Below, piece by piece: positions 1 to 64,000 of a stretch of DNA of 64,000 bases; the first letter of the stretch is position 1; each line of letters opens with the position of its first letter. The DNA is taken from positions 62,001-126,000 of the forward strand of contig NZ_JAAXCQ010000005.1 of NCBI RefSeq assembly GCF_012272855.1, read 5' to 3'. The position numbers were made by a program, and so were the translations under genes. This DNA comes from Arenibacter sp. 6A1. Lineage in GTDB: Bacteria; Bacteroidota; Bacteroidia; Flavobacteriales; Flavobacteriaceae. Below the pieces are notes generated by a model that had not been told where the DNA came from, made no database searches, and saw only the letters and a list, made by a program, of their open reading frames with translations.

Positions 1-1111
1 TGGCCAAGGTAGATTTCCCTTGTCCGTTCTGCCCCACAAAGGCAGTCTTAGAGTCTCTTTCTATAAGAAGATCTATTCCCTGAAGCACATGTTTGTCCCC
101 ATAGCTTTTAGATAAATTCTCTATTTCGGTTACCACTTTTCCTGGGGTCACCGAAACTTGAAATCTCAAATTCATCACACTATTATCGTCCTCATCGACC
201 TCGATACGTTCTATCTTATCGAGTTTCTTTATCAGGGACTGCGCCATAGAAGCCTTTGTTGACTTGGCCCTAAATTTTTCGATCAGTCGCTCTGCCTGTT
301 GTATTTCCTTGGCCTGATTTTTCTGAGCACTTAATTGTTGCTGTTTGATTTCGTTTCTCAGCACCAAATATTGTGAATAGGGTTTGTTGTAATCGTAGAT
401 TCTACCCAAGGAAATCTCAATGGTACGGTTGGTAACGTTGTCTAGGAACATTTTATCGTGGGAAACGATCATTACCCCTCCCGTATAGCTTTTAAGATAG
501 TTTTCTAACCATACGATCGACTCAATATCCAAGTGGTTGGTAGGCTCATCTAAAAGCAGCACATCGTTGCTTTGCAACAACAGCTTTGCCAACTCTATCC
601 TCATTCGCCATCCTCCCGAAAAGGTTTCTGTTTTTTTATCAAAATCATCACGTCTAAACCCAAGTCCCAACAGCACTTTTTCTGTTTCCCCTTGGTAATT
701 GTATCCACCGAGTATTTCGTAGTGATGGGTTACATCGTTAAGATCAATAATCAGCTGATTGTAGGCTTCACTCTCATAATCGGTACGTTCTGCCAATTGA
801 TGGTTGATATCATCTAGACGTAACTCTAGGCTTTTTATTTCTTCGAAAGCCTGGTAAGCTTCTTCCAAAACAGTTCTTCCCAATTCAAAATCGACATCCT
901 GACGTAAGAACCCCATTTTAAGATCCTTATCAGAGGCTATTGTTCCAGAGTCGATAGGCATATCTTTGGACAATATTTTTAATAGGGTAGACTTCCCTGC
1001 CCCATTTTTTCCAATAAGTCCAACTCTATCACCGCTCAGTAATCGGAAAGAGATTTCTTCAAATAAGTATTCTCCACCAAATGAAACAGAGAGGTTATGG
1101 ATATTCAGCAT
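1..1111 (-). CDS. ABC-F family ATPase, C-terminal part beyond the left edge
   Basis: The start codon is at 1109-1111 and about 370 codons are visible before the reading frame leaves the window. Seen: a first ABC module with Walker A GKNGAGKST, signature SGGWRMR and Walker B LLLDEPTNHLD; a charged helical linker rich in K, E and Q; and the Walker A of a second module (GQNGQGKST) at the window edge. There are no membrane segments. Two ABC modules joined by a linker, with no transmembrane domain, define the ABC-F family, which acts on ribosomes as translation factors or antibiotic-protection proteins. The subgroup cannot be fixed without the C-terminus. The gene is divergent from the DUF983 gene. 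Confidence 0.93.
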   Translation of the reverse strand, partial: MLNIHNLSVSFGGEYLFEEISFRLLSGDRVGLIGKNGAGKSTLLKILSKDMPIDSGTIASDKDLKMGFLRQDVDFELGRTVLEEAYQAFEEIKSLELRLDDINHQLAERTDYESEAYNQLIIDLNDVTHHYEILGGYNYQGETEKVLLGLGFRRDDFDKKTETFSGGWRMRIELAKLLLQSNDVLLLDEPTNHLDIESIVWLENYLKSYTGGVMIVSHDKMFLDNVTNRTIEISLGRIYDYNKPYSQYLVLRNEIKQQQLSAQKNQAKEIQQAERLIEKFRAKSTKASMAQSLIKKLDKIERIEVDEDDNSVMNLRFQVSVTPGKVVTEIENLSKSYGDKHVLQGIDLLIERDSKTAFVGQNGQGKSTLA

Positions 1112-1151
1112 AATTTGTAATATTGTATTATTAAGTCGCTTATCAAAAGCG

Positions 1152-1159
1152 TATTTTTG
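1152..1159 (+). promoter_or_regulatory. Putative -7 element for the DUF983 gene
   Basis: TATTTTTG matches the Bacteroidota -7 consensus TAnnTTTG and lies 15 bases before the ATG at 1175. No convincing -33 TTTG is found at the usual distance, so the call rests on the -7 box and its position. A TTG that could extend the frame upstream lies inside this box, which favours the ATG as the true start. Confidence 0.4.
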
Positions 1160-1174
1160 GAAAAACTTTTGCAA

Positions 1175-1564
1175 ATGTTAAAAAAAGGAAGCAAACTCTA
1201 CAGCATTTTAACAGGAACTTGTCCTAAGTGCCACGAAGAAAGCATGTATAAGGATAAAAACCCTTATAATATGCTTAATATATTTAAAATGCATGAGCGT
1301 TGTTCCCAATGCCAAACAAAATACAAAATAGAACCTTCGTTCTTTTTTGGGGCCATGTATGTTAGTTATGGGGTAGGTGTAGCCTTTTCTGTGGCTGCCT
1401 TTATTATTTCCTTTGTATTTTTTGACACAACACTATTGCAATCTTTTTATGCAATATTGGGCACCCTTTTCGTGTTCATGCCTTTTATTATACGAGTCTC
1501 ACGTAACATTTGGATCAATTTCTTTATAAGTTACGATCCAAAAGCTACTAAAATTACCTCTTAA
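1175..1564 (+). CDS. DUF983 family membrane protein
   Basis: The protein has 129 residues counted from the ATG at 1175. Near the N-terminus are two CxxC pairs (CPKCHEE and CSQCQTK), which suggest a small zinc-ribbon-like module. Two hydrophobic segments follow (about residues 55-78 and 85-110). This matches the DUF983 family, common in Bacteroidota and Alphaproteobacteria, whose role is unknown. The end overlaps the convergent oxidoreductase gene by 11 bases and I see no terminator between them. Confidence 0.8.
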   Translation: MLKKGSKLYSILTGTCPKCHEESMYKDKNPYNMLNIFKMHERCSQCQTKYKIEPSFFFGAMYVSYGVGVAFSVAAFIISFVFFDTTLLQSFYAILGTLFVFMPFIIRVSRNIWINFFISYDPKATKITS

Positions 1565-2609
1565 AGTGCTTTTTTGTAAACCGGGCAATATCTATTTCAG
1601 CATCTAAAGGCATATTATTTTCTATATAACCGTATAATTTTTTAGCGGCTGTGGGCCCTATCATTACACCCCGAGTTCCCAAGCCGTTGAGAACGAACAA
1701 GTTTTTATGAATCGGATGGCTGCCCACTAAAGGGCGCCTATCGCCAACGGTAGGCCGTATTCCCGCTTCCTGGTCTATTACCTCGTAATCGCATTTTAAA
1801 AAGGTATTTAACTTATCTATCAGCTCCAATTTAGATTCTTCTGTGGGGGTATTGGTTTTGTCCTTCCACTTGTAAGTAGCGCCTATTCTATACAGATCAT
1901 CTCCCATAGGGATAATAAAAACCGAAGATTTAATAACATTTTCCTCCTTCAATTTTGGAGCCTTTATAGTTAATAACTCACCTTTGGTACCATTGAGGGG
2001 CAAATAGTTAAAATAAGGATTGTGATGAAGCCCGAATCCGGTTGCAAACACCAAATATTTAGCTTTTATACCCTTGTAGGTTATACTATCATCCTGTATT
2101 TCAAGGGTATTAAAAGAAAAGCTCTCTTGTAAAAACCTATTTGATTCTTTCAAATAATGAGCATAGGAGCTTAATAGTTTTGGAGTATCCAATCTGCCGG
2201 TATGTAAAACTTCGCCATACCCAAACGGCGCTTCTATACTAGCATTAGTATTGACCCGTATTTTGGTAGAAAGGAAAGGTGCCAAACTGGGTTTGTCTGC
2301 CGCCTCGAACCATAAGTTTTGTTCCTCTATAGAGGCAAAACGCCTCAAAACCGGAACTTTATAATCTAAAGTGGCATTTAACTTTCTTTCTATGGCATTA
2401 TAAAAAGGGATGGCTTCCGTTAACTGCTCATGGGCGTCCCATGCCAGGGTAAATCGCTTTAAAATAACCGGATTGTACAATCCGCCTGCCACCACGGACG
2501 AGGTTTGGGAATTGTCACTGATCGCCATAAAAGACTTACCGTTCCTATCTAAATGCTCACAAAAGGAAATTCCGGCTAATCCCAAGCCTACTACCAAATA
2601 ATCTACCAT
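1554..2609 (-). CDS. FAD-dependent oxidoreductase, DAO (D-amino-acid oxidase/ThiO-like) family
   Basis: The protein has 351 residues. A Rossmann GxGxxG motif (VVGLGLAG) starts at residue 7, so the start cannot lie much further in. The C-terminal NGLGTRGVMIGP is the second FAD-contacting region typical of the DAO fold, and GGLYNPVILKRF follows the first helix. The family oxidises amines or amino acids with FAD; the substrate here cannot be told. The gene lies downstream of gldN but is separated from it by a terminator. A -7-like TACCTTTG sits only a few bases before the start, so its mRNA may be nearly leaderless. Confidence 0.8.
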   Translation of the reverse strand: MVDYLVVGLGLAGISFCEHLDRNGKSFMAISDNSQTSSVVAGGLYNPVILKRFTLAWDAHEQLTEAIPFYNAIERKLNATLDYKVPVLRRFASIEEQNLWFEAADKPSLAPFLSTKIRVNTNASIEAPFGYGEVLHTGRLDTPKLLSSYAHYLKESNRFLQESFSFNTLEIQDDSITYKGIKAKYLVFATGFGLHHNPYFNYLPLNGTKGELLTIKAPKLKEENVIKSSVFIIPMGDDLYRIGATYKWKDKTNTPTEESKLELIDKLNTFLKCDYEVIDQEAGIRPTVGDRRPLVGSHPIHKNLFVLNGLGTRGVMIGPTAAKKLYGYIENNMPLDAEIDIARFTKKHFKR

Positions 2610-2613
2610 AGGC

Positions 2614-2621
2614 CAAAGGTA
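2614..2621 (-). promoter_or_regulatory. Possible -7 element of the FAD oxidoreductase
   Basis: TACCTTTG (TAnnTTTG) on the minus strand ends four bases before the ATG at 2609. With the usual distance from -7 box to transcription start, the transcript would begin at or very near the start codon. No -33 box is seen at the usual spacing. Confidence 0.3.
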
Positions 2622-2632
2622 GTGAAAGGCAC

Positions 2633-2673
2633 AAAAAAAAAGAGGCTATCTCAGAAAGATAACCTCTTTTTTA
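2633..2673 (-). terminator. Intrinsic terminator after gldN
   Basis: An inverted repeat has arms AGAGGCTATC and GATAACCTCT (one mismatch), a 7-base loop, and A/T runs on both sides. It lies between gldN and the FAD oxidoreductase gene and probably ends the gldKLMN transcript. Confidence 0.8.
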
Positions 2674-2703
2674 TATAGATAAATTGTATTTTTTTATAGG
2701 TCC

Positions 2704-3606
2704 TTAGTAAGCCCACATATCTTGTTCCCTATCTCTGATAGTTTCTTTGATACGTTTGGCTTCCAACAACTGAAACAGGGCATTATCGGAAATGTAATCT
2801 TTTACACTACGGTCCCCATGCACGTTGTCTTCCTTGTAAATAGTAGCATTGAAACGTCTAGAATTCAACAACATATCAAAAGATATTGGTTGGGCAGAAT
2901 TACGTTGATTGAATACCTTTGCCTCGTGCAAAATTTGTCTTGCGCTTGGGTACCATACCCAGAACAAAGGTACTTTTGCCTCTGCCAAATCCATAGAATC
3001 ATCATCTATAAAGTTTACATCCGGGGCCACTGGAGCAATGCCCAGCAAGCGGTACTTAAGTTCTCCCTGTCTTTTATCAAAGTACCACATTCCTTTAATT
3101 AGGTACTCCTCTAAATCTGCCGCCACAATATTACGTCTGTTGATATACTCTGGAGAAACCCGTTCTCCTGCGTTGTACTGCTCATACCCCATATCGGTGG
3201 TATCTACCTTTTGCAAGGTAGCCTCTAGGTCTTTAAACTCTCTTTTTTCGGTAAAATAAGAATCTACATAGATGTCTTTTAACTTTCCATTTTTAATGTT
3301 TTTAATCAGCACATCGTACAGAGACCTTCTATCGGTACCAATATCAATGGTATCCAATGGATAGTACAATGGGAAATTAACACGCTCGTCCAAATCTATC
3401 ACTTCCCACACGGTTTTAGACCAAAGGATATCCCTGTCGTCTACATAGCCGTATTTTAGCGGAGCGTCATTATCTTTCTCCTTCTGTGCTTCTGTCTTTA
3501 ATCCAATTTGTTCCGGTTTTTTGGCATTTAAAATATTTGCCTGAGCCGAAATAGATATCGGTAACAGCGTTACAGCACCAATTAATAAAACATTCTTCCA
3601 ATTCAT
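2704..3606 (-). CDS. gldN: Gliding motility/T9SS protein GldN
   Basis: The protein has 300 residues with a signal peptide (MNWKNVLLIGAVTLLPISISAQA). GldN is periplasmic and forms, with the lipoprotein GldK, the ring-shaped complex at the outer-membrane side of the type IX secretion system. The length, the conserved block YGYVDDRDILWSKTVWEVID near residue 50 and the place directly after gldM all fit. It is the last gene of the gldKLMN unit; a terminator follows. The spacer to gldM contains a long perfect hairpin. Confidence 0.95.
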   Translation of the reverse strand: MNWKNVLLIGAVTLLPISISAQANILNAKKPEQIGLKTEAQKEKDNDAPLKYGYVDDRDILWSKTVWEVIDLDERVNFPLYYPLDTIDIGTDRRSLYDVLIKNIKNGKLKDIYVDSYFTEKREFKDLEATLQKVDTTDMGYEQYNAGERVSPEYINRRNIVAADLEEYLIKGMWYFDKRQGELKYRLLGIAPVAPDVNFIDDDSMDLAEAKVPLFWVWYPSARQILHEAKVFNQRNSAQPISFDMLLNSRRFNATIYKEDNVHGDRSVKDYISDNALFQLLEAKRIKETIRDREQDMWAY

Positions 3607-3645
3607 CTGTTAAAATTTATAGTTCTTATAGCTCAGATGTAATAT

Positions 3646-3680
3646 CCAGTACATATTGTAGCAGCCTCACTATGTACTGG
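3646..3680 (-). other. Intercistronic hairpin between gldM and gldN
   Basis: Arms CCAGTACATA and TATGTACTGG are perfect 10-base complements around a 15-base loop. No T-run follows on the minus strand, so it does not look like a simple terminator. It could protect or process the mRNA and set GldM:GldN output. Confidence 0.6.
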
Positions 3681-3704
3681 TTTATGTTACAAAATCACTA
3701 GCTC

Positions 3705-5273
3705 CTAGTTTGTGATCTCCACAACTACCGGAGATACTTTTTTAAGCTTATAGTTTTTATTATTCGTAATATACGCTTCTATATCGAATATTTGAACGGC
3801 ATCACCACGCCCTGCTCTTTGCAAGGCCGACTTAGCTCTGGCATCCAATTTATTTCCGTTGACGCTCACTGTTGGCTGCCCTGGAACTTTAAATTTAAAT
3901 CCGCTTACGGCAAGGTTTAAATCAAAGTCGAAGTCTTCTAAAAGAGCCCCCACGGTAGCAATTTCCAAATTATTTTTACCCATTTTGGCAGTTCCAGACT
4001 CCCCTCTGATAGATCCCGAAGGTCTTGGAATATCTTTGATCCTAAATTCTGAAGAAGTACGTATCGTTTGTCCGTCTGGAAGTTTTCCTGAGGCTGTAAT
4101 AGACACTGTTCTTCCCGTACCAGGATTCATAACATACTTGCTACCGCTTTGTTTGCTTAGTCCCGCCGCAGAAGCACTCACATTGTTATCTGGTATTCCT
4201 GGAATGGATATGGTAATAGGGTTTGCCACCCCACGATACACCACATTCATTTTATCGGCAGAAATAACGGCTGCATTTGGCTTGGTTATCGTTGCAAAGG
4301 TAGACGACACTGGTACTTCGGTACGCTCCCCATCTTGTAAGAACACCAAATTACCTTCTATCTTGTGATCTCCGGCACTACCGGCGCTCACCATTAACCT
4401 AACTTTTCCATCTTCGATGGCATAGTCCGTGCCTTCCACCAATTTTCTACCATCCAAGGTTAAGTTTACCTCATTTGGTTTTGTCGAGGCATCCTTACGG
4501 CCTAATACAATGTTACCCACAAACTTTTCCCCTGCGTAAAAAGCAGACTTCTCCTGCTCTAAAAGAGTGGTATAATTGGTCATGGATACTTCACTGCTCA
4601 ACTGGCCTTGCAGCATTGCTTTTAAGGCATCTTCTTCGGTAGCCTTCACATCGGCCTGCAAAGAAGTGATTTTTGTCAAGGAAGCCACTAAAGGGTACCC
4701 TTCAAAGTTGTAGTTTAACCAGTCCTGTTTAGAACCGTCTCTTTTTTCTACTTTTCCATTGGCATCGCCAGTTTCGAATCTGGATTGTACAGACGACCTG
4801 ACATCTTTTAATGCCTCGGGCATAGCCTCAGAGACCTGAGTACGGTATGCTATCAATTTATCCAAGAACTCTTGCCCTTCTTTACTTAAATTATCTCCTT
4901 GAAAAAACCGTTGATCCAAGAAATCGGTCTTGTCCATTACTTGATAATCCTTAGGATCCTTCACATCGGCCATCATCTCTTTTTTCAGCCCTTCTAGATA
5001 GAGGTAATACTCTTGAGACAATTCCTTTATTCTTTTTGCATCCTCTAAAAGGGGACCAAATTTTTCTTTATTTTCCGAAGCTTTGGTTTCCAATCCGCTA
5101 AGGAAAGCCATGTTATTTTCGGTGGTCTTAACGTTAGAGGCTTCTAACTTTTCGTTCATAAGACCGAAAGCCGAAAGCACTTCCTTTCCCATGTTTAAGG
5201 CCAACATCGCGATGAAAATCAAATACATAAGATTAATCATCTTCTGACGTGGTGTATCTTTTCCTCCTGCCAT
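3705..5273 (-). CDS. gldM: Gliding motility/T9SS motor protein GldM
   Basis: The protein has 522 residues, the usual length. A short basic cytoplasmic N-terminus is followed by one membrane helix (about residues 13-35, MINLMYLIFIAMLALNMGKE) and then a long periplasmic part. In known GldM structures this part has four domains and reaches across the periplasm to GldK/GldN. With GldL it forms the proton-driven motor that powers type IX secretion and gliding. It is transcribed after gldL with a 56-base gap. Confidence 0.96.
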   Translation of the reverse strand: MAGGKDTPRQKMINLMYLIFIAMLALNMGKEVLSAFGLMNEKLEASNVKTTENNMAFLSGLETKASENKEKFGPLLEDAKRIKELSQEYYLYLEGLKKEMMADVKDPKDYQVMDKTDFLDQRFFQGDNLSKEGQEFLDKLIAYRTQVSEAMPEALKDVRSSVQSRFETGDANGKVEKRDGSKQDWLNYNFEGYPLVASLTKITSLQADVKATEEDALKAMLQGQLSSEVSMTNYTTLLEQEKSAFYAGEKFVGNIVLGRKDASTKPNEVNLTLDGRKLVEGTDYAIEDGKVRLMVSAGSAGDHKIEGNLVFLQDGERTEVPVSSTFATITKPNAAVISADKMNVVYRGVANPITISIPGIPDNNVSASAAGLSKQSGSKYVMNPGTGRTVSITASGKLPDGQTIRTSSEFRIKDIPRPSGSIRGESGTAKMGKNNLEIATVGALLEDFDFDLNLAVSGFKFKVPGQPTVSVNGNKLDARAKSALQRAGRGDAVQIFDIEAYITNNKNYKLKKVSPVVVEITN

Positions 5274-5329
5274 TTTCTAATTAGTTTTAATTGTTAAATT
5301 GATTTGGGTTTGGTTATGATAACCACTAA

Positions 5330-5980
5330 CTAGTTTCTGTTCATGGCAGATAACATTCCTCCATACACTCCATTTAAGGACGACAAATTGGTAGCCAACG
5401 ATTGCATTTGCTCTTTTAGGGCGCTAGAATTCTGAACTACTTCTTCGTTAATGGTCGCTTGTCTGCTGGCACTTTCCAATTGTACTTTGTACAGACTGTT
5501 TAAGGATTCCATTTGCGCTGCCGCCTGGACCATTTCATCAGAATATTTCTTTGTAGATTCCATAGCATCTACTGTTGGGGCAATCCCTTTGGCTGCGCCT
5601 TCAAAATTTCTAATGCTCGAACCTAGACTCTCCATAAGGTGGGCATCTACCCCGGCCTCTTTTAATAAGTCGTCTAATTTTTTAGACAAGGAGGCTTCTG
5701 CTTCTTTGGTTTCGGCAATGGCATTGGTTTTCCCTGCGGAAGCTCCTCCGTTTAACTCTGGATATACCAAAGACCAATCGTATTCGTCATCTACAGGTTC
5801 AAAAGCACTTATCGCAAAAATTAATGCCTCGGTTATAAGACCTACCGCCAATAATAATCCGCCCGTAAGGGGGCCAAATTGCCAATGAAGAATTTTAAAC
5901 AATGCTCCAATAATTACCACCGAAGCTCCAAGGCCATAGGCCATATTAAATAATTTTTTTGTTGATTTTGATTGCGCCAT
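5330..5980 (-). CDS. gldL: Gliding motility/T9SS motor protein GldL
   Basis: The protein has 216 residues with two membrane helices (about 15-35 and 38-60) and a long cytoplasmic helical tail. The charged intramembrane residues expected for proton flow are visible: K29 and H32 in FKILHW and E51 in GLITEALIF. They match, shifted by two, the residues described for Flavobacterium johnsoniae GldL. GldL forms the inner-membrane stator-like ring around the GldM dimer. The motor is therefore probably functional. Confidence 0.96.
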   Translation of the reverse strand: MAQSKSTKKLFNMAYGLGASVVIIGALFKILHWQFGPLTGGLLLAVGLITEALIFAISAFEPVDDEYDWSLVYPELNGGASAGKTNAIAETKEAEASLSKKLDDLLKEAGVDAHLMESLGSSIRNFEGAAKGIAPTVDAMESTKKYSDEMVQAAAQMESLNSLYKVQLESASRQATINEEVVQNSSALKEQMQSLATNLSSLNGVYGGMLSAMNRN

Positions 5981-6047
5981 GATTTTAGATTTTTAATTAG
6001 GTTATATAAATAATAAGTATTTGGTACGTAGGTTAAATGTTATGCTT

Positions 6048-7406
6048 TTATCTGGTAGCATCTTCCTCTCCCATATAGTCTTGCACGGTTCTAAAACCGA
6101 TATAACTACGGGCAGAATCCTGATACTCATAATCCCTGGTACTTACTTGTAGGAAGTAAGCAACATCTTTCCATGATCCTCCTCGAATAACCTTTCTGGC
6201 ATTCTGGTTAGACCCGGCATTAGGGTTCATGGTAGAAACATAGGCGTAAGAATTTGGGTCATAACTACTGTTCGTCCATTCCGATACGTTTCCGGCCATA
6301 TTGTACAAATTGTAATCATTGGGCTCATACGACTTTGCCTCTACGGTATACAGTGCTTGGTCGGCAGCATAGTCGCCACGGTTAGGCTTAAAGTTTGCCA
6401 TGAAGCAACCTGTATCCCCTATCACATAAGGCCCTCCCCAAGGATAGGTACCTCCTTCGATACCCCCTCTGGCGGCATACTCCCATTCGGCTTCCGTGGG
6501 TAGTCTAAATTGGTTCACGAATTGCTTCCCCTTGCTTTTTTGGTCGTCATTCTTATACTTGGTACGCCAGTTACAAAATGCCTTTGCCTGTTGCCAAGTA
6601 ACCCCTACTACAGGGTAGTCGCTATAGGCATCGTGCCAAAAGTAATCGTTGTGCATGGGTTCGTTATAAGAATATTCAAAATCCTTAATCCATACCGTTG
6701 TATCTGGATATATGTTAAGCTCTTCCTGACGAATAAAATCTTTTCTTTTACCGGATTTTGCGCGTGCAGCTGCTTCGATATCCATCCAACTGTACTTATA
6801 CTTTAGTTTTTTAACATCGATAGAACTTAGGCCATTATAAGAATCTTCCAGGGGTAGATAAATAGAATCGATCATAATCTCCGCATAATATTCATCCGGA
6901 TATTTAGCTACGTCCCAAATAAGATCTATCTTTTTATTAAGAGCTCTTTCCTCATAACCTGTAGTGCCCATTCCGGCATAATTATCGAGCATATACTTAT
7001 CATATACGGATGCCCTTGTAGTATCGGCATCTTTAAAGGCATATCTTCCAATACCGCCATCGTCAGGACCTAGTCCTAATTCATCGGCAAGAATGGCTAA
7101 TTTAGTTCTGGTGATAGAATCTTTTACCCACTCTACAAACTGCCTGTACTCACTATTGGTAATTTCCGTATCATCCATATAAAAAGAACGTACGGTAACG
7201 GTTTTTGTAGGTGCATTCAGAACTTGGGCCATATCCTCTTCCGCCTTACCCATGATAAAAGATCCACGTGGGATTAACTCCATACCATAAGGCTTTTCGG
7301 GGTACCATTTTTTTCCCTTGACTCCGACTAGTTCTCCTTTTGTCTTGGACCCACAACTTGCGAGTAAAAAAACAAATGCTATAGATAACAACAATAGCTT
7401 CTTCAT
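6048..7406 (-). CDS. gldK: Gliding motility/T9SS lipoprotein GldK
   Basis: The protein has 452 residues with a lipoprotein signal ending in the lipobox LASC (Cys about residue 18). The rest is a formylglycine-generating-enzyme (SUMF1/FGE-sulfatase) fold, seen in RLPTEAEWEYAARGG, MAGNVSEWTNS and VIRGGSWKD near the C-terminus. GldK is an outer-membrane lipoprotein that forms rings with GldN; the fold is structural and not known to be enzymatic. It is the first gene of gldKLMN. The 113-base gap to the upstream arginase-fold gene shows no clear promoter. Confidence 0.95.
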   Translation of the reverse strand: MKKLLLLSIAFVFLLASCGSKTKGELVGVKGKKWYPEKPYGMELIPRGSFIMGKAEEDMAQVLNAPTKTVTVRSFYMDDTEITNSEYRQFVEWVKDSITRTKLAILADELGLGPDDGGIGRYAFKDADTTRASVYDKYMLDNYAGMGTTGYEERALNKKIDLIWDVAKYPDEYYAEIMIDSIYLPLEDSYNGLSSIDVKKLKYKYSWMDIEAAARAKSGKRKDFIRQEELNIYPDTTVWIKDFEYSYNEPMHNDYFWHDAYSDYPVVGVTWQQAKAFCNWRTKYKNDDQKSKGKQFVNQFRLPTEAEWEYAARGGIEGGTYPWGGPYVIGDTGCFMANFKPNRGDYAADQALYTVEAKSYEPNDYNLYNMAGNVSEWTNSSYDPNSYAYVSTMNPNAGSNQNARKVIRGGSWKDVAYFLQVSTRDYEYQDSARSYIGFRTVQDYMGEEDATR

Positions 7407-7519
7407 ACTTTAGGTTAAATTTCGATTATGATTATAAATGCCAACACAATTACTATTCTTAAAACTGCTTTTTAAATAATTTATTGTTTAAAACAATCTA
7501 TCCTCTTAAAATTAATTGA

Positions 7520-8677
7520 TTAATTAAATCCTTTTTTATAGGCTTTAAACCATCTTTCAGGAATATTCTGGTTACAGGCCTCTAAATAATCGGCCTTAGT
7601 GCACGGTAATAACGCCGGTGAATATATTTTAGTATGGGAACTTAAAACAGAAGGCACTTCTACCCACCATCTTTCGGTAAGATGACTTTTAAAAAAGACC
7701 AACGACCTATCTTCGGTAGGAACGGTGTACTTGCTAAAATCATTGCTTTCACTAGTAGGCTCTTCCACTATCCTAAAATTCACGCCTTCTATAAAATACC
7801 AGATGATTTGTGCCATCAACTGAAAAGACTGATTTGAGTTTTCTATTTCGTAGATTCCAAATACGGACACTTTTTCACTAATTCCGGCATAACGAGCAAT
7901 GGCACAGATTTCGCGCCCTGTAAATCCGTTCGGAGAAAAACTATCGGAATACCCTATATCTGCCGATCTTATAGCGCGGGCATCCATACTCACCAGATTA
8001 GCATTTCTAAGCACCGGCTCTGCCAAGCTAATATCCGAAATTATTTCGCCAAGCCTATAGGCATCAAAAAAAAGCCGATCCATTAAGTCTATTTCTTCCT
8101 GAGAATTGAAATAGCTTTGGTAGCCTATATTGGAAAAATTAAAAAGATTATTGGGCTTGTCGGTAATAATTTTACTCATATAAGAATGAGTAGAAATAAT
8201 ATTTTCGTCCATCCCAAAGTCGAACCTACTATCAATGGCCACCAAATTGACCATTTCTTTCAAACCGTCAAAGGCCCTATAGGTAGCATAGGTAATATCT
8301 TGGGTTGCCCCTATTACCACAGGAACTATATTGTCTTTTAACAGTTGGGCCACTACCTCTTTCACCACAAAATAGGTATCTGCTATAGAATTCCCTTCTT
8401 CTATATCTCCCAAATCGACTATAGAAGTATTCCAATTCCCCTTCATCAGCGCATATAACTGCAATCTGATCTGGGATAAATCCAATCGCTCGGATTTGGT
8501 CTCTAGTGCATTCCTAGACTCGTTCACCCCCAAAATAGCAAGATGTACCGTCTCTAATTCTGGTAGCCCATAACGAGCAGTATGCTTATTAATATGCCTT
8601 CCCAATGCTTGGGAAGGCAATTGTTCACAATGGTCCAATACCTGTTCACTAACAGGTACCAAAAAATCAAATGCCAT
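7520..8677 (-). CDS. Arginase/formimidoylglutamase-fold protein with degenerate metal site
   Basis: The protein has 385 residues and would usually be annotated as formimidoylglutamase. The three arginase-family metal motifs can be located, but all are altered. GGxHD reads GATQD (residues 123-127, His to Gln), DxHxD reads DSRFD (149-153, His to Arg), and SxDxDxxDP reads SMDARAIRSAD (230-240, second Asp to Arg). Three of the six manganese ligands of the family are thus missing, so hydrolase activity is doubtful. The gene lies between topA (1-base gap) and gldK, all on the minus strand. A structural or regulatory role connected with either neighbour is possible but unproven. Confidence 0.75.
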   Translation of the reverse strand: MAFDFLVPVSEQVLDHCEQLPSQALGRHINKHTARYGLPELETVHLAILGVNESRNALETKSERLDLSQIRLQLYALMKGNWNTSIVDLGDIEEGNSIADTYFVVKEVVAQLLKDNIVPVVIGATQDITYATYRAFDGLKEMVNLVAIDSRFDFGMDENIISTHSYMSKIITDKPNNLFNFSNIGYQSYFNSQEEIDLMDRLFFDAYRLGEIISDISLAEPVLRNANLVSMDARAIRSADIGYSDSFSPNGFTGREICAIARYAGISEKVSVFGIYEIENSNQSFQLMAQIIWYFIEGVNFRIVEEPTSESNDFSKYTVPTEDRSLVFFKSHLTERWWVEVPSVLSSHTKIYSPALLPCTKADYLEACNQNIPERWFKAYKKGFN

Positions 8678-8678
8678 A

Positions 8679-11180
8679 TTATTTTTTAGCCTTAGGCTTT
8701 GGTTTTGCTTTTGCCTTTGTTTTTTTCTTAGGCGTCTTTTTCTCTATCAGAGCAATCGCCTCTTTCAGCGGAAAATTGGCAGCATCGATATCCTTCGACA
8801 ACTCAACCTTTATTTTCCCTTTTATAATATTATGCCTTCCCCATCGGGCCTTTTCTATTCTGATTCCTTCTTCGGGCCAATCCTGGACAACCTTGTCTAT
8901 CTCCTTTTGTTTTTTTACTTCTATAAGCTCCTCGATATCGGCCTTACTTAGATTGTCGTAATCGTATTTCTTGCTTACATTAATAAAAATCCCGTTCCAT
9001 TTTATAAACGGACCAAATCTACCTACTCCTTTGGTCACTTCATGACCTTCGTATTCGGCAATAGGAGCATCGGCTTTTTGTTTTGCCTTTATAAGTTCAA
9101 TGGCCCTATCCATACCTATATCCATGGCACTCTCGTCTTTATCCAAAGAAATAAATTTCTTTCCAAATCGGATATAAGGTCCAAATCTTCCCACATTTGC
9201 TTCTACTTCTTCCCCCTCATATTCGCCTAGGGATCTCGGTAGTTTAAACAACTCCATTGCCTCTTCAAAACTAATGGAAGCCAAGGACTGCTCTGGCAAC
9301 AAGCTCGCAAAGGTCGGTTTCTCCTCGTCATCAACAGTTCCTATCTGTACCATGGGTCCAAAACGCCCTAAACGTACAGAAACTTGTTTCCCCGTTTTGG
9401 GATCGGTACCCAAAATACGTTCACCACTGGCCCTATCTGCATTTTCTTCTACATGCAATACTTTAGGATGAAAGTCACTGTAAAATTCTTTCATCACTTT
9501 CTTCCAATCCTCATCTCCGGAAGCAATTTCATCAAAATCCTCCTCTACTTTAGCCGTAAAGTGATAATCTAATATACCTTCGAAATGACTAACCAAAAAG
9601 TCGGTTACAATAACACCTATATCTGTAGGCACCATCTTACCTTTATCCGACCCTACATTTTCCGAAAGGTTCTTGGTAGCCACCTTATTTGACTCGAGAA
9701 CAAGCTGAACATATTTTCGTTCTACCCCTTCTATGGTTCCCTTTTCTACATATCCTCTATTCTGAATGGTAGAGATTGTCGGCGCATAGGTCGACGGTCT
9801 TCCAATTCCCAATTCTTCGAGCTTTTTAACCAAAGAAGCCTCAGAAAATCTGTAAGGAGCCCTAGAGAAACGTTCGGTAGCAGTGATATGGTTATTCAAT
9901 ATCTCTTCCCCTTCCTTCATGGCAGGAAGCATTCCTTCTTGCTCTTCGGCATTGTCCTCATCATCGGTTCCTTCCAAGTAAACTTTTAAGAAACCGTCAA
10001 ACTTAATCACCTCCCCATTGGCCGTAAAGGCTTCATTATGGGTATCTGTTTTTATCCTGACATTGGTACGTTCCAATTCTGCATCGCTCATTTGAGATGC
10101 CAAGGTACGTTTCCAAATAAGTTCGTATAATTTAGCCTGGTCCCTTTCTAAGGATGGCGATTGATTGGTCATTTCTGTAGGGCGAATGGCTTCGTGAGCC
10201 TCCTGTGCACCCTTAGATTTGCCCGTAAAATTTCTTTCCTTACTATATTTCTTTCCATAATTGGAAATAATGGCTTCCCTAGCAGCGTCAAGGGCCTCTT
10301 TTGAAAGGTTGACACTATCGGTTCTCATATACGTAATAAGTCCGGCCTCGTACAAACGTTGGGCCACCTGCATGGTTCTGGAAACCGAAAAATACAGTTT
10401 TCGCGAAGCTTCCTGTTGTAAGGTAGAGGTCGTAAAAGGAGCGGCCGGGGATTTCTTGGCCGGCTTTTTATCTAAACTGGCAATAGAAAAATTAGCCCCT
10501 ATATTTTGCTTTAAAAAGGCTTCTGCCTCTTCTTTACTGGCAAAAGTCTTATTTAATTTTGCGTTGAACACATTGCCTTCAGCAGTTTTGAACGATGCTG
10601 CTACCCTAAAAGAAGCTTCCGGGGTAAAGGATTCTATGTCGCGTTCACGTTCTACAATTAAACGCACCGCCACAGATTGTACCCTACCGGCAGAAAGACC
10701 CGGTTTGATCTTTTTCCATAAAACTGGCGAAAGTTCGTATCCTACCAATCTATCCAATACCCTTCTTGCCTGTTGGGCATTTACTAGATTAAAATTGATC
10801 TCCCTTGGATTTTCAATTGCCTTTTGAATGGCCGATTTGGTTATGGAGTTAAAAACAATACGTTTGGTCTTGTCTTTATCCAATTTAAGCTCCTCGGCCA
10901 AATGCCAAGAAATGGCCTCACCCTCCCGGTCTTCATCACTCGCTAACCATATCGTTTCTGCCTTACTCGCTAAATCCTTTAATTTTTTAACAAGGGCCTT
11001 TTTATCGCTATCAACAATATATTTAGGTGTAAAATCATTATCGACATCCACCCCCAATTCTTTAGAAGGCAAATCGGCAATATGCCCAAAACTGGACTCT
11101 ACCTTAAAATCTTTACCTAAAAATTTCTCTATTGTTTTCGCTTTAGCCGGAGACTCTACGATTACTAAATTCTTTGCCAT
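8679..11180 (-). CDS. topA: DNA topoisomerase I
   Basis: The protein has 833 residues from the ATG at 11178-11180 (MAKNLVIVESPAKAKTIEKF); an upstream in-frame ATG at 11213 would add 11 unconserved residues. It relaxes negative supercoils by cutting one DNA strand. Seen: a Toprim domain with SDEDREGE (81-88), the catalytic Tyr284 in LITYMRTDS, and at the C-terminus three topoisomerase C-terminal repeats (RLGRFGPMVQIG, NVGRFGPYIRFG, GVGRFGPFIKW) in place of Cys4 zinc fingers. A Lys/Ala/Pro-rich tail follows, as in many Bacteroidota TopA proteins. Confidence 0.97.
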   Translation of the reverse strand: MAKNLVIVESPAKAKTIEKFLGKDFKVESSFGHIADLPSKELGVDVDNDFTPKYIVDSDKKALVKKLKDLASKAETIWLASDEDREGEAISWHLAEELKLDKDKTKRIVFNSITKSAIQKAIENPREINFNLVNAQQARRVLDRLVGYELSPVLWKKIKPGLSAGRVQSVAVRLIVERERDIESFTPEASFRVAASFKTAEGNVFNAKLNKTFASKEEAEAFLKQNIGANFSIASLDKKPAKKSPAAPFTTSTLQQEASRKLYFSVSRTMQVAQRLYEAGLITYMRTDSVNLSKEALDAAREAIISNYGKKYSKERNFTGKSKGAQEAHEAIRPTEMTNQSPSLERDQAKLYELIWKRTLASQMSDAELERTNVRIKTDTHNEAFTANGEVIKFDGFLKVYLEGTDDEDNAEEQEGMLPAMKEGEEILNNHITATERFSRAPYRFSEASLVKKLEELGIGRPSTYAPTISTIQNRGYVEKGTIEGVERKYVQLVLESNKVATKNLSENVGSDKGKMVPTDIGVIVTDFLVSHFEGILDYHFTAKVEEDFDEIASGDEDWKKVMKEFYSDFHPKVLHVEENADRASGERILGTDPKTGKQVSVRLGRFGPMVQIGTVDDEEKPTFASLLPEQSLASISFEEAMELFKLPRSLGEYEGEEVEANVGRFGPYIRFGKKFISLDKDESAMDIGMDRAIELIKAKQKADAPIAEYEGHEVTKGVGRFGPFIKWNGIFINVSKKYDYDNLSKADIEELIEVKKQKEIDKVVQDWPEEGIRIEKARWGRHNIIKGKIKVELSKDIDAANFPLKEAIALIEKKTPKKKTKAKAKPKPKAKK

Positions 11181-11267
11181 TAACTTGTTTTTGGATACAC
11201 AAAAGTATACCAATTTTTTTATTTATAAGATTATCATTTCCTAACGCCCTAAAAACAACCCCTTTTT

Positions 11268-11290
11268 AAAGCTGTATTTCACAGCTTTTT
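11268..11290 (+). terminator. Hairpin with T-run facing no known plus-strand gene
   Basis: AAAGCTGT and ACAGCTTT form a perfect 8-base stem with a 5-base loop, followed by further T's on the plus strand. No plus-strand gene lies upstream (topA is on the minus strand), so it would end a short unannotated or antisense transcript. Confidence 0.45.
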
Positions 11291-11783
11291 TATTCCAATT
11301 GCCTCGCTGAAAAGCCCTTTAAAAAACGCCTCTTTTTTTAGATTCCTCCAATGTAAAAAACTTCTTCTCTTTTCCCTAATTTTTATCGCATCGTCTTCAA
11401 TGGAATTAGATTTTACATTTTCAACACTGCTCTTCCAAACCTACAAGTCTTACAGTAGTCTACTACACCCACTTCTTCATAAAAATCGCAACCGATATTT
11501 TTATAAAGTTAAACACACCTTAATTATAAGACCGAACGGATTTTCTAAATAAGTATGACCTTATTATAAGGACAAACCAATTTCTAAAACGAGCGTGGCC
11601 TACAACTGCTCGCAAGTGCGACTTGCATATGCCCCTTAAAAAAACAATAAATATCTGCATACGCAAAATACGAGGCAGCTTCGAAATTAAAAAACCCATT
11701 GCACAAAACCAGCTTTCAGCCCCTTATTTACCAATCGCAATCTTATAACTCCTATTGATTTTTGAGAAATATTTAACTGTCAA

Positions 11784-11816
11784 TTTGTCACAACTCTCTA
11801 TATAGTGCTATCTTTG
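11784..11816 (+). promoter_or_regulatory. Promoter of miaB
   Basis: A -33 TTTG at 11784-11787 and a -7 TATCTTTG at 11809-11816 are separated by 21 bases, close to the Bacteroidota consensus. The start codon is 23 bases after the -7 box. Confidence 0.65.
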
Positions 11817-11839
11817 CAAACCCTTAAAGTTTAAGACAA

Positions 11840-13297
11840 ATGCACAATAACGAGGAAAAGACCATAGATGAATCTGTACAAGGCACTGCCTTATCTATCG
11901 AAAAGAAACCTAATAGCAGCCGCAAGCTGTATATAGAAAGTTATGGATGCGCCATGAATTTTGCGGACAGTGAAATTGTTGCTTCCATTCTTTCCCAAGA
12001 AGGATTTAGTACCACTCAGGAATTGGAAGACGCAGACCTTGTTTTGGTAAACACCTGCTCTATCCGTGAGAAAGCAGAGCTTACCGTAAGGAAACGTCTT
12101 GAAAAATTCAATGCCGTTAAAAGAACAAGACCGCACATGAAAGTGGGAGTTCTAGGCTGTATGGCAGAACGTCTTAAAACAAAATTACTTGAAGAGGAGA
12201 AAATTGTAGACATGGTCGTTGGCCCTGATGCCTATAAAGACCTTCCCAACCTAATACAAGAAGTTGATGATGGCCGCAATGCGGTAAACGTAATCTTGTC
12301 CAAGGAAGAAACCTATGGCGATATTGCACCTGTCAGACTGAATTCAAACGGAGTTACGGCCTTTGTTTCCATTACCCGTGGCTGTGATAATATGTGTACT
12401 TTTTGCGTGGTGCCATTCACCAGAGGAAGAGAACGTAGTCGCGACCCACAATCTATTTTAGAAGAAGTAAACGACCTATGTGAAAAAGGTTTTAAAGAAA
12501 TTACCCTTCTTGGCCAAAATGTAGACAGCTACCTTTGGTATGGCGGTGGTCTTAAAAAAGACTTTGTAAAAGCCTCGGATATGCAGAAAGCTACTGCCGT
12601 AAACTTTTCGGACCTACTAGACATGGTGGCCGTAGCACAACCTAAATTAAGAATCCGCTTCTCTACCTCTAATCCACAGGACATGACCTTGGATGTTGTT
12701 AAAGTGGTAGCCAAGCACAAAAATATCTGCAACTATATTCACCTTCCCGTACAAAGCGGTAGCAATAGAATTTTAAAGGAAATGAACCGCCTGCATACTC
12801 GTGAAGAATATATAGAACTAGTAAAAAATATTAAAACCATCATCCCAGACTGCTCTATTTCACAAGATATGATTACTGGTTTCCCAACAGAAACCGAACA
12901 AGACCATCAGGACACTTTGTCTTTGATGGAAGAAATACAGTACGATTTTGGCTATATGTATGCCTATTCCGAAAGACCAGGCACCTCCGCTGCCCGTAAC
13001 CTGGAAGACGATGTGCCCGAAGAGACAAAAAGCAGAAGGCTTTCAGAAATTATCGCCTTACAACGCACGCACGGACACTTTAGGAGCAAGCAGCATATAG
13101 GAAAAATAGAAGAGGTCCTCATCGAAGGAACCTCCAAAAAATCGGATCAGGAATGGATGGGAAGAAACTCCCAAAGCTCTGTGGTGGTTTTCCCTAAAGA
13201 AAACTATAAGGTTGGGGATTTTGTTTTGGTAAAAATTACCGACTGTACTTCTGGTACCCTATTAGGTACTGCAGTAGGTCTCTCGGACAACAATTAA
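11840..13297 (+). CDS. miaB: tRNA-2-methylthio-N6-dimethylallyladenosine synthase MiaB
   Basis: The protein has 485 residues. It adds the methylthio group to i6A37 of tRNAs using radical-SAM chemistry and two 4Fe-4S clusters. The N-terminal UPF0004 domain carries Cys37 (YGCAMN), Cys73 (NTCSIRE) and Cys107 (LGCMAE). The radical-SAM CxxxCxxC is C182, C186, C189 ([10 protein letters not shown]), and a TRAM domain closes the C-terminus. An unconserved tail of about 28 residues precedes the catalytic part. It has its own promoter and is followed by the sigma-54 activator gene after 75 bases. Confidence 0.97.
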
Positions 13298-13313
13298 AAT
13301 CAGGACCTGATTT
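13297..13313. other. Perfect 17-bp palindrome before the sigma-54 activator gene
   Basis: Arms AAATCAGG and CCTGATTT flank a single base immediately after the miaB stop codon. A one-base centre cannot fold as a terminator, so a dimeric protein-binding site is the simpler reading. It lies 60 bases before the activator's ATG. Confidence 0.4.
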
Positions 13314-13372
13314 GAAACCCCAAAATTCACTTAACAACATTTTAAGGTCAGCCTAATATTTCTATTAAGAAT

Positions 13373-14644
13373 ATGGAATCGATTCAATCTATAAAACAAC
13401 GCTTTGAAATCATTGGCAACGATGTAAAACTCAATCGTGCCATAGAAAAAGCTATCCAGGTTTCCCCTACGGACATTTCTGTATTGGTCACTGGTGAAAG
13501 TGGTGTTGGAAAGGAAGCTATCCCTAAAATCATCCATTCCCTTTCGCACAGGAAACATGCCAAATATATCGCTGTCAACTGTGGTGCTATTCCTGAAGGA
13601 ACTATAGACAGTGAACTTTTTGGACACGAAAAAGGAGCATTTACCGGAGCTACCGCTACCCGTAGCGGTTATTTTGAAGTTGCCGATGGAGGTACCATCT
13701 TTTTGGATGAAGTAGGTGAACTGCCCCTGACCACCCAAGTCCGATTATTAAGGGTGCTGGAAAATGGGGAGTTTTTAAAAGTAGGTTCCTCACAAGTTCA
13801 AAAAACCGATGTTAGAATCGTAGCGGCAACAAACGTAAATATGTTTGAAGCCATTAAAAACGAAAAATTCAGAGAAGACTTGTACTATCGTTTAAGTACC
13901 GTGGAAATCAATATTCCACCCTTGCGAGAACGAAAAGAAGACATCCACATCCTCTTCCGAAAATTTGCCTCCGATTTTGGCCAGAAATACAAAATGCCTA
14001 CCATTAGGTTAGCCGATGATGCCATTCAGCTGCTCATAAAATATCGTTGGCCAGGGAACATTCGACAATTGCGAAATATTGCGGAACAAATTTCTGTCTT
14101 GGAGAAAGACAGAAACATCACCATGACAGCCCTGAACAATTATTTGCCAAACTCCTCTAATACCAATCTCCCGGCTATTGTAGCCAAGGAGAAAAAAGAA
14201 AGTGATTTTAGCAATGAACGCGAAATTTTGTACAAGGTACTTTTTGATATGAAAAGTGACTTGAACGATTTAAAAAAATTAACTTTAGAGATCCTTAAAA
14301 ATAATGATACGGAAAAGGTACAGGAAGAAAACGAAAACCTGATCCGAAAAATTTACGGGGAAAGAGAAAAGCAATATAACGATGAGGAAGATAGCTCGGA
14401 ACTTAATGTTTTGCAACTACCCGAGCCGCCTAGAGAGCCCGTTGTAAACAAACCTGTGATTGAAGACAAGTATCATTTTGCCGAGGAAATTGAAGAGGAA
14501 GAAACCTTATCTTTACACGACAAGGAAATAGAACTTATTAAAAAATCGCTGGAAAGAAACAAGGGAAAAAGAAAAGCGGCAGCAACAGAATTAGGAATTT
14601 CAGAACGCACCCTTTATAGAAAAATCAAACAATACGACCTTTAA
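13373..14644 (+). CDS. Sigma-54-dependent transcription activator without N-terminal sensor domain
   Basis: The protein has 423 residues. The AAA+ domain begins almost at residue 1: Walker A GESGVGKE at 41-48, the sigma-54-contacting GAFTGA loop at 88-93, and Walker B FLDEVGE at 110-116. An acidic, probably flexible stretch follows (about 270-380), then a Fis-type helix-turn-helix (residues 400-423, ELGISERTLYRKIKQ). A receiver, PAS or GAF domain would normally precede the AAA+ part and is absent, so control must come from a partner protein or from expression level. It is the first of a tight run with lptE, a TPR-like gene and secG. Confidence 0.93.
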   Translation: MESIQSIKQRFEIIGNDVKLNRAIEKAIQVSPTDISVLVTGESGVGKEAIPKIIHSLSHRKHAKYIAVNCGAIPEGTIDSELFGHEKGAFTGATATRSGYFEVADGGTIFLDEVGELPLTTQVRLLRVLENGEFLKVGSSQVQKTDVRIVAATNVNMFEAIKNEKFREDLYYRLSTVEINIPPLRERKEDIHILFRKFASDFGQKYKMPTIRLADDAIQLLIKYRWPGNIRQLRNIAEQISVLEKDRNITMTALNNYLPNSSNTNLPAIVAKEKKESDFSNEREILYKVLFDMKSDLNDLKKLTLEILKNNDTEKVQEENENLIRKIYGEREKQYNDEEDSSELNVLQLPEPPREPVVNKPVIEDKYHFAEEIEEEETLSLHDKEIELIKKSLERNKGKRKAAATELGISERTLYRKIKQYDL

Positions 14645-14645
14645 A

Positions 14646-15164
14646 ATGCTTAAAATAAAAAACCAATTACTCCTTCTTATGGTCCTTGCAACGGCTATGG
14701 GTTGCGGAATATATAATTTTACGGGCGGGGACGTAGGAACCGCAAAAACCTTTCAGGTAAACTATTTCCAAAATTACGCCTCCCAAAATCCGGGATCTAC
14801 CTTTGAACCGGGAGTAGACAGGGATTTCACCCTAGCCTTACAAGATTTAATCCTAAACCAGACCAGTCTAGACTTGGTCAAGGCCAATGGAGACCTATTG
14901 TACGAAGGCGAAATTGTTGAGTACCGCGTATCGCCCATGTCGGCTACCGCACAACAAAATGCCGCACAAAACCGTTTGAGCATTGCCGTACAGGTACGTT
15001 TTTTTAACAATACCAAGGATAATGTAGATTTTGAACAACGATTTTCATTCTTTTTCGATTATCCGGCAAACTCACAGTTAGCTACGGTAAAAGACGAGGC
15101 ACACCAAATTATTTTTGAGCGTATTACACAAGATATTTTTAACAAATCATTGGCCGACTGGTAA
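14646..15164 (+). CDS. lptE: LPS-assembly lipoprotein LptE family protein
   Basis: The protein has 172 residues with a lipoprotein signal whose lipobox is near AMGC (Cys about residue 20). The body GIYNFTGG... through LILNQTSLDLV matches the Bacteroidota LptE family. LptE plugs the LptD barrel and helps insert LPS into the outer membrane. It starts one base after the activator gene, so the two are surely co-transcribed. The partner lptC lies at 54 kb in this window. Confidence 0.85.
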   Translation: MLKIKNQLLLLMVLATAMGCGIYNFTGGDVGTAKTFQVNYFQNYASQNPGSTFEPGVDRDFTLALQDLILNQTSLDLVKANGDLLYEGEIVEYRVSPMSATAQQNAAQNRLSIAVQVRFFNNTKDNVDFEQRFSFFFDYPANSQLATVKDEAHQIIFERITQDIFNKSLADW

Positions 15165-15167
15165 ACT

Positions 15168-16085
15168 ATGAACGTACAGGACTTTACATATCTATTACAA
15201 CACCCCGACAAGGTGGTTACCCCTGTACAGACAAATCACCTAGAAGATGTACTGGCCGAGTACCCATATTTTCAGGCGGCAAGAGCTTTACATTTAAAAG
15301 GACTCAAAAACCTAAACAGTTTTAAATACAACAATGCCCTAAAAATTACGGCAGCCTACACGGCAGACCGGGATATATTGTTCGACTTTATTACCTCCAA
15401 AGATTTTCTTCAAAATGGCATTGCAGATGCTATTTCGGGAAAATCGACCTCCTTGAACGACACCGAAATTGTTTCGGAAGAGCTTGTCCAGGATTTTAAG
15501 GAAGGCAAGGCCCTTATAGAAACCTCGGAAGACGAACCCCTGCCAAGAAGCAAAAAAGATGCAGACGATATCCTAGACCCTTCCCTTTTTAAATCCAAGG
15601 ATCCCAAAATAGACCAAACTATAGCGGAGGATAAAAAAAAAGTTGAGGATACACTGGAGATCGGACAGCCTTTGCCGTTTACAAAAAAAGAAAAATATTC
15701 CTTCGGGGAATGGTTACAATTAACCAATCAAGAACCAGTAACAAGAGAAACTATCAACCCACCTAGCCCCAACAAGGAAAACGCTTCACAAAAAAAGATG
15801 AATAGCCTTAAGACCAAAAAGTTTGAACTCATCGATAAATTCATTGAGAACAACCCCAAAATAGTACCTAAAGAAAATACCACCAAGGTAAATATTGCCG
15901 ACTCTGTCACCTTTGATCAAAATCAATTAATGACCGTTACCCTGGCAAAAGTATATCTAGAACAGAAGAAATATAAAAAAGCAATTCAGGCTTATAAGAT
16001 TTTAAGTTTGAAATATCCAGAAAAAAGTAGTTTCTTTGCTGACCGAATAAAAGAGATAGAAAAAATACAACACGAAAACCTTTAG
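15168..16085 (+). CDS. TPR-like protein of unknown function
   Basis: The protein has 305 residues and no signal peptide. The N-terminal 90 residues look helical and conserved (FTYLLQHPDKV, YPYFQAARALHLKGLK). A long acidic/lysine-rich, probably disordered middle follows, and the C-terminal 60 residues contain one TPR-like hairpin (LAKVYLEQKKYKKAIQAYKILSLKYP). Flavobacterial relatives sit in the same place before secG. Function is unknown; a scaffold role in the envelope or export context is a guess. Confidence 0.7.
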   Translation: MNVQDFTYLLQHPDKVVTPVQTNHLEDVLAEYPYFQAARALHLKGLKNLNSFKYNNALKITAAYTADRDILFDFITSKDFLQNGIADAISGKSTSLNDTEIVSEELVQDFKEGKALIETSEDEPLPRSKKDADDILDPSLFKSKDPKIDQTIAEDKKKVEDTLEIGQPLPFTKKEKYSFGEWLQLTNQEPVTRETINPPSPNKENASQKKMNSLKTKKFELIDKFIENNPKIVPKENTTKVNIADSVTFDQNQLMTVTLAKVYLEQKKYKKAIQAYKILSLKYPEKSSFFADRIKEIEKIQHENL

Positions 16086-16088
16086 AGA

Positions 16089-16442
16089 ATGAATACAACG
16101 TTTACAATATTCTTGGCACTTATCATCTTGGTTTGCTTATTATTAATGCTTGTAATAATGGTACAAAACCCTAAAGGAGGCGGACTATCTTCGAGCTTTG
16201 GAGCCAGTAACCAAGTCGTAGGAGGAGTAAAGAAAACAGGCGACTTCTTAGATAAGAGTACATGGACATTAGCAACTTTATTAGTTGTGCTTATTTTACT
16301 TTCGAACGTGGCCGTAAAAGGAAATTTTAGCGGTAACGATTCAAAATTACTGAATGGCGCCCCTGTCGAAACCAAAACTGAGCAAGCGCAACCAGTAGCA
16401 CCTGCCACTAAATTGGAAACACCACAGGACAGTGCAGAATAA
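16089..16442 (+). CDS. secG: Preprotein translocase subunit SecG
   Basis: The protein has 117 residues with two membrane helices (about 5-25 and 58-78). Between them is the conserved loop QNPKGGGLSSSFGASNQVVGG, typical of SecG. It is a non-essential part of SecYEG that speeds SecA-driven export. A hydrophilic tail rich in T, P and Q extends the C-terminus, common in Bacteroidota. It is the last gene of its run, followed by a terminator. Confidence 0.95.
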   Translation: MNTTFTIFLALIILVCLLLMLVIMVQNPKGGGLSSSFGASNQVVGGVKKTGDFLDKSTWTLATLLVVLILLSNVAVKGNFSGNDSKLLNGAPVETKTEQAQPVAPATKLETPQDSAE

Positions 16443-16466
16443 CAAGACTACACGTACATAACATAT

Positions 16467-16505
16467 AAAAAATGCCAGCTTTAATGACAAGCTGGCATTT
16501 TTGTT
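16467..16505 (+). terminator. Intrinsic terminator after secG
   Basis: AAATGCCAGCTT and AAGCTGGCATTT form a perfect stem around TAATGAC, followed by a T-rich run. Confidence 0.9.
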
Positions 16506-16530
16506 TTAACAAAGTGTCAGTTTTATACAG

Positions 16531-16549
16531 ATGGCATAATTTCTGCCAT
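16531..16549 (+). promoter_or_regulatory. Sigma-54-like promoter and palindrome upstream of groES
   Basis: TGGCATAATTTCTGC (16532-16546) has GG and GC 12 bases apart, as in the -24/-12 consensus TGGCACG-N4-TTGC. The same stretch is a palindrome ATGGCA-N7-TGCCAT (16531-16549), so a repressor operator is an alternative. The GC lies about 42 bases before the groES ATG. No CIRCE element is present. Confidence 0.5.
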
Positions 16550-16587
16550 GTTAATGCAAAACTATTAAATCATAAAAATCTAATAAA

Positions 16588-16866
16588 ATGGCTAAACTTA
16601 GCATTAAACCGTTAGCGGATAGAGTTCTTATAGAGCCTATGGCTGCTGAAACAAAGACTGCTTCAGGTCTTTATATCCCAGATACCGCAAAAGAAAAACC
16701 ACAAAAAGGTAAAGTTGTTGCTGTTGGTCCAGGTACAAAGGACGAAAAAGTTACCGTTGTTGTTGGAGACACAGTTCTTTACGGGAAATATGCCGGTACG
16801 GAATTAAAACTTGAAGGCACAGAATACCTGATGATGCGCGAAAGCGACATCTTAGCAATCATATAA
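16588..16866 (+). CDS. groES: Co-chaperonin GroES
   Basis: The protein has 92 residues, the standard size. The mobile loop [21 protein letters not shown] and the conserved PLADRV and [14 protein letters not shown] are seen. It caps the GroEL ring during folding of cytosolic proteins. It is co-transcribed with groEL, 99 bases downstream, and preceded by the sigma-54-like element. Confidence 0.98.
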
Positions 16867-16914
16867 TCTGTTTTTCTTTCTAGCAAAAGCTAAGGACGAA
16901 TTCAAATCAACTAA

Positions 16915-18594
<1,680 letters not shown>

Positions 18595-18625
18595 TAGCAC
18601 ACTACAACATGCCTTAAAACGCAAA

Positions 18626-18656
18626 AAAACCGTCTTTGGAATTCCAGAGACGGTTT
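18626..18656 (+). terminator. Intrinsic terminator after groEL
   Basis: AAAACCGTCT and AGACGGTTTT pair around a 12-base loop containing GGAATTCC, with a T-run after the stem. Confidence 0.88.
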
Positions 18657-18716
18657 TTATTTTTATAAAAGTTTGGGAAAAAATTCAATTCCCGATATCT
18701 TTAACCATACCGCTTT

Positions 18717-18796
18717 GGGCGTTCCCTCCTACGTCGGTCGGGCGCTTCGCTATATCCCTTGCGATGCTGCGGGGATGCCGCTGCGATCCCTAACGC
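18717..18796 (+). repeat. 80-bp dispersed repeat, copy A
   Basis: It begins GGGCGTTCCCTCC and ends TCCCTAACGC. Copies B (34051-34130, plus) and C (58900-58979, minus) have the same length; 74 and 72 of 80 bases match A. The ends carry GCGTT/AACGC, and ATCCC...GGGAT can pair inside. It is far richer in G+C than the flanking DNA and lies between the groEL terminator and the HMA gene. Confidence 0.85.
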
Positions 18797-18868
18797 AAAA
18801 TAATGAACTAAGAGAAAAATCCTAGCCCTTTACTTCTCTTGAAAATAGGGAACCCTAAGCTACCCTTT

Positions 18869-18910
18869 AAAAAAAGAGGCTTCCCCGGACCGATCTAACC
18901 GCCCCGGGAA
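18869..18910 (-). terminator. Probable terminator of the HMA/TonB receptor unit
   Basis: On the minus strand TTCCCGG pairs with CCGGGGAA (one bulged base) and is followed by CCTC and seven T's. It lies 26 bases after the HMA gene stop. Confidence 0.6.
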
Positions 18911-18935
18911 TCACCCCTTTACTTTTTAGACACCC

Positions 18936-19292
18936 CTAGTGATGTCCACTATCATCAGTATTATCTTCTCGGTACTTACAGCAAGGATGTATCTTATCGT
19001 ATACTTCCTCCGTAGCCTTTAGTTCTTTGGTGTCGTGCCCAACGGCAACAATAGCCGATTTTATTTTCATCGCATTCGTTTTGCGCTCATCTACGATTAA
19101 GGATAATTCATGTGTCGGAATATCCCAAGAAGCATACTTTACTCCTTTTACGCCCAATACCGCCTGTTCTATACGTTCTTTACACATGATGCATTTTCCA
19201 TCGACTTCAAAACTCATTTTTTTGTTCTTTTCCTGTGCGCTCACTACCACAGAAACAAAAGCAAATACCAATCCTAAAATTATTTTTTTCAT
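18936..19292 (-). CDS. Secreted heavy-metal-associated (HMA) domain protein
   Basis: The protein has 118 residues with a signal peptide (LGLVFAFVSVVVSAQ). An HMA/ferredoxin-like fold follows with metal-binding CxxC in GKCIMCKERIEQAV. The C-terminus adds possible ligands (HPCCKYRED and the final GHH). HMA domains carry Cu(I) or other soft metals. It lies 80 bases downstream of the TonB-dependent receptor, so the two probably act together in envelope metal handling. The metal cannot be read from sequence; copper is my guess. Confidence 0.85.
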   Translation of the reverse strand: MKKIILGLVFAFVSVVVSAQEKNKKMSFEVDGKCIMCKERIEQAVLGVKGVKYASWDIPTHELSLIVDERKTNAMKIKSAIVAVGHDTKELKATEEVYDKIHPCCKYREDNTDDSGHH

Positions 19293-19372
19293 CTTTCTTT
19301 ATTTTAAATATTACTTTATAAATACACTTACTTATCTCTTATTCAATTAGACCACCGGGCCTAATCGTTCCG

Positions 19373-21601
19373 TTATATTTTAAACCTAAACCCTGCATAG
19401 AACATTCGCCCCATAATTGGCGCATATACTATAGTGGTATCAAAATCGGGGCCGAATGGATTATCGGCACCCATCACCGCATGTTCTTGGGTAAAATTAG
19501 TTAAATTTTCCCCGCCTACATATATCTCAAATTGCGAATTAAAAACCCTGGTAATCTGACTATTCATCAGACTGTAGGTAGGAGAATATGCATTCATCGT
19601 TTCTGAAGCAGCACTACTGGCAGGCAATCGTTGTTTCCCCAAACTATGCAGGGTATAATCGAAACGCCACTGCCCTCCCCTTTCGTTCGCGCTGGTAGCA
19701 TATCCCAAATTCGCAAAAAACCGATGCTGTGCCTGTAAAGGCTTTTGTAAAGTACCCGATTTGTAATCGGTGCTAACATCGTAAAATTTATAGGCAGTTC
19801 TTAATTCCACATTTTTCAAGATTTCGTGGTTTACTTCTATCTGAAAACTGTTGGCCTGGCTCTTTCCCTCTAAATTATAAAAAGATACTTCTTGCTTCTG
19901 CTCCCAATCTACGACCACCTGATTTTTAAAATCGGTCACATAATAATCCAAGGATATACTCCCCGGCCTATCAAACAACCTAAATCCATGTAAAAAACTC
20001 ACGCCATAGTTCCATGCGTCTTCTGGTTGCAACCCATAAATACCCGTGTTACCCCCCTCTACAATTATTTGCCTCGAGGATCCGAACAACTGTTGGTTTT
20101 CTGCAAAAATATTCGCTGCGCGTTTCCCACGGCCTACGGAAGCCCTAAGGGTAGCTCTCTCCCAAGGAATATATCGTATATGTGCCCTTGGCGTAATAAA
20201 AGTCCCTAAGGCATTATGGGTATCTATACGTATTCCTGCTGTTAAACTTAAGGCCTTTTGGTTATCATAACTATATTCAAAGAAGGCACCGACAGACTTA
20301 TCGGTTCTAGCATAATCTTGCACATTTACCAATTCGTTATACCCGTCGTAGGCAAAAGTAAGCCCCGTTTTAAACTTATTAAAGGTATTGCCGATGATAG
20401 AGTTAAACATTAGGTTACTGTACAAACTCTCATGATCAATATTATATTGGTTAAGGCCAAAATAAGAATCTTGCTTATGAATGTTATACGCTGCCTGAAA
20501 GCCTAGGCTCTGAAAAGGAAGTTCGGGAAATACATACCCCAATTTCACCGAAGCATCGAACCTTCTGGTATCGATCTCGCTTCCCCATGCATTTGTTGTC
20601 AACTTATCTGTATCGGCATCAAAGCGGGTTTCGCCCAGTTGCTTTTCATCATTTAAAAAACGTACATTTAAAAAACTGACCCAACCTGTCTCTGCGTTTT
20701 GGTATTGCCATCTATTTAAAACATTGATCTGGTTGCCCAAAGGAGCATCTAAAAATCCGTCATTGTTCTCGTCTTCCTTCATTCTCCTTTCGCTGCCATG
20801 AACATAGAGTCCGGTACTTAATTTATCGGTCAGTCTTTTATTAAAATGGGTGTTCAATTCTAACCTGCCGTTTAAATTCGCATAGCCATTCACAAACAAA
20901 GCATTATCGGTAAAAGGCTTTACCAATTCGGTATTAATCTGGCCCGAAATACTCTCATAGCCATTGACTACGCTCCCGGCCCCTTTGGTTATCTGAATGC
21001 TCTCTACCCATGTCCCTGGGGTAAAGGTTAACCCGTAGGCCTGAGAAGCGCCCCGCACCATAGGTATGTTCTCTTGGGTAATTAACAAATATGGACTGGT
21101 GAGTCCCAACATTTGTATTTGTTTGGTCCCGGTGAGGGCATCGGAAAAATTTACATCTATGGCCGGATTAGTTTCAAAGCTTTCCGACAGGTTACAACAA
21201 GCCGCTTTTAGCAGTTCCGCGCTATTAATGGTGACCACATTTTGAGTGCTGAAGAAAGACTTTTGAACAGCCTCCCTTTTCTGCTGAACAACGACCTCGT
21301 TCAAGGAGTTTGAAGGACGCATCCAATGTTGCACCTTTACAGGGGCACTTATCTTTAAGGTATCGGTCTCAAAACCCACATAACTAATGACCAAGTGCGA
21401 ATACGCAGCATCAAAAGGTATCACAAAACTACCGTCGTCCTTGGTGACCGTACCTATCGGAGAGTTCAACCAATACACATTGGCACCAGAAAGTCCCATG
21501 GGTTTATTTTCGGCATTGGCTTCGTTAATCCTTCCTTCTACTTTATTTTGCGACAAGGCCACACAAGGAAGCAATAACAATAAAAATATATAAAATTTCA
21601 T
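19373..21601 (-). CDS. TonB-dependent receptor with carboxypeptidase-like N-terminal domain
   Basis: The protein has 742 residues with a signal peptide (FYIFLLLLLPCVALSQ). An N-terminal CarboxypepD_reg-like domain (about 18-95, VEGRINEANAENKPM...SYVGFETD) is followed by the plug (about 115-225, with AACCNLSESFETNPAID and SGQIN) and a 22-strand-type barrel ending in Phe-Lys-Ile. It imports a ligand across the outer membrane using TonB. No SusD partner is present. Its neighbours, an HMA protein and a HYC_CC_PP protein, suggest a metal-related substrate. Confidence 0.92.
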   Translation of the reverse strand: MKFYIFLLLLLPCVALSQNKVEGRINEANAENKPMGLSGANVYWLNSPIGTVTKDDGSFVIPFDAAYSHLVISYVGFETDTLKISAPVKVQHWMRPSNSLNEVVVQQKREAVQKSFFSTQNVVTINSAELLKAACCNLSESFETNPAIDVNFSDALTGTKQIQMLGLTSPYLLITQENIPMVRGASQAYGLTFTPGTWVESIQITKGAGSVVNGYESISGQINTELVKPFTDNALFVNGYANLNGRLELNTHFNKRLTDKLSTGLYVHGSERRMKEDENNDGFLDAPLGNQINVLNRWQYQNAETGWVSFLNVRFLNDEKQLGETRFDADTDKLTTNAWGSEIDTRRFDASVKLGYVFPELPFQSLGFQAAYNIHKQDSYFGLNQYNIDHESLYSNLMFNSIIGNTFNKFKTGLTFAYDGYNELVNVQDYARTDKSVGAFFEYSYDNQKALSLTAGIRIDTHNALGTFITPRAHIRYIPWERATLRASVGRGKRAANIFAENQQLFGSSRQIIVEGGNTGIYGLQPEDAWNYGVSFLHGFRLFDRPGSISLDYYVTDFKNQVVVDWEQKQEVSFYNLEGKSQANSFQIEVNHEILKNVELRTAYKFYDVSTDYKSGTLQKPLQAQHRFFANLGYATSANERGGQWRFDYTLHSLGKQRLPASSAASETMNAYSPTYSLMNSQITRVFNSQFEIYVGGENLTNFTQEHAVMGADNPFGPDFDTTIVYAPIMGRMFYAGFRFKI

Positions 21602-21774
21602 TGAGTTTTAGTATTATAGTTTTCGTAATCAAGGTACCATATAGCCGTAGAAAGCTTTATTTATAAGGACACCTTGGATTTTTCAATTTATTAAAAATAA
21701 TTTTCACTTGATAAAACACCAAGTCATGCTCCCCATTAAAAAACGGCAAGCACCTTACTTAAAACCCTGAAAAA

Positions 21775-22191
21775 TCAAATTAGAAAAACCTGGTCCAGCA
21801 CACAAATGTCCTTGACCACCATTGGAGGCTGATAATCGTTGAAGGGAACAAGACGTTCCGAAGCTACTTTAAATAAGTTGTAATAGGAGAAAACAAATGC
21901 AGAAAGGAATACTTGTTGATCTAAATCAAAACTTCCGGAAGACAATTTTAATTCCTCTTGTCCAGGAATATTTATGATTTCGTTACTGCAACAGGCATTG
22001 AGATCCCTGATCACAGTTTGGGATACATTGGAATCGCTTAAAGGCACCCCACAGCTATCGGGCTTATGAAAAAAAGCAACATCGATAAGGCTTCCCATAC
22101 AGTAGTGCTTTTCTATGGTCCAAGACACGCTAGAGAGTAGCATCAAAAATGCCATCACGCTCGCCAAGATCCTAAAAGCCTTTCCTTTCAT
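21775..22191 (-). CDS. HYC_CC_PP family protein
   Basis: The protein has 138 residues, counting from the ATG at 22189-22191 (MKGKAFRILASVMAFLMLLSS). An N-terminal hydrophobic segment acts as signal or anchor. The three name-giving motifs are all present: KHYCMG, ACCSNE and YQPPMV. The family is specific to Bacteroidota, of unknown function, and usually lies beside metal-related TonB receptors, as here. The Cys and His residues could bind metal. Confidence 0.82.
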   Translation of the reverse strand: MKGKAFRILASVMAFLMLLSSVSWTIEKHYCMGSLIDVAFFHKPDSCGVPLSDSNVSQTVIRDLNACCSNEIINIPGQEELKLSSGSFDLDQQVFLSAFVFSYYNLFKVASERLVPFNDYQPPMVVKDICVLDQVFLI

Positions 22192-22312
22192 AAGTGCTAA
22201 AGTATACAATAAGTGCAAAATTAGGAATCCTCCAAATAACATTAACTAAAATTTAGCTAGTTTATCAACTTAATTTTAGGGGCATTAACATAAAAAGATT
22301 TTGAATTAGCCT

Positions 22313-22320
22313 TATTTTTG
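22313..22320 (+). promoter_or_regulatory. Possible -7 element of the GAF protein gene
   Basis: TATTTTTG fits TAnnTTTG and lies 14 bases before the start codon. No -33 box is found at the usual spacing. Confidence 0.4.
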
Positions 22321-22334
22321 AACAAATTTATTTT

Positions 22335-22787
22335 ATGTTAGAAGCATTACAGCCAAAAGTTGCGCTTATCCTGGCGGATAAAGAAATAGATACCACCGAA
22401 AAACTACAAGCCATTTGTGATTTACTACAGGAAAATGTAGCATATTACGATTGGGTAGGCTTTTATTTTAAAAATGGAGACAAGGACGAGCTAAAACTAG
22501 GTCCTTATGCCGGGGCACCGACAGACCATACGATTATTCCTTTTGGCAAGGGTATCTGTGGACAGGTTGCTGTATCCAATCAAAATTTTGTTGTCCCCGA
22601 TGTGCAAGCACAGGACAACTATATAGCATGTAGTATAACGGTAAAAGCCGAAATCGTAGTTCCATTGTTTGTCAATGGCAAAAACATAGGACAAATAGAC
22701 ATAGATTCTAATACCGCTGATCCCTTTTCCGAAGCCGATGAGCGCTTTTTGGAATACATAAATGCGAAAGTAGCAGAAATTCTGTAA
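22335..22787 (+). CDS. GAF domain protein, free-methionine-(R)-sulfoxide reductase-like
   Basis: The protein has 150 residues in a single GAF domain of the fRMsr type: YYDWVGFYF, KGICGQVAV with Cys75, VPDVQAQDNYIACS with Cys99, and AEIVVPLFVNGKNIGQIDIDS. fRMsr reduces free Met-R-sulfoxide. Family members usually have a third Cys just before the GxCG segment; here that stretch reads PTDHTIIPF, so that Cys seems absent. A reductase working with two cysteines is plausible, but a non-catalytic GAF protein cannot be excluded. purH follows with a 92-base gap. Confidence 0.75.
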   Translation: MLEALQPKVALILADKEIDTTEKLQAICDLLQENVAYYDWVGFYFKNGDKDELKLGPYAGAPTDHTIIPFGKGICGQVAVSNQNFVVPDVQAQDNYIACSITVKAEIVVPLFVNGKNIGQIDIDSNTADPFSEADERFLEYINAKVAEIL

Positions 22788-22837
22788 AACTTTCCATTGA
22801 TTATTAGTATTACTACTGTTATTTGCGCTCAAAATAT

Positions 22838-22845
22838 TACTTTTG
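22838..22845 (+). promoter_or_regulatory. Possible -7 element of purH
   Basis: TACTTTTG fits TAnnTTTG and lies 34 bases before the ATG at 22880. The nearest TTTG upstream (22822-22825) is too close for a usual -33 box. Confidence 0.35.
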
Positions 22846-22879
22846 CGTCCTTATAATCCTTAACAATAAGCACATAAAA

Positions 22880-24412
22880 ATGAGTACCACAAAAAAAGCT
22901 ACTTCAGCCTTAATTTCTGTATTTCATAAAGATGGCCTAGAGCCATTAGTAAAAAAGTTTAACGAACTAGGTATACCCATCTATTCTACTGGCGGTACTG
23001 AGACGTTTATAAAAGAATTAGGTATTGATGTAGTTCCTGTGGAAGACGTTACCAGCTATCCGTCTATTTTAGGCGGCAGGGTTAAAACATTACACCCAAA
23101 AGTTTTTGGTGGTATTTTAAACCGACAGGACAACGAAAAAGATCAGGAACAATTAAAAGAATTTGAAATTCCGCAATTGGATATCGTTATTGTTGACCTA
23201 TACCCGTTCGAAAAAACGGTTGCTAGCGGTGCCTCAGAACAAGATATCATTGAAAAAATAGATATAGGCGGAATTTCGTTGATCAGAGCGGCTGCCAAAA
23301 ACTATAAGGACACTCTTTGTGTTTCTTCTATGAAGGATTACGATGAAGTGCTTGATATAATCACCAAAGGAAACGGTAGTACGACCTTGGAAGACAGAAA
23401 ACGTTTTGCTACAAAATCGTTCAACGTTTCTTCTCACTACGATTCTGCTATCTTCAACTACTTTAACCAAAACCAACAAGAGGTTACCTTAAAAATCAGT
23501 GAAGATAACGGACAAGTATTGCGTTATGGGGAAAACCCACACCAAAAAGGATTCTTCTTTGGAGATTTCGACGCTATGTTCGAAAAACTGAACGGAAAAG
23601 AACTTTCTTATAACAACTTGTTAGATGTTGATGCGGCCGTGAACCTTATCAACGAATTTAAAGACAACGAGCCTACTTTTGCTATCTTAAAGCACAATAA
23701 CGCCTGTGGTTTGGCTTCAAGAAGCACTATTCACCAAGCGTATGTAGATGCTTTGGCCGGAGATCCAGTTTCAGCATTTGGAGGGGTATTGATTAGTAAT
23801 ACCACTATTGACCTGGCTACAGCACAAGAAATTCACGGACTTTTCTGTGAAGTAGTAATTGCGCCAAGTTATGATGCCGAGGCCTTAGAACTTCTAAAAG
23901 GGAAAAAGAACCGTATTATTTTGATCCAAAACGACGCTGCCTTACCAACAACGACGGTAAGAACATGTCTAAACGGGATATTGGTACAAGGAAAGGACGA
24001 TAAGACCGATACCCTTGAAGACCTGACCAATGTAACTACCGAGAAACCATCGGAAAGAGAATTGGAAGATTTGATTTTTGCTTCTAAATTATGTAAGCAC
24101 ACCAAGAGTAACACGATTGTTTTGGCAAAGAACAAACAATTATGTGCTAGTGGAACAGGACAGACTTCTCGTGTAGATGCCTTAAACCAGGCGATTCACA
24201 AGGCACAGTCCTTTAATTTTGACCTGAATGGAGCTGTTATGGCTAGTGATGCTTTCTTCCCATTCCCAGACTGTGTAGAAATTGCGCATAAAAGTGGGGT
24301 AACAAGCGTTATACAACCAGGAGGATCAATCAAAGATCAATTAAGTGTTGATTATTGTAATGACAATAAAATTGCAATGGTTATGACAGGAACACGTCAT
24401 TTTAAACATTAA
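22880..24412 (+). CDS. purH: Bifunctional AICAR transformylase/IMP cyclohydrolase PurH
   Basis: The protein has 510 residues from the ATG at 22880 (MSTTKKATSALISVFHKDGL); a longer frame upstream would run through the promoter. It performs the last two steps of IMP synthesis. The N-terminal MGS-like cyclohydrolase domain shows STGGTETFI and GGRVKTLHPKVFGGIL. The transformylase part shows RYGENPHQKG, LKHNNACG and the C-terminal SDAFFPFPDCVE. It precedes the rod-shape operon by 54 bases with no terminator visible. Confidence 0.98.
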   Translation: MSTTKKATSALISVFHKDGLEPLVKKFNELGIPIYSTGGTETFIKELGIDVVPVEDVTSYPSILGGRVKTLHPKVFGGILNRQDNEKDQEQLKEFEIPQLDIVIVDLYPFEKTVASGASEQDIIEKIDIGGISLIRAAAKNYKDTLCVSSMKDYDEVLDIITKGNGSTTLEDRKRFATKSFNVSSHYDSAIFNYFNQNQQEVTLKISEDNGQVLRYGENPHQKGFFFGDFDAMFEKLNGKELSYNNLLDVDAAVNLINEFKDNEPTFAILKHNNACGLASRSTIHQAYVDALAGDPVSAFGGVLISNTTIDLATAQEIHGLFCEVVIAPSYDAEALELLKGKKNRIILIQNDAALPTTTVRTCLNGILVQGKDDKTDTLEDLTNVTTEKPSERELEDLIFASKLCKHTKSNTIVLAKNKQLCASGTGQTSRVDALNQAIHKAQSFNFDLNGAVMASDAFFPFPDCVEIAHKSGVTSVIQPGGSIKDQLSVDYCNDNKIAMVMTGTRHFKH

Positions 24413-24466
24413 ATTTAATACATTAGAGAATTATACATTAAAAAACAGACACCTAACAATTATTAA

Positions 24467-25495
24467 ATGGGATTTTTTGACTTCTTAACCGAGGAAATAG
24501 CAATAGACTTAGGAACTGCTAACACCCTCATTATTCACAACGATAAGGTGGTCGTAGACTGTCCATCGATCGTTGCTAGGGACAGAATTAGTGGTAAAAT
24601 TATTGCTGTCGGGAAAGAAGCCAGCATGATGCAGGGAAAAACACATGAAAACATCAAAACCGTACGTCCTCTTAAAGATGGCGTTATCGCAGATTTTGAT
24701 GCCTCTGAAAAGATGCTGATGATGTTTATTAAAAACATTCCGGCCTTAAAGAAAAAATGGTTCCCCCCAGCATTGAGATTGGTTATTTGTATTCCTTCAG
24801 GCATTACCGAGGTAGAAATGCGCGCGGTAAAAGAATCTGCCGAACGAGTGAATGGCAAAGAGGTATACCTTATTCATGAGCCCATGGCAGCAGCTATCGG
24901 TATTGGGTTGGATATCATGCAACCAAAAGGAAATATGATCGTTGATATAGGGGGTGGTACCACCGAAATTGCGGTTATTGCCTTAGGAGGAATTGTATGC
25001 GATAAATCCGTTAAAATTGCAGGGGATGTTTTTACCAATGACATTATTTACTATATGCGAACGCAGCACAACCTCTATGTTGGGGAAACTACTGCCGAAA
25101 ACATAAAAATAACGATAGGCTCAGCGACAGAAGACTTGCAAACACCTCCAGAAGAAATGTCTGTTCAAGGGCGCGATCTTTTAACAGGAAAGCCAAAACA
25201 AGTTGCCGTTTCTTATCGTGAAATAGCAAAGGCATTGGACAAGTCCATTTTAAGAGTAGAAGACGCGGTAATGGAAACCTTATCGCAGACTCCTCCAGAA
25301 CTGGCGGCCGATATTTACAATACCGGTATTTATTTAGCCGGTGGAGGTTCTATGTTAAGAGGATTGGACAAAAGATTGTCCCAAAAAACCGATCTTCCCG
25401 TATATATCGCCGAGGATCCTTTAAGAGCCGTTGTTAGAGGTACTGGTATTGCTCTAAAAAACCTAGATCGCTACAAGAGTATTTTAATCAAATAA
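24467..25495 (+). CDS. mreB: Rod-shape-determining protein MreB
   Basis: The protein has 342 residues, an actin-fold ATPase. Seen: the phosphate-1 motif AIDLGTANTLI, the phosphate-2 motif IVDIGGGTTEIAVI, and the adenosine motif GIYLAGGGSMLRGLD. The N-terminal FLTEE gives a short hydrophobic membrane contact. MreB filaments guide the elongasome encoded by the next four genes. Confidence 0.98.
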   Translation: MGFFDFLTEEIAIDLGTANTLIIHNDKVVVDCPSIVARDRISGKIIAVGKEASMMQGKTHENIKTVRPLKDGVIADFDASEKMLMMFIKNIPALKKKWFPPALRLVICIPSGITEVEMRAVKESAERVNGKEVYLIHEPMAAAIGIGLDIMQPKGNMIVDIGGGTTEIAVIALGGIVCDKSVKIAGDVFTNDIIYYMRTQHNLYVGETTAENIKITIGSATEDLQTPPEEMSVQGRDLLTGKPKQVAVSYREIAKALDKSILRVEDAVMETLSQTPPELAADIYNTGIYLAGGGSMLRGLDKRLSQKTDLPVYIAEDPLRAVVRGTGIALKNLDRYKSILIK

Positions 25496-25545
25496 CAATT
25501 AGATTAACGTACTTCCTTCTAGGAAAAATTTTGAAATTAAATATA

Positions 25546-25571
25546 GGAAGGTCTGCAAAGGCCTTCCTTTT
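25546..25571 (+). terminator. Attenuator-like hairpin between mreB and mreC
   Basis: GGAAGGTC and GGCCTTCC form an 8-pair stem (one G-U) with loop TGCAAA, followed by TTTT. An upstream CTTCCT near 25512 could pair with AGGAAG of the stem and prevent it. It may reduce mreC-rodA expression relative to mreB. Confidence 0.5.
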
Positions 25572-25612
25572 AATCCTTTATAAAAAAGAATTAAAAAAAA
25601 CAATCTAGGTGA

Positions 25613-26428
25613 ATGCAGCAGATTATCAATTTTATAATAAGAAACAAGAATTTCTTACTCTATGTCTTGCTGTTCACTATTTCTTTTGCTTTTACGGTGC
25701 AATCTCATTTGTACCACCATTCCAAGTTCTTTAACTCTGCTAATTGGCTCACTGGGAATATCTTTCAAACACAAAGTAATATTTCCTCCTATTTTAGCTT
25801 AAATGAGCAAAACCAAAAACTCCAGGAAGAAAACCAAAGACTTCGATTTCTTTTGTTCAACAAAAAAGAAAAAGATACTGTCCCTTTAGACAGCAGCTAT
25901 AACAAATACACTGTAATTGCCTCTCAAATTATTAAGAATAGCTTCTCTTTGCCAAAAAACTATATCACTATAGACAAGGGAAGAAATGATGGCATAAAAC
26001 CCGATATGGGCGTTATTACCGCCAATGGTATCCTGGGAATTATAGAAAACATTTCCCCGAATTTTGCCACCGTACAGAGTATTTTAAATACCAACTCTCG
26101 CATCAATGCCAAAATTAAGAATACCAACCATTTTGGCTCCTTGGTTTGGGACACCAAAGATTACAACACTGTTCAACTTACCGATATACAAAGGTTAGTA
26201 CCTATAAATATTGGAGACACCATCGTTACTGGGGCAAGCTCTAGTATCTTTCCAGAAAACATTCCTATTGGAATTATAAAAAATTTCGATCTAAACAACA
26301 CTCAAAACTCGTATCACATAGATGTGGCCCTCTTTAACGATATGACCAATGTTAAACATATTTATGTTTTAGAGAACCACCACCGGGAAGAAATACAACA
26401 ATTAGAATCTACGACCAAAAATGACTAG
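25613..26428 (+). CDS. mreC: Rod-shape-determining protein MreC
   Basis: The protein has 271 residues. One membrane helix (about 10-30) is followed by a coiled coil (SLNEQNQKLQEENQRLRFLL) and then the periplasmic beta domains (KNYITIDKGRNDGIKPDMGVI and VWDTKDYNTVQLTDI). MreC activates PBP2 in the elongasome. It overlaps mreD by 8 bases, so the two are translationally coupled. Confidence 0.95.
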   Translation: MQQIINFIIRNKNFLLYVLLFTISFAFTVQSHLYHHSKFFNSANWLTGNIFQTQSNISSYFSLNEQNQKLQEENQRLRFLLFNKKEKDTVPLDSSYNKYTVIASQIIKNSFSLPKNYITIDKGRNDGIKPDMGVITANGILGIIENISPNFATVQSILNTNSRINAKIKNTNHFGSLVWDTKDYNTVQLTDIQRLVPINIGDTIVTGASSSIFPENIPIGIIKNFDLNNTQNSYHIDVALFNDMTNVKHIYVLENHHREEIQQLESTTKND

Positions 26429-26930
26429 TAATAGCTACCTTATAAATACGACTAGATTTATATTACTAATTTTGGTACAGGTCCTTGTTTTTAATAGGCT
26501 CAATTTTTTTGGATATATAAACCCTATGGTTTATATTTTGTTTCTGTATTGGTATCCATTGACCCAAAATAGGTCCCTATTTATTTTTATAAGTTTTTTA
26601 TTGGGACTTATGGTCGATATCTTTTCGGACACCATGGCCATTCATGCGGCATCAACCGTAACCCTCGCCTATTTGCGACCAACCATTATGCGTTTTTGTT
26701 TTGGAGTGAATTTTGAACTCCAAAATTTTAAACTGACCAACACCAACAGAGCTCAGCGCATAACATGTTTGGCCTTAATGATCGTTATTCATCACTTCGT
26801 TTTCTTTAACCTGGAAATTTTTAGTTATGAAAACGTCCTATTAATTTTGAAAAAAGTTTCATCCATAAGCCTTGCGACCCTAATCATGAGCTTGCTTTTA
26901 GGGTCACTCTTTAGTGTGAAAAAAGAATGA
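26421..26930 (+). CDS. mreD: Rod-shape-determining protein MreD
   Basis: The protein has 169 residues and is almost wholly hydrophobic, with five or so membrane helices. Family markers are LVFNRLNFFGYINPMVYILFL and GLMVDIFSDT. It is an inner-membrane partner of MreC. It overlaps the PBP2 gene by 4 bases. Confidence 0.92.
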   Translation: MTSNSYLINTTRFILLILVQVLVFNRLNFFGYINPMVYILFLYWYPLTQNRSLFIFISFLLGLMVDIFSDTMAIHAASTVTLAYLRPTIMRFCFGVNFELQNFKLTNTNRAQRITCLALMIVIHHFVFFNLEIFSYENVLLILKKVSSISLATLIMSLLLGSLFSVKKE

Positions 26931-28795
26931 GAAAATTTTTATTAGCTGCTATAATCCTTGTTATAGGGATAACTTTTATCGCCAGATTATCTTATCTACA
27001 GATATTTAGTTTTTCCCCTAACCAAGTTATGGAAGATCCGGCCATAAAAGCAATCTACGACTACCCAGAACGCGGTTATATTTTTGATAGAAAAGGTGAG
27101 CTATTAGTAGCCAACCAACCAGCTTATGACGTAATGGTCATTCCTAGGGAGGTTCAATCCTTGGACACCCTAGAATTTTGCTCCTTATTGGGGATCGATA
27201 AAAAAACATTTAAATCCCAACTGGCCAAGGCACGGGTATATTCCCCTAGACTACCTTCTGTTTTAGTGCCCCAACTGTCTAAAAAAGACTATGCTAGGCT
27301 TCAGGAAAAAATGAGGCGTTTTCAAGGGTTTTACATCCAAAAACGATCCTTGCGATATTATGACACCGATAGTGGTGCCAATGTTTTAGGATATATCGCA
27401 GAGGTCAATGCGCGAGATTTACAGAACAACCCACAATACATAGCAGGGGAACTTATTGGCCGCACCGGAATAGAAAAACAATATGAACACATCTTACGAG
27501 GCCATAAAGGGGTAAAATACATTCAAAAAGACCGATTTAACAGAGATATTGGCCCCTATAAAGATGGGCTTCTAGATACGCTACCTACCCAAGGAAGGGA
27601 AATAACCGTTACCCTAGATAAGGCCTTGCAAGAATACGGCGAAAAATTAATGGTTGGTAAACGGGGAGGTATCGCCGCCTTGGAACCCAGTACAGGTGAA
27701 ATATTGGCCCTGATTTCTGGCCCTACCTATGATCCCTCTCTATTAATTGGTAGGGATCGCTCTAGGAATTACAGCAAACTGCATTACGATAGTATCGCAA
27801 AACCTACTTGGGACCGTTCTATTTTGGCCGAACCTTCTCCTGGATCGCCTTTTAAAATAATAAATGCCCTTATCGCCTTGCAAGAAGGTGTTATTACCCC
27901 CGCTACCACAATTCCATGTTACAACGGATTTTATGTTGGAAATAAGAAAAGGGGCTGTCACTGTGGAGGTGGAATGAGAGACCTTAATGTTGGGACCTTT
28001 AAGTCTTGTAATGCCTATTTTGCTGTAGCCTTTAGAAAAATTTACGACAAATATAAAACTACTGCCGAAGGCATGGATGTTTGGGAAGAACATGTCAAAA
28101 GTTTTGGCCTGGGTACCTATCTCGGGTACGACCTTCCTACAGGGAGACCTGGACGCGTACCTTCCAAGGAATATTACGATAGGGTATATGGAAAGAACAG
28201 GTGGGCTTCTTCCTATATTATATCCAATTCCATAGGGCAGGGTGAAATTGCCACTACGCCTATACAATTGGCAAACATGACCGCTGCCATTGCCAACAAG
28301 GGGCATTATTATACGCCACATATCCTCAAGGAAATAGAAGGAGAACCTATTGACTTTCCAGAATACACCACACCTAAACACACCACCATAGACAAAAAGC
28401 ATTTTGATGGCGTTGTACAAGCCATGGCCGACGTATATGAACATGGAACCGCCAGATGGCTACAGGTAAGGGATATCACCATGGCCGGAAAAACAGGAAC
28501 GGTAGAAAACTTTACCAGAATAGACGGGGTGCGTACCCAATTAACGGACCATTCCGTATTTATCGCTTTTGCCCCTGTAGAAAACCCGAAAATTGCCATT
28601 GCTGTATATATAGAAAACGGGTACTTCGGATCTAGATATGCCGGACATATAGCCTCCTTGATGATCGAAAAATATATCAAGGGAGAAATTACAAGAACGG
28701 ACTTGGAGAAAAGAATGTTAGAAAAAACATTGGAAGCCGAATATGCAAAACCATATAGTGGGCAACCTTTTAAAATAAATGAGCGTGTCTGGTAA
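26927..28795 (+). CDS. mrdA: Penicillin-binding protein 2 (elongation transpeptidase)
   Basis: The protein has 622 residues. An N-terminal membrane helix (about 4-24) and a pedestal domain (RGYIFDRKGELLVANQPAYDV) precede the transpeptidase. Catalytic motifs are SxxK at S307-K310 (EPSPGSPFK), SNS in YIISNSIGQGE and KTGT in MAGKTGTVEN. It cross-links peptidoglycan during side-wall growth with RodA. It overlaps rodA by 17 bases. Confidence 0.97.
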   Translation: MRKFLLAAIILVIGITFIARLSYLQIFSFSPNQVMEDPAIKAIYDYPERGYIFDRKGELLVANQPAYDVMVIPREVQSLDTLEFCSLLGIDKKTFKSQLAKARVYSPRLPSVLVPQLSKKDYARLQEKMRRFQGFYIQKRSLRYYDTDSGANVLGYIAEVNARDLQNNPQYIAGELIGRTGIEKQYEHILRGHKGVKYIQKDRFNRDIGPYKDGLLDTLPTQGREITVTLDKALQEYGEKLMVGKRGGIAALEPSTGEILALISGPTYDPSLLIGRDRSRNYSKLHYDSIAKPTWDRSILAEPSPGSPFKIINALIALQEGVITPATTIPCYNGFYVGNKKRGCHCGGGMRDLNVGTFKSCNAYFAVAFRKIYDKYKTTAEGMDVWEEHVKSFGLGTYLGYDLPTGRPGRVPSKEYYDRVYGKNRWASSYIISNSIGQGEIATTPIQLANMTAAIANKGHYYTPHILKEIEGEPIDFPEYTTPKHTTIDKKHFDGVVQAMADVYEHGTARWLQVRDITMAGKTGTVENFTRIDGVRTQLTDHSVFIAFAPVENPKIAIAVYIENGYFGSRYAGHIASLMIEKYIKGEITRTDLEKRMLEKTLEAEYAKPYSGQPFKINERVW

Positions 28796-30068
28796 AAGTG
28801 TCATTAAGAGGTTAGATTGGTTTAGTGTGCTGCTCTATATAGCATTGGTTTTTATAGGATGGCTTAATATTTATTCGGCTACGGTAACAGAGGATACCGC
28901 AAACATTTTCAACTTTTCTGCCTTACACGGCAAACAACTGTCCTTTATTATAGCCAGTGGTATTGCTATTGTCCTCCTTTTGGCGATAGAGGCTAATTTT
29001 TATGAACGTTTTTCGGGCTTGCTGTACCTTGTTTCCATGGTGTTATTACTGGGTATATACCCCTTTGGAAAAACCATTAACGGAGCAACCTCGTGGTATA
29101 ACCTCGGTTTTTTTAATTTACAACCCTCGGAGTTGGCTAAAGTTGCCACTGCCCTCGCCTTGGCCAAGTACCTCAGCGATATACGGACCGATATTAAACG
29201 CCCTAAGGACCAGTTGTACGCCTTGGGAATACTGCTTATCCCGGTTATTCTTATCGTGCCTCAGCCCGACCCTGGGAGTGCCTTGGTCTTCTTTGCCATG
29301 AGCTTTGTTATTTTCCGAGAAGGCTTACCTCTATATTACTTGGGTATTGCCACTACGCTTTTAGTGATTTTCATTCTTACCCTTATATACGGAACCCTTT
29401 GGGTATTGATTATTCTAGCCCTGCTTTTGGTTTTATTCCTATTGCTAAAAAAACCGTCTTTTAAGGTCCCCGTCATACCCCTTTCCTTTGTTTTTGTGGC
29501 TACAATACTCTTTTCCTTTTCGGTTAGTTTTATTTATAATTCTGTCTTTGAACAAAGGCACCGCGACCGTTTTAGTCTATGGCTCCGCTTAGAAAAAGAT
29601 CCGAGAAAATTAAATGAGATCCTTAGAACTATTGGCTACAACACCTATCAATCTGAAAAAGCTATTGAATCTGGAGGTTTCTTTGGAAAAGGGTTTTTAG
29701 AAGGTACCCGTACCAAGGGAAATTTTGTCCCCGAACAACATACCGATTATATTTTTAGTACTGTAGGCGAAGAATGGGGCTTTTTAGGGACATCAACGGT
29801 AGTGATCCTTTTTACGGCACTGCTGCTGCGGCTCGTATATTTAGCAGAACGACAAAAAAACCCCTTTAGCCGAATGTACGGCTATGGGGTGATTTCCATA
29901 TTATTGGTCCATTATTTTATCAATATAGGTATGGTTATCGGTATTTTGCCCACGATCGGGATTCCTTTGCCATTTTTTAGTTATGGAGGCTCGGGCCTAC
30001 TCTTTTTTACGGCCTTATTGTTTATTTTCCTAAAACTAGATGCCAACAGATTAAAAGAACTCTTTTAA
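28779..30068 (+). CDS. rodA: Rod-shape-determining SEDS glycosyltransferase RodA
   Basis: The protein has 429 residues with about ten membrane helices. SEDS-family signs: LNIYSAT, NGATSWYNLGFFNLQPSELAKV with the conserved polar patch, VPEQHTDYIFSTVGEEWGF, and the C-terminal IGIPLPFFSYGGSG. RodA polymerises lipid II together with PBP2, whose gene it overlaps. It ends the rod-shape operon, overlapping the convergent endonuclease gene by 4 bases. Confidence 0.97.
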   Translation: MSVSGKSVIKRLDWFSVLLYIALVFIGWLNIYSATVTEDTANIFNFSALHGKQLSFIIASGIAIVLLLAIEANFYERFSGLLYLVSMVLLLGIYPFGKTINGATSWYNLGFFNLQPSELAKVATALALAKYLSDIRTDIKRPKDQLYALGILLIPVILIVPQPDPGSALVFFAMSFVIFREGLPLYYLGIATTLLVIFILTLIYGTLWVLIILALLLVLFLLLKKPSFKVPVIPLSFVFVATILFSFSVSFIYNSVFEQRHRDRFSLWLRLEKDPRKLNEILRTIGYNTYQSEKAIESGGFFGKGFLEGTRTKGNFVPEQHTDYIFSTVGEEWGFLGTSTVVILFTALLLRLVYLAERQKNPFSRMYGYGVISILLVHYFINIGMVIGILPTIGIPLPFFSYGGSGLLFFTALLFIFLKLDANRLKELF

Positions 30069-30868
30069 AACTTCCAAGTAGAAAGGTCTTTCGCCGCTTC
30101 CAATTTTGTTTCTTGAGTATCCGGAAGTTCCGGGAAAAAATCGATTCCCGTCAAGGCTTCCACTTCATCAACTGGCACTACAAAACGGCTTAATTTGGCA
30201 TTGCTTTCTCTATGAGGAAAAAGGAAGGCTAGCACTTTTAAGTCGGCCCCATTCCCCTTGGCTACTATTTTATAATAAAATTTAGGCACTGTCACTTCCT
30301 CCTCGCCTATACTGGGAAGTCCCCCTTCCAACACTCCCCCTGTAACCACAAACAAAGGCCCTTCTTTTTTGGCCCAATACCGCACTTGTTTCTCCAAACG
30401 ATTCCATACCCCTGCATTAAAATCCCTGTCTTGTGGACTGATATTGCTGGTATAAAAGGTTTCGTTAAAGGCCGCTTCCGAAAACCTACGGTCCCCAGCC
30501 GGACATAAATGTCCACGGTCATAACCAGAGCCCTTATAGTTTCTCCAATCTGCGGACCTGCTCCCCACCTTGGGGTCCTCGATAAAAAAAGGTCTTTTTC
30601 GATTGTCATAGGTCAAATGCCCCCGCTCCAAAACATAAGCTACCCATTCTGCCTGTTCGTGGGCCTCGCTATAGGATAGCGTATAATAATTATGGTTAAC
30701 CACCACCCCTGTAGTCGATTGAGGCAATAAGGTTGTTATTGTTGTTACCGGCTCCTTAGAATCGGTAGGACCAGAAGGGCTATAGAAGTTTTCAAAAAGC
30801 CAAAACCCAACCATACATATGGCCAATAACAAAGTATAAATACGTCTATTTTTCTTAGTTGCATGCAT
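30065..30868 (-). CDS. DNA/RNA non-specific endonuclease, membrane-anchored or secreted
   Basis: The protein has 267 residues. A hydrophobic segment (about 10-26, IYTLLLAICMVGFWLFENF) acts as anchor or signal. The NUC1/His-Me-finger domain shows the catalytic DRGHLCPAGDR with His as general base, followed by TFYTSNISPQDRDFNAGVWNRLE. Family enzymes cut DNA and RNA with Mg2+. Being extracytoplasmic, it probably degrades outside nucleic acid for food. It is divergent from msrB. Confidence 0.9.
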   Translation of the reverse strand: MHATKKNRRIYTLLLAICMVGFWLFENFYSPSGPTDSKEPVTTITTLLPQSTTGVVVNHNYYTLSYSEAHEQAEWVAYVLERGHLTYDNRKRPFFIEDPKVGSRSADWRNYKGSGYDRGHLCPAGDRRFSEAAFNETFYTSNISPQDRDFNAGVWNRLEKQVRYWAKKEGPLFVVTGGVLEGGLPSIGEEEVTVPKFYYKIVAKGNGADLKVLAFLFPHRESNAKLSRFVVPVDEVEALTGIDFFPELPDTQETKLEAAKDLSTWKF

Positions 30869-31042
30869 AGTCCAAAGATAACTGAATTCCCTATATTGCT
30901 AAGGGTAACTTTGTAAGTTGACCGGCTTAGGAGCGACAAAATGGAAAAGGAATACCCCCATCAAGGCTGTATATAACTATTTTGCATCCTATGCCAAAAA
31001 GACACTAAAAATAACTCAATTAACAATAAAGGAAATTTCACT

Positions 31043-31501
31043 ATGCTTACTTGGAAAGACATTATTAATTACTGTGTCATGGGCAATCCAAAGCCCGACA
31101 AAAGAGTAGAAAAAACTAGCGAAGAATGGAAAGCACTACTTTCTCCTTCCCAATATAGGATTGCTAGGGAAAAAGGAACAGAACCCGCACATAGCGGTGC
31201 CTTGTGCAGTAGTCATGAGTCCGGAAAATATCACTGTGTTTGTTGTAATGCTCCCCTATTCGATTCTACCATAAAATTTAACTCTAGTTCAGGATGGCCT
31301 AGTTTTACCCAGCCGATTCAACAAAATGCCATTAAATACGAAAAGGACAGTAGTTATGGGATGATTAGAGTAGAAGTTATGTGCAATACCTGCGACGGTC
31401 ATTTGGGACATGTATTCCCCGATGGGCCACCCCCAAGCGGTTTGCGCTTTTGTGTAAATTCTGAATCGATAACCTTGGCAAAACACACTCATGAGCAATA
31501 A
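31043..31501 (+). CDS. msrB: Peptide-methionine (R)-S-oxide reductase MsrB
   Basis: The protein has 152 residues. Zinc site: CVCC (YHCVCCNAPLF) and CNTC (MCNTCDGHLGH). Catalytic Cys137 lies in LRFCVNS. SSSGWPSF contacts the substrate. There is no signal peptide, so it is cytosolic. It reduces Met-R-sulfoxide in proteins. The MLTWKDIINY start agrees with what I remember of flavobacterial MsrB; a second ATG 36 bases in is a weaker choice. It overlaps msrA by 11 bases, so the pair is translationally coupled but not fused. Confidence 0.96.
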   Translation: MLTWKDIINYCVMGNPKPDKRVEKTSEEWKALLSPSQYRIAREKGTEPAHSGALCSSHESGKYHCVCCNAPLFDSTIKFNSSSGWPSFTQPIQQNAIKYEKDSSYGMIRVEVMCNTCDGHLGHVFPDGPPPSGLRFCVNSESITLAKHTHEQ

Positions 31502-32042
31502 AAAATTAGAATTGATCACCATAGGCGGCGGATGCTTTTGGTGTATAGAAGCCGTATTCCAGGAAGTGAATGGCGTAGAAAAAGTTGTTTCCGGATATAC
31601 CGGAGGCAACGCCCCGGGCAGACCTACTTATAGGGAAGTCTGTTCTGGCCTTACCGGTCATGCAGAAGTGGTACAAATAACCTTTGATGCCAACAAAATA
31701 TCCTACCAAGATTTGCTGTTCGTATTTATGACAAGTCATGACCCCACCACCCTAAACCGTCAGGGGGCAGATGTTGGCACTCAATACCGATCGGTAATAT
31801 ATTACCACAACGACCAACAAAAACTGTTAGCCGAAATAGTGGTGAAGGAAGTAGCGCAATATTACGACCATCCTATAGTAACCGAAATTAGCAAAGCCGG
31901 CATTTTTTATGATGCCGAGAAAGAGCATCAGGATTATTATCGGAATAATAAAACGCAAGGCTATTGCAGTGCGGTCATTACTCCTAAACTGGTAAAACTA
32001 AGACAGCTTCATGCCGATAAATTAAAGAATACTAAGGTATAG
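31491..32042 (+). CDS. msrA: Peptide-methionine (S)-S-oxide reductase MsrA
   Basis: The protein has 183 residues. The catalytic motif GGGCFWCIEAVFQ (Cys15) is near the N-terminus, followed by VVSGYTGG, GHAEVVQITFD and SHDPTTLNRQGADVGTQYRS, all MsrA signatures. It reduces Met-S-sulfoxide and complements MsrB from the same transcript. Confidence 0.97.
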   Translation: MSNKKLELITIGGGCFWCIEAVFQEVNGVEKVVSGYTGGNAPGRPTYREVCSGLTGHAEVVQITFDANKISYQDLLFVFMTSHDPTTLNRQGADVGTQYRSVIYYHNDQQKLLAEIVVKEVAQYYDHPIVTEISKAGIFYDAEKEHQDYYRNNKTQGYCSAVITPKLVKLRQLHADKLKNTKV

Positions 32043-32151
32043 TGGCATAGTCCTTCTATAATAAACGTAGGCATGCTACTGCAATATTCGGCACCTTTGC
32101 ACAAGAAAGTCGAATTAATAAAAATACCACAACCTCATAAAAAACAACAAA

Positions 32152-32421
32152 TTGGAAATACAACACGACAAGGAAAACCACCAGTATAAGATGCCCTTAG
32201 AAGACAGTTTCGCTACGGTAGATTATAGTCTTAGCCAAGGGAAAATGTTTTTAACGTATTCAGAAGTTCCCGTTCATTTACGATCAAAGGGGTATGGAAA
32301 AATTTTAGTCGAAAAAACTTTTGAAAAATTAACCGAGGAAGGCTACAAGGCAGTAGCCGTTTGCTCTTACGTCGACAAAATAGCCCGTAGCAGTAAAAAA
32401 TGGAATGCCATCATTGAATAA
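32152..32421 (+). CDS. Small GNAT-type N-acetyltransferase (YjdJ/COG2388-like)
   Basis: The protein has 89 residues if it starts at the TTG at 32152; no ATG is available upstream in frame. The acetyl-CoA loop appears as VHLRSKGYGKILVEKTFEKLTEEGYK, followed by VAVCSYVDKIARSS, typical of the short GNAT group of COG2388. The substrate is unknown. It lies between msrA and selO on the same strand. Confidence 0.75.
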   Translation: MEIQHDKENHQYKMPLEDSFATVDYSLSQGKMFLTYSEVPVHLRSKGYGKILVEKTFEKLTEEGYKAVAVCSYVDKIARSSKKWNAIIE

Positions 32422-32458
32422 TCGGACACCGCTGTAAGCAGTCCAACATAGCACACAC

Positions 32459-34024
32459 ATGAAATTTAACATCAAAAATACATTTACCGAGGAACTCCCT
32501 GCAGATCCCCTTCAAGAAAATTTCCGAAGACAGGTAAACGCTTGCTTTTCTTATGTAAGCCCTAAGAAGACATCCAAGCCTGTTTTGGTACACACCTCTA
32601 AGGAGATGGCCAAGGAATTAGGAATTGAAGAAAAAGACCTGCTTTCCGAGACCTTTTTAAACATATTTTCTGGCAACGCTATTTATCCAGATACACAGCC
32701 TTATGCCATGTGTTACGGCGGACATCAATTTGGGAATTGGGCCGGACAGTTAGGCGATGGCCGAGCCATAAATTTGTTCGAAACAACCCATAACAACAAC
32801 CATTGGGCCCTTCAACTTAAGGGGGCCGGAGAAACTCCCTATTCTAGAACAGCCGATGGTTTGGCCGTACTTCGTTCTTCAATAAGGGAATATTTATGTA
32901 GCGAAGCCATGTTTCATTTGGGAGTCCCTACCACAAGAGCCCTATCAATATGCGAAACCGGAGATAAGGTTTTACGCGATATCCTATATTCAGGACATCC
33001 GGAATATGAAAAAGGAGCGGTAGTGTGCCGGGTAGCCCCCTCCTTTTTGCGGTTCGGAAATTTCGAGATTTTAATGGCCAGGGAAGATAAGAAGACGCTT
33101 CAAACCCTGACGGATTATACTATAAAACACTTCTTTCCCCACATTCAAGCGGGCAGCAAGGAAGGTTACCTACAATTCCTTAAAGAAGTCACAGATCGCA
33201 CCTTGGAGATGCTTATTCATTGGCAACGGGTTGGTTTTGTTCACGGGGTAATGAATACCGACAATATGTCTATTTTAGGGTTAACGATCGATTATGGACC
33301 TTATGGCTGGCTCGAAGGATATGATGAAGGCTGGACCCCGAACACCACGGACCGTCAGCATAAACGCTATCGATACGGCAACCAGATCAATATAGGGCTT
33401 TGGAACCTGTATCGCCTGGCCAATGCCCTCTACCCGCTCATAGAAGAGACCGCGCCCGTGGAGGCCATTCTTAAGGGCTACAGAGATGCTTATCAGCAAC
33501 AATATCTTAGTATGATGAAGGCTAAGATTGGACTGTTCGAAAAAGATGCCCGCGACATTGCCCTGATCAATACATTAGAGGAAAACTTGCAGCTGACCGA
33601 AACGGATATGACCATTTTCTTCCGTAACCTGGCCGCCGTCAAAAAAGATAAAGCCCTCTCAGACGATTTTTTATCCGTAGTAATGGACGCCTTCTATGCG
33701 CCCCAAGAACTGGACGAAAATATACGCGAAACATGGAAACAATGGTTCCTTTCCTATGTAGAACGTTTAAAGCAAGAACGTATATCGGATACAGAGAGGC
33801 AACAAAAGATGAATGCCGTAAACCCTAAATATGTGCTTAGAAATTATATGGCACAATTGGCCATTGAAGCCGCGGACAAGGGCGATTATTCCGTGATCGA
33901 AGAACTGTACCAGCTCTTAAAAGCTCCGTATAACGAACAAGAGGAAAAGGAAAATTGGTTTGCCAAACGGCCCGAATGGGCAAGAAATAAGGCAGGCTGC
34001 TCTATGCTATCGTGTAGTTCATAG
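32459..34024 (+). CDS. selO: Protein adenylyltransferase SelO (YdiU/UPF0061)
   Basis: The protein has 521 residues, a pseudokinase-fold enzyme that transfers AMP to Ser, Thr or Tyr of other proteins. Seen: YGGHQFGNWAGQLGDGRAI, LQLKGAGETPYSR, LAVLRSSIREYLCSEAM, GVMNTDNMSILGLTIDYGPYG. The last residues are MLSCSS, with the Cys third from the end that takes the place of selenocysteine in eukaryotic SelO. Its placement after msrB-msrA fits the known link of SelO to oxidative stress. Confidence 0.97.
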   Translation: MKFNIKNTFTEELPADPLQENFRRQVNACFSYVSPKKTSKPVLVHTSKEMAKELGIEEKDLLSETFLNIFSGNAIYPDTQPYAMCYGGHQFGNWAGQLGDGRAINLFETTHNNNHWALQLKGAGETPYSRTADGLAVLRSSIREYLCSEAMFHLGVPTTRALSICETGDKVLRDILYSGHPEYEKGAVVCRVAPSFLRFGNFEILMAREDKKTLQTLTDYTIKHFFPHIQAGSKEGYLQFLKEVTDRTLEMLIHWQRVGFVHGVMNTDNMSILGLTIDYGPYGWLEGYDEGWTPNTTDRQHKRYRYGNQINIGLWNLYRLANALYPLIEETAPVEAILKGYRDAYQQQYLSMMKAKIGLFEKDARDIALINTLEENLQLTETDMTIFFRNLAAVKKDKALSDDFLSVVMDAFYAPQELDENIRETWKQWFLSYVERLKQERISDTERQQKMNAVNPKYVLRNYMAQLAIEAADKGDYSVIEELYQLLKAPYNEQEEKENWFAKRPEWARNKAGCSMLSCSS

Positions 34025-34050
34025 TTTTTTAATCTTTACAAAAATAATTT

Positions 34051-34130
34051 GGGCGTTCCCTCCTTCGTCGGTCGGGGCCTTCGCTATATCCCTTGCCTTG
34101 CTGCGGGGATGCCGCTGCGGTCCCTAACGC
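34051..34130 (+). repeat. 80-bp dispersed repeat, copy B
   Basis: It differs from copy A at six positions and from copy C at seven. It lies 26 bases after the selO stop codon and before the shared terminator, so it may be transcribed as part of the selO 3' end. Confidence 0.85.
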
Positions 34131-34188
34131 GGGAATCAATATCTAGATTATCAATAAAAAAAGTAGGCTCCAACACCATCAAAATATA

Positions 34189-34217
34189 AAAAAACCTGCT
34201 CTTGAGCAGGTTTTTTT
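34189..34217. terminator. Bidirectional terminator between selO and the S41 protease
   Basis: AAAAACCTGCTC and GAGCAGGTTTTT form a long stem with A/T runs at both ends. It serves the two convergent genes. Confidence 0.9.
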
Positions 34218-34238
34218 ATATACCATTATTTATGGCAA

Positions 34239-36419
34239 CTATTTATTTTTAACACTGGCAACCTTTGTCTCATTTACATGGTTCATTTTTAAATCCTGTA
34301 AAACGTTTACCGCTTCTTCTATATATACGTCTTTTGCCAGGTCCTTATGCCAACGAACACGTTTTTCCTTTAGCACCGTATCTTTTGCAAAAAGCTCTTT
34401 TTCGTAGCCTAAAGATTCAAATAGCAAATGAGAATTGTAATCATTGATAGTTTTAAAATACTTGGCTGTCTCCTTATCCTTTTCCAACTCTCTCTTATAG
34501 TTGTTATATTTTAAGGAAACTACCGTTTCGTCCTGGGCTTTCTTAATCCATCTAGCATTTTCATCTATCAGTTTTATCTGCTCGTTACCGGCCATCCTTT
34601 TGGTGCTATTGGCAATAGTAGCTTCATAATCTATGTATCCGTCCCAAGGAGCATATTTTGCCGGGGCTATTTTATCCCATCCCAATGGGTTTTCCTGATC
34701 TTTTTCTCCTATATCAATGTAGCTATAACGGTCTGGAACAATCACGTCGCTCTTAACCCCTTCTAACTGGGTAGAGCCCCCATTAATTCTATAAAATTTT
34801 TGGGTGGTGATTTTTATCGCCCCTAAATCTCCGTATTCATTACTACGAACAATATTCTCTAAAGGAATTACATTCTGAACGGTACCTTTACCAAAGGTCT
34901 GTTTACTACCTATAACCACCCCTCTTTTATAATCTTGCATCGCAGCTGCCAGAATTTCCGAAGCTGAGGCAGACAGTTCGTTCACCAATATAACCAAAGG
35001 ACCGTCCCACTGAATTCGGTCATCCTTATCGTTATATACTTCTGGTGCTTTATTGGTAGAACGCACCTGTACTATAGGTCCTTCTTTAATAAACAATCCG
35101 GCCATATCGACTACGGTCTTTAAAGATCCTCCACCATTGTCCCTTAAGTCTAATATCAATCCTTCGACACCGGCCTCTTTTAAACGTTCTATTTCTTTGG
35201 CCACATCGGTGGCGGCATTTCGTTCGTTATAATCTTCAAAGTCTACATAAAACTTAGGCAGATTGATCAGGCCAAATTTCTGATCCTCCTTTATAATGGT
35301 GGCAGATTTAGCATAGGATTCTTCCAATTCCACAACATCGCGCATCAAAGAAACCACGATTAAGGAACCGTCTACTTTTCTTACTGTCAAATCTACAATT
35401 GTCCCTTTTGGGCCTTTAATAAATTTAATGGCATCATCTAAACGCATCCCCACAATATCAACTGGGGGCTGTCCGTTTTGACCTACTTTTAAGATCTCGT
35501 CTCCAACCTCAATTTGTTGGTCCCTCCATACCGGACCACCAGAAATAATTTCGACAATTTTGGTCTGGTCTTTTTTCTTTTGCAGCCTAGCGCCAATCCC
35601 TTCAAATTTTCCAGACATACTGGTATCAAACTTTTCTTTGTCATCTGGGGCAAAATAAAAAGTATGGGGATCAAAAACTTCTACAATAGTATTTAAGTAT
35701 TGTACAAACCAATCTTTACGCTCCAATTCATCTATGAAATCAAAATAATCGTCCAAGGTGCTCTTGGTCAATTCCCTGGCCGCCTTCTCTGCTTCCGCCG
35801 GACTCAATGGAGCCGAAGGGGTATTGTCTTCAAAAACAGTGGCAGGCCCCTCCTCATTTACATCGGCTTCCTTTTCTACCGCTTTAAGCTTGCTGCCTTC
35901 TAATTTGTTGTCATAAGTCCCTAAAGTAGCATATTTCAATTGCTTTCTCCAGCGCTCCTTCAATTCCTTTTTAGAAGATACAAACGGCTGCTTATTGTAT
36001 TTAACATCCAATGTTTCCTCTTTGGAATAATCAAAAGGTTCCTTTAAAACTTCCTTGTAAATTTCCTTGGCCTCTGCCATTCTTTGTACAAGACGCCCGT
36101 AAACCATATCGAAAAAGGTGATATCGACATTCTTTATCTGATCGTCAATCTGAAATTTATACTTGTCAAACTCTTCAATATCGCTCGCTAAGAAGTAACG
36201 TTTGGTCGGATCTATAATATCTATAAAACTATCAAACACTTCTACCGAGAAATCATCGTTAATATCTTTGGGCTGATAATGCCCTCGCTCCAGTACATAG
36301 GTAATCAAATCCAACAATAACTTATCCTTATCATCGGTTTCAAAAGTTTTATTGGTAAAACTACATGAAGCCACCGCAACAAGCATTACTAATAATGCGT
36401 AAGCTAAATTTCTTTTCAT
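34239..36419 (-). CDS. prc: Carboxy-terminal processing protease (S41, Prc/Tsp type)
   Basis: The protein has 726 residues with a signal peptide and possible lipobox (LVAVASC, Cys about residue 19). An N-terminal Prc-specific helical region is followed by a PDZ domain (about 255-335, GIGARLQKKKDQTKIVEIISGGPVW) and the S41 core with LRDNGGGSL, the nucleophile in ELSASASEILA and the Lys in GSKQTFGKGTVQ. A DUF3340-type C-terminus closes it. It degrades or trims envelope proteins from their C-termini. Confidence 0.95.
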   Translation of the reverse strand: MKRNLAYALLVMLVAVASCSFTNKTFETDDKDKLLLDLITYVLERGHYQPKDINDDFSVEVFDSFIDIIDPTKRYFLASDIEEFDKYKFQIDDQIKNVDITFFDMVYGRLVQRMAEAKEIYKEVLKEPFDYSKEETLDVKYNKQPFVSSKKELKERWRKQLKYATLGTYDNKLEGSKLKAVEKEADVNEEGPATVFEDNTPSAPLSPAEAEKAARELTKSTLDDYFDFIDELERKDWFVQYLNTIVEVFDPHTFYFAPDDKEKFDTSMSGKFEGIGARLQKKKDQTKIVEIISGGPVWRDQQIEVGDEILKVGQNGQPPVDIVGMRLDDAIKFIKGPKGTIVDLTVRKVDGSLIVVSLMRDVVELEESYAKSATIIKEDQKFGLINLPKFYVDFEDYNERNAATDVAKEIERLKEAGVEGLILDLRDNGGGSLKTVVDMAGLFIKEGPIVQVRSTNKAPEVYNDKDDRIQWDGPLVILVNELSASASEILAAAMQDYKRGVVIGSKQTFGKGTVQNVIPLENIVRSNEYGDLGAIKITTQKFYRINGGSTQLEGVKSDVIVPDRYSYIDIGEKDQENPLGWDKIAPAKYAPWDGYIDYEATIANSTKRMAGNEQIKLIDENARWIKKAQDETVVSLKYNNYKRELEKDKETAKYFKTINDYNSHLLFESLGYEKELFAKDTVLKEKRVRWHKDLAKDVYIEEAVNVLQDLKMNHVNETKVASVKNK

Positions 36420-36720
36420 TTATTTTTATATTATTCGGATTCTATAAAATTAATCAAATGACAAGCGTAATCCTAGCTTTGCCATTTAAATCCCAGAAAT
36501 TATAAGGATTCGCCTAAAATAAAGTAAAAACCATGCCAGTATTAGCATTTGTGACATTAATGTTTTGTTAATATTCCATAGCCCCTTTCCTAGAAAACTA
36601 AGGATTTCCCTTGATAATTCAAAAAATGTATCTTAATTTTTAAACTTTCTAAAAGCTAGCCATATAGGCTAAAACCAATAACACTTTAAAAACGTATTTT
36701 TGCCCCATAAATTATATTCC
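36420..36720. other. Divergent non-coding region between the S41 protease and surE
   Basis: These 301 bases contain no gene. A short inverted repeat TAGCC-N5-GGCTA lies at 36657-36671 and a -7-like TATTTTTG at 36695-36702. Otherwise I see only A/T-rich promoter-like DNA. Confidence 0.6.
36695..36702 (+). promoter_or_regulatory. Possible -7 element of surE
   Basis: TATTTTTG fits TAnnTTTG and ends 18 bases before the ATG at 36721. It indicates that the shorter start is used. No good -33 box is found. Confidence 0.45.
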
Positions 36721-37500
36721 ATGACAAAACCTTTAATTCTTGTTACCAATGACGATGGTATCACTGCCCCTGGTTTAAGGGCATTAATTCGTTTTATGAA
36801 AGAAATAGGCGATGTAGTTGTTGTTGCTCCGGACAGTCCACAGTCTGGAATGGGACATGCCATTACAATAGACAATACCCTTTATATTAAGAAATCCCAA
36901 AGAGACCTTGTTAATGGTGTAGACGAGGAATATAGCTGTAGTGGCACCCCTGCCGACTGTGTAAAATTGGGACTACAGGAATTATTAGGTCGCAAACCCG
37001 ATCTTTGTGTCAGTGGCATCAACCACGGCTCTAACTCATCCATAAATGTTATTTATTCGGGTACTATGAGCGCGGCCATAGAAGCCGGAATCGAAGGAAT
37101 CCCGGCCATTGGTTTCTCCCTTTGCGATTATTCTTGGGACGCCAATTTTGACTTGGCCAAGGAAAGTATTCAAAAAATAGTCCAAGAAGCCTTGCAAAAC
37201 GGTATTCCAAAAGGGGTCGTACTAAACGTAAACATTCCTAAAACTACTTCAGAAGCCCCAAAAGGCATCAAGATTTGCAGACAGGCACGTGCTAATTGGA
37301 AGGAAAAATTCGATAAGCGCACCAACCCAATGGGCAAAGAATACTATTGGCTTACCGGTGAATTTGAACTGTTGGATAAAGGAGAAGACACCGACGAATT
37401 TGCCTTGTCGCAAGGATATATATCCGTGGTCCCTACCCAATTTGACCTAACCGCACACCACGCCATACAACTCATTAACAACTGGAGCCTAAATGATTAA
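36721..37500 (+). CDS. surE: 5'/3'-nucleotidase SurE
   Basis: The protein has 259 residues from MTKPLILVTNDDGITAPG; the seven extra upstream codons reach the promoter box. Metal ligands are DD in TNDDG, Ser in PDSPQSGMG and Asn in SGINHGSNSS. It is a divalent-metal phosphatase acting on nucleoside monophosphates, known for stationary-phase survival. It overlaps the next small membrane gene by 8 bases. Confidence 0.97.
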   Translation: MTKPLILVTNDDGITAPGLRALIRFMKEIGDVVVVAPDSPQSGMGHAITIDNTLYIKKSQRDLVNGVDEEYSCSGTPADCVKLGLQELLGRKPDLCVSGINHGSNSSINVIYSGTMSAAIEAGIEGIPAIGFSLCDYSWDANFDLAKESIQKIVQEALQNGIPKGVVLNVNIPKTTSEAPKGIKICRQARANWKEKFDKRTNPMGKEYYWLTGEFELLDKGEDTDEFALSQGYISVVPTQFDLTAHHAIQLINNWSLND

Positions 37501-37774
37501 AAAAGAGATTTTAATAGGATTTATAGTAGGGTTAATAGCTAATACGATAGGAACCCTTGCCTATATCGTTTTGTTCTCGGACTTCGGAATTTTGGAAACC
37601 TACCAGGCAGCTGTTGTCCAAGGACATGTAGGAAGCCTATTGGCACTTGGAGCTATATTGAATTTATTTGCCTTTTTTGGATTTTTAAAGATTCGAAGAG
37701 ATTATAGGGCCAGAGGAGTGATGTTGGCTACATTGCTAACCGCTATTCTAATTCTATATTATAAAGTCTTTTAA
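37493..37774 (+). CDS. Small membrane protein of unknown function
   Basis: The protein has 93 residues with three hydrophobic stretches (about 6-28, 46-66 and 74-91) separated by short polar loops; a basic patch KIRRDYRAR lies before the last helix. It has no recognisable family. The 8-base overlap with surE shows translational coupling. It may be a conserved flavobacterial neighbour of surE. Confidence 0.65.
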   Translation: MIKKEILIGFIVGLIANTIGTLAYIVLFSDFGILETYQAAVVQGHVGSLLALGAILNLFAFFGFLKIRRDYRARGVMLATLLTAILILYYKVF

Positions 37775-37891
37775 AAGTAAACGAAATTTATTCATCGGTT
37801 TAAAAATATAATCAGCCCTGAATCGGTTCCCGAAAAGCGCCTAGAAAAAAGGCTCCATAGAAAGGATCGGTTTAAGGAATTTGGAAATAGA

Positions 37892-37907
37892 CATTTCATA
37901 TGAAATG
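37892..37907. other. Perfect 16-bp palindrome upstream of lpxB
   Basis: CATTTCATATGAAATG is fully self-complementary, 83 bases before the lpxB ATG. It could be an operator for a dimeric regulator; a similar half (CATATGAAAT) overlaps the start codon. Confidence 0.35.
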
Positions 37908-37990
37908 AGCATGACCGATAATAGGTCGCTACTACGATTATAGCCATGCGAATTACATATGACCGTCAAAAAAACAATATTTATCCACAT

Positions 37991-39112
37991 ATGAAATATT
38001 ACATCATTGCAGGAGAAGCCTCGGGAGACCTACATGGCTCTAACCTTATAAAAGCATTAAAAATTAAGGACAAAGAGGCCAACATTCGTTGTTGGGGCGG
38101 CGATTTAATGGAAAAAGCTGGTGGTACCTTGGTTAAAAACTACAAGGATATGGGCTTTATGGGCTTTATTGAGGTAGTGACCAATATCAATAAAATTTTT
38201 AAAAACATCGCTTTCTGCAAAACCGATATTGCCAAATTTAACCCTGATGTCATTATTTTTATAGACTATTCCGGATTCAATCTTCGTATTGCCTCATGGG
38301 CCAAAGAAAATAATTTTAAGACCAATTACTATATTTCCCCACAAATATGGGCCTCTAGGGAATCTAGGATCCACAAAATAAAAAGGGATATCGATGCCAT
38401 GTATGTCATTCTACCTTTTGAAAAGGAATTTTACGAAAAGAAACATCAATATCCAGTGAATTTTGTCGGTCATCCTTTAATCGACGCCATAGACGATTTG
38501 CCCAGGACCCCGGACAACATATTTAGGGAAGAGAACAAACTACACCCTACAAAACCTATTATAGCATTATTACCGGGAAGCCGGAAGCAAGAAGTACAAA
38601 AAATGTTGACCCTGATGCTCTCGGTGGTCGAATCTTTTCCCGACTACCAATTCGTCATTGCTGGGGCTCCAAGCTTAGATTTAGACTTTTACCTCCCTTT
38701 TCTAAAGGCCTCCCAGGTAAGTTTAATTTCCAATAAAACATACGATCTTCTAAGCTTATCCCATGCTGCTCTGGTAACCAGTGGCACTGCTACGCTAGAA
38801 ACAGCCTTATTTAAAGTGCCACAAGTAGTATGCTACCGTGCCCATTGGATATCCTACGCGATCGCAAAACGGATCATTACCCTTAAATTTATATCCTTGG
38901 TGAATTTAATAATGGACAAGGAAGTGGTAAAAGAACTTATTCAGAACGACCTTAATACCAAAAACATTAAAACAGAACTTTCTAAAATTTTAGAAGGGCC
39001 CTATAGAGCTACACAAATTGAAGCCTATACCCTTTTGGAAAAAAAATTAGGCGGTAAGGGTGCCAGTGAAAAAGCAGCTGACTTAATAGTAGAAAATATA
39101 GCTGGCTCGTAA
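37991..39112 (+). CDS. lpxB: Lipid-A-disaccharide synthase LpxB
   Basis: The protein has 373 residues from the ATG at 37991 (MKYYIIAGEASGDLHGS); an ATG 45 bases upstream adds residues that do not fit the family. It condenses UDP-diacylglucosamine with lipid X. Seen: MGFMGFIEV, FIDYSGFNLR, PQIWASRESR, LPGSRKQEV and SGTATLETALFKVPQVV. Lipid A is therefore made by the Raetz pathway. Confidence 0.97.
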   Translation: MKYYIIAGEASGDLHGSNLIKALKIKDKEANIRCWGGDLMEKAGGTLVKNYKDMGFMGFIEVVTNINKIFKNIAFCKTDIAKFNPDVIIFIDYSGFNLRIASWAKENNFKTNYYISPQIWASRESRIHKIKRDIDAMYVILPFEKEFYEKKHQYPVNFVGHPLIDAIDDLPRTPDNIFREENKLHPTKPIIALLPGSRKQEVQKMLTLMLSVVESFPDYQFVIAGAPSLDLDFYLPFLKASQVSLISNKTYDLLSLSHAALVTSGTATLETALFKVPQVVCYRAHWISYAIAKRIITLKFISLVNLIMDKEVVKELIQNDLNTKNIKTELSKILEGPYRATQIEAYTLLEKKLGGKGASEKAADLIVENIAGS

Positions 39113-39238
39113 AGGCATCAACATTTTATTCTTGGTAAGGCCCAAGAAAACTTCCTTCTTACGGAATGCCAAATATTGGCCATGGGATACAATAAACTAG
39201 TTAAATTTGCCGTTCCATATAAAAGGTTAAAATTTAGA

Positions 39239-39266
39239 TTGATATAAAAATATTATTCTAAATTTG
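39239..39266 (+). promoter_or_regulatory. Promoter of the NlpC/P60 lipoprotein gene
   Basis: TTG at 39239-39241 and TAAATTTG at 39259-39266 are 17 bases apart. The -7 box is 27 bases before the ATG at 39294. Confidence 0.5.
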
Positions 39267-39293
39267 GCCTTAAGGGTATTAATTTTTAAGTTG

Positions 39294-39854
39294 ATGAAAC
39301 ACCAACATCTTTCTCTATTGCTTATCATTTTATTTGCCAGTTGTGGGGTTTCTAAAAGAAGTGCCACACAAAGCGATGAACGAAAAATAAGTGTTGCAGC
39401 TTCTATCCCTCCTTTGGAAGATCAAAACGAAGTGGTGTTGGCTCCCAAAGAAATTAAGGATATAGTCCCTAAACTTACAGATCAGGTAATCAATACTGCC
39501 CTTTCCTATTCTGGGGTAAACTACCGATATGGCGGTACTAATTCTAATGGAATGGATTGCTCCGGCTTAATGTATGTTAGCTTTGGACAACACGATATTT
39601 CCTTGCCTCGTTCTTCCTATCAGATGGCGGAACACGGAGAAACCATAAAGCTGGACGAGATTAACAAAGGGGATTTAGTCTTTTTTAAAACTTCTAGAAA
39701 AAGCAGAAAAATCAACCATGTTGGATTGGTGGTAGCCGTAGATGGCAATGACATACAGTTTATTCACTCCTCCACCTCTAGAGGGGTTATTATCTCCTCT
39801 CTACGCGAAGGATTCTGGAACCATGCCTTTGTAAAGGCTGCAAGAATATTATAA
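39294..39854 (+). CDS. NlpC/P60 family lipoprotein (peptidoglycan endopeptidase)
   Basis: The protein has 186 residues from the ATG at 39294, which gives a clean lipoprotein signal (LLLIILFASC, Cys about residue 17). The C-terminal NlpC/P60 papain-like domain shows catalytic Cys in SNGMDCSGLMY, His in RKINHVGLVV and a third polar residue in IQFIHSSTSRG. It probably cuts D-Glu-mDAP bonds in peptidoglycan. comEC follows after one base. Confidence 0.92.
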   Translation: MKHQHLSLLLIILFASCGVSKRSATQSDERKISVAASIPPLEDQNEVVLAPKEIKDIVPKLTDQVINTALSYSGVNYRYGGTNSNGMDCSGLMYVSFGQHDISLPRSSYQMAEHGETIKLDEINKGDLVFFKTSRKSRKINHVGLVVAVDGNDIQFIHSSTSRGVIISSLREGFWNHAFVKAARIL

Positions 39855-39855
39855 A

Positions 39856-41883
39856 ATGCAATGGCTAAAATTCATAGCCGTTAAACTTACTCTTTGCATT
39901 ATTTTTGGTATTTTATTAGGGTATTTTAGTACCCCCTCCCCTATTATTCCCATTTCCCTTACCCTAATATTTCTCCTAATTTTAGGGATGGTATTTATAA
40001 GAAAACACCATCATAGTTCTTCTGTATTATTTGGCACTATTACCATGCTTTTGGCCATTTCTATAGGAACACTTTCCTTTTCCATCTCCCAACCCAAAAA
40101 CTGGCCGGACCACTACAGTCATCTTTCACAGCATGAAAAAAAGGAATGGACTCTAAAAATTAGGGAGGTCTTAAAACCTACCCCCTACAGCCATCGTTAC
40201 ATTGCGAAAGTACAACAGGCCGATTCCTTAAAGACCTCTGGCAAAATATTTATCAATGTAAACAGGGATTCTACCAGTGCCCCACTTTTTGTAGACGATG
40301 AAATTATGGTCTATTCCGCATTTACCCCCCTTTCTTCTCCCCTAAACCCACAGCAATTTAACTATAAAAAATACGCGGAAGACCTGGGTATTTACCATCA
40401 ACTAAAAATAAACGCTGCCCAATTCGTAAAAAAGGATGCCCCCTCCAAAACCCTTATAGGTATAGCGGCAAGGGCAAGAAACCATCTCATCGGAAAATTA
40501 AAGGAATATCCTTTTGGCCGAGAAGAATTGGGAGTCATACAAGCCCTATTGCTCGGTGAGCGCAATGAGCTTAGCCAAGAGACCAATACCCATTATAAGG
40601 ATGCCGGGGCCTTTCATATCTTGGCACTTTCTGGTTTGCACATTGGCATCTTGTTAGGCCTGCTACATTTCTTCCTAAAACCCTTAGAATTGCTCCCTAA
40701 GGGCAAAAGTATTAAACTATTCGTCATTGTAGTATGCCTGTGGGGTTTCGCCTTCCTAGCTGGGCTATCGGCCTCTATTATCAGGGCAGTTAGCATGTTT
40801 TCTTTTGTAGCCTATGCCCTGTACCTAAATAGACCCACCAGTAATTTTAATGTACTGGCCTTGTCCCTGCTTTTTATCCTTCTCCTCATCAACCCCATGT
40901 TGTTATTTCAGGTAGGGTTTCAATTAAGTTATGCCGCCGTGTTTTCTATTGTTTTGATATTCCCCAAGCTTCAACAATTTTGGACCCCAAAAAACTGGTT
41001 CCTAAAAAGAGGATGGGAACTGCTTTCGGTCAGTATCGCAGCACAACTGGGCGTATTGCCCATTAGCCTATTTTATTTCCATCAATTTCCTGGGCTCTTC
41101 TTTGTATCGAACCTTTTAGTAGTTCCCTTCCTTGCCTTTATCCTGGGAATGGGGATACTGGTTTTAGCTTTAGTTGTCTGCGATATTTTACCGTCCTTCT
41201 TGGCCCTAGGGTATAATACTATGATCAAAAGTATGAATTGGGCCATTGAACAAATAGCACAACAAGAGTTGTTTCTTTTTAAAAATATTTATTTTGATGC
41301 CGTACAATTAGTCCTAAGCTTTGTCATAATTATTTCTATCGGAATCTTGTTCACAAAGGCTTCTTTTAAACGAATACTGATATGTTTTTTAGGAATTTTA
41401 TGTTTTCAGCTGTGGTGGTACTATGTTTCTTTGGAACAATATAAAACTGAAACAATTCTGATAGCCCATATCCCCAGAAGTTCTGCCATTCTGTATCAAA
41501 GCGGCAATTGTTTAAGTGTTCTTCATAGAGATAGTCTTGCCACGGCAAGGGTGGTGAACGATTTTAGCCTTTCTAAAAATATTGGAGAAATTAAATACAG
41601 TCCCTTACAAAACAGTTTTAGGTACGGGGAGAATACCTTGTTTGTGGTAGACAGCAGTGGATTTTACCCCAAGACCGATTACAAGGTTACTACTTTACTA
41701 TTGACACAGTCCCCAAAAATAAATTTAGATCGCCTAATTGACACGCTTCACCCAGAAATTATTGTTGCCGATGGCAGTAATTACAAAAGCTACATAGCAC
41801 ATTGGAAAGCAAGTTGTAAAAAAAGAAAGCTCCCTTTTCACTATACTGGTGAAAAGGGAGCTCTGATATATACTTTTAAGTAG
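39856..41883 (+). CDS. comEC: ComEC/Rec2-type DNA uptake channel protein
   Basis: The protein has 675 residues. An N-terminal DUF4131-like region (about 1-190) is followed by the polytopic Competence domain (about 210-500) with GERNELSQETNTHYKDAGAFHILALSGLHIGILLG. In ComEC this channel passes single-stranded DNA inward. The C-terminal 170 residues sit where a metallo-beta-lactamase domain usually lies but show no HxHxDH motif, so a nuclease role is unlikely. Its last codons contain the terminator of the convergent operon. Confidence 0.9.
   Translation: MQWLKFIAVKLTLCIIFGILLGYFSTPSPIIPISLTLIFLLILGMVFIRKHHHSSSVLFGTITMLLAISIGTLSFSISQPKNWPDHYSHLSQHEKKEWTLKIREVLKPTPYSHRYIAKVQQADSLKTSGKIFINVNRDSTSAPLFVDDEIMVYSAFTPLSSPLNPQQFNYKKYAEDLGIYHQLKINAAQFVKKDAPSKTLIGIAARARNHLIGKLKEYPFGREELGVIQALLLGERNELSQETNTHYKDAGAFHILALSGLHIGILLGLLHFFLKPLELLPKGKSIKLFVIVVCLWGFAFLAGLSASIIRAVSMFSFVAYALYLNRPTSNFNVLALSLLFILLLINPMLLFQVGFQLSYAAVFSIVLIFPKLQQFWTPKNWFLKRGWELLSVSIAAQLGVLPISLFYFHQFPGLFFVSNLLVVPFLAFILGMGILVLALVVCDILPSFLALGYNTMIKSMNWAIEQIAQQELFLFKNIYFDAVQLVLSFVIIISIGILFTKASFKRILICFLGILCFQLWWYYVSLEQYKTETILIAHIPRSSAILYQSGNCLSVLHRDSLATARVVNDFSLSKNIGEIKYSPLQNSFRYGENTLFVVDSSGFYPKTDYKVTTLLLTQSPKINLDRLIDTLHPEIIVADGSNYKSYIAHWKASCKKRKLPFHYTGEKGALIYTFK
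41817..41862 (-). terminator. Strong terminator of the peptide-transport operon inside the comEC 3' end
   Basis: A perfect 14-base stem (AGCTCCCTTTTCAC with GTGAAAAGGGAGCT, 7-base loop) is followed on the minus strand by TTTCTTTTTTT. It lies 23 bases after the POT stop codon, within the last comEC codons. Confidence 0.88.
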
Positions 41884-41884
41884 T

Positions 41885-43669
41885 TTAACGTACTCCGTGC
41901 ATTAGTTTTTTAATTATCGGATTTAATACAATGGATACAAAACCTACACCCACTGGTATCAATGTAAAAATTAAAAAGAAGGTACTTAAGGAATATTCAG
42001 TCGCTATTTTGTCGATCATTCCTCCCATATTCCCGGCGGCTTTTTGACCAATGGCGATGGCCAAATACCAAATACCAAACATAAAACCGATCATTCTTCC
42101 GGGCACCAATTTACTTAGGTATGACAAGCCTACAGGCGACAAACACAGCTCTCCCATAGTGTGGAAAAAGTAGGTACAAATTAAAAACACCATACTCACA
42201 GAAGCCGTTTGTGCTCCTGGAGGTATTCCTGCTGTTCCAAAGGCCAAAAATCCGAACCCTAGTCCCAATAGAATTAATCCCAAACCATATTTCATGGCTG
42301 CACTAGGATTGTATTTACTTTCCCACCATTTAGAAAAGAAAGGCGCAAGAACAATAATAAAAAAGGAATTTAAAATCCCGAACCATGAAGCGCCTACCTC
42401 GGTAGCATCCTTACTAAACTCTCTGTCGATTTTCCAAATAACAACCCCCCATAGCGAAACAAAGGCAAGGGCCAAAACAATATTGGAATACGGAATCTTG
42501 GTATAGGTTTTTTTAAACAATAGTACCAACACCCATGAAATTACAGCCAAAGGCCCAACAGTTAGAATTAAATCTATGATTTTAAAAATTGTTGCCGAAT
42601 TTCCTGATAGTTCCCTAGCCGTATAATCTCTGGCAAAAATGGTCATAGAACCCAAAGATTGCTCAAAGGCCGCAAAGAAAAACACGGTAAATAATCCAAA
42701 AATAGAAACGGCAATGATTCTATCGCGCACAATTCTGGTATATCTAAAGATCCTGCTAATAATAAGCCACAAGAACATAACCAGGGCGGCAAGCACTGTT
42801 ACCGTAGAACCATCATAGTTTCCAACACTGAAATTTAAAAGGTTTACGTCGCCAATTTTAGACATCGGATCGTTAAAAAGGTATAACACCCCTCCGATGG
42901 CAGATAAGATCATTAGTACCTTGTCTAGTGTCGTAAAAGGGTTTAGTTTTTCTTCTGCTTCCTTATTCTCATCGACTACTACACTTTCTTCGTTAATATT
43001 TTGCGGCAATTCTACCTCGTATTTTTTACTAGGTTTTTCCCCTATACTACCAAATAAATCTTTGGCCAACCAGAACTGCAACATTCCCAAGAACATAAAA
43101 ATCCCTGCCAATCCGAAGCCATAGCTCCAACCGATATTCTCGGCCAAGTACCCACAAAGCATCATTCCAAAGAAAGCACCGGCATTAACCCCCATATAAA
43201 ATATAGTGTATGCACCATCTTTCTTAGATTCTTTGCCCTTGTACATTTCGGAAATCATAGAAGTAACATTAGGCTTAAAGAATCCTGTTCCAATAACCAA
43301 AAATGCCAAGCCTAGATATAAGGTAAATTGCGTTTCAAAGACCATGGCAGCATGGCCCAACATCATTATAAAACACCCTATGATCACGGCCCATTTATAG
43401 CCGGTAAATTTATCCGCTACATAGCCACCGATAATTGGCGTCAGATAAAGCAAGGAAGCATAGGTTCCAATCAATGCTAAGGCGTGTTCACGGGGCCATT
43501 CCCAACCAGGATTGTCCCCAATTAAAGGAGCCGTTAAAAAAAGTACTAATAGGATTCGCATTCCATAAAAGGAAAACCGCTCCCACATCTCTGTAAAAAA
43601 TAAGACAAAAAGTCCGGCCGGATGCCCTATAACCTTATCCTTAAATAAATTTTCAATATCGGTATTCAT
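41885..43669 (-). CDS. POT family proton-dependent peptide transporter (first copy)
   Basis: The protein has 594 residues with about 14 membrane helices. The family signature ExxERFxYYG reads EMWERFSFYG near residue 27; FYMGVNAGAFFG and FHTMGELCLSPVGLS are further POT signs. It takes up di- and tripeptides with protons across the inner membrane. It is last in a minus-strand operon after a paralogue (36-base gap) and dipeptidyl peptidase IV. Confidence 0.95.
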   Translation of the reverse strand: MNTDIENLFKDKVIGHPAGLFVLFFTEMWERFSFYGMRILLVLFLTAPLIGDNPGWEWPREHALALIGTYASLLYLTPIIGGYVADKFTGYKWAVIIGCFIMMLGHAAMVFETQFTLYLGLAFLVIGTGFFKPNVTSMISEMYKGKESKKDGAYTIFYMGVNAGAFFGMMLCGYLAENIGWSYGFGLAGIFMFLGMLQFWLAKDLFGSIGEKPSKKYEVELPQNINEESVVVDENKEAEEKLNPFTTLDKVLMILSAIGGVLYLFNDPMSKIGDVNLLNFSVGNYDGSTVTVLAALVMFLWLIISRIFRYTRIVRDRIIAVSIFGLFTVFFFAAFEQSLGSMTIFARDYTARELSGNSATIFKIIDLILTVGPLAVISWVLVLLFKKTYTKIPYSNIVLALAFVSLWGVVIWKIDREFSKDATEVGASWFGILNSFFIIVLAPFFSKWWESKYNPSAAMKYGLGLILLGLGFGFLAFGTAGIPPGAQTASVSMVFLICTYFFHTMGELCLSPVGLSYLSKLVPGRMIGFMFGIWYLAIAIGQKAAGNMGGMIDKIATEYSLSTFFLIFTLIPVGVGFVSIVLNPIIKKLMHGVR

Positions 43670-43705
43670 ATTTCTATATTCGTTAAATGCTTCCTTAACT
43701 GTAGA

Positions 43706-45541
43706 TTAATTTGTTTTGTTAATATCTGTATCGGCCAATTCATAAGGCTCATTATCCTTCATATCATGCTCATGATCTTCTGCACCATGAGTTAGCTTCT
43801 TCAATTTTTTCAAGAATAGAATAAGAAGGACACCAAAACTCACGGTAAAAACAGTTAGCCATAAAAAGGTGCTGTATTCTTGTTCGCTTTGTTCCTCTTC
43901 CAAAACAAAGGAAACTTCGTAGTTTTTCCCATCTCCTTTATTTGCCAGGTTTTGGGCGGCATCCCTATCTTTCTCGAATACGAGTTTGGCGTGATATGGA
44001 TTGCTGGAAGTTGCGTTGTTTTCTTGAAGCGTTTCTTTTAATTTGGTTAGGTTATTGTTCTTATTGTCCGTTAGCTTAAACAGATCATTAAGAGGTTTCC
44101 CCGAATTTATTTCCTGGAATACTACCGCATCATTGTCCAAATACACTTGGGTTTTAATACCAAAGTTTTTATCCTCGTTAATAGGATAATCATATATCTT
44201 GACAATCTTTTTATCCATATTTTTGATTTCCATGGAATCCTTGCTCATGTATGGAAGCATAGCTTCCTTACTTACGATCATTTCTCCCTGATAAGGGTGC
44301 AATTGAGAAGACTCCCCTATACTACCTGCCAACTTATTTCCAAATCCGGTAGCCGCAAAATAAACCCCCATCATAATAGAAGCATACTTTATTGGGGCGA
44401 GTTTGGTGATAAATGAAAGGGACACCGGAGAAGTACATAATTCTCCTATGGTATGAAATAGATAGGCTAGAAAGATCCAAATCATAGCTGCTTTCCCAAA
44501 GACTTCCGAACTAGCTTCTTTAGAAGCGAACATCATAAAAATATAACCAAGTCCCATTATAATGGTCCCTATGGCCATTTTAAATAAAGACGACGATTCT
44601 TTCCCACTTTTTTTCCACCAGATCCAGAATCCTCCCACTAGCGTTCCAAAGATGATAATATATCCAGCATTTAAAGATTGGAATACAGCAGCAGGGATTT
44701 CTTGTAACCAGCTTAAACCTATAGTTCTATCTACTTTGGCATCCGTGTACAGGTTCATTAGGCCTCCTGCTTGCTCAAAAGCTCCCCAGAAAACGATCAC
44801 GATCAAAAATGAAAGCAATAATACAAGGACTCTATCCTTTTCTATTTTGTTCAATGGCCTTTTAGCGGCAATACGCTCCTCTTCGGACACATTTTTTCCG
44901 CCACTAAATTCTCCCACTCCTTTTAGGTACTTCTGTCCCCAAATAAATACAGCCTGACCTAGCAACATTCCTACTCCTGCAAGTCCAAAACCATAATGCC
45001 AACCGTAATAATAAGCTACTAAGCCTACAGAAATACTAGCCAAGAAAGCACCTATATTAATCCCAATATAAAATATAGTAAATCCGCTATCCCTTCTTAT
45101 ATCTCCTTCTTGGTACAATCCACCTACCATAGTAGAAATGTTAGGCTTTAGTCCACCAACCCCTAAGATTATTAGGATTAATCCTGTGAAAAAGGCCCAA
45201 TCTTGTGGAATGGCCAGGGTGACGTGCCCTGCACAAAGCAGTAGCCCTCCGAGCATGACCGTTTTTTTCTGCCCTAAAAACTTATCGGCGATCCAACCTC
45301 CAGGGATGGAGGCTACATATACCAACATGGTATACCATCCATATAGCCATATAGCATCTTTATTAGACCAACCCAAACCAGGATCGATGGCAGTGGCAGA
45401 GGTAGCTATATACAGCACCAAGATTCCCCGCATCCCATAATATGAGAAACGCTCCCACATTTCAGTGAAAAACAATATAAACAGACCAACGGGATGGCCA
45501 AATAATTCTTTCCGATGTATTTCCTTTACTGAACTTTGCAT
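43706..45541 (-). CDS. POT family peptide transporter with large soluble insert
   Basis: The protein has 611 residues. EMWERFSYYGMRG near residue 27, FYIGINIGAFLAS and FHTIGELCTSPVSLS mark the POT family. Between the second-last and last membrane helices, residues about 412-556 are hydrophilic and rich in K, D and N, about 145 residues that the other copy lacks. By topology this loop should face the periplasm. It could bind substrate or a partner. The C-terminus is acidic with a few His. It starts 16 bases after the peptidase gene. Confidence 0.93.
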   Translation of the reverse strand: MQSSVKEIHRKELFGHPVGLFILFFTEMWERFSYYGMRGILVLYIATSATAIDPGLGWSNKDAIWLYGWYTMLVYVASIPGGWIADKFLGQKKTVMLGGLLLCAGHVTLAIPQDWAFFTGLILIILGVGGLKPNISTMVGGLYQEGDIRRDSGFTIFYIGINIGAFLASISVGLVAYYYGWHYGFGLAGVGMLLGQAVFIWGQKYLKGVGEFSGGKNVSEEERIAAKRPLNKIEKDRVLVLLLSFLIVIVFWGAFEQAGGLMNLYTDAKVDRTIGLSWLQEIPAAVFQSLNAGYIIIFGTLVGGFWIWWKKSGKESSSLFKMAIGTIIMGLGYIFMMFASKEASSEVFGKAAMIWIFLAYLFHTIGELCTSPVSLSFITKLAPIKYASIMMGVYFAATGFGNKLAGSIGESSQLHPYQGEMIVSKEAMLPYMSKDSMEIKNMDKKIVKIYDYPINEDKNFGIKTQVYLDNDAVVFQEINSGKPLNDLFKLTDNKNNNLTKLKETLQENNATSSNPYHAKLVFEKDRDAAQNLANKGDGKNYEVSFVLEEEQSEQEYSTFLWLTVFTVSFGVLLILFLKKLKKLTHGAEDHEHDMKDNEPYELADTDINKTN

Positions 45542-45557
45542 AGGTGTCTTTAGTTAG

Positions 45558-47732
45558 TTATAGATTTTCTTTTATAAAATTGGTCATTTTAGTATAGAGA
45601 TGCAGCCGTGTATTCCCTCCGTAAATTCCGTGGTTTTTATCTGGATATATGGCCCAATCGAACTGCTTATTGGCTTGCACCAAGGCTTCTACCATACGCA
45701 TGGTATTTTGTACGTGTACATTGTCATCGCTACTCCCGTGAACCAATAGATATTTTCCCTTTAATAGTTCTGGATAGTTAAAAGGTGAGTTGTCATCGTA
45801 CCCGCTTGGGTTTTCTTGTGGGGTACGCATAAAACGTTCCGTATAAATGGTATCATAAAAGCCCCATGAAGTAACCGGTGCCACAGCGATTGCCATTTCA
45901 AAAGTATCATTGCCCTTTAGCAAGCAGTTGGTAGACATAAATCCACCATAGCTCCATCCCCAAATTCCGGTTCTGCTTTCATCTACATACGGCAGTTCGC
46001 TAAGTTGTTTTGCCGCATCGATCTGGTCTTGAACCTCATACTTCCCTAATTCCTTATAGGTAACCTTTTTAAAATCGCGTCCTTTAAATCCAGTTCCACG
46101 GCCATCGACACAAACCACAATATAGCCTTCATCGGCCAACATTTGATACCAATAATCGTTAGAACCCATCCAACTGTTGGACACCGACTGGGAACCTGGC
46201 CCACTATACTGTGTCATAAACAAGGGATATTGTTTGTTGGCATCAAAATCGGCAGGTTTTACCATCCACATGTTTAAATCGTTGCCATTGACCTTAATGG
46301 TTCCATATTCTTTTGGACTTAAGGAATAGTCCTCAAGTTTTTGAAGCAAGGCCTTGTTGTCCTTGATATCCTTTAACTTTTTGCCGGATTTAGCAGCATG
46401 CAAAGTATATTCGGGCGGAGTGGTTGCGCTAGAGAAAGTATTTATAAAATAGGTGAAGTCGGCACTAAAATCAGCAGCATTAGTCCCTTCTTTAGAAGTT
46501 AAGCGTTGTTTCTTTCTACCATTACTCTTTATACTGTAAACATCCCTATTGATAGAGCCGTTTTCGGTAGACTGATAATATATTTTATCTTGCTTTTGAT
46601 CGTATCCATAATAATTGGTTACCTCCCATAGGCCTTTTGTAATTTGCCTCACAAGTTTCCCTTTGGCGTTATACAGGTAAATGTGGTTATAACCGTCCAT
46701 TTCACTGGTCCATATAAAGCTATCGTCTTTTAAAAAGGTAAGGTTATCGGCAACATCTACATAAGCCGCATCCTTTTCCTCCAACAAAACGCTTACACGG
46801 TTCTTTTTAGCATCAACAGCCAACAGTTTTAAATGGTTTTGATGTCTATTTAAAGTCTGTACGCTTAAGGTGTTCGCATCGTTCATCCATTTAATCCTAG
46901 GAATGTAATATGCATCGTCTAGGGCTACTTCGGTTATATTTCCAGTAGCTACATCTAACATATGTAAAGATACCACGGCATTATTTTCACCTGCCTTTGG
47001 GTATTTAAAAACTTGCTGTGTCTGATAAAGCTCAGAACCGTAAATATCCATTGAGAATTCAGGAACCTCGGTTTCATCAAAACGGATAAAAGCTATTTTA
47101 GTACCATCGGCATTCCATTCAAAGGCTCTAACGAAAGAAAACTCTTCTTCGTACACCCAATCTGTAATACCATTAATGATCTTGTTTTTCACCCCATCGG
47201 TGGTGATTTGCGTAGTCTTTTTACTCGCTAGATTAAAAGTATAAATATTATTCTCCTGCACATAGGCCACTTGGGTACCATCGGGAGAAAGGGAAGGTTC
47301 TTGAATTTTAGTGTCGGAGATTTTTACAAGATCTTTTGACTGAAGATCGTAGACATAATAAACTCCAAGGGTTGAACGCCTATAGATAGACTCTAGCTGA
47401 GTTGCTAATAACAGCTGAGACTCGTCCTTACTAAATTCATAAGAACTAAAATGAGAAATCTCCTCTAAATCTGCGGAAGAAACTATGGTTTCTACTTTTT
47501 CTTGGGTAGAATAATCGTATTTGTCTATGGAGGTAGTACCCTTGCTCCTATCGAAATCCAAGATGGTGTATTGTTTGCCATTTTTTAGGGATCTCAACCT
47601 TTCCAAACCTTCGGTTCTAAAGTGACCCCCATAAATTTCCTCAAGGGAAATTTGTTTGTTTTGGGCGGTAATGGTTGAAAAAATACTGAACGTTAATGCT
47701 ACAAAAAAGGAAATTTTTCTCACGTTTTTCAC
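45558..47732 (-). CDS. Prolyl dipeptidyl peptidase IV (S9)
   Basis: The protein has 724 residues with a signal peptide (FFVALTFSIFSTITAQ). An N-terminal eight-bladed DPPIV propeller, with EEFSFVRAFEWNADGTKIAFIRFDE containing the Glu pair that binds the substrate amino end, is followed by the alpha/beta-hydrolase. The triad is Ser in GWSYGGFMS, Asp in GSSDDNVH and His in DKNHGIYG. It releases X-Pro dipeptides in the periplasm. Two peptide transporters follow in the operon, giving a direct cut-then-import route. Confidence 0.96.
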   Translation of the reverse strand: MKNVRKISFFVALTFSIFSTITAQNKQISLEEIYGGHFRTEGLERLRSLKNGKQYTILDFDRSKGTTSIDKYDYSTQEKVETIVSSADLEEISHFSSYEFSKDESQLLLATQLESIYRRSTLGVYYVYDLQSKDLVKISDTKIQEPSLSPDGTQVAYVQENNIYTFNLASKKTTQITTDGVKNKIINGITDWVYEEEFSFVRAFEWNADGTKIAFIRFDETEVPEFSMDIYGSELYQTQQVFKYPKAGENNAVVSLHMLDVATGNITEVALDDAYYIPRIKWMNDANTLSVQTLNRHQNHLKLLAVDAKKNRVSVLLEEKDAAYVDVADNLTFLKDDSFIWTSEMDGYNHIYLYNAKGKLVRQITKGLWEVTNYYGYDQKQDKIYYQSTENGSINRDVYSIKSNGRKKQRLTSKEGTNAADFSADFTYFINTFSSATTPPEYTLHAAKSGKKLKDIKDNKALLQKLEDYSLSPKEYGTIKVNGNDLNMWMVKPADFDANKQYPLFMTQYSGPGSQSVSNSWMGSNDYWYQMLADEGYIVVCVDGRGTGFKGRDFKKVTYKELGKYEVQDQIDAAKQLSELPYVDESRTGIWGWSYGGFMSTNCLLKGNDTFEMAIAVAPVTSWGFYDTIYTERFMRTPQENPSGYDDNSPFNYPELLKGKYLLVHGSSDDNVHVQNTMRMVEALVQANKQFDWAIYPDKNHGIYGGNTRLHLYTKMTNFIKENL

Positions 47733-47892
47733 TGAATTTTATTAATTATTCCCAATAATTTTGATTGAAAATTCGTTTAAACTTTTAAAATTGCTTAAAA
47801 CTGTCAAGTTTACTAAAAAAAACACAGAAACATCTACTTTAGATCAAAATAATAACAATTTTATTTGCCTTTTCCTCTAAATTAGACACCCC

Positions 47893-47920
47893 TTGCTTAT
47901 TTCCTTAATCACTATCTTTG
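47893..47920 (+). promoter_or_regulatory. Promoter of the HMG-CoA reductase gene
   Basis: TTG at 47893-47895 and TATCTTTG at 47913-47920, spaced by 17 bases. A TTG that could serve as an early start overlaps this -7 box, so the ATG at 47942 is preferred. Confidence 0.6.
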
Positions 47921-47941
47921 CCGCAAGAAATCAAATACCTT

Positions 47942-49264
47942 ATGATTGCACCGATTGAAGGTTTTTCCAAGCTTAGCAAAGAAGCTAAAATTAGTTGGAT
48001 TGCCAAACATTACACCCATAATTCTGAGCAGACGCTTAAATTATTACAACAGTACTGGAACAAGGACGAGCAGCTACAAAAGTTGCACGACGAGTTTATA
48101 GAAAATACGATTACCAACTTTTACCTCCCTTTTGGTATTGCCCCAAACTTTTTAATCAACGACCGTTTATACGCCATACCAATGGCCATAGAAGAAAGTT
48201 CGGTAGTGGCCGCGGCCAGTAAGGCTGCCAAATTTTGGTTGACTCGTGGCGGATTTAAAACGACCATTATAGGAACAGAAAAGGTAGGACAGGTTCATTT
48301 TATGTATACGGGCGATGCTGATAAATTATCGCAATTTTTCTTGGCCTTAAAACCAAAACTTTTGGCCAATGTAGCTTCCATTACCAAAAACATGGAAAAG
48401 CGTGGCGGTGGTATTAGCGCCATTGAACTAAGGAACAAAACAGCGGAATTAGATCATTACTATCAACTGCACTGCACCTTTGAAACCATGAATGCCATGG
48501 GGGCCAATTTTATAAACTCCTGTTTAGAGGTTTTTGCAAAAACGCTAAAGTCCGAGGCCCAAAATCACCCTGCTTTTTCCGATCAGGAAAAGGACATAGA
48601 GATTGTGATGAGCATTCTTTCTAACAACGTCCCCAATTGTGTGGTTCGTGCAGAAGTAAGCTGTGCTGTTAGCGATTTAAAACCCCAAGATGCTGTCTCT
48701 TCCCTAGAGTTTGCACAAAAAATGGTTCGCGCCGTTAATATTGCCAAGGTAGAACCCTTTAGGGCCGTTACCCACAACAAGGGTATTATGAACGGCATAG
48801 ATGCCGTTGTTTTGGCCACTGGGAACGATTTTAGAGCTATAGAAGCTGGCGCGCATGCATATGCCAGTAAGGACGGAAAATATACGAGTCTAACGCATGC
48901 CAGTATTGAAGATGATCAATTCAAATTTTGGATAGAAATACCATTAGCTATCGGTACTGTAGGCGGACTCACGAATTTACACCCTTTAGTAAAGGTGGCA
49001 TTAGAGATATTGCAAAACCCAACGGCCAAGGAACTGATGGAAATTGTTGCCGTTGCGGGATTGGCACAAAATTTTGCTGCCGTAAAATCTTTGGTAACAA
49101 CAGGCATACAACAAGGGCATATGAAAATGCACCTGTTAAACATTTTAAACCAATTGGGAGCCACTGAAGCCGAAAAGCTAACATTGGTACACCATTTTAA
49201 AAAGAACACTGCATCGCATAGCGCTGTCGTAACCGCTTTTGAGGCCTTGAGAAATAACCTATGA
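47942..49264 (+). CDS. Hydroxymethylglutaryl-CoA reductase
   Basis: The protein has 440 residues from the ATG at 47942. It is a class II HMG-CoA reductase without membrane domain. Seen: the catalytic Glu region MAIEESSVVAAASKAAKFW, the ATGNDFRAIEAGAHAYAS segment with the catalytic Asp, and a C-terminal His-rich part. In Flavobacteriaceae it makes mevalonate for isoprenoids in place of the MEP route. It overlaps the GHMP kinase gene by 4 bases. Confidence 0.93.
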   Translation: MIAPIEGFSKLSKEAKISWIAKHYTHNSEQTLKLLQQYWNKDEQLQKLHDEFIENTITNFYLPFGIAPNFLINDRLYAIPMAIEESSVVAAASKAAKFWLTRGGFKTTIIGTEKVGQVHFMYTGDADKLSQFFLALKPKLLANVASITKNMEKRGGGISAIELRNKTAELDHYYQLHCTFETMNAMGANFINSCLEVFAKTLKSEAQNHPAFSDQEKDIEIVMSILSNNVPNCVVRAEVSCAVSDLKPQDAVSSLEFAQKMVRAVNIAKVEPFRAVTHNKGIMNGIDAVVLATGNDFRAIEAGAHAYASKDGKYTSLTHASIEDDQFKFWIEIPLAIGTVGGLTNLHPLVKVALEILQNPTAKELMEIVAVAGLAQNFAAVKSLVTTGIQQGHMKMHLLNILNQLGATEAEKLTLVHHFKKNTASHSAVVTAFEALRNNL

Positions 49265-50223
49265 AAACAGAATTTTACAGTAACGGAAAATTATTGATCA
49301 CCGGGGAGTATGCCGTTTTAGACGGAGCCGAAAGCTTGGCCATCCCCACTATTTATGGCCAGTCCTTGGGGTTAAAACAAATTGAGGAGCCGCTACTTGC
49401 TTGGCGAAGCCTAGATGAAAAAGGAAATGTTTGGTTTCAGGGAGTATTTGAATTAGAAACGCTAGCATTATCGCCCAAGGAATCTGATTACAGCTTTTCT
49501 ACGGCAAGTTCCTATAATGACACAGTTTCTGAGGAAAAAATAGCTATTGCCACCACTTTGTCAAACATACTTAAAGAAGCCAGAAACTTAAATCCGGATT
49601 TTTTAGCCCAACAGCAAGGATATGAGGTCACCACCTCATTAAATTTCCCCCGAAATTGGGGCTTAGGGACATCATCTACCTTAATTAATAATATAGCTAG
49701 TTGGGCCAATGTAAATGCCTATAGCTTGCTTTGGAATTCTTTTTCTGGCAGTGGATATGATATTGCTTGTGCCCAGCACCACTCACCTATTACGTATAAA
49801 CTAACGGACAATAAACCTCAAGTAAAACAAGTTTCTTTTAACCCCTCGTATAAAAACAGTCTTTATTTTGTTTACTTAAATCAAAAACAAAATAGCAGGG
49901 AAGGCATTGCAGCATACAAGAGCAAGGATTTCAATAAAATAGGACTCCTATCAAAGATCAATAATTTCACGCAGCGTGTATTAACGGCTAGCAGTCTATC
50001 TCAGTTTGAGAAATTATTAAAAAAACACGAAGAAGCCATTAGTGAGGTTTTAGAAATTACCCCCATCAAAGAACGTTTGTTCCCCGATTTTAAAGGTGCC
50101 ATTAAAAGTTTGGGCGCTTGGGGCGGCGATTTTATTTTGGTAACCGGAAATAAAAACACGCCGGATTATTTTAAAAACAAAGGGTATTCTATTGTGATTC
50201 CCTACTCTAAAATGGTAAAGTAA
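49261..50223 (+). CDS. GYDIA family GHMP kinase (mevalonate pathway)
   Basis: The protein has 320 residues. GHMP features are GKLLITGEYAVLDGAESLAIP at the start, the ATP-binding FPRNWGLGTSSTLINNIA, and the name-giving SGSGYDIACAQ. By position next to HMG-CoA reductase it probably phosphorylates mevalonate or phosphomevalonate; which step is not certain. A shared terminator follows. Confidence 0.9.
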   Translation: MKTEFYSNGKLLITGEYAVLDGAESLAIPTIYGQSLGLKQIEEPLLAWRSLDEKGNVWFQGVFELETLALSPKESDYSFSTASSYNDTVSEEKIAIATTLSNILKEARNLNPDFLAQQQGYEVTTSLNFPRNWGLGTSSTLINNIASWANVNAYSLLWNSFSGSGYDIACAQHHSPITYKLTDNKPQVKQVSFNPSYKNSLYFVYLNQKQNSREGIAAYKSKDFNKIGLLSKINNFTQRVLTASSLSQFEKLLKKHEEAISEVLEITPIKERLFPDFKGAIKSLGAWGGDFILVTGNKNTPDYFKNKGYSIVIPYSKMVK

Positions 50224-50285
50224 TTGTTGCCTAGAGTTTTGCAATCCTGCAAAAGACTATCATTCAGCAATACTAAAAGTACAAA

Positions 50286-50321
50286 ACAAAAAAAACCTTC
50301 CAAACGGAAGGTTTTTTTTGT
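50286..50321. terminator. Bidirectional terminator
   Basis: AAAAAACCTTC and GAAGGTTTTTT pair around a short loop (CAAACG), between the convergent GHMP kinase and PpiD-like genes. Confidence 0.9.
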
Positions 50322-50340
50322 TTGATACAATATGGATAAA

Positions 50341-52458
50341 CTAGTAAAAACTAGGTCTTTTATCTTCGATAGTAGCAGCTTCTTTTAAGGCGTTATACAC
50401 AGAAAAAGTTATTCTACCTTCTTCCGCAGCCCTTAAGTTATTGGCATAGGTACTATAGTTGTCTAATTTAGGAGCTTCCTCCTTTTTGGTAACAGTAACC
50501 ATATACACTCCAGTCTGCCCTTCAATTAAACCTGAAGTAGCTCCTTGCTCCAAGGCAAATGCCTTTCCAACCACCATAGGCTCCGATCCAGCACCAGGGA
50601 TAGTAGGTGTTTTCATGGTCAAGGCAGTTGCAGTAGATGGAACTACATTATAGCTACTTGCAAAATCTTCCATAGACTTTCCTTTGCTTGCGCTTATAAT
50701 TTGAGCAGCCTTTTTCTCTTTTCTGATCTTAGGCAAAACCAAGGCAGAAGCATCTTCTACGCTCATTAAACCTTCTTTGTAGGCAGCGGTTACTTGCACC
50801 ACTACATATCCGTTATTAACATTGAATCTTTTAATATCTCCGATATTAGTCTCTTCATTAAAAGCCCATTGTACAATAGCACGTTGCGCTCCCAAGCCTG
50901 GTAGATTTTCATCCAATTCCTTAATTTTGTTTACTGGTCGTACTACAAAATTATTTTCCTTGGCCAATTCTGGCAATGACTTTCCTTCAGTCGTTTCCAT
51001 TTCAAATTTGGTCGCTTCCGTAAATAAGGCATTGATGGTTTCCTCAGAAGGCTCAATTTCTCTTGCCAGGGTAGCGATTTGAACAACATCTTGTTTATCA
51101 TCGATCTTTACAACGTGAAAACCATAATCGGTTTCTACCAATCCGATACTTCCCTTAGAATTCTTAAAGGCAAAATCGTTAAAAGCTTCTACCATCATTC
51201 CTTCTTGGAAGAACCCTAAATCTCCACCTCTTGGTGCAGACGGTCCATCGGAATTGTCTCTTGCCAATTGGGCAAAAACGGCATCTTTTCCTTTGGCTTC
51301 TGCCAATAATTCTTTAGCTTTTTTCTCGGCTTCCTCTTTAGATCTCGTAACTTCTGGACTTGCAGATTGCGCCCCAGCATAAGAAATAAGGATATGGCTA
51401 GCTTTTACAGCTCCGTCAGCCTTTTTCGCCATCATTTTAGAAATCTTGAAAAAGTCTCCATCGCGATAAGGACCATATATACTTCCTATAGACAACGCCA
51501 TTAGAGTATCGGCAAATTTTGCAGACAGTTCATTTTTTGCCTTATAGATAGTATCGAATTTAATATCTGAATTACGGTCTAAAAAGGCAGCTATATCAGT
51601 AGTATTTGAGAATCCTTGAAGGGTTTCATTGGCATCTTTCTGAGCATTGTACACCTCTGTATCGTTTAACAGAGCAGTAATTTCTTCGTTTACAGCATTC
51701 TCATCTTTCAAGGATGCTTTTTCTTCGAAGTATACGAACTGTATGTCTCTAGATTTTTCTTGCTTAAATTCTTCTTTATGGTTTTCCAAGTATTTTTGAA
51801 TTTCCTTTTTGGATACTTGAACAGTAGAATCGGCAATAGTAGTGTATGGTACACGGACATATTTAACATCTACCTTATCATTGGCCAGTTTATATTCCAA
51901 TTCACCTTCTTTTAAAGTAGCTCCTAAACCAGCTCTAATAAGGTTAAAATAAGTTTGCTCTTTTGCATTTTGAATAATTGCAGCTTCATCTTGCAACCAC
52001 ATGTTATAACGAGCAGGATTATTAGCTTTCCAATCTGCTACAGCTCCTCTAAATACATTTTCATCAAACACTCCGTTCGAATTATGGAACTCCGGGTTCT
52101 GAACATAATTAGGAATAGTTTTTACATAGTTGATAATTTGATCTTGTTCAATTTCAATCCCTAAATCCTCAAACTGCTGAGCCAACAAAAGGCTTCTCAC
52201 CTCGTTTTCCCAAACTTGGTTCACCACTTGTAATGAAGAAGCGTTAGGCCCTGCCATTCTAGACATATTCTCTACCTGTCTTCTAAATTGATCGATTGAA
52301 ACTTCTTCGCCATTAACTTCTGCGATAGAAGAACCAACTTTTCCGCCTCCCATGCCTCCATTACTAAACACCCCCGATATAACAAAGGCGAACAATGCCA
52401 AACCTATAATTAAAATCAAAACGGTGGTTCGTTTTCTTATACTTTCTAAAACTGCCAT
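50341..52458 (-). CDS. PpiD-like periplasmic peptidyl-prolyl isomerase/chaperone
   Basis: The protein has 705 residues. One N-terminal membrane helix (about 12-32, TVLILIIGLALFAFVISGVF) is followed by a SurA_N-like chaperone region and a parvulin (PpiC) domain near 345-450 (VKASHILISYAG, GGDLGFFQEGMMVEAFNDFAF, YGFHVVKIDD); a second, weaker rotamase-like region follows. It helps fold exported proteins at the Sec exit. It is the last gene of the seven-gene operon starting with coaX. Confidence 0.92.
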   Translation of the reverse strand: MAVLESIRKRTTVLILIIGLALFAFVISGVFSNGGMGGGKVGSSIAEVNGEEVSIDQFRRQVENMSRMAGPNASSLQVVNQVWENEVRSLLLAQQFEDLGIEIEQDQIINYVKTIPNYVQNPEFHNSNGVFDENVFRGAVADWKANNPARYNMWLQDEAAIIQNAKEQTYFNLIRAGLGATLKEGELEYKLANDKVDVKYVRVPYTTIADSTVQVSKKEIQKYLENHKEEFKQEKSRDIQFVYFEEKASLKDENAVNEEITALLNDTEVYNAQKDANETLQGFSNTTDIAAFLDRNSDIKFDTIYKAKNELSAKFADTLMALSIGSIYGPYRDGDFFKISKMMAKKADGAVKASHILISYAGAQSASPEVTRSKEEAEKKAKELLAEAKGKDAVFAQLARDNSDGPSAPRGGDLGFFQEGMMVEAFNDFAFKNSKGSIGLVETDYGFHVVKIDDKQDVVQIATLAREIEPSEETINALFTEATKFEMETTEGKSLPELAKENNFVVRPVNKIKELDENLPGLGAQRAIVQWAFNEETNIGDIKRFNVNNGYVVVQVTAAYKEGLMSVEDASALVLPKIRKEKKAAQIISASKGKSMEDFASSYNVVPSTATALTMKTPTIPGAGSEPMVVGKAFALEQGATSGLIEGQTGVYMVTVTKKEEAPKLDNYSTYANNLRAAEEGRITFSVYNALKEAATIEDKRPSFY

Positions 52459-52549
52459 TATATAAAATGTTTAAATATGGTGGCCAAATTACCACTTTCT
52501 TTTTAAATATTAAAAACTAAAAAAAATCAAAATTTTTGACGTATCAGCC

Positions 52550-53839
52550 TTAGTCCCTTTTACCTATCTCTAAGGAAACCAAATCTATTTTGTTACTAGA
52601 AACCTCCAAGACCACAAAGAGAAAATCATCTATTCTTATTTCGGAATCCTTTTCTGGAATTTCACCGGTTTCATTCATTATCAGCCCGCCCAATGTTTCG
52701 TATTCGTCACTTTCTGGCAGCTCTAAATTATAATGTTCATTTACATAATCGACCTCTAAACGGCCCGAAAACTTATACATGTTTTCGCTTATTTGCTCTT
52801 CGAACAAATCTTGCGTATCGTGCTCATCTTCAATCTCTCCAAACAACTCTTCAACAATATCCTCAACCGTCATCACTCCAGATGTACCCCCGTATTCATC
52901 TAACACAACGGCGATACTTTTTCGCTTCTTTGTAAGCACATTTAATATATCGTTGATCAGCATTGTTTCTGGAACAAACTCTACTGGCAGCAGGATGCTT
53001 TTAATGGTCTTGGGTTTTTTAAACAGCTCATAAGAATGTACATATCCGATTATATTATCGATGGTATCCTTAAAGACCAAAATTTTAGAAAAACCCGTTT
53101 CGGTAAAAAGTTTAGCCAGATTTTTTGGCGTCTCGTGCAATTCTACCGCAGCGATCTCTGTTCTGGGCACCATCACTTCTCTTGCTTTTACCGCGGAAAA
53201 CTCCAGTGCATTTTGGAAAATTTGTATTTCAGAATCTATAACATCTTCCTTTTCTACCGTTTCCATCTGTTCGGTTATATAGTCTCCCAGTTCTATTTTA
53301 CTAAAGGCCAAGGGAACTTTATCTCCATTGGTCTTAAAAAGAACCCTCAGAATAAAATCTGACACCCATATAATAAAATTGGATATTACCGAGAAAATCA
53401 CATAGAAAAAATAAGCCGGAATTGCCAATAACCGCAATAAGGTATTGCTATATATCTGAAACAATACCTTTGGCAAAAACTCTGCCGTCAATAATATTAC
53501 AATGGTCGATATTACCGTTTGGGCCACTAGACTAAAATCGGTTACTAAAAGACGCAGAAAGGAATTAGATCCCGTCTCCATTCCCTGAAACCAATTCATT
53601 AACAACTCTCCCATATAGAGCCCGTACACCACCAAGGCAATATTATTACCTATAAGCATGGTTGCAATAAACTTTGATGGCTTTTTAGTAAGCAAGGTCA
53701 ATACCTTGGCTAAATAGCCATCTTGCTTCTTTTCTATTTCTATATGGATTTTATTAGCGGAAATAAAGGCTATTTCCATTCCCGAAAAGAAGGCAGAAAA
53801 CAAAAGGGATAAAACAATAATAACGATGTCGGTGTCCAA
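52550..53839 (-). CDS. CNNM/CorC-HlyC type transporter-like protein
   Basis: The protein has 429 residues. A DUF21/CNNM domain with four membrane segments (about 1-175, SLLFSAFFSGMEIAFISANKI) is followed by a CBS pair (about 205-325, REVMVPRTEIAAVEL and VLDEYGGTSGVMTVEDIVEELFG) and a CorC_HlyC domain. The family is linked to magnesium or sodium export. It resembles GldE, but gldE usually lies near gldD, so this is more likely a paralogue. It ends 91 bases before the PpiD gene. Confidence 0.9.
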   Translation of the reverse strand: MDTDIVIIVLSLLFSAFFSGMEIAFISANKIHIEIEKKQDGYLAKVLTLLTKKPSKFIATMLIGNNIALVVYGLYMGELLMNWFQGMETGSNSFLRLLVTDFSLVAQTVISTIVILLTAEFLPKVLFQIYSNTLLRLLAIPAYFFYVIFSVISNFIIWVSDFILRVLFKTNGDKVPLAFSKIELGDYITEQMETVEKEDVIDSEIQIFQNALEFSAVKAREVMVPRTEIAAVELHETPKNLAKLFTETGFSKILVFKDTIDNIIGYVHSYELFKKPKTIKSILLPVEFVPETMLINDILNVLTKKRKSIAVVLDEYGGTSGVMTVEDIVEELFGEIEDEHDTQDLFEEQISENMYKFSGRLEVDYVNEHYNLELPESDEYETLGGLIMNETGEIPEKDSEIRIDDFLFVVLEVSSNKIDLVSLEIGKRD

Positions 53840-53841
53840 AA

Positions 53842-54045
53842 TTATTGTTTGTTATTTTTTTGACGATTTTCGAACTTTTTACGGTACGATTTTTTAAAAA
53901 TAAACATCCCAATAGAAATCACTGCAAAGAATACAAACAAATAAGCGCGATCCCTATCTACGTTCCACTCCTCCCAAATGGTAAACAAAGAAACGACAGC
54001 TACTGCTAAATACAAATATTCGGTATATCTTAAAACTTTAATCAT
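53842..54045 (-). CDS. Small membrane protein of unknown function
   Basis: The protein has 67 residues with two hydrophobic segments (about 9-23 and 32-50) and a basic Lys/Arg/Asn/Gln-rich tail (KKSYRKKFENRQKNNKQ). Gaps of two bases on either side place it firmly between lptC and the CNNM gene. No family is recognised. Confidence 0.7.
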   Translation of the reverse strand: MIKVLRYTEYLYLAVAVVSLFTIWEEWNVDRDRAYLFVFFAVISIGMFIFKKSYRKKFENRQKNNKQ

Positions 54046-54047
54046 AA

Positions 54048-54656
54048 TTACTCCTCTTTTATACTCATTAACCCATAGGTTCTATGGGCATTAAAAAAAC
54101 TCAGATCTCTATTAAAATCCATTCCCTCCCCATCCATAACGGTTCCATCTTCTGGATTGGTAAATGTAAATTTCTCTTGGGTAAAAATCCATTCATTGGC
54201 TCTATCCCAATACAGTTGAGGGCTCTCTAACCTTTTACCATCACTGGTCTCAATAATGACATTTCCTTGCAAATCTATTAAATTAGTCTTGGAATAAATA
54301 ATACCATAATCGGCAGAGATCGTACTTTTTTCACCTTTTTCATCAAAAAACTCTACCAACAATCCCTTTGGGAACGTTAGGTAAGGAAACTCCAAATTGT
54401 CAAAATCGTTACACAAGGGGCTCTTTAACACTACCACCACCCTCGATTGCCGTCTTGCTTCCTTATTATCTATTTCCTCTTTGTCATCGGTTTCGGTAGA
54501 GGTCAGGACAAAGTCCTGTGCAACCCCGGAGGGGTATATTTTTTTAACGGCCTCATCACCTACTCTTTTATAGGTATCGGTACATGAGGAAAAAAACAAA
54601 GCCATAGAAATAACTATGGCAATGTTTAAAAATATATTTGAATAAGATTTTTTCAT
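54048..54656 (-). CDS. lptC: LPS export protein LptC
   Basis: The protein has 202 residues with a lipoprotein-like signal (MALFFSSC, Cys about residue 25) where enterobacterial LptC has a membrane anchor. The LptC/OstA-like jellyroll is seen in KGLLVEFFDEKGEKSTISADYGIIYSKTNLIDLQGNVIIETSDGKRLESPQLYWDR (read here as part of residues 90-150). It receives LPS from LptBFG and hands it to the periplasmic bridge. It starts one base after the TPR gene. Confidence 0.9.
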   Translation of the reverse strand: MKKSYSNIFLNIAIVISMALFFSSCTDTYKRVGDEAVKKIYPSGVAQDFVLTSTETDDKEEIDNKEARRQSRVVVVLKSPLCNDFDNLEFPYLTFPKGLLVEFFDEKGEKSTISADYGIIYSKTNLIDLQGNVIIETSDGKRLESPQLYWDRANEWIFTQEKFTFTNPEDGTVMDGEGMDFNRDLSFFNAHRTYGLMSIKEE

Positions 54657-54657
54657 C

Positions 54658-56028
54658 TTATAGGCTTGGTACTTTTACGCTACCACCTACCCAACATGGA
54701 AAAGACAATGTTTTACCTGCCATCCCAGAGTTAAAAACATCTGTTTTAGAAGGAGCTTTCGCTGCATAACTTGCTGCGGCTTGGGCAGATTTTCCGCTCA
54801 AAGAAGGGTCTACACGACCTGCTTGGCGAGCGATATCCTCGGCCTTCCAATAAATAGCTCTTTTCTCAAAGGCAGTATTACCACAATCGTTGGCACTATT
54901 GGCATATAAACTTGCAATTAACAAATAGGCCTTTCCGTTAGAAGGGTTGGCATCCAACGCTTTTTGCGCATAGTTTCTAGAAGCCGATTTATTTCGATTT
55001 CTGTAGCTAGTAGCAATTTTTAGCGCAATGTTCGATTTTTTTCTAGAATCGGTTTCCAATTCCAAAGCCTTGTTAAAATCGGCCATAGCACCTTTGGTAT
55101 CTCCAGCGTTATTTTTTAAGGTACCACCGTACATATAAGCACTGGCAGAAGGCTCCAAAGCCAATTGGGCTTCGAACAATTTCTTAAACAATGGATCTTC
55201 TGTACATTCCTTGCTAAACATTCTGCTTACCGCTCTTTTTACCCAAGCGATATCGCCTTTTTTAGCATCGTAGTTCTTTTGGTATAAAGGAATCAGGTTT
55301 TCACAGTTCGCCAAAGCTCCCAACTTACTATCGATACTCTCGGAAATTTTACCGTAGCTTTCAGAATAGCTAGTGTAAGAAGACAATTGTCTTTTCTCCT
55401 TAGAGGTTAGCGTTCCAGCATCTTCTTTTGGCAATAATTTATTGATCCCTGCCGTAAACGTATCGTTTTCCTCTTCGATTTTTTCAGTAATAATGTCATA
55501 CTTCTCAAAAACCTCTTCCAATTCCTTTTTTCCCTCACTGTTCAAATCGACCAAACTAGAGAAATATAGGTAAAGGGCTTTAGGGTTTTTAAAGTTAGCT
55601 TTATCCTCATTAAAAGCCTTATCCAAGCTGCTGTAGATTTCCTCGTTGGAAATCATTTTATTATCGTACTTCAACAACACCTTATCAATAGCTACTCCTG
55701 CTACTGTATTTTTCGCTGGGTAATACTTTGCGCTCTTATCGAAAAGCTCCATCAAAGCATTAATATTTGCTTCTTTCTCAGCTCCTTCAGATTTTTCGAT
55801 CCTATCTTTAAGAATACGTTCTCCATAAAGGAAGTTTGCCCAGTTTAGAGCAGGACAGTTATCATACACCATTTTCCAAGGAGTATAGGCAGCCTCATAA
55901 TTCTTAACCTTTACATGTTCGGTATAAATTGAGAGGTTGGTCATACACTCCGGATTTTGTGCCTGTGCATTCCCTAAACCAACAACCCCCATGATGGCAA
56001 TTGCTGCGATGTAGAGTTTCTTTTTCAT
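54658..56028 (-). CDS. Secreted TPR-repeat protein of unknown function
   Basis: The protein has 456 residues with a signal peptide (IAAIAIMGVVGLGNAQA). Two or three TPR units are readable in the C-terminal half (SAYMYGGTLKNNAGDTKGAMADFNKALELE and ASRNYAQKALDANPSNGKAYLLIASLYANSA). Four or more Cys residues are spread through it. The final 40 residues (FNSGMAGKTLSFPCWVGGSVKVPSL) are not TPR. The periplasmic location and the operon with lptC suggest a scaffold in envelope assembly; the partner is unknown. Confidence 0.8.
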   Translation of the reverse strand: MKKKLYIAAIAIMGVVGLGNAQAQNPECMTNLSIYTEHVKVKNYEAAYTPWKMVYDNCPALNWANFLYGERILKDRIEKSEGAEKEANINALMELFDKSAKYYPAKNTVAGVAIDKVLLKYDNKMISNEEIYSSLDKAFNEDKANFKNPKALYLYFSSLVDLNSEGKKELEEVFEKYDIITEKIEEENDTFTAGINKLLPKEDAGTLTSKEKRQLSSYTSYSESYGKISESIDSKLGALANCENLIPLYQKNYDAKKGDIAWVKRAVSRMFSKECTEDPLFKKLFEAQLALEPSASAYMYGGTLKNNAGDTKGAMADFNKALELETDSRKKSNIALKIATSYRNRNKSASRNYAQKALDANPSNGKAYLLIASLYANSANDCGNTAFEKRAIYWKAEDIARQAGRVDPSLSGKSAQAAASYAAKAPSKTDVFNSGMAGKTLSFPCWVGGSVKVPSL

Positions 56029-56067
56029 AGTATATTTTTTTAAGGTGGTTAAAGTAATAATTTTAAT

Positions 56068-57336
56068 TTAATTAATTTTTCTTTTTTTGAACCATTCCGT
56101 ATCGCTCAACGAAAGACCTAAATTAACTTTGAAGTAATTCTCCTCGATTAAATCTCCTGCTTTGGTTCCTCTTTTCCCGAGTTCGAATCCTAAGTTAATA
56201 TTGGAAAAGGTTCGTCCCAATGGTAACCCTAGTCCAAAAGTTATGCCAAAATCATTAATTTCTTTATTATCTACTACCATACCACTATTTGATATTTTAG
56301 CACCTGCCCTATACACTACTCTATTGAAATAACCAGAAAAGGCAGAATAGTTAGGTATATAGTACCCCCCAACTCTAATAACCTGAGCGTCTTGATACTC
56401 TAAGTTGCTAGACGGCGACAGTTCATTTTCAAAGGAACTCAGTTGTTGAAAGCTGTATTCAGCGCCAAGGAACCAGTTCATATCCTTTCCAAACCCTAAA
56501 CCTATGTTTGTAGTTGTAGGGATTTGCACGCCAGTTCTAGCCAAGCCTTGTGCTTCCAGGTCTACTGTACGGACTTCCACATCCATACCGTTAGCGGTAG
56601 AATACGAGCCAAAAGTTTTTTCGTTTTCCGACACCAAATTTGCCTGTGTATTTACTGACACACTAGTAAAAAGCGTATATTTTTCTTTAATCTTAGGGGT
56701 ATACATGGCCCCAAAATTAAAATCGAAACCTTCAATCCTAGAGGATACTTTTGAAAAAGAGCCCAATTGAACATTTTCTATGGTCTGAAAACTCTGAGCA
56801 CTCTGTTTTCCGAAATTATAATTAGAGGTAATCCCCAAACTAAAATTCTTAAACAATTCGTATCCAATGGACAGGTATGCCCTATTAAGGCCCCCATCTC
56901 CGGAGTAAGAATTCGTAACGGCAGCATCATTGGCACCGGTACGGGTAGACACAAATCTATATCCTACCGAAGAATACGGCATTATACCAAATCCCATCCC
57001 AAATCCTTTTCCTAGGCTCCATCCAAGGGACAGGTAATCTAGTGTAGAATTCGAAGCATTTTCACGCACCCCATTACCTTTAAAACTGGTCTCCTTTCGA
57101 GAGATCCCTGCGGTGTAGGTTGTTAATCCCAATCCGCTATAAGCAGCAGGGTTTCTTAAGTTTAAGTGTATACTATCAGCATAAACACTTATTCCGCCCA
57201 TCATTTGATTTTCCACTGTACCAGCGAATTTCAAATCCCCTATACCGAAATAAGAATATGGAGAAGACGTACTGTTCTGAGCATATATGCTAACTGAAGT
57301 TAGACATAAAATTGCAATTACAAAGTTTTTGATCAT
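56068..57336 (-). CDS. Outer-membrane beta-barrel protein of unknown function
   Basis: The protein has 422 residues with a signal peptide (FVIAILCLTSVSIYAQ). The rest alternates short amphipathic strands ending in aromatic residues with Gly/Ser/Asn-rich turns, and resembles the FadL/OmpP1-like barrels of Bacteroidota (SSPYSYFGIGDLKF, LSLGWSLGKGFGMGFGIMPYSSVGY). No plug or catalytic motif is seen. It starts directly after the coaX stop codon, so it belongs to the same transcript as lptC and PpiD. Confidence 0.78.
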   Translation of the reverse strand: MIKNFVIAILCLTSVSIYAQNSTSSPYSYFGIGDLKFAGTVENQMMGGISVYADSIHLNLRNPAAYSGLGLTTYTAGISRKETSFKGNGVRENASNSTLDYLSLGWSLGKGFGMGFGIMPYSSVGYRFVSTRTGANDAAVTNSYSGDGGLNRAYLSIGYELFKNFSLGITSNYNFGKQSAQSFQTIENVQLGSFSKVSSRIEGFDFNFGAMYTPKIKEKYTLFTSVSVNTQANLVSENEKTFGSYSTANGMDVEVRTVDLEAQGLARTGVQIPTTTNIGLGFGKDMNWFLGAEYSFQQLSSFENELSPSSNLEYQDAQVIRVGGYYIPNYSAFSGYFNRVVYRAGAKISNSGMVVDNKEINDFGITFGLGLPLGRTFSNINLGFELGKRGTKAGDLIEENYFKVNLGLSLSDTEWFKKRKIN

Positions 57337-58065
57337 CTAGCGTTTGTTGTATTCTAGCAAATGATTTAACCCCAATAGGAGAAATTTAGAATGCGCAAAT
57401 ATGGTATTTTTTACTCGTTCTGACAAAAATTGAGCGTCTCCTCCCGTAAAAATTACTGTTAAATTTAAAAATCGCTGTTTATATTGGGTTATAACGCCAT
57501 CTATTTCATTACAAATACCATTGACCACTCCGCTATGCATGCTCGACTCAGTAGAATTCCCGATAAAATCATTAAATCCGCCTTTTTCCAACAGCGGAAG
57601 TTTTGAGGTTTGCTGGTGCATGGCCCGATACCTCATGGCAACCCCTGGCGAAATGGCACCGCCTAAATATTCGCCGTAATCGTTCACCATGTCATAGGTA
57701 AGGCAAGTACCCGCATCTATAACCAAGGTATTCCCCGCGGGATTAAAATAAAATGCAGCTGCGGCCAGTGCCATCCTATCTACGCCCAGTGTTTGGGGAG
57801 AGGCATAAGAATTTTTAAAAGGCACTTTACTTTTGTGCGACAACACGTGAACTTTGCAAAAAACACAAAGCATTGCAATTTCCTTTTCACTCAAAAACCC
57901 CACGGAAGAAACAATAGCATGGCTAATTTGTGGGTAGGCCTTAAAAGTTTCTTTACTTTTTTTACAGAAATCTTCAAGGGCAAAAACTTGAAAAGAAACC
58001 TCTTTAGTTTTCTCAAAAACAGCGAGTTTCACAAAAGTATTTCCGGCATCAACAACTAAATTCAT
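57337..58065 (-). CDS. coaX: Type III pantothenate kinase CoaX
   Basis: The protein has 242 residues from the ATG at 58063-58065 (MNLVVDAGNTFVKLAVF); an ATG seven codons earlier adds unconserved residues. ASKHA-fold motifs are DAGNTFVK (phosphate 1), LGVDRMALAAAAFY and VIDAGTCLTYD (phosphate 2). It phosphorylates pantothenate, the first step of CoA synthesis. It is the first gene of the envelope operon, an odd mix of metabolism and envelope genes. Confidence 0.96.
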   Translation of the reverse strand: MNLVVDAGNTFVKLAVFEKTKEVSFQVFALEDFCKKSKETFKAYPQISHAIVSSVGFLSEKEIAMLCVFCKVHVLSHKSKVPFKNSYASPQTLGVDRMALAAAAFYFNPAGNTLVIDAGTCLTYDMVNDYGEYLGGAISPGVAMRYRAMHQQTSKLPLLEKGGFNDFIGNSTESSMHSGVVNGICNEIDGVITQYKQRFLNLTVIFTGGDAQFLSERVKNTIFAHSKFLLLGLNHLLEYNKR

Positions 58066-58117
58066 GTTACAAAGATTATAAATCAATAAAAAATAAACAC
58101 CTTTTTTATGATTTTTA

Positions 58118-58148
58118 TTTGCACATAAGAAAATTGCCCCTATCTTTG
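58118..58148 (+). promoter_or_regulatory. Promoter of tRNA-Phe copy 1
   Basis: TTTG (58118-58121), 19 bases, then TATCTTTG (58141-58148): a textbook Bacteroidota promoter, 20 bases before the tRNA. Confidence 0.88.
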
Positions 58149-58168
58149 CACCCGCTTACAGCAAGTAA

Positions 58169-58241
58169 GGTGCCTTAGCTCAGTTGGTAGAGCAATGGAC
58201 TGAAAATCCATGTGTCCCTGGTTCGATTCCTGGAGGCACCA
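58169..58241 (+). tRNA. tRNA-Phe (GAA), copy 1
   Basis: A 73-base cloverleaf: acceptor GGTGCCT/AGGCACC with discriminator A, D arm GCTC/GAGC, anticodon stem ATGGA/TCCAT with loop CTGAAAA (anticodon GAA), and T arm CCTGG/CCTGG. After the discriminator the DNA reads CC then T, so CCA is completed after transcription. Confidence 0.97.
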
Positions 58242-58245
58242 CCTT

Positions 58246-58275
58246 AAAAGCCTCGTTTTTACGAGGCTTTTTTTA
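58246..58275 (+). terminator. Terminator of tRNA-Phe copy 1
   Basis: AAAGCCTCGT and ACGAGGCTTT pair around TTTT, followed by a T-run. Confidence 0.88.
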
Positions 58276-58467
58276 TTTTACACCTTTCCTGATACCCCAG
58301 CCATTTCACTTTTACCGAGGTTTTCCGTTCATGGAAAAAGAATCATATTCTTACAATAAGTTGTATTTAATGTGACGGGGCATAGTTTTAAATTAGCTGC
58401 AGGGAAGATTTTCAATTTTAACATTTTCACCTGAAAAAAAATTGTTTTAGACTATTTTCTCCGATTA

Positions 58468-58498
58468 TTTGCATATTTAAAAATACCCATTATCTTTG
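58468..58498 (+). promoter_or_regulatory. Promoter of tRNA-Phe copy 2
   Basis: TTTG (58468-58471), 19 bases, then TATCTTTG (58491-58498). The spacer differs from copy 1 while both boxes are kept. Confidence 0.88.
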
Positions 58499-58518
58499 CA
58501 CCCGCTTACAGCAAGTAA

Positions 58519-58591
58519 GGTGCCTTAGCTCAGTTGGTAGAGCAATGGACTGAAAATCCATGTGTCCCTGGTTCGATTCCTGGAGGCACCA
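58519..58591 (+). tRNA. tRNA-Phe (GAA), copy 2
   Basis: Identical in sequence to copy 1, with its own promoter and terminator; both copies should be functional. Confidence 0.97.
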
Positions 58592-58595
58592 CCTT

Positions 58596-58625
58596 AAAAG
58601 CCTCGTTTTTACGAGGCTTTTTTCA
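58596..58625 (+). terminator. Terminator of tRNA-Phe copy 2
   Basis: The same stem as after copy 1; the T-run is one base shorter because of a T to C change. Confidence 0.88.
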
Positions 58626-58899
58626 TTTTACACCTTTCCTATTGGCCTGAAAGACGGTGCAAAGCTTCATATTATATAAGTATGGACGTTCCCCAATGGG
58701 GTCGCTCTTTACGCTGTATCTTTTTTAAAGGTCCCATGGCCCACTAAAAAAGGATGCCACTGCAAAAGGAACGCACGGAAAATACAACGATTTGCCCTTG
58801 GAGTAAGGGGCCAGCTGTAGCGTTGGAATTGGCTGCAGACATTTTCAATTAGCAATAAACACTGTAAAAGTGGTCTATAGTATTCAGGCATGGACAGCC

Positions 58900-58979
58900 G
58901 CGTTAGGGACCGCGGCGGCATCCCCGCAGCATAGCAAGGGATACAGCCAAGGGCCCGCCCGACGAAGGAGGGAACGCCC
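58900..58979 (-). repeat. 80-bp dispersed repeat, copy C
   Basis: Inverted relative to A and B, with the same 80-base length and the same ends (GGGCGTTCCCTCC and TCCCTAACGC). It lies in the non-coding stretch after the tRNA genes. Confidence 0.85.
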
Positions 58980-59095
58980 AAATAAAAAAACCACCTATAA
59001 GGTATATAGACCTGATACTTCCTACTAACGATATCCGAAACGCAGCAGTTGTGGAAACAAAACTAGGACGCTGACACAAAATCTTTTCAATACCG

Positions 59096-59103
59096 TATAT
59101 TTG
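59096..59103 (+). promoter_or_regulatory. Possible -7 element of the arsenosugar-like cluster
   Basis: TATATTTG fits TAnnTTTG, 18 bases before the rhodanese start. No clear -33 box is seen. Confidence 0.42.
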
Positions 59104-59121
59104 TGTATAAAGTTGCCCTAA

Positions 59122-59613
59122 ATGAGATTTTTACTTCATATACTTACTTGTTTTCTCTGTATTTATAGTACTTACGGACAAAGGAGTATCGCAACAACTC
59201 TAGCAAAACTCAATTCAAATAGCGTTCCTTATATACAGGCCGAAACCCTGAACAATAGCGATGATTTTGTGCTTTTAGACGCTAGGACCCAAACAGAATT
59301 TCAAGTGAGCCATCTTAAAGATGCCCTTTGGGTAGGCCACAAAAAAAATCGGTTAAAAGAAATCCTTCTTCAATTTACGGATAAAAATACCCCCATGGTG
59401 GTGTATTGCTCTATTGGCGTACGATCCGAAAAATTAGGCGAAAAGCTTATGGCAAAAGGCTATTCGAAGGTCTATAATTTGTACGGCGGTATTTTTCTAT
59501 GGAAAAATTTAGGGCTTGCCGTGTATGACCCACAAGGCCAAGAAACCAATAAAGTACATGCCTATAACAAGCATTGGGGCAGCTTTTTGACGAATGCAGA
59601 TAAAATATATTAA
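59122..59613 (+). CDS. Secreted rhodanese-like domain protein
   Basis: The protein has 163 residues with a signal peptide (FLLHILTCFLCIYSTYGQ). A single rhodanese domain carries the active-site loop CSIGVRS with Cys96 in MVVYCSIGVRSEKLG, and LLDARTQTEFQVSHLKDA earlier. Rhodaneses hold sulfur as persulfide and some bind or reduce arsenic or selenium species. It is first in a plus-strand row of arsenosugar-type genes, but a direct part in that pathway is unproven. Confidence 0.88.
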   Translation: MRFLLHILTCFLCIYSTYGQRSIATTLAKLNSNSVPYIQAETLNNSDDFVLLDARTQTEFQVSHLKDALWVGHKKNRLKEILLQFTDKNTPMVVYCSIGVRSEKLGEKLMAKGYSKVYNLYGGIFLWKNLGLAVYDPQGQETNKVHAYNKHWGSFLTNADKIY

Positions 59614-59633
59614 GATAAAAATGCTTCTTATTA

Positions 59634-60245
59634 ATGACAGAAAAAGAAAACTTGCTCTTGATTTTTACCCGCAATCCAGAGTTAGGAAAATGCAAAACAA
59701 GATTAGCGGCCACCATTGGCGATAAGCCTGCACTAGCTATTTATACGTTTTTACTGCGCCATACCCAAACCATCACTACTCCCTTAAGCGCTACCAAAAC
59801 GGTATATTATTCCGAAAGCATTTGGGAAAACGATATTTGGGACCCTACTATTTATAAAAAGAGACTGCAGGAGGGTGAAGACCTGGGACAACGTATGAGC
59901 AATGCTTTTAGGGACGGTTTTGCGCAGGGTTATAAAAAAATCGTTATTATTGGGAGTGATATGTACGATTTAAGTACCGATAATTTAGCCCATGCCTTTG
60001 CGTCGTTGGACAAGGACGATTTTGTAGTTGGCCCGGCCATAGACGGCGGGTACTACTTATTGGGAATGACCCGTTATACGCCATCTCTTTTTGAGAACAA
60101 AGCATGGGGAAGCTCATCGGTTTTAAAAGACACATTGGACGATATTAAAGGGGAGCGCATTTGTTTATTGCCTCCCAAGAACGACATTGATTATTATGAG
60201 GATCTTAAGGGCATTGACGCTTTTGATCCTTTTTTAAAAAAATAA
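59634..60245 (+). CDS. TIGR04282-type glycosyltransferase (arsenosugar-associated, DUF2064)
   Basis: The protein has 203 residues in a small GT-A/nucleotidyltransferase-like fold. Family signs: LLIFTRNPELGKCKTRLAA, VIIGSDMYDLS (metal-binding Asp) and VGPAIDGGYYLLGM. This family was first named rSAM/selenodomain-associated transferase 1 and is now placed in arsenosugar clusters. The 6-base gap to the nucleoside phosphorylase gene implies one transcript. Confidence 0.9.
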   Translation: MTEKENLLLIFTRNPELGKCKTRLAATIGDKPALAIYTFLLRHTQTITTPLSATKTVYYSESIWENDIWDPTIYKKRLQEGEDLGQRMSNAFRDGFAQGYKKIVIIGSDMYDLSTDNLAHAFASLDKDDFVVGPAIDGGYYLLGMTRYTPSLFENKAWGSSSVLKDTLDDIKGERICLLPPKNDIDYYEDLKGIDAFDPFLKK

Positions 60246-60251
60246 TATTAT

Positions 60252-61067
60252 ATGCTAGAAAAACAATTAAAAGAATCTAAAGAGTACTTAATAGGCAAAG
60301 GATTTGACGCCCCCGAAATAGGCGTTGTTTTGGGTACAGGTTTGGGCAAGCTTGCCGATGAAATAGAAAACCCCATAGAGGCCCATTACAACCATATCCC
60401 TTTTTTCCCGTTGGCCACGGTAGAATTTCACTCGGGGAAATTAATATACGGGACCTATGAAGGCAAAAAAATAGTGGTCATGCATGGTCGTTTTCATTTT
60501 TATGAAGGCTACGATTTACAAGATGTCACCTATCCTATTAGGGTAATGCATCAGCTAGGCATAAAAAAACTCTTTATTTCCAATGCTTCCGGAGCCATCA
60601 ACCTCAACTTTAAAAAAGGCGAGCTAATGCTGATCGAAGACCATATCAACTTACAGGGAGGATCTCCTTTAGCCTTTAAAAATGTCGCCAAACACGGTAG
60701 CCGCTTTACAGATATGTGCGAACCCTATGATGTTTCGATGCGCAAACGCTTGATTGAAATTGCGGAAAAAGAAAATATTAGCCTGCAAAAAGGAGTATAT
60801 GTTTCGGTTGTTGGACCTCAATTGGAAACCAAGGCCGAATACAGAATGTTAAAAATCATTGGTGCCGATGCCGTAGGAATGAGTACCGTCCCGGAAGTTA
60901 TCGTGGCAAACCATCTGCAATTGCCAGTAGTGGCCATTTCCGTGCTAACGGACGAATGCGATCCTGACAATTTAAAACCTGTTAATATTTCAGAAATTAT
61001 ACAGATCGCGGAAAGTACCGAGCCAAAAATGATTACCTTATTTAGGGAACTTATAAGAACCCTTTAA
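60252..61067 (+). CDS. Purine nucleoside phosphorylase
   Basis: The protein has 271 residues, trimeric PNP/MTAP family. Seen: GVVLGTGLGKLADEI with phosphate-binding residues, EFHSGKLIYG, MHGRFHFYEGY (phosphate-binding Arg/His), SNASGAINLNFKKGELMLIEDHIN and the C-terminal VGMSTVPEVIVANH with the purine-site region. It splits purine nucleosides with phosphate. Here it could also remove adenine from a 5'-arseno-adenosine intermediate, as the gene lies between a TIGR04282 transferase and arsM. Confidence 0.93.
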   Translation: MLEKQLKESKEYLIGKGFDAPEIGVVLGTGLGKLADEIENPIEAHYNHIPFFPLATVEFHSGKLIYGTYEGKKIVVMHGRFHFYEGYDLQDVTYPIRVMHQLGIKKLFISNASGAINLNFKKGELMLIEDHINLQGGSPLAFKNVAKHGSRFTDMCEPYDVSMRKRLIEIAEKENISLQKGVYVSVVGPQLETKAEYRMLKIIGADAVGMSTVPEVIVANHLQLPVVAISVLTDECDPDNLKPVNISEIIQIAESTEPKMITLFRELIRTL

Positions 61068-61138
61068 AATTTACCAATCCCGAAAGGGAACAGGCTGATT
61101 TTCGTATTCCGAAATATCAATCTTAAAACAACAGATAT

Positions 61139-62104
61139 ATGAGCTATTTAGACGCCACCAATGATTTATATAGAGAAGCTGCCCTGACCCCAGATGTTGG
61201 GCTATGTTGCACCACCAATCCTATTTGGCAGTTTCCGGGACTATCGATTCCTAAAATAATGCAAGAGATGAACTACGGCTGCGGCAGTACGGTCTCTGCC
61301 CAAGACCTGGTTAACAACCCTAAGGTATTGTATGTAGGTGTCGGCGGAGGCATGGAACTATTACAGTTCTCCTATTTTTCTAGGCAAAAAGGAGGGGTTA
61401 CCGGGGTAGATGTCGTAGACGAAATGCTAGAAGCCTCGAAAAAGAACTTTAAAATCGCCGAAGAAGAAAACGATTGGTTTAAGAGCGAGTACATAAACCT
61501 TGTGAAAGGCGACGCCCTTAATCTACCTATTGCCGATGCCAGTATAGATGTGGCTGCACAGAATTGTTTGTTCAATATTTTTAAGGCCGAGGACCTTAAG
61601 AAAGCCGTAGCAGAAATGTACCGCGTATTAAAACCCCATGGCCGCTTGGTGATGAGCGACCCTACTTGCGAGCAGCCTATGAACGAGGCTTTAAGGAACG
61701 ATGATCGGCTTAGAGCCTTGTGCCTAAGCGGCAGTATACCTATTAAGGACTATATTAAGGTACTGACCGATGCCGGTTTTGGCACTATTGAAGTACGCGC
61801 AAGAAAATCGTACCGGGTTTTATCTCCCAACCACTATCCAACGGACGAATTGATCTTTATAGAATCTATAGAAATTGCCGCCATTAAGGATCCAATGCCA
61901 AAAGACGGGCCTTGTATTTTTACCGGAAAAACGGCCATTTATTATGGAGACGAAGAATACTTTGACGATAAAAACGGTCATGTATTAATGCAAAACCAAC
62001 CTTTGGCGGTTTGCGACAAAACAGCTTCGGCCCTACAAGAATCGAATAGCCAGATCCATATTAGCGATAGCACTTGGCACTATAATGGTGGCGGATGCTG
62101 CTAA
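61139..62104 (+). CDS. arsM: Arsenosugar-type arsenite methyltransferase ArsM
   Basis: The protein has 321 residues. The SAM-binding motif VGVGGGMEL is at 66-74. Arsenic-binding Cys candidates are Cys23 and Cys24 (GLCCTTNP), Cys48 (MNYGCGSTV) and a Cys in SDPTCEQP; the protein ends GGGCC. QFPGLSIPKIMQEMNYGCG is typical of the ArsM form found with arsenosugar genes, rather than detoxifying ArsM of other bacteria. It should methylate trivalent arsenic with SAM. Confidence 0.92.
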   Translation: MSYLDATNDLYREAALTPDVGLCCTTNPIWQFPGLSIPKIMQEMNYGCGSTVSAQDLVNNPKVLYVGVGGGMELLQFSYFSRQKGGVTGVDVVDEMLEASKKNFKIAEEENDWFKSEYINLVKGDALNLPIADASIDVAAQNCLFNIFKAEDLKKAVAEMYRVLKPHGRLVMSDPTCEQPMNEALRNDDRLRALCLSGSIPIKDYIKVLTDAGFGTIEVRARKSYRVLSPNHYPTDELIFIESIEIAAIKDPMPKDGPCIFTGKTAIYYGDEEYFDDKNGHVLMQNQPLAVCDKTASALQESNSQIHISDSTWHYNGGGCC

Positions 62105-62172
62105 TGTAGTTTTGCGATGTAAGGAATAAAACACCTTATATACTACTATAGAGTAAGATAATATGAGATCCC

Positions 62173-62925
62173 ATGCAACGAATAGCAGCAGTATTAGTTT
62201 TTATTTTTTTCGTTAGTGCCACCCCACATCCTATTAGTTATGGGAAGCTGCCTAATGAAAGGCTTGAACAACAAGTACCGCTAGACCATTCTGCATGGGA
62301 TCTTTTGCTTAAAAAATATGTCGATGCGGCGGGCAATGTAGCCTATGAGAAGTTTGCTGCCGACTCCCCTGCCCTAGCGCAATATTTGTCTTATCTGACC
62401 AAGAACGCCCCCCTGGAAAGCTGGACAAGACAGGAAAAACTCGCCTATTACATCAATCTATACAATGCGGCAACGGTAAAGCTTATTTTAGACCATTACC
62501 CTCTTAAAAGTATCAAGGAGCTCAAAAGCCCATGGGGCAGCAAAGTGGTACCTCTTGGGAAGGACAAAATATCCTTGGGCCATTTGGAACACCGAATCTT
62601 GCGGAAGATGGACGATCCAAGGATACATTTTGCCATTAATTGTGCCTCCTACTCCTGCCCCAAATTACTGAACGAAGCTTTTATTTCCGCCACTATAGAT
62701 ACCCAACTGAACAAGGCCGCCCGGGATTTCATCAACGATCCCTCAAGGAATCAACTTTCGGGCCCTGAGGTATCCCTGTCACAAATTTTTAATTGGTACA
62801 AAAAAGATTTTACCAAAGATGGTAGTCTAATAGCATATATTAACCGCTATAGCAGCAAAGTACTACCCTCGGACACAAAATTTAGCTATCTAAAATACAA
62901 TTGGGCCTTAAATGAAAAACAATAA
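62173..62925 (+). CDS. DUF547 domain protein, secreted
   Basis: The protein has 250 residues with a signal peptide (IAAVLVFIFFVSATP). The DUF547 core spans about 75-200: LAYYINLYNAATVKLILDHYPLKSI and HFAINCASYSCPKL with conserved His and Cys, which look like a papain-like active centre. DUF547 proteins recur in arsenosugar-type gene groups, but their function is unknown. It overlaps the next glycosyltransferase by 14 bases. Confidence 0.88.
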   Translation: MQRIAAVLVFIFFVSATPHPISYGKLPNERLEQQVPLDHSAWDLLLKKYVDAAGNVAYEKFAADSPALAQYLSYLTKNAPLESWTRQEKLAYYINLYNAATVKLILDHYPLKSIKELKSPWGSKVVPLGKDKISLGHLEHRILRKMDDPRIHFAINCASYSCPKLLNEAFISATIDTQLNKAARDFINDPSRNQLSGPEVSLSQIFNWYKKDFTKDGSLIAYINRYSSKVLPSDTKFSYLKYNWALNEKQ

Positions 62926-63619
62926 CCAAAAAACCATCAGTATTATTATTCCTGTTTTAAACGAGGAAAAGCACCTGGGCAGATTAATCGGTTATCTAAA
63001 GGCCAATAGCCATAAAGAAAACATCGAAGAAATTATGATCATCGATGGCGGAAGTGATGACCAAAGTGCATCTATTGCCATGGAAATGGGCGTTCGTTTA
63101 TTACAGTCCGAAAAAGGCAGAGCCAAACAAATGAACCATGGGGCAAAACACGCTTTGGGAGATATCCTTTATTTTTTACATGTCGATACTTTTCCACCAA
63201 ACAACTTTGATCAGCACATCCTAAAGGAAGTCGACCAAGGCTATGAAACTGGTTGTTTTAGGATGGTTTTTGATAGCCGACATTGGTTTCTGCGTTTTTT
63301 TGCCTTCCTTTCTCGGTTAAACCTAAAAATTTGTCGCGGGGGAGATCAATCCCTTTTTATCAGCAAAGCGTTATTTAAAAGCGCCAAAGGATTTAATGAG
63401 CAGTATATAATTTATGAAGACAGTGAATTTATTGGTCGATTATACCAAATGACGACCTTTAAAGTGATTCCGCAAAACGTCACCACCTCGGCCCGTAAGT
63501 ACCGTCAAATCGGATTATTAAGATTGCAGTATCATTTTGGAGTAATCCATTTAAAAAATATGTTTGGGGCGGGTCCGGATAAATTATACGATTACTACAG
63601 ACGAAAAATTGTTTCTTAG
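62912..63619 (+). CDS. TIGR04283-type glycosyltransferase (arsenosugar-associated)
   Basis: The protein has 235 residues, GT2 fold. ISIIIPVLNEEKHLGRLI and IMIIDGGSDDQS form the nucleotide-sugar site, then EKGRAKQMNHGAKHALGDILYFLHVDT with the metal-binding DxD-like HVD; GGDQSLFISK follows. The family (formerly rSAM/selenodomain-associated transferase 2) occurs with TIGR04282 and ArsM. It should transfer a sugar to the arsenical or another small acceptor. Confidence 0.9.
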   Translation: MKNNNQKTISIIIPVLNEEKHLGRLIGYLKANSHKENIEEIMIIDGGSDDQSASIAMEMGVRLLQSEKGRAKQMNHGAKHALGDILYFLHVDTFPPNNFDQHILKEVDQGYETGCFRMVFDSRHWFLRFFAFLSRLNLKICRGGDQSLFISKALFKSAKGFNEQYIIYEDSEFIGRLYQMTTFKVIPQNVTTSARKYRQIGLLRLQYHFGVIHLKNMFGAGPDKLYDYYRRKIVS

Positions 63620-63757
63620 GCGATAGCTTTAAAACCCTACAGCAGTCCTAGCAATATCCATATGCTCATAGGCCGTATATTTCAGGGGCCAAAATCTGCT
63701 GCTTATCTATTTAGTAACCGTCACTCATTTCTATTTTCTCCTTTTGATCTTACCTTA

Positions 63758-64000
63758 TCAATATGCTTTATAATATTCCTGTATCAGTTTTTCTGCCGGT
63801 TTGTTCTGAGGAGTAAAACGGTTGTCCGTAGGCCCGCCTACCCTATCGTGGGCGATAAACCACTTCCACAAGAAGCCACCTGCAAACCAATCTTCTTGCC
63901 AGAACTCCTGAAAAATAGCCGTGATGGCATTTACTTGCCCCTCTAGGTTTACCGCTGCTTCCTTATGTTCGGTATGCCATGGTTTTTCTGCAGCATAATC
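63758..64000 (-). CDS. Glycoside hydrolase, GH113-like, C-terminal part only
   Basis: Eighty residues up to the stop at 63758-63760; the rest lies beyond the right edge. The visible end has QEDWFAGGFLWKWF and DNRFTPQNKPAEKLIQEYY, which fits the C-terminal end of the TIM barrel of GH113-type beta-mannanases. It is convergent with the TIGR04283 gene. The family call is from memory of this motif and is moderate. Confidence 0.6.
   Translation of the reverse strand, partial: DYAAEKPWHTEHKEAAVNLEGQVNAITAIFQEFWQEDWFAGGFLWKWFIAHDRVGGPTDNRFTPQNKPAEKLIQEYYKAY

Follow-up and report, generated by a model that had tools for sequence, protein, structure and literature searches.

The six-gene row near the right end of the window (the 64,000-nucleotide stretch of Arenibacter sp. 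6A1 DNA that was analysed) is probably, with a likelihood of roughly 0.7, the larger part of an arsenosugar operon that has been split, in which a purine nucleoside phosphorylase (PNP) would remove adenine by phosphorolysis from the product of the radical-SAM enzyme ArsS. This reading draws on the gene content of the row, the presence of ArsS in the genome, the linkage between these genes, a PNP clade whose 5'-pocket is altered, and the occurrence of an MTA phosphorylase (MTAP) in the ArsS clusters of three proteobacterial genera.

A split operon

The row comprises six open reading frames on the plus strand. The first encodes a 163-aa rhodanese of the "near glycosyltransferase" subfamily (59122–59613; NF045521 rhoda_near_glyco, 187.9 bits, cut-off 145), which in many relatives also adjoins TIGR04282, and is followed by a 203-aa TIGR04282/DUF2064 transferase (59634–60245; TIGR04282, 205 bits, cut-off 134), whose only solved relative is 3CGX, a "putative nucleotide-diphospho-sugar transferase". 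The 271-aa PNP of the arsenosugar-cluster clade comes third (60252–61067; NF006054, TIGR01697 and TIGR01700 at 341, 291 and 296 bits, cut-offs 218, 197 and 293), ahead of the 321-aa arsenosugar-type arsenite methyltransferase ArsM (61139–62104; NF038099 AsSugarArsM, 565 bits, cut-off 400). The row ends with a 250-aa DUF547 protein (62173–62925; PF04784, 93 bits) and a 235-aa TIGR04283 GT2 glycosyltransferase (62912–63619; TIGR04283, 229 bits, cut-off 182). DUF547 is a recurrent cluster member, found by BLAST at 35 of 80 named ArsS loci, which are the best-matching among no fewer than 592 hits, and also in plasmid clusters. The genes are spaced by 20, 6, 71 and 68 bp, and the DUF547 and TIGR04283 genes overlap by 14 bp. 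This arrangement agrees with the sequence-only reading, as do the CC motifs of ArsM, seen as a CC pair close to the N-terminus and a C-terminal GGCC, and the flanking genes: two tRNA-Phe genes to the left (58169–58243 and 58519–58593) and, to the right, a convergent open reading frame, a putative hydrolase, running from 63758 beyond the end of the window.

The same reading had noted that ArsS was missing from the row, and BLAST of the surrounding 19 kb found none. It left two options, that arsS lies elsewhere or that the product differs. A whole-genome search for the arsenosugar radical-SAM family decided for the former: ArsS is encoded elsewhere in this genome, on the separate contig C59 (218238–219143; TIGR04167, 438 bits, cut-off 300), which rules out a different product on the grounds of an absent ArsS. 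Its cysteines C69, C73 and C76 (CxxxCxxC), together with the C-terminal C340, C343 and C351, are invariant in 12 aligned sequences, and the gene adjoins the peroxidase-like TIGR04169, an arsenosugar-associated gene. Both ArsM and ArsS of the arsenosugar gene set are thus present in this genome. ArsS and ArsM usually share one cluster in the family, although this is not a defining feature and does not hold here. An artefact of contig edges was ruled out, since the row occupies about 121–126 kb on a contig of 279 kb, and ArsS sits near 218 kb on one of 261 kb; the same split was found in the relatives G134, G130 and G234. Because ArsS, TIGR04282, PNP and ArsM are clustered in many other relatives, we interpret the row as part of an operon that has been divided.

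Linkage of the phosphorylase to ArsS and ArsM

We scored 199 Flavobacteriaceae genomes for ArsS, ArsM and PNP (TIGR01697). ArsS was found in 148 genomes, all 148 of which carried the PNP, and in none of the 23 genomes without PNP (Fisher p = 2.6e-16, with genomes counted as independent despite their kinship). PNP was also within the fetched stretch at 55 of the same 80 best-matching ArsS loci. ArsM was present in 117 genomes, every one of them with ArsS and PNP, and PNP and ArsM were no more than 1,275 bp apart in 97 of the 99 ArsM-positive genomes for which a PNP position was listed. A phosphorylase found mostly outside such clusters and unlinked to ArsM, which would have spoken against the sequence-only reading, is therefore not what is seen within the family. 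Across Bacteroidota, the association is close in Flavobacteriaceae, but no PNP was found near ArsM in nine genomes from other Bacteroidota families (0/9).

The PNP also accompanies ArsS where ArsM was not found. Among 50 genomes with PNP but without ArsM, 27 contained ArsS, in 11 of these within six genes of the PNP. Sixteen named ArsS loci had PNP without ArsM; only eight of these were counted as having no ArsM within the fetched stretch, the others (L135, L144, L146, L151, L156, L163, L164 and L170) being left out because insertions push the PNP near the end of the locus or because the locus is short. These observations bear on the possibility that the PNP is an arsenate reductase that works by arsenolysis with thiols and supplies arsenite to ArsM. 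In vitro, mammalian PNP does reduce arsenate when thiols are present (Gregus and Nemeti 2002, as cited in the available text of PMC12608789), but two observations make this explanation extremely improbable: the PNP stays with ArsS in genomes in which no arsenosugar ArsM was detected, and the clade differences found lie at the 5'-side of the pocket, with the His86 equivalent kept.

We also considered whether the arsenosugar label might mislead and the clusters handle another metalloid or thio-adenosine product, for example one containing selenium. The short name of TIGR04167 is rSAM_SeCys, ArsS is annotated as "(seleno)protein ArsS", and five genomes (G517, G565, G429, G182 and G411) hold TIGR04282, PNP, TIGR04283 and rhodanese, although neither ArsM nor ArsS was detected in them. 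Against this stand the arsenosugar-type ArsM in the operon itself and the constant company of ArsS in the ArsM-positive genomes of the family, and we consider such a product highly unlikely.

The 5'-pocket and a second phosphorylase

In a phylogenetic tree, 103 cluster PNPs and seven others formed one clade (support 100/96). Alignment showed that the equivalent of human His257 is Ile or Val, and that of Phe200 is Leu, in all 103 cluster PNPs, while the 13 housekeeping PNPs of the family have His and Phe at these positions (13/13). In human PNP, His257 bonds the 5'-OH of the nucleoside, according to the accessible parts of PMC3214022 and PMC12648331. The window PNP has Leu191, Glu192, Asp234 and Ile246 in its pocket, with Ile246 and Leu191 in place of the human-type His and Phe, neither of which is part of the family model. 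Two candidate signatures fared less well. The pocket residues are not unique to the clusters: among 10 PNPs from other Bacteroidota families, all located away from ArsS, nine had Leu and nine had Ile, Val or Leu at the respective positions. Asp at the Asn243 position was dropped as a mark of adenine specificity, as the 13 housekeeping PNPs share it. The window PNP narrowly passes the "inosine and guanosine-specific" model TIGR01700 (296 versus 293 bits), and neither the Asp that it shares with the housekeeping PNPs nor the retained Glu201 points to a particular base. With its changed pocket, the window PNP is a good candidate for the removal of adenine from the arsenic intermediate.

A TIGR01697 match was present in 176 of the 199 family genomes (175 over the cut-off), with a single match in 170 of the 176, as might be expected if the PNP were simply a purine salvage gene that had strayed into the operon, where chance or co-regulation kept it. 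Such an origin is nevertheless very unlikely. A second PNP lineage of the family, linked to lpxK, differs in its pocket, and both types occur side by side in three genomes (G289, G084 and G218); the linkage of the cluster PNP is conserved across many genera; and the genome of the window also encodes a DeoD-type PNP, which serves ordinary salvage.

A different phosphorylase occurs in the arsenosugar clusters of other bacteria. Plasmid-borne ArsS was found in six genera (52 records), from each of which one record was examined. In three of the six, all Proteobacteria and represented by one record each, the ArsS cluster contained MTAP: Acinetobacter portensis, Burkholderia glumae and Cupriavidus sp. 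KK10 (TIGR01694, 315, 312 and 277 bits, respectively, cut-off 275). The Cupriavidus MTAP starts 4 bp past the stop of TIGR04282. On the plasmids of Hymenobacter, Pseudanabaena and Thiodictyon, the 9 kb to either side of ArsS contain no annotated PNP. At the Bacteroidota, Pseudanabaena and Thiodictyon ArsS/ArsM loci that have no adjacent PNP, where most neighbours are unannotated, BLAST with MTAP, MtnN, PNP and the DeoD-type and uridine-phosphorylase-like proteins of the window genome found no nucleoside-cleaving gene of these kinds. The recruitment of two different nucleoside phosphorylases to one pathway supports phosphorolytic removal of adenine from the ArsS product.

The PNP might instead be a general 5'-deoxyadenosine/methylthioadenosine phosphorylase that clears by-products beside ArsS and is inactive on the arsenic intermediate. 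MtnN (TIGR01704, E up to 1e-10) was found in nine of the 10 family genomes with only a His-type PNP (eight over the cut-off) and in none of the 64 other genomes searched, and the window genome has no MtnN match. Furthermore, seven family genomes retain a cluster-type PNP with neither the cluster nor ArsS. In these, and in the five genomes above that hold the transferases and PNP, the enzyme must be of some other use, so that a further role is likely. The MtnN contrast, however, amounts to about a single split between clades, and MtnN was also missing from all seven PNP-less genomes searched (7/7). The tight linkage of the PNP to ArsS and the separate MTAP within the proteobacterial ArsS clusters likewise argue against a general phosphorylase. 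Moreover, ArsS adenosylates arsenic according to the published chemistry (PMC12159101, in the portion available), and free 5'-deoxyadenosine therefore need not be its main product. We regard by-product clearing as the sole function as unlikely, and one broad enzyme tolerant at the 5'-position could perform both this and the arsenic step.

Proposed pathway and comparison with known systems

In the preferred reading, that of an adenine-removing PNP in a split arsenosugar operon, ArsM would produce a dimethylarsenical, onto whose arsenic ArsS would then put the 5'-deoxyadenosyl group, in keeping with ArsM and ArsS chemistry established by others (as given in the available sections of PMC8552651 and PMC12159101). 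The PNP of the row would accept the resulting arseno-adenosine and, with phosphate as the presumed nucleophile, cleave the N-glycosidic bond to yield adenine and 5-deoxy-5-dimethylarsinoyl-ribose 1-phosphate. Phosphorolysis would leave an activated sugar, which the proteins TIGR04282 and TIGR04283 may together turn into a glycoside, the former by activation or transfer of the arseno-ribose and the latter (GT2) by the final glycosyl transfer. Going further, at somewhat less than even odds, arsenosugar synthesis might be phosphorolytic in general, through the PNP clade in Flavobacteriaceae and independently through MTAP in Proteobacteria, with the arseno-ribose 1-phosphate converted by TIGR04282 (glyco_like_cofC) to a nucleotide sugar for TIGR04283.

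The portions of the literature searched name no enzyme for adenine removal from the ArsS product, nor do they (including those of PMC8787705, PMC11009773 and PMC8801600) describe a nucleoside phosphorylase acting in arsenosugar biosynthesis. Comparison of genomes supplies a candidate enzyme, a pocket signature and a second candidate, MTAP, from an unrelated branch in other bacteria. If the proposal is correct, arseno-ribose 1-phosphate is the next intermediate, and TIGR04282 and TIGR04283, known by number only, gain a defined substrate. Speculatively, this might help in judging which bacteria make arsenosugars in nature.

The window PNP resembles MTAP/MtnP in that the residue aligned with His257 is Val in two and Ala in the third of three aligned MTAPs and in that MTAP is an arsenosugar-cluster member in Proteobacteria; it does not belong to that family, being only 23–24% identical and scoring 100.9 bits with TIGR01694 against a cut-off of 274.85. 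With the trimeric PNP-I enzymes (TIGR01700/NF006054; best solved match 4LNA) it shares the curated family scores and the catalytic His, Tyr and Glu (equivalents of His86, Tyr88 and Glu201), but it differs from them in having Ile and Leu at the His257 and Phe200 equivalents and in lying in an ArsM operon rather than beside an lpxK-like gene. The cyanobacterial arsenosugar pathway of Synechocystis (Xue et al. 2019; Cheng et al. 2021; cited in the available text of PMC8552651 and PMC12159101) uses ArsM (NF038099) and ArsS (TIGR04167), both of which this genome also encodes. Unlike in the cyanobacterium, the ArsM operon here includes a PNP, two transferases, a rhodanese and a DUF547 protein, and ArsS has been split off.

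The divided gene set in Arenibacter sp. 6A1

The row at 59122-63619 of the window (G000:C56:62001-126000 in genome coordinates) consists of six ORFs, all on the plus strand; four of the junctions are gaps of 20, 6, 71 and 68 bp, and at the fifth the ORFs overlap by 14 bp. The row is preceded by two tRNA-Phe genes and followed by a convergent ORF. In position, strand, spacing and flanking genes, this reproduces the sequence-only reading. Five of the six proteins scored above the cut-offs of curated models (NF045521 for rhodanese, TIGR04282, PNP, NF038099 for arsenosugar-type ArsM, and TIGR04283). The purine nucleoside phosphorylase (PNP) passed NF006054, TIGR01697 and, narrowly, TIGR01700, while the DUF547 protein corresponds to PF04784. 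The sole solved relative of TIGR04282 is 3CGX, a putative nucleotide-diphospho-sugar transferase.

The earlier statement that the radical-SAM enzyme ArsS is absent holds for the row, but not for the genome. The proposed whole-genome search revealed a TIGR04167 match on another contig (G000:C59:218238-219143; 438 bits, cut-off 300). There, ArsS belongs to a one-strand group in which a second DUF2064 protein (L003 7943-8701; TIGR04282 101 bits, below the cut-off of 134) lies upstream of an arsenosugar-associated peroxidase-like gene (TIGR04169, 197 bits, cut-off 120) and ArsS. A TetR-family regulator (PF00440; L003 5138-5752) adjoins the peroxidase-like/ArsS pair and may control it. ArsS gave at least 592 matches, of which the 80 best served as the named ArsS loci; BLAST relatives of the second DUF2064 protein were present in 24 of these 80.

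The order peroxidase-like, ArsS, TetR was repeated in three other genomes (G134, G130 and G234) and in named loci of Arenibacter, Maribacter, Muricauda, Poritiphilus and Pseudozobellia; neither PNP nor ArsM was found in the fetched stretch of these named loci. Since the arrangement recurs in relatives, the split is common to a group of them. Other members of the family have the operon undivided, and its fullest version (G367, G198) comprises genes for the peroxidase-like protein, ArsS, rhodanese, TIGR04282, PNP, ArsM, DUF547 and TIGR04283.

Association of the phosphorylase with ArsM and ArsS

In a sample of 199 Flavobacteriaceae genomes, one per genus, TIGR01697 was matched in 176 (175 over the cut-off), ArsM in 117 and ArsS in 148. 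All 117 ArsM-positive genomes had ArsS, and all 148 ArsS-positive genomes had PNP, while ArsS was found in none of the 23 PNP-less genomes, three of which were deduced from genome numbering. The Fisher p for the PNP–ArsS association (2.6e-16) takes no account of relatedness, or of the fact that the PNP-less set includes small or incomplete genomes. The co-occurrence of PNP with ArsM, a comparison suggested by the sequence-only reading, was evident within the family: PNP lay within 1,275 bp of ArsM in 97 of the 99 ArsM-positive genomes with a listed PNP place (out of 117). In the two exceptions, PNP was 9.3 kb from ArsM and on a different contig, respectively.

PNP tracks ArsS, beyond ArsM alone. 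Fifty of the 59 ArsM-negative, PNP-positive genomes had a listed PNP place and were examined, with PNP loci fetched for 48. ArsS was present in 27 of the 50: in none of ten with a His-type PNP and in 27 of the 40 others. It was located within six genes of PNP in 11 of these 27. The fetched stretches of the 80 named ArsS loci contained the peroxidase-like gene in 77 cases, PNP in 55, TIGR04282 in 54 and ArsM in 43; eight, including Gelidibacter, Salinimicrobium, Salegentibacter and Confluentibacter, had ArsS and PNP with no ArsM.

Across 395 Bacteroidota genomes, NF038099 exceeded its cut-off in 26, and ArsS did so in 27/27, comprising these 26 and G224. (G224 carries an arsenosugar ArsM remnant with in-frame stops at G224:C24:71734-72105, L034; its ArsS is intact.) PNP was found in the fetched ArsM neighbourhood in 17/17 genomes of the window's family, its own included, and in 0/9 genomes with intact ArsM from other Bacteroidota families.

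Other genes accompany the ArsS loci. A fatty-acid-hydroxylase-family protein (PF04116; L242 8592-9488 and relatives), possibly linked to arsenolipids, lies between PNP/ArsM and DUF547 and occurs in 18 of the 80 named loci; a "sterol desaturase family protein" is found in two plasmid clusters. Several genera have a block between ArsS and the rhodanese gene, identified by Pfam on L260 9822-15998, that encodes a TonB-dependent receptor, a SusD-like protein, a sodium:solute symporter and a metallophosphoesterase and could import organoarsenicals. The block is also present at L144, L146, L151 and L163, among others; in Maribacter it is upstream of ArsS instead.

Candidate role and 5'-pocket of the phosphorylase

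The chemistry of ArsM and ArsS is described in passages of PMC8552651 and PMC12159101. Phosphorolysis of the ArsS product, arseno-adenosine, by PNP would yield adenine and arseno-ribose 1-phosphate, an activated sugar that could then be used by the TIGR04282 and TIGR04283 proteins. If the cluster PNP takes 6-oxopurines only, a deaminase would have to act first, by analogy with methylthioinosine in Plasmodium (passage of PMC3214022); curated models and Pfam identified no deaminase among the six row genes.

In a tree of 133 distinct PNP sequences, whose bootstrap was not fully settled, one branch (support 100/96) united 103 cluster PNPs, defined by TIGR04282, ArsS or ArsM within eight genes, with seven PNPs lacking a cluster, separate from the family's lpxK-linked PNPs. 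Pocket positions were obtained by aligning the PNPs to solved PNPs and among themselves, with human numbering assigned by motif, as the human sequence was not in the alignment. At the His257 position, all 103 cluster PNPs have Ile or Val and all 13 family housekeeping PNPs have His; at Phe200, the residues are Leu (103/103) and Phe (13/13). In human PNP, His257 bonds the 5'-OH (passages of PMC3214022 and PMC12648331) and Phe200 lines the ribose site (PMC3214022, same passage). To accommodate a 5'-deoxy-5'-substituted nucleoside, the pocket would have to lose its 5'-OH partner: in structures of MTA phosphorylase (MTAP), 1 of 21 ligands is reported to form a hydrogen bond to the side chain, compared to 81 of 89 for nucleoside phosphorylases (passage of PMC12648331). 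However, similar pocket letters occur in 9/10 PNPs of other Bacteroidota families, away from ArsS, which counts against a simple pocket reading. Asp at the Asn243 position and the retained Glu201 did not separate the PNP groups.

A broad, 5'-tolerant phosphorylase that also clears MTA or 5'-deoxyadenosine would explain two sets of findings that do not fit the proposed role: the retention of PNP without ArsS, in seven family genomes with a cluster-type PNP but no cluster and in five that keep other genes of the row, and the distribution of MtnN. MtnN (E up to 1e-10) was found in nine of the ten genomes with His-type PNP only (eight over the cut-off) and in 0/64 others searched (own genome, 40 ArsM-negative with PNP, 16 ArsM-positive and 7 PNP-less), making just 9 of 74 family genomes; this contrast, however, nearly coincides with a single division between clades. 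For ordinary purine salvage, the window's own genome could rely on its DeoD-type PNP (NF004489, 359 bits). The five genomes with a rhodanese-TIGR04282-PNP-TIGR04283 row but no detectable ArsM or ArsS are G517, G565, G429, G182 and G411 (L243, L259, L265, L270 and L271).

MTA phosphorylase in proteobacterial clusters

ArsS was found in 52 plasmid records from six genera, and one record was examined per genus. (In some Proteobacteria it is plasmid-borne: 47 records are from Burkholderia, and Cupriavidus, Acinetobacter and Thiodictyon have one each.) In three of the six genera, an MTAP belongs to the arsenosugar cluster, with TIGR01694 scores of 315, 312 and 277 bits (cut-off 275). In Burkholderia glumae, MTAP and TIGR04283 are separated by 17 bp and TIGR04282 is the next gene along; arsS lies ≈6 kb away on the other strand. 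The Acinetobacter portensis row contains ArsS, an FAD oxidoreductase fusion, DUF547, TIGR04283, TIGR04282, a methyltransferase and a phosphate transporter, with MTAP at its end on the opposite strand. In Cupriavidus sp. KK10, the likely MTAP ATG is four bases past the stop codon of TIGR04282; the same row includes an ArsM-like methyltransferase (below the cut-off of all ArsM models listed), ArsS (466 bits), TIGR04283 (278) and TIGR04282 (202); DUF547 lies farther along. No MTAP or PNP was annotated within 9 kb of ArsS on the Hymenobacter, Pseudanabaena and Thiodictyon plasmids (one record each).

Three lines of evidence, namely gene linkage, the residues of the pocket and the distinct MTAP of Proteobacteria, support the suggestion that the PNP removes adenine and make it a candidate for this step. 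We consider the MTAP in proteobacterial clusters to be the strongest evidence for adenine removal by a phosphorylase. The cluster MTAPs are 23–24% identical to the window PNP, and therefore represent a separate superfamily branch in the same pathway.
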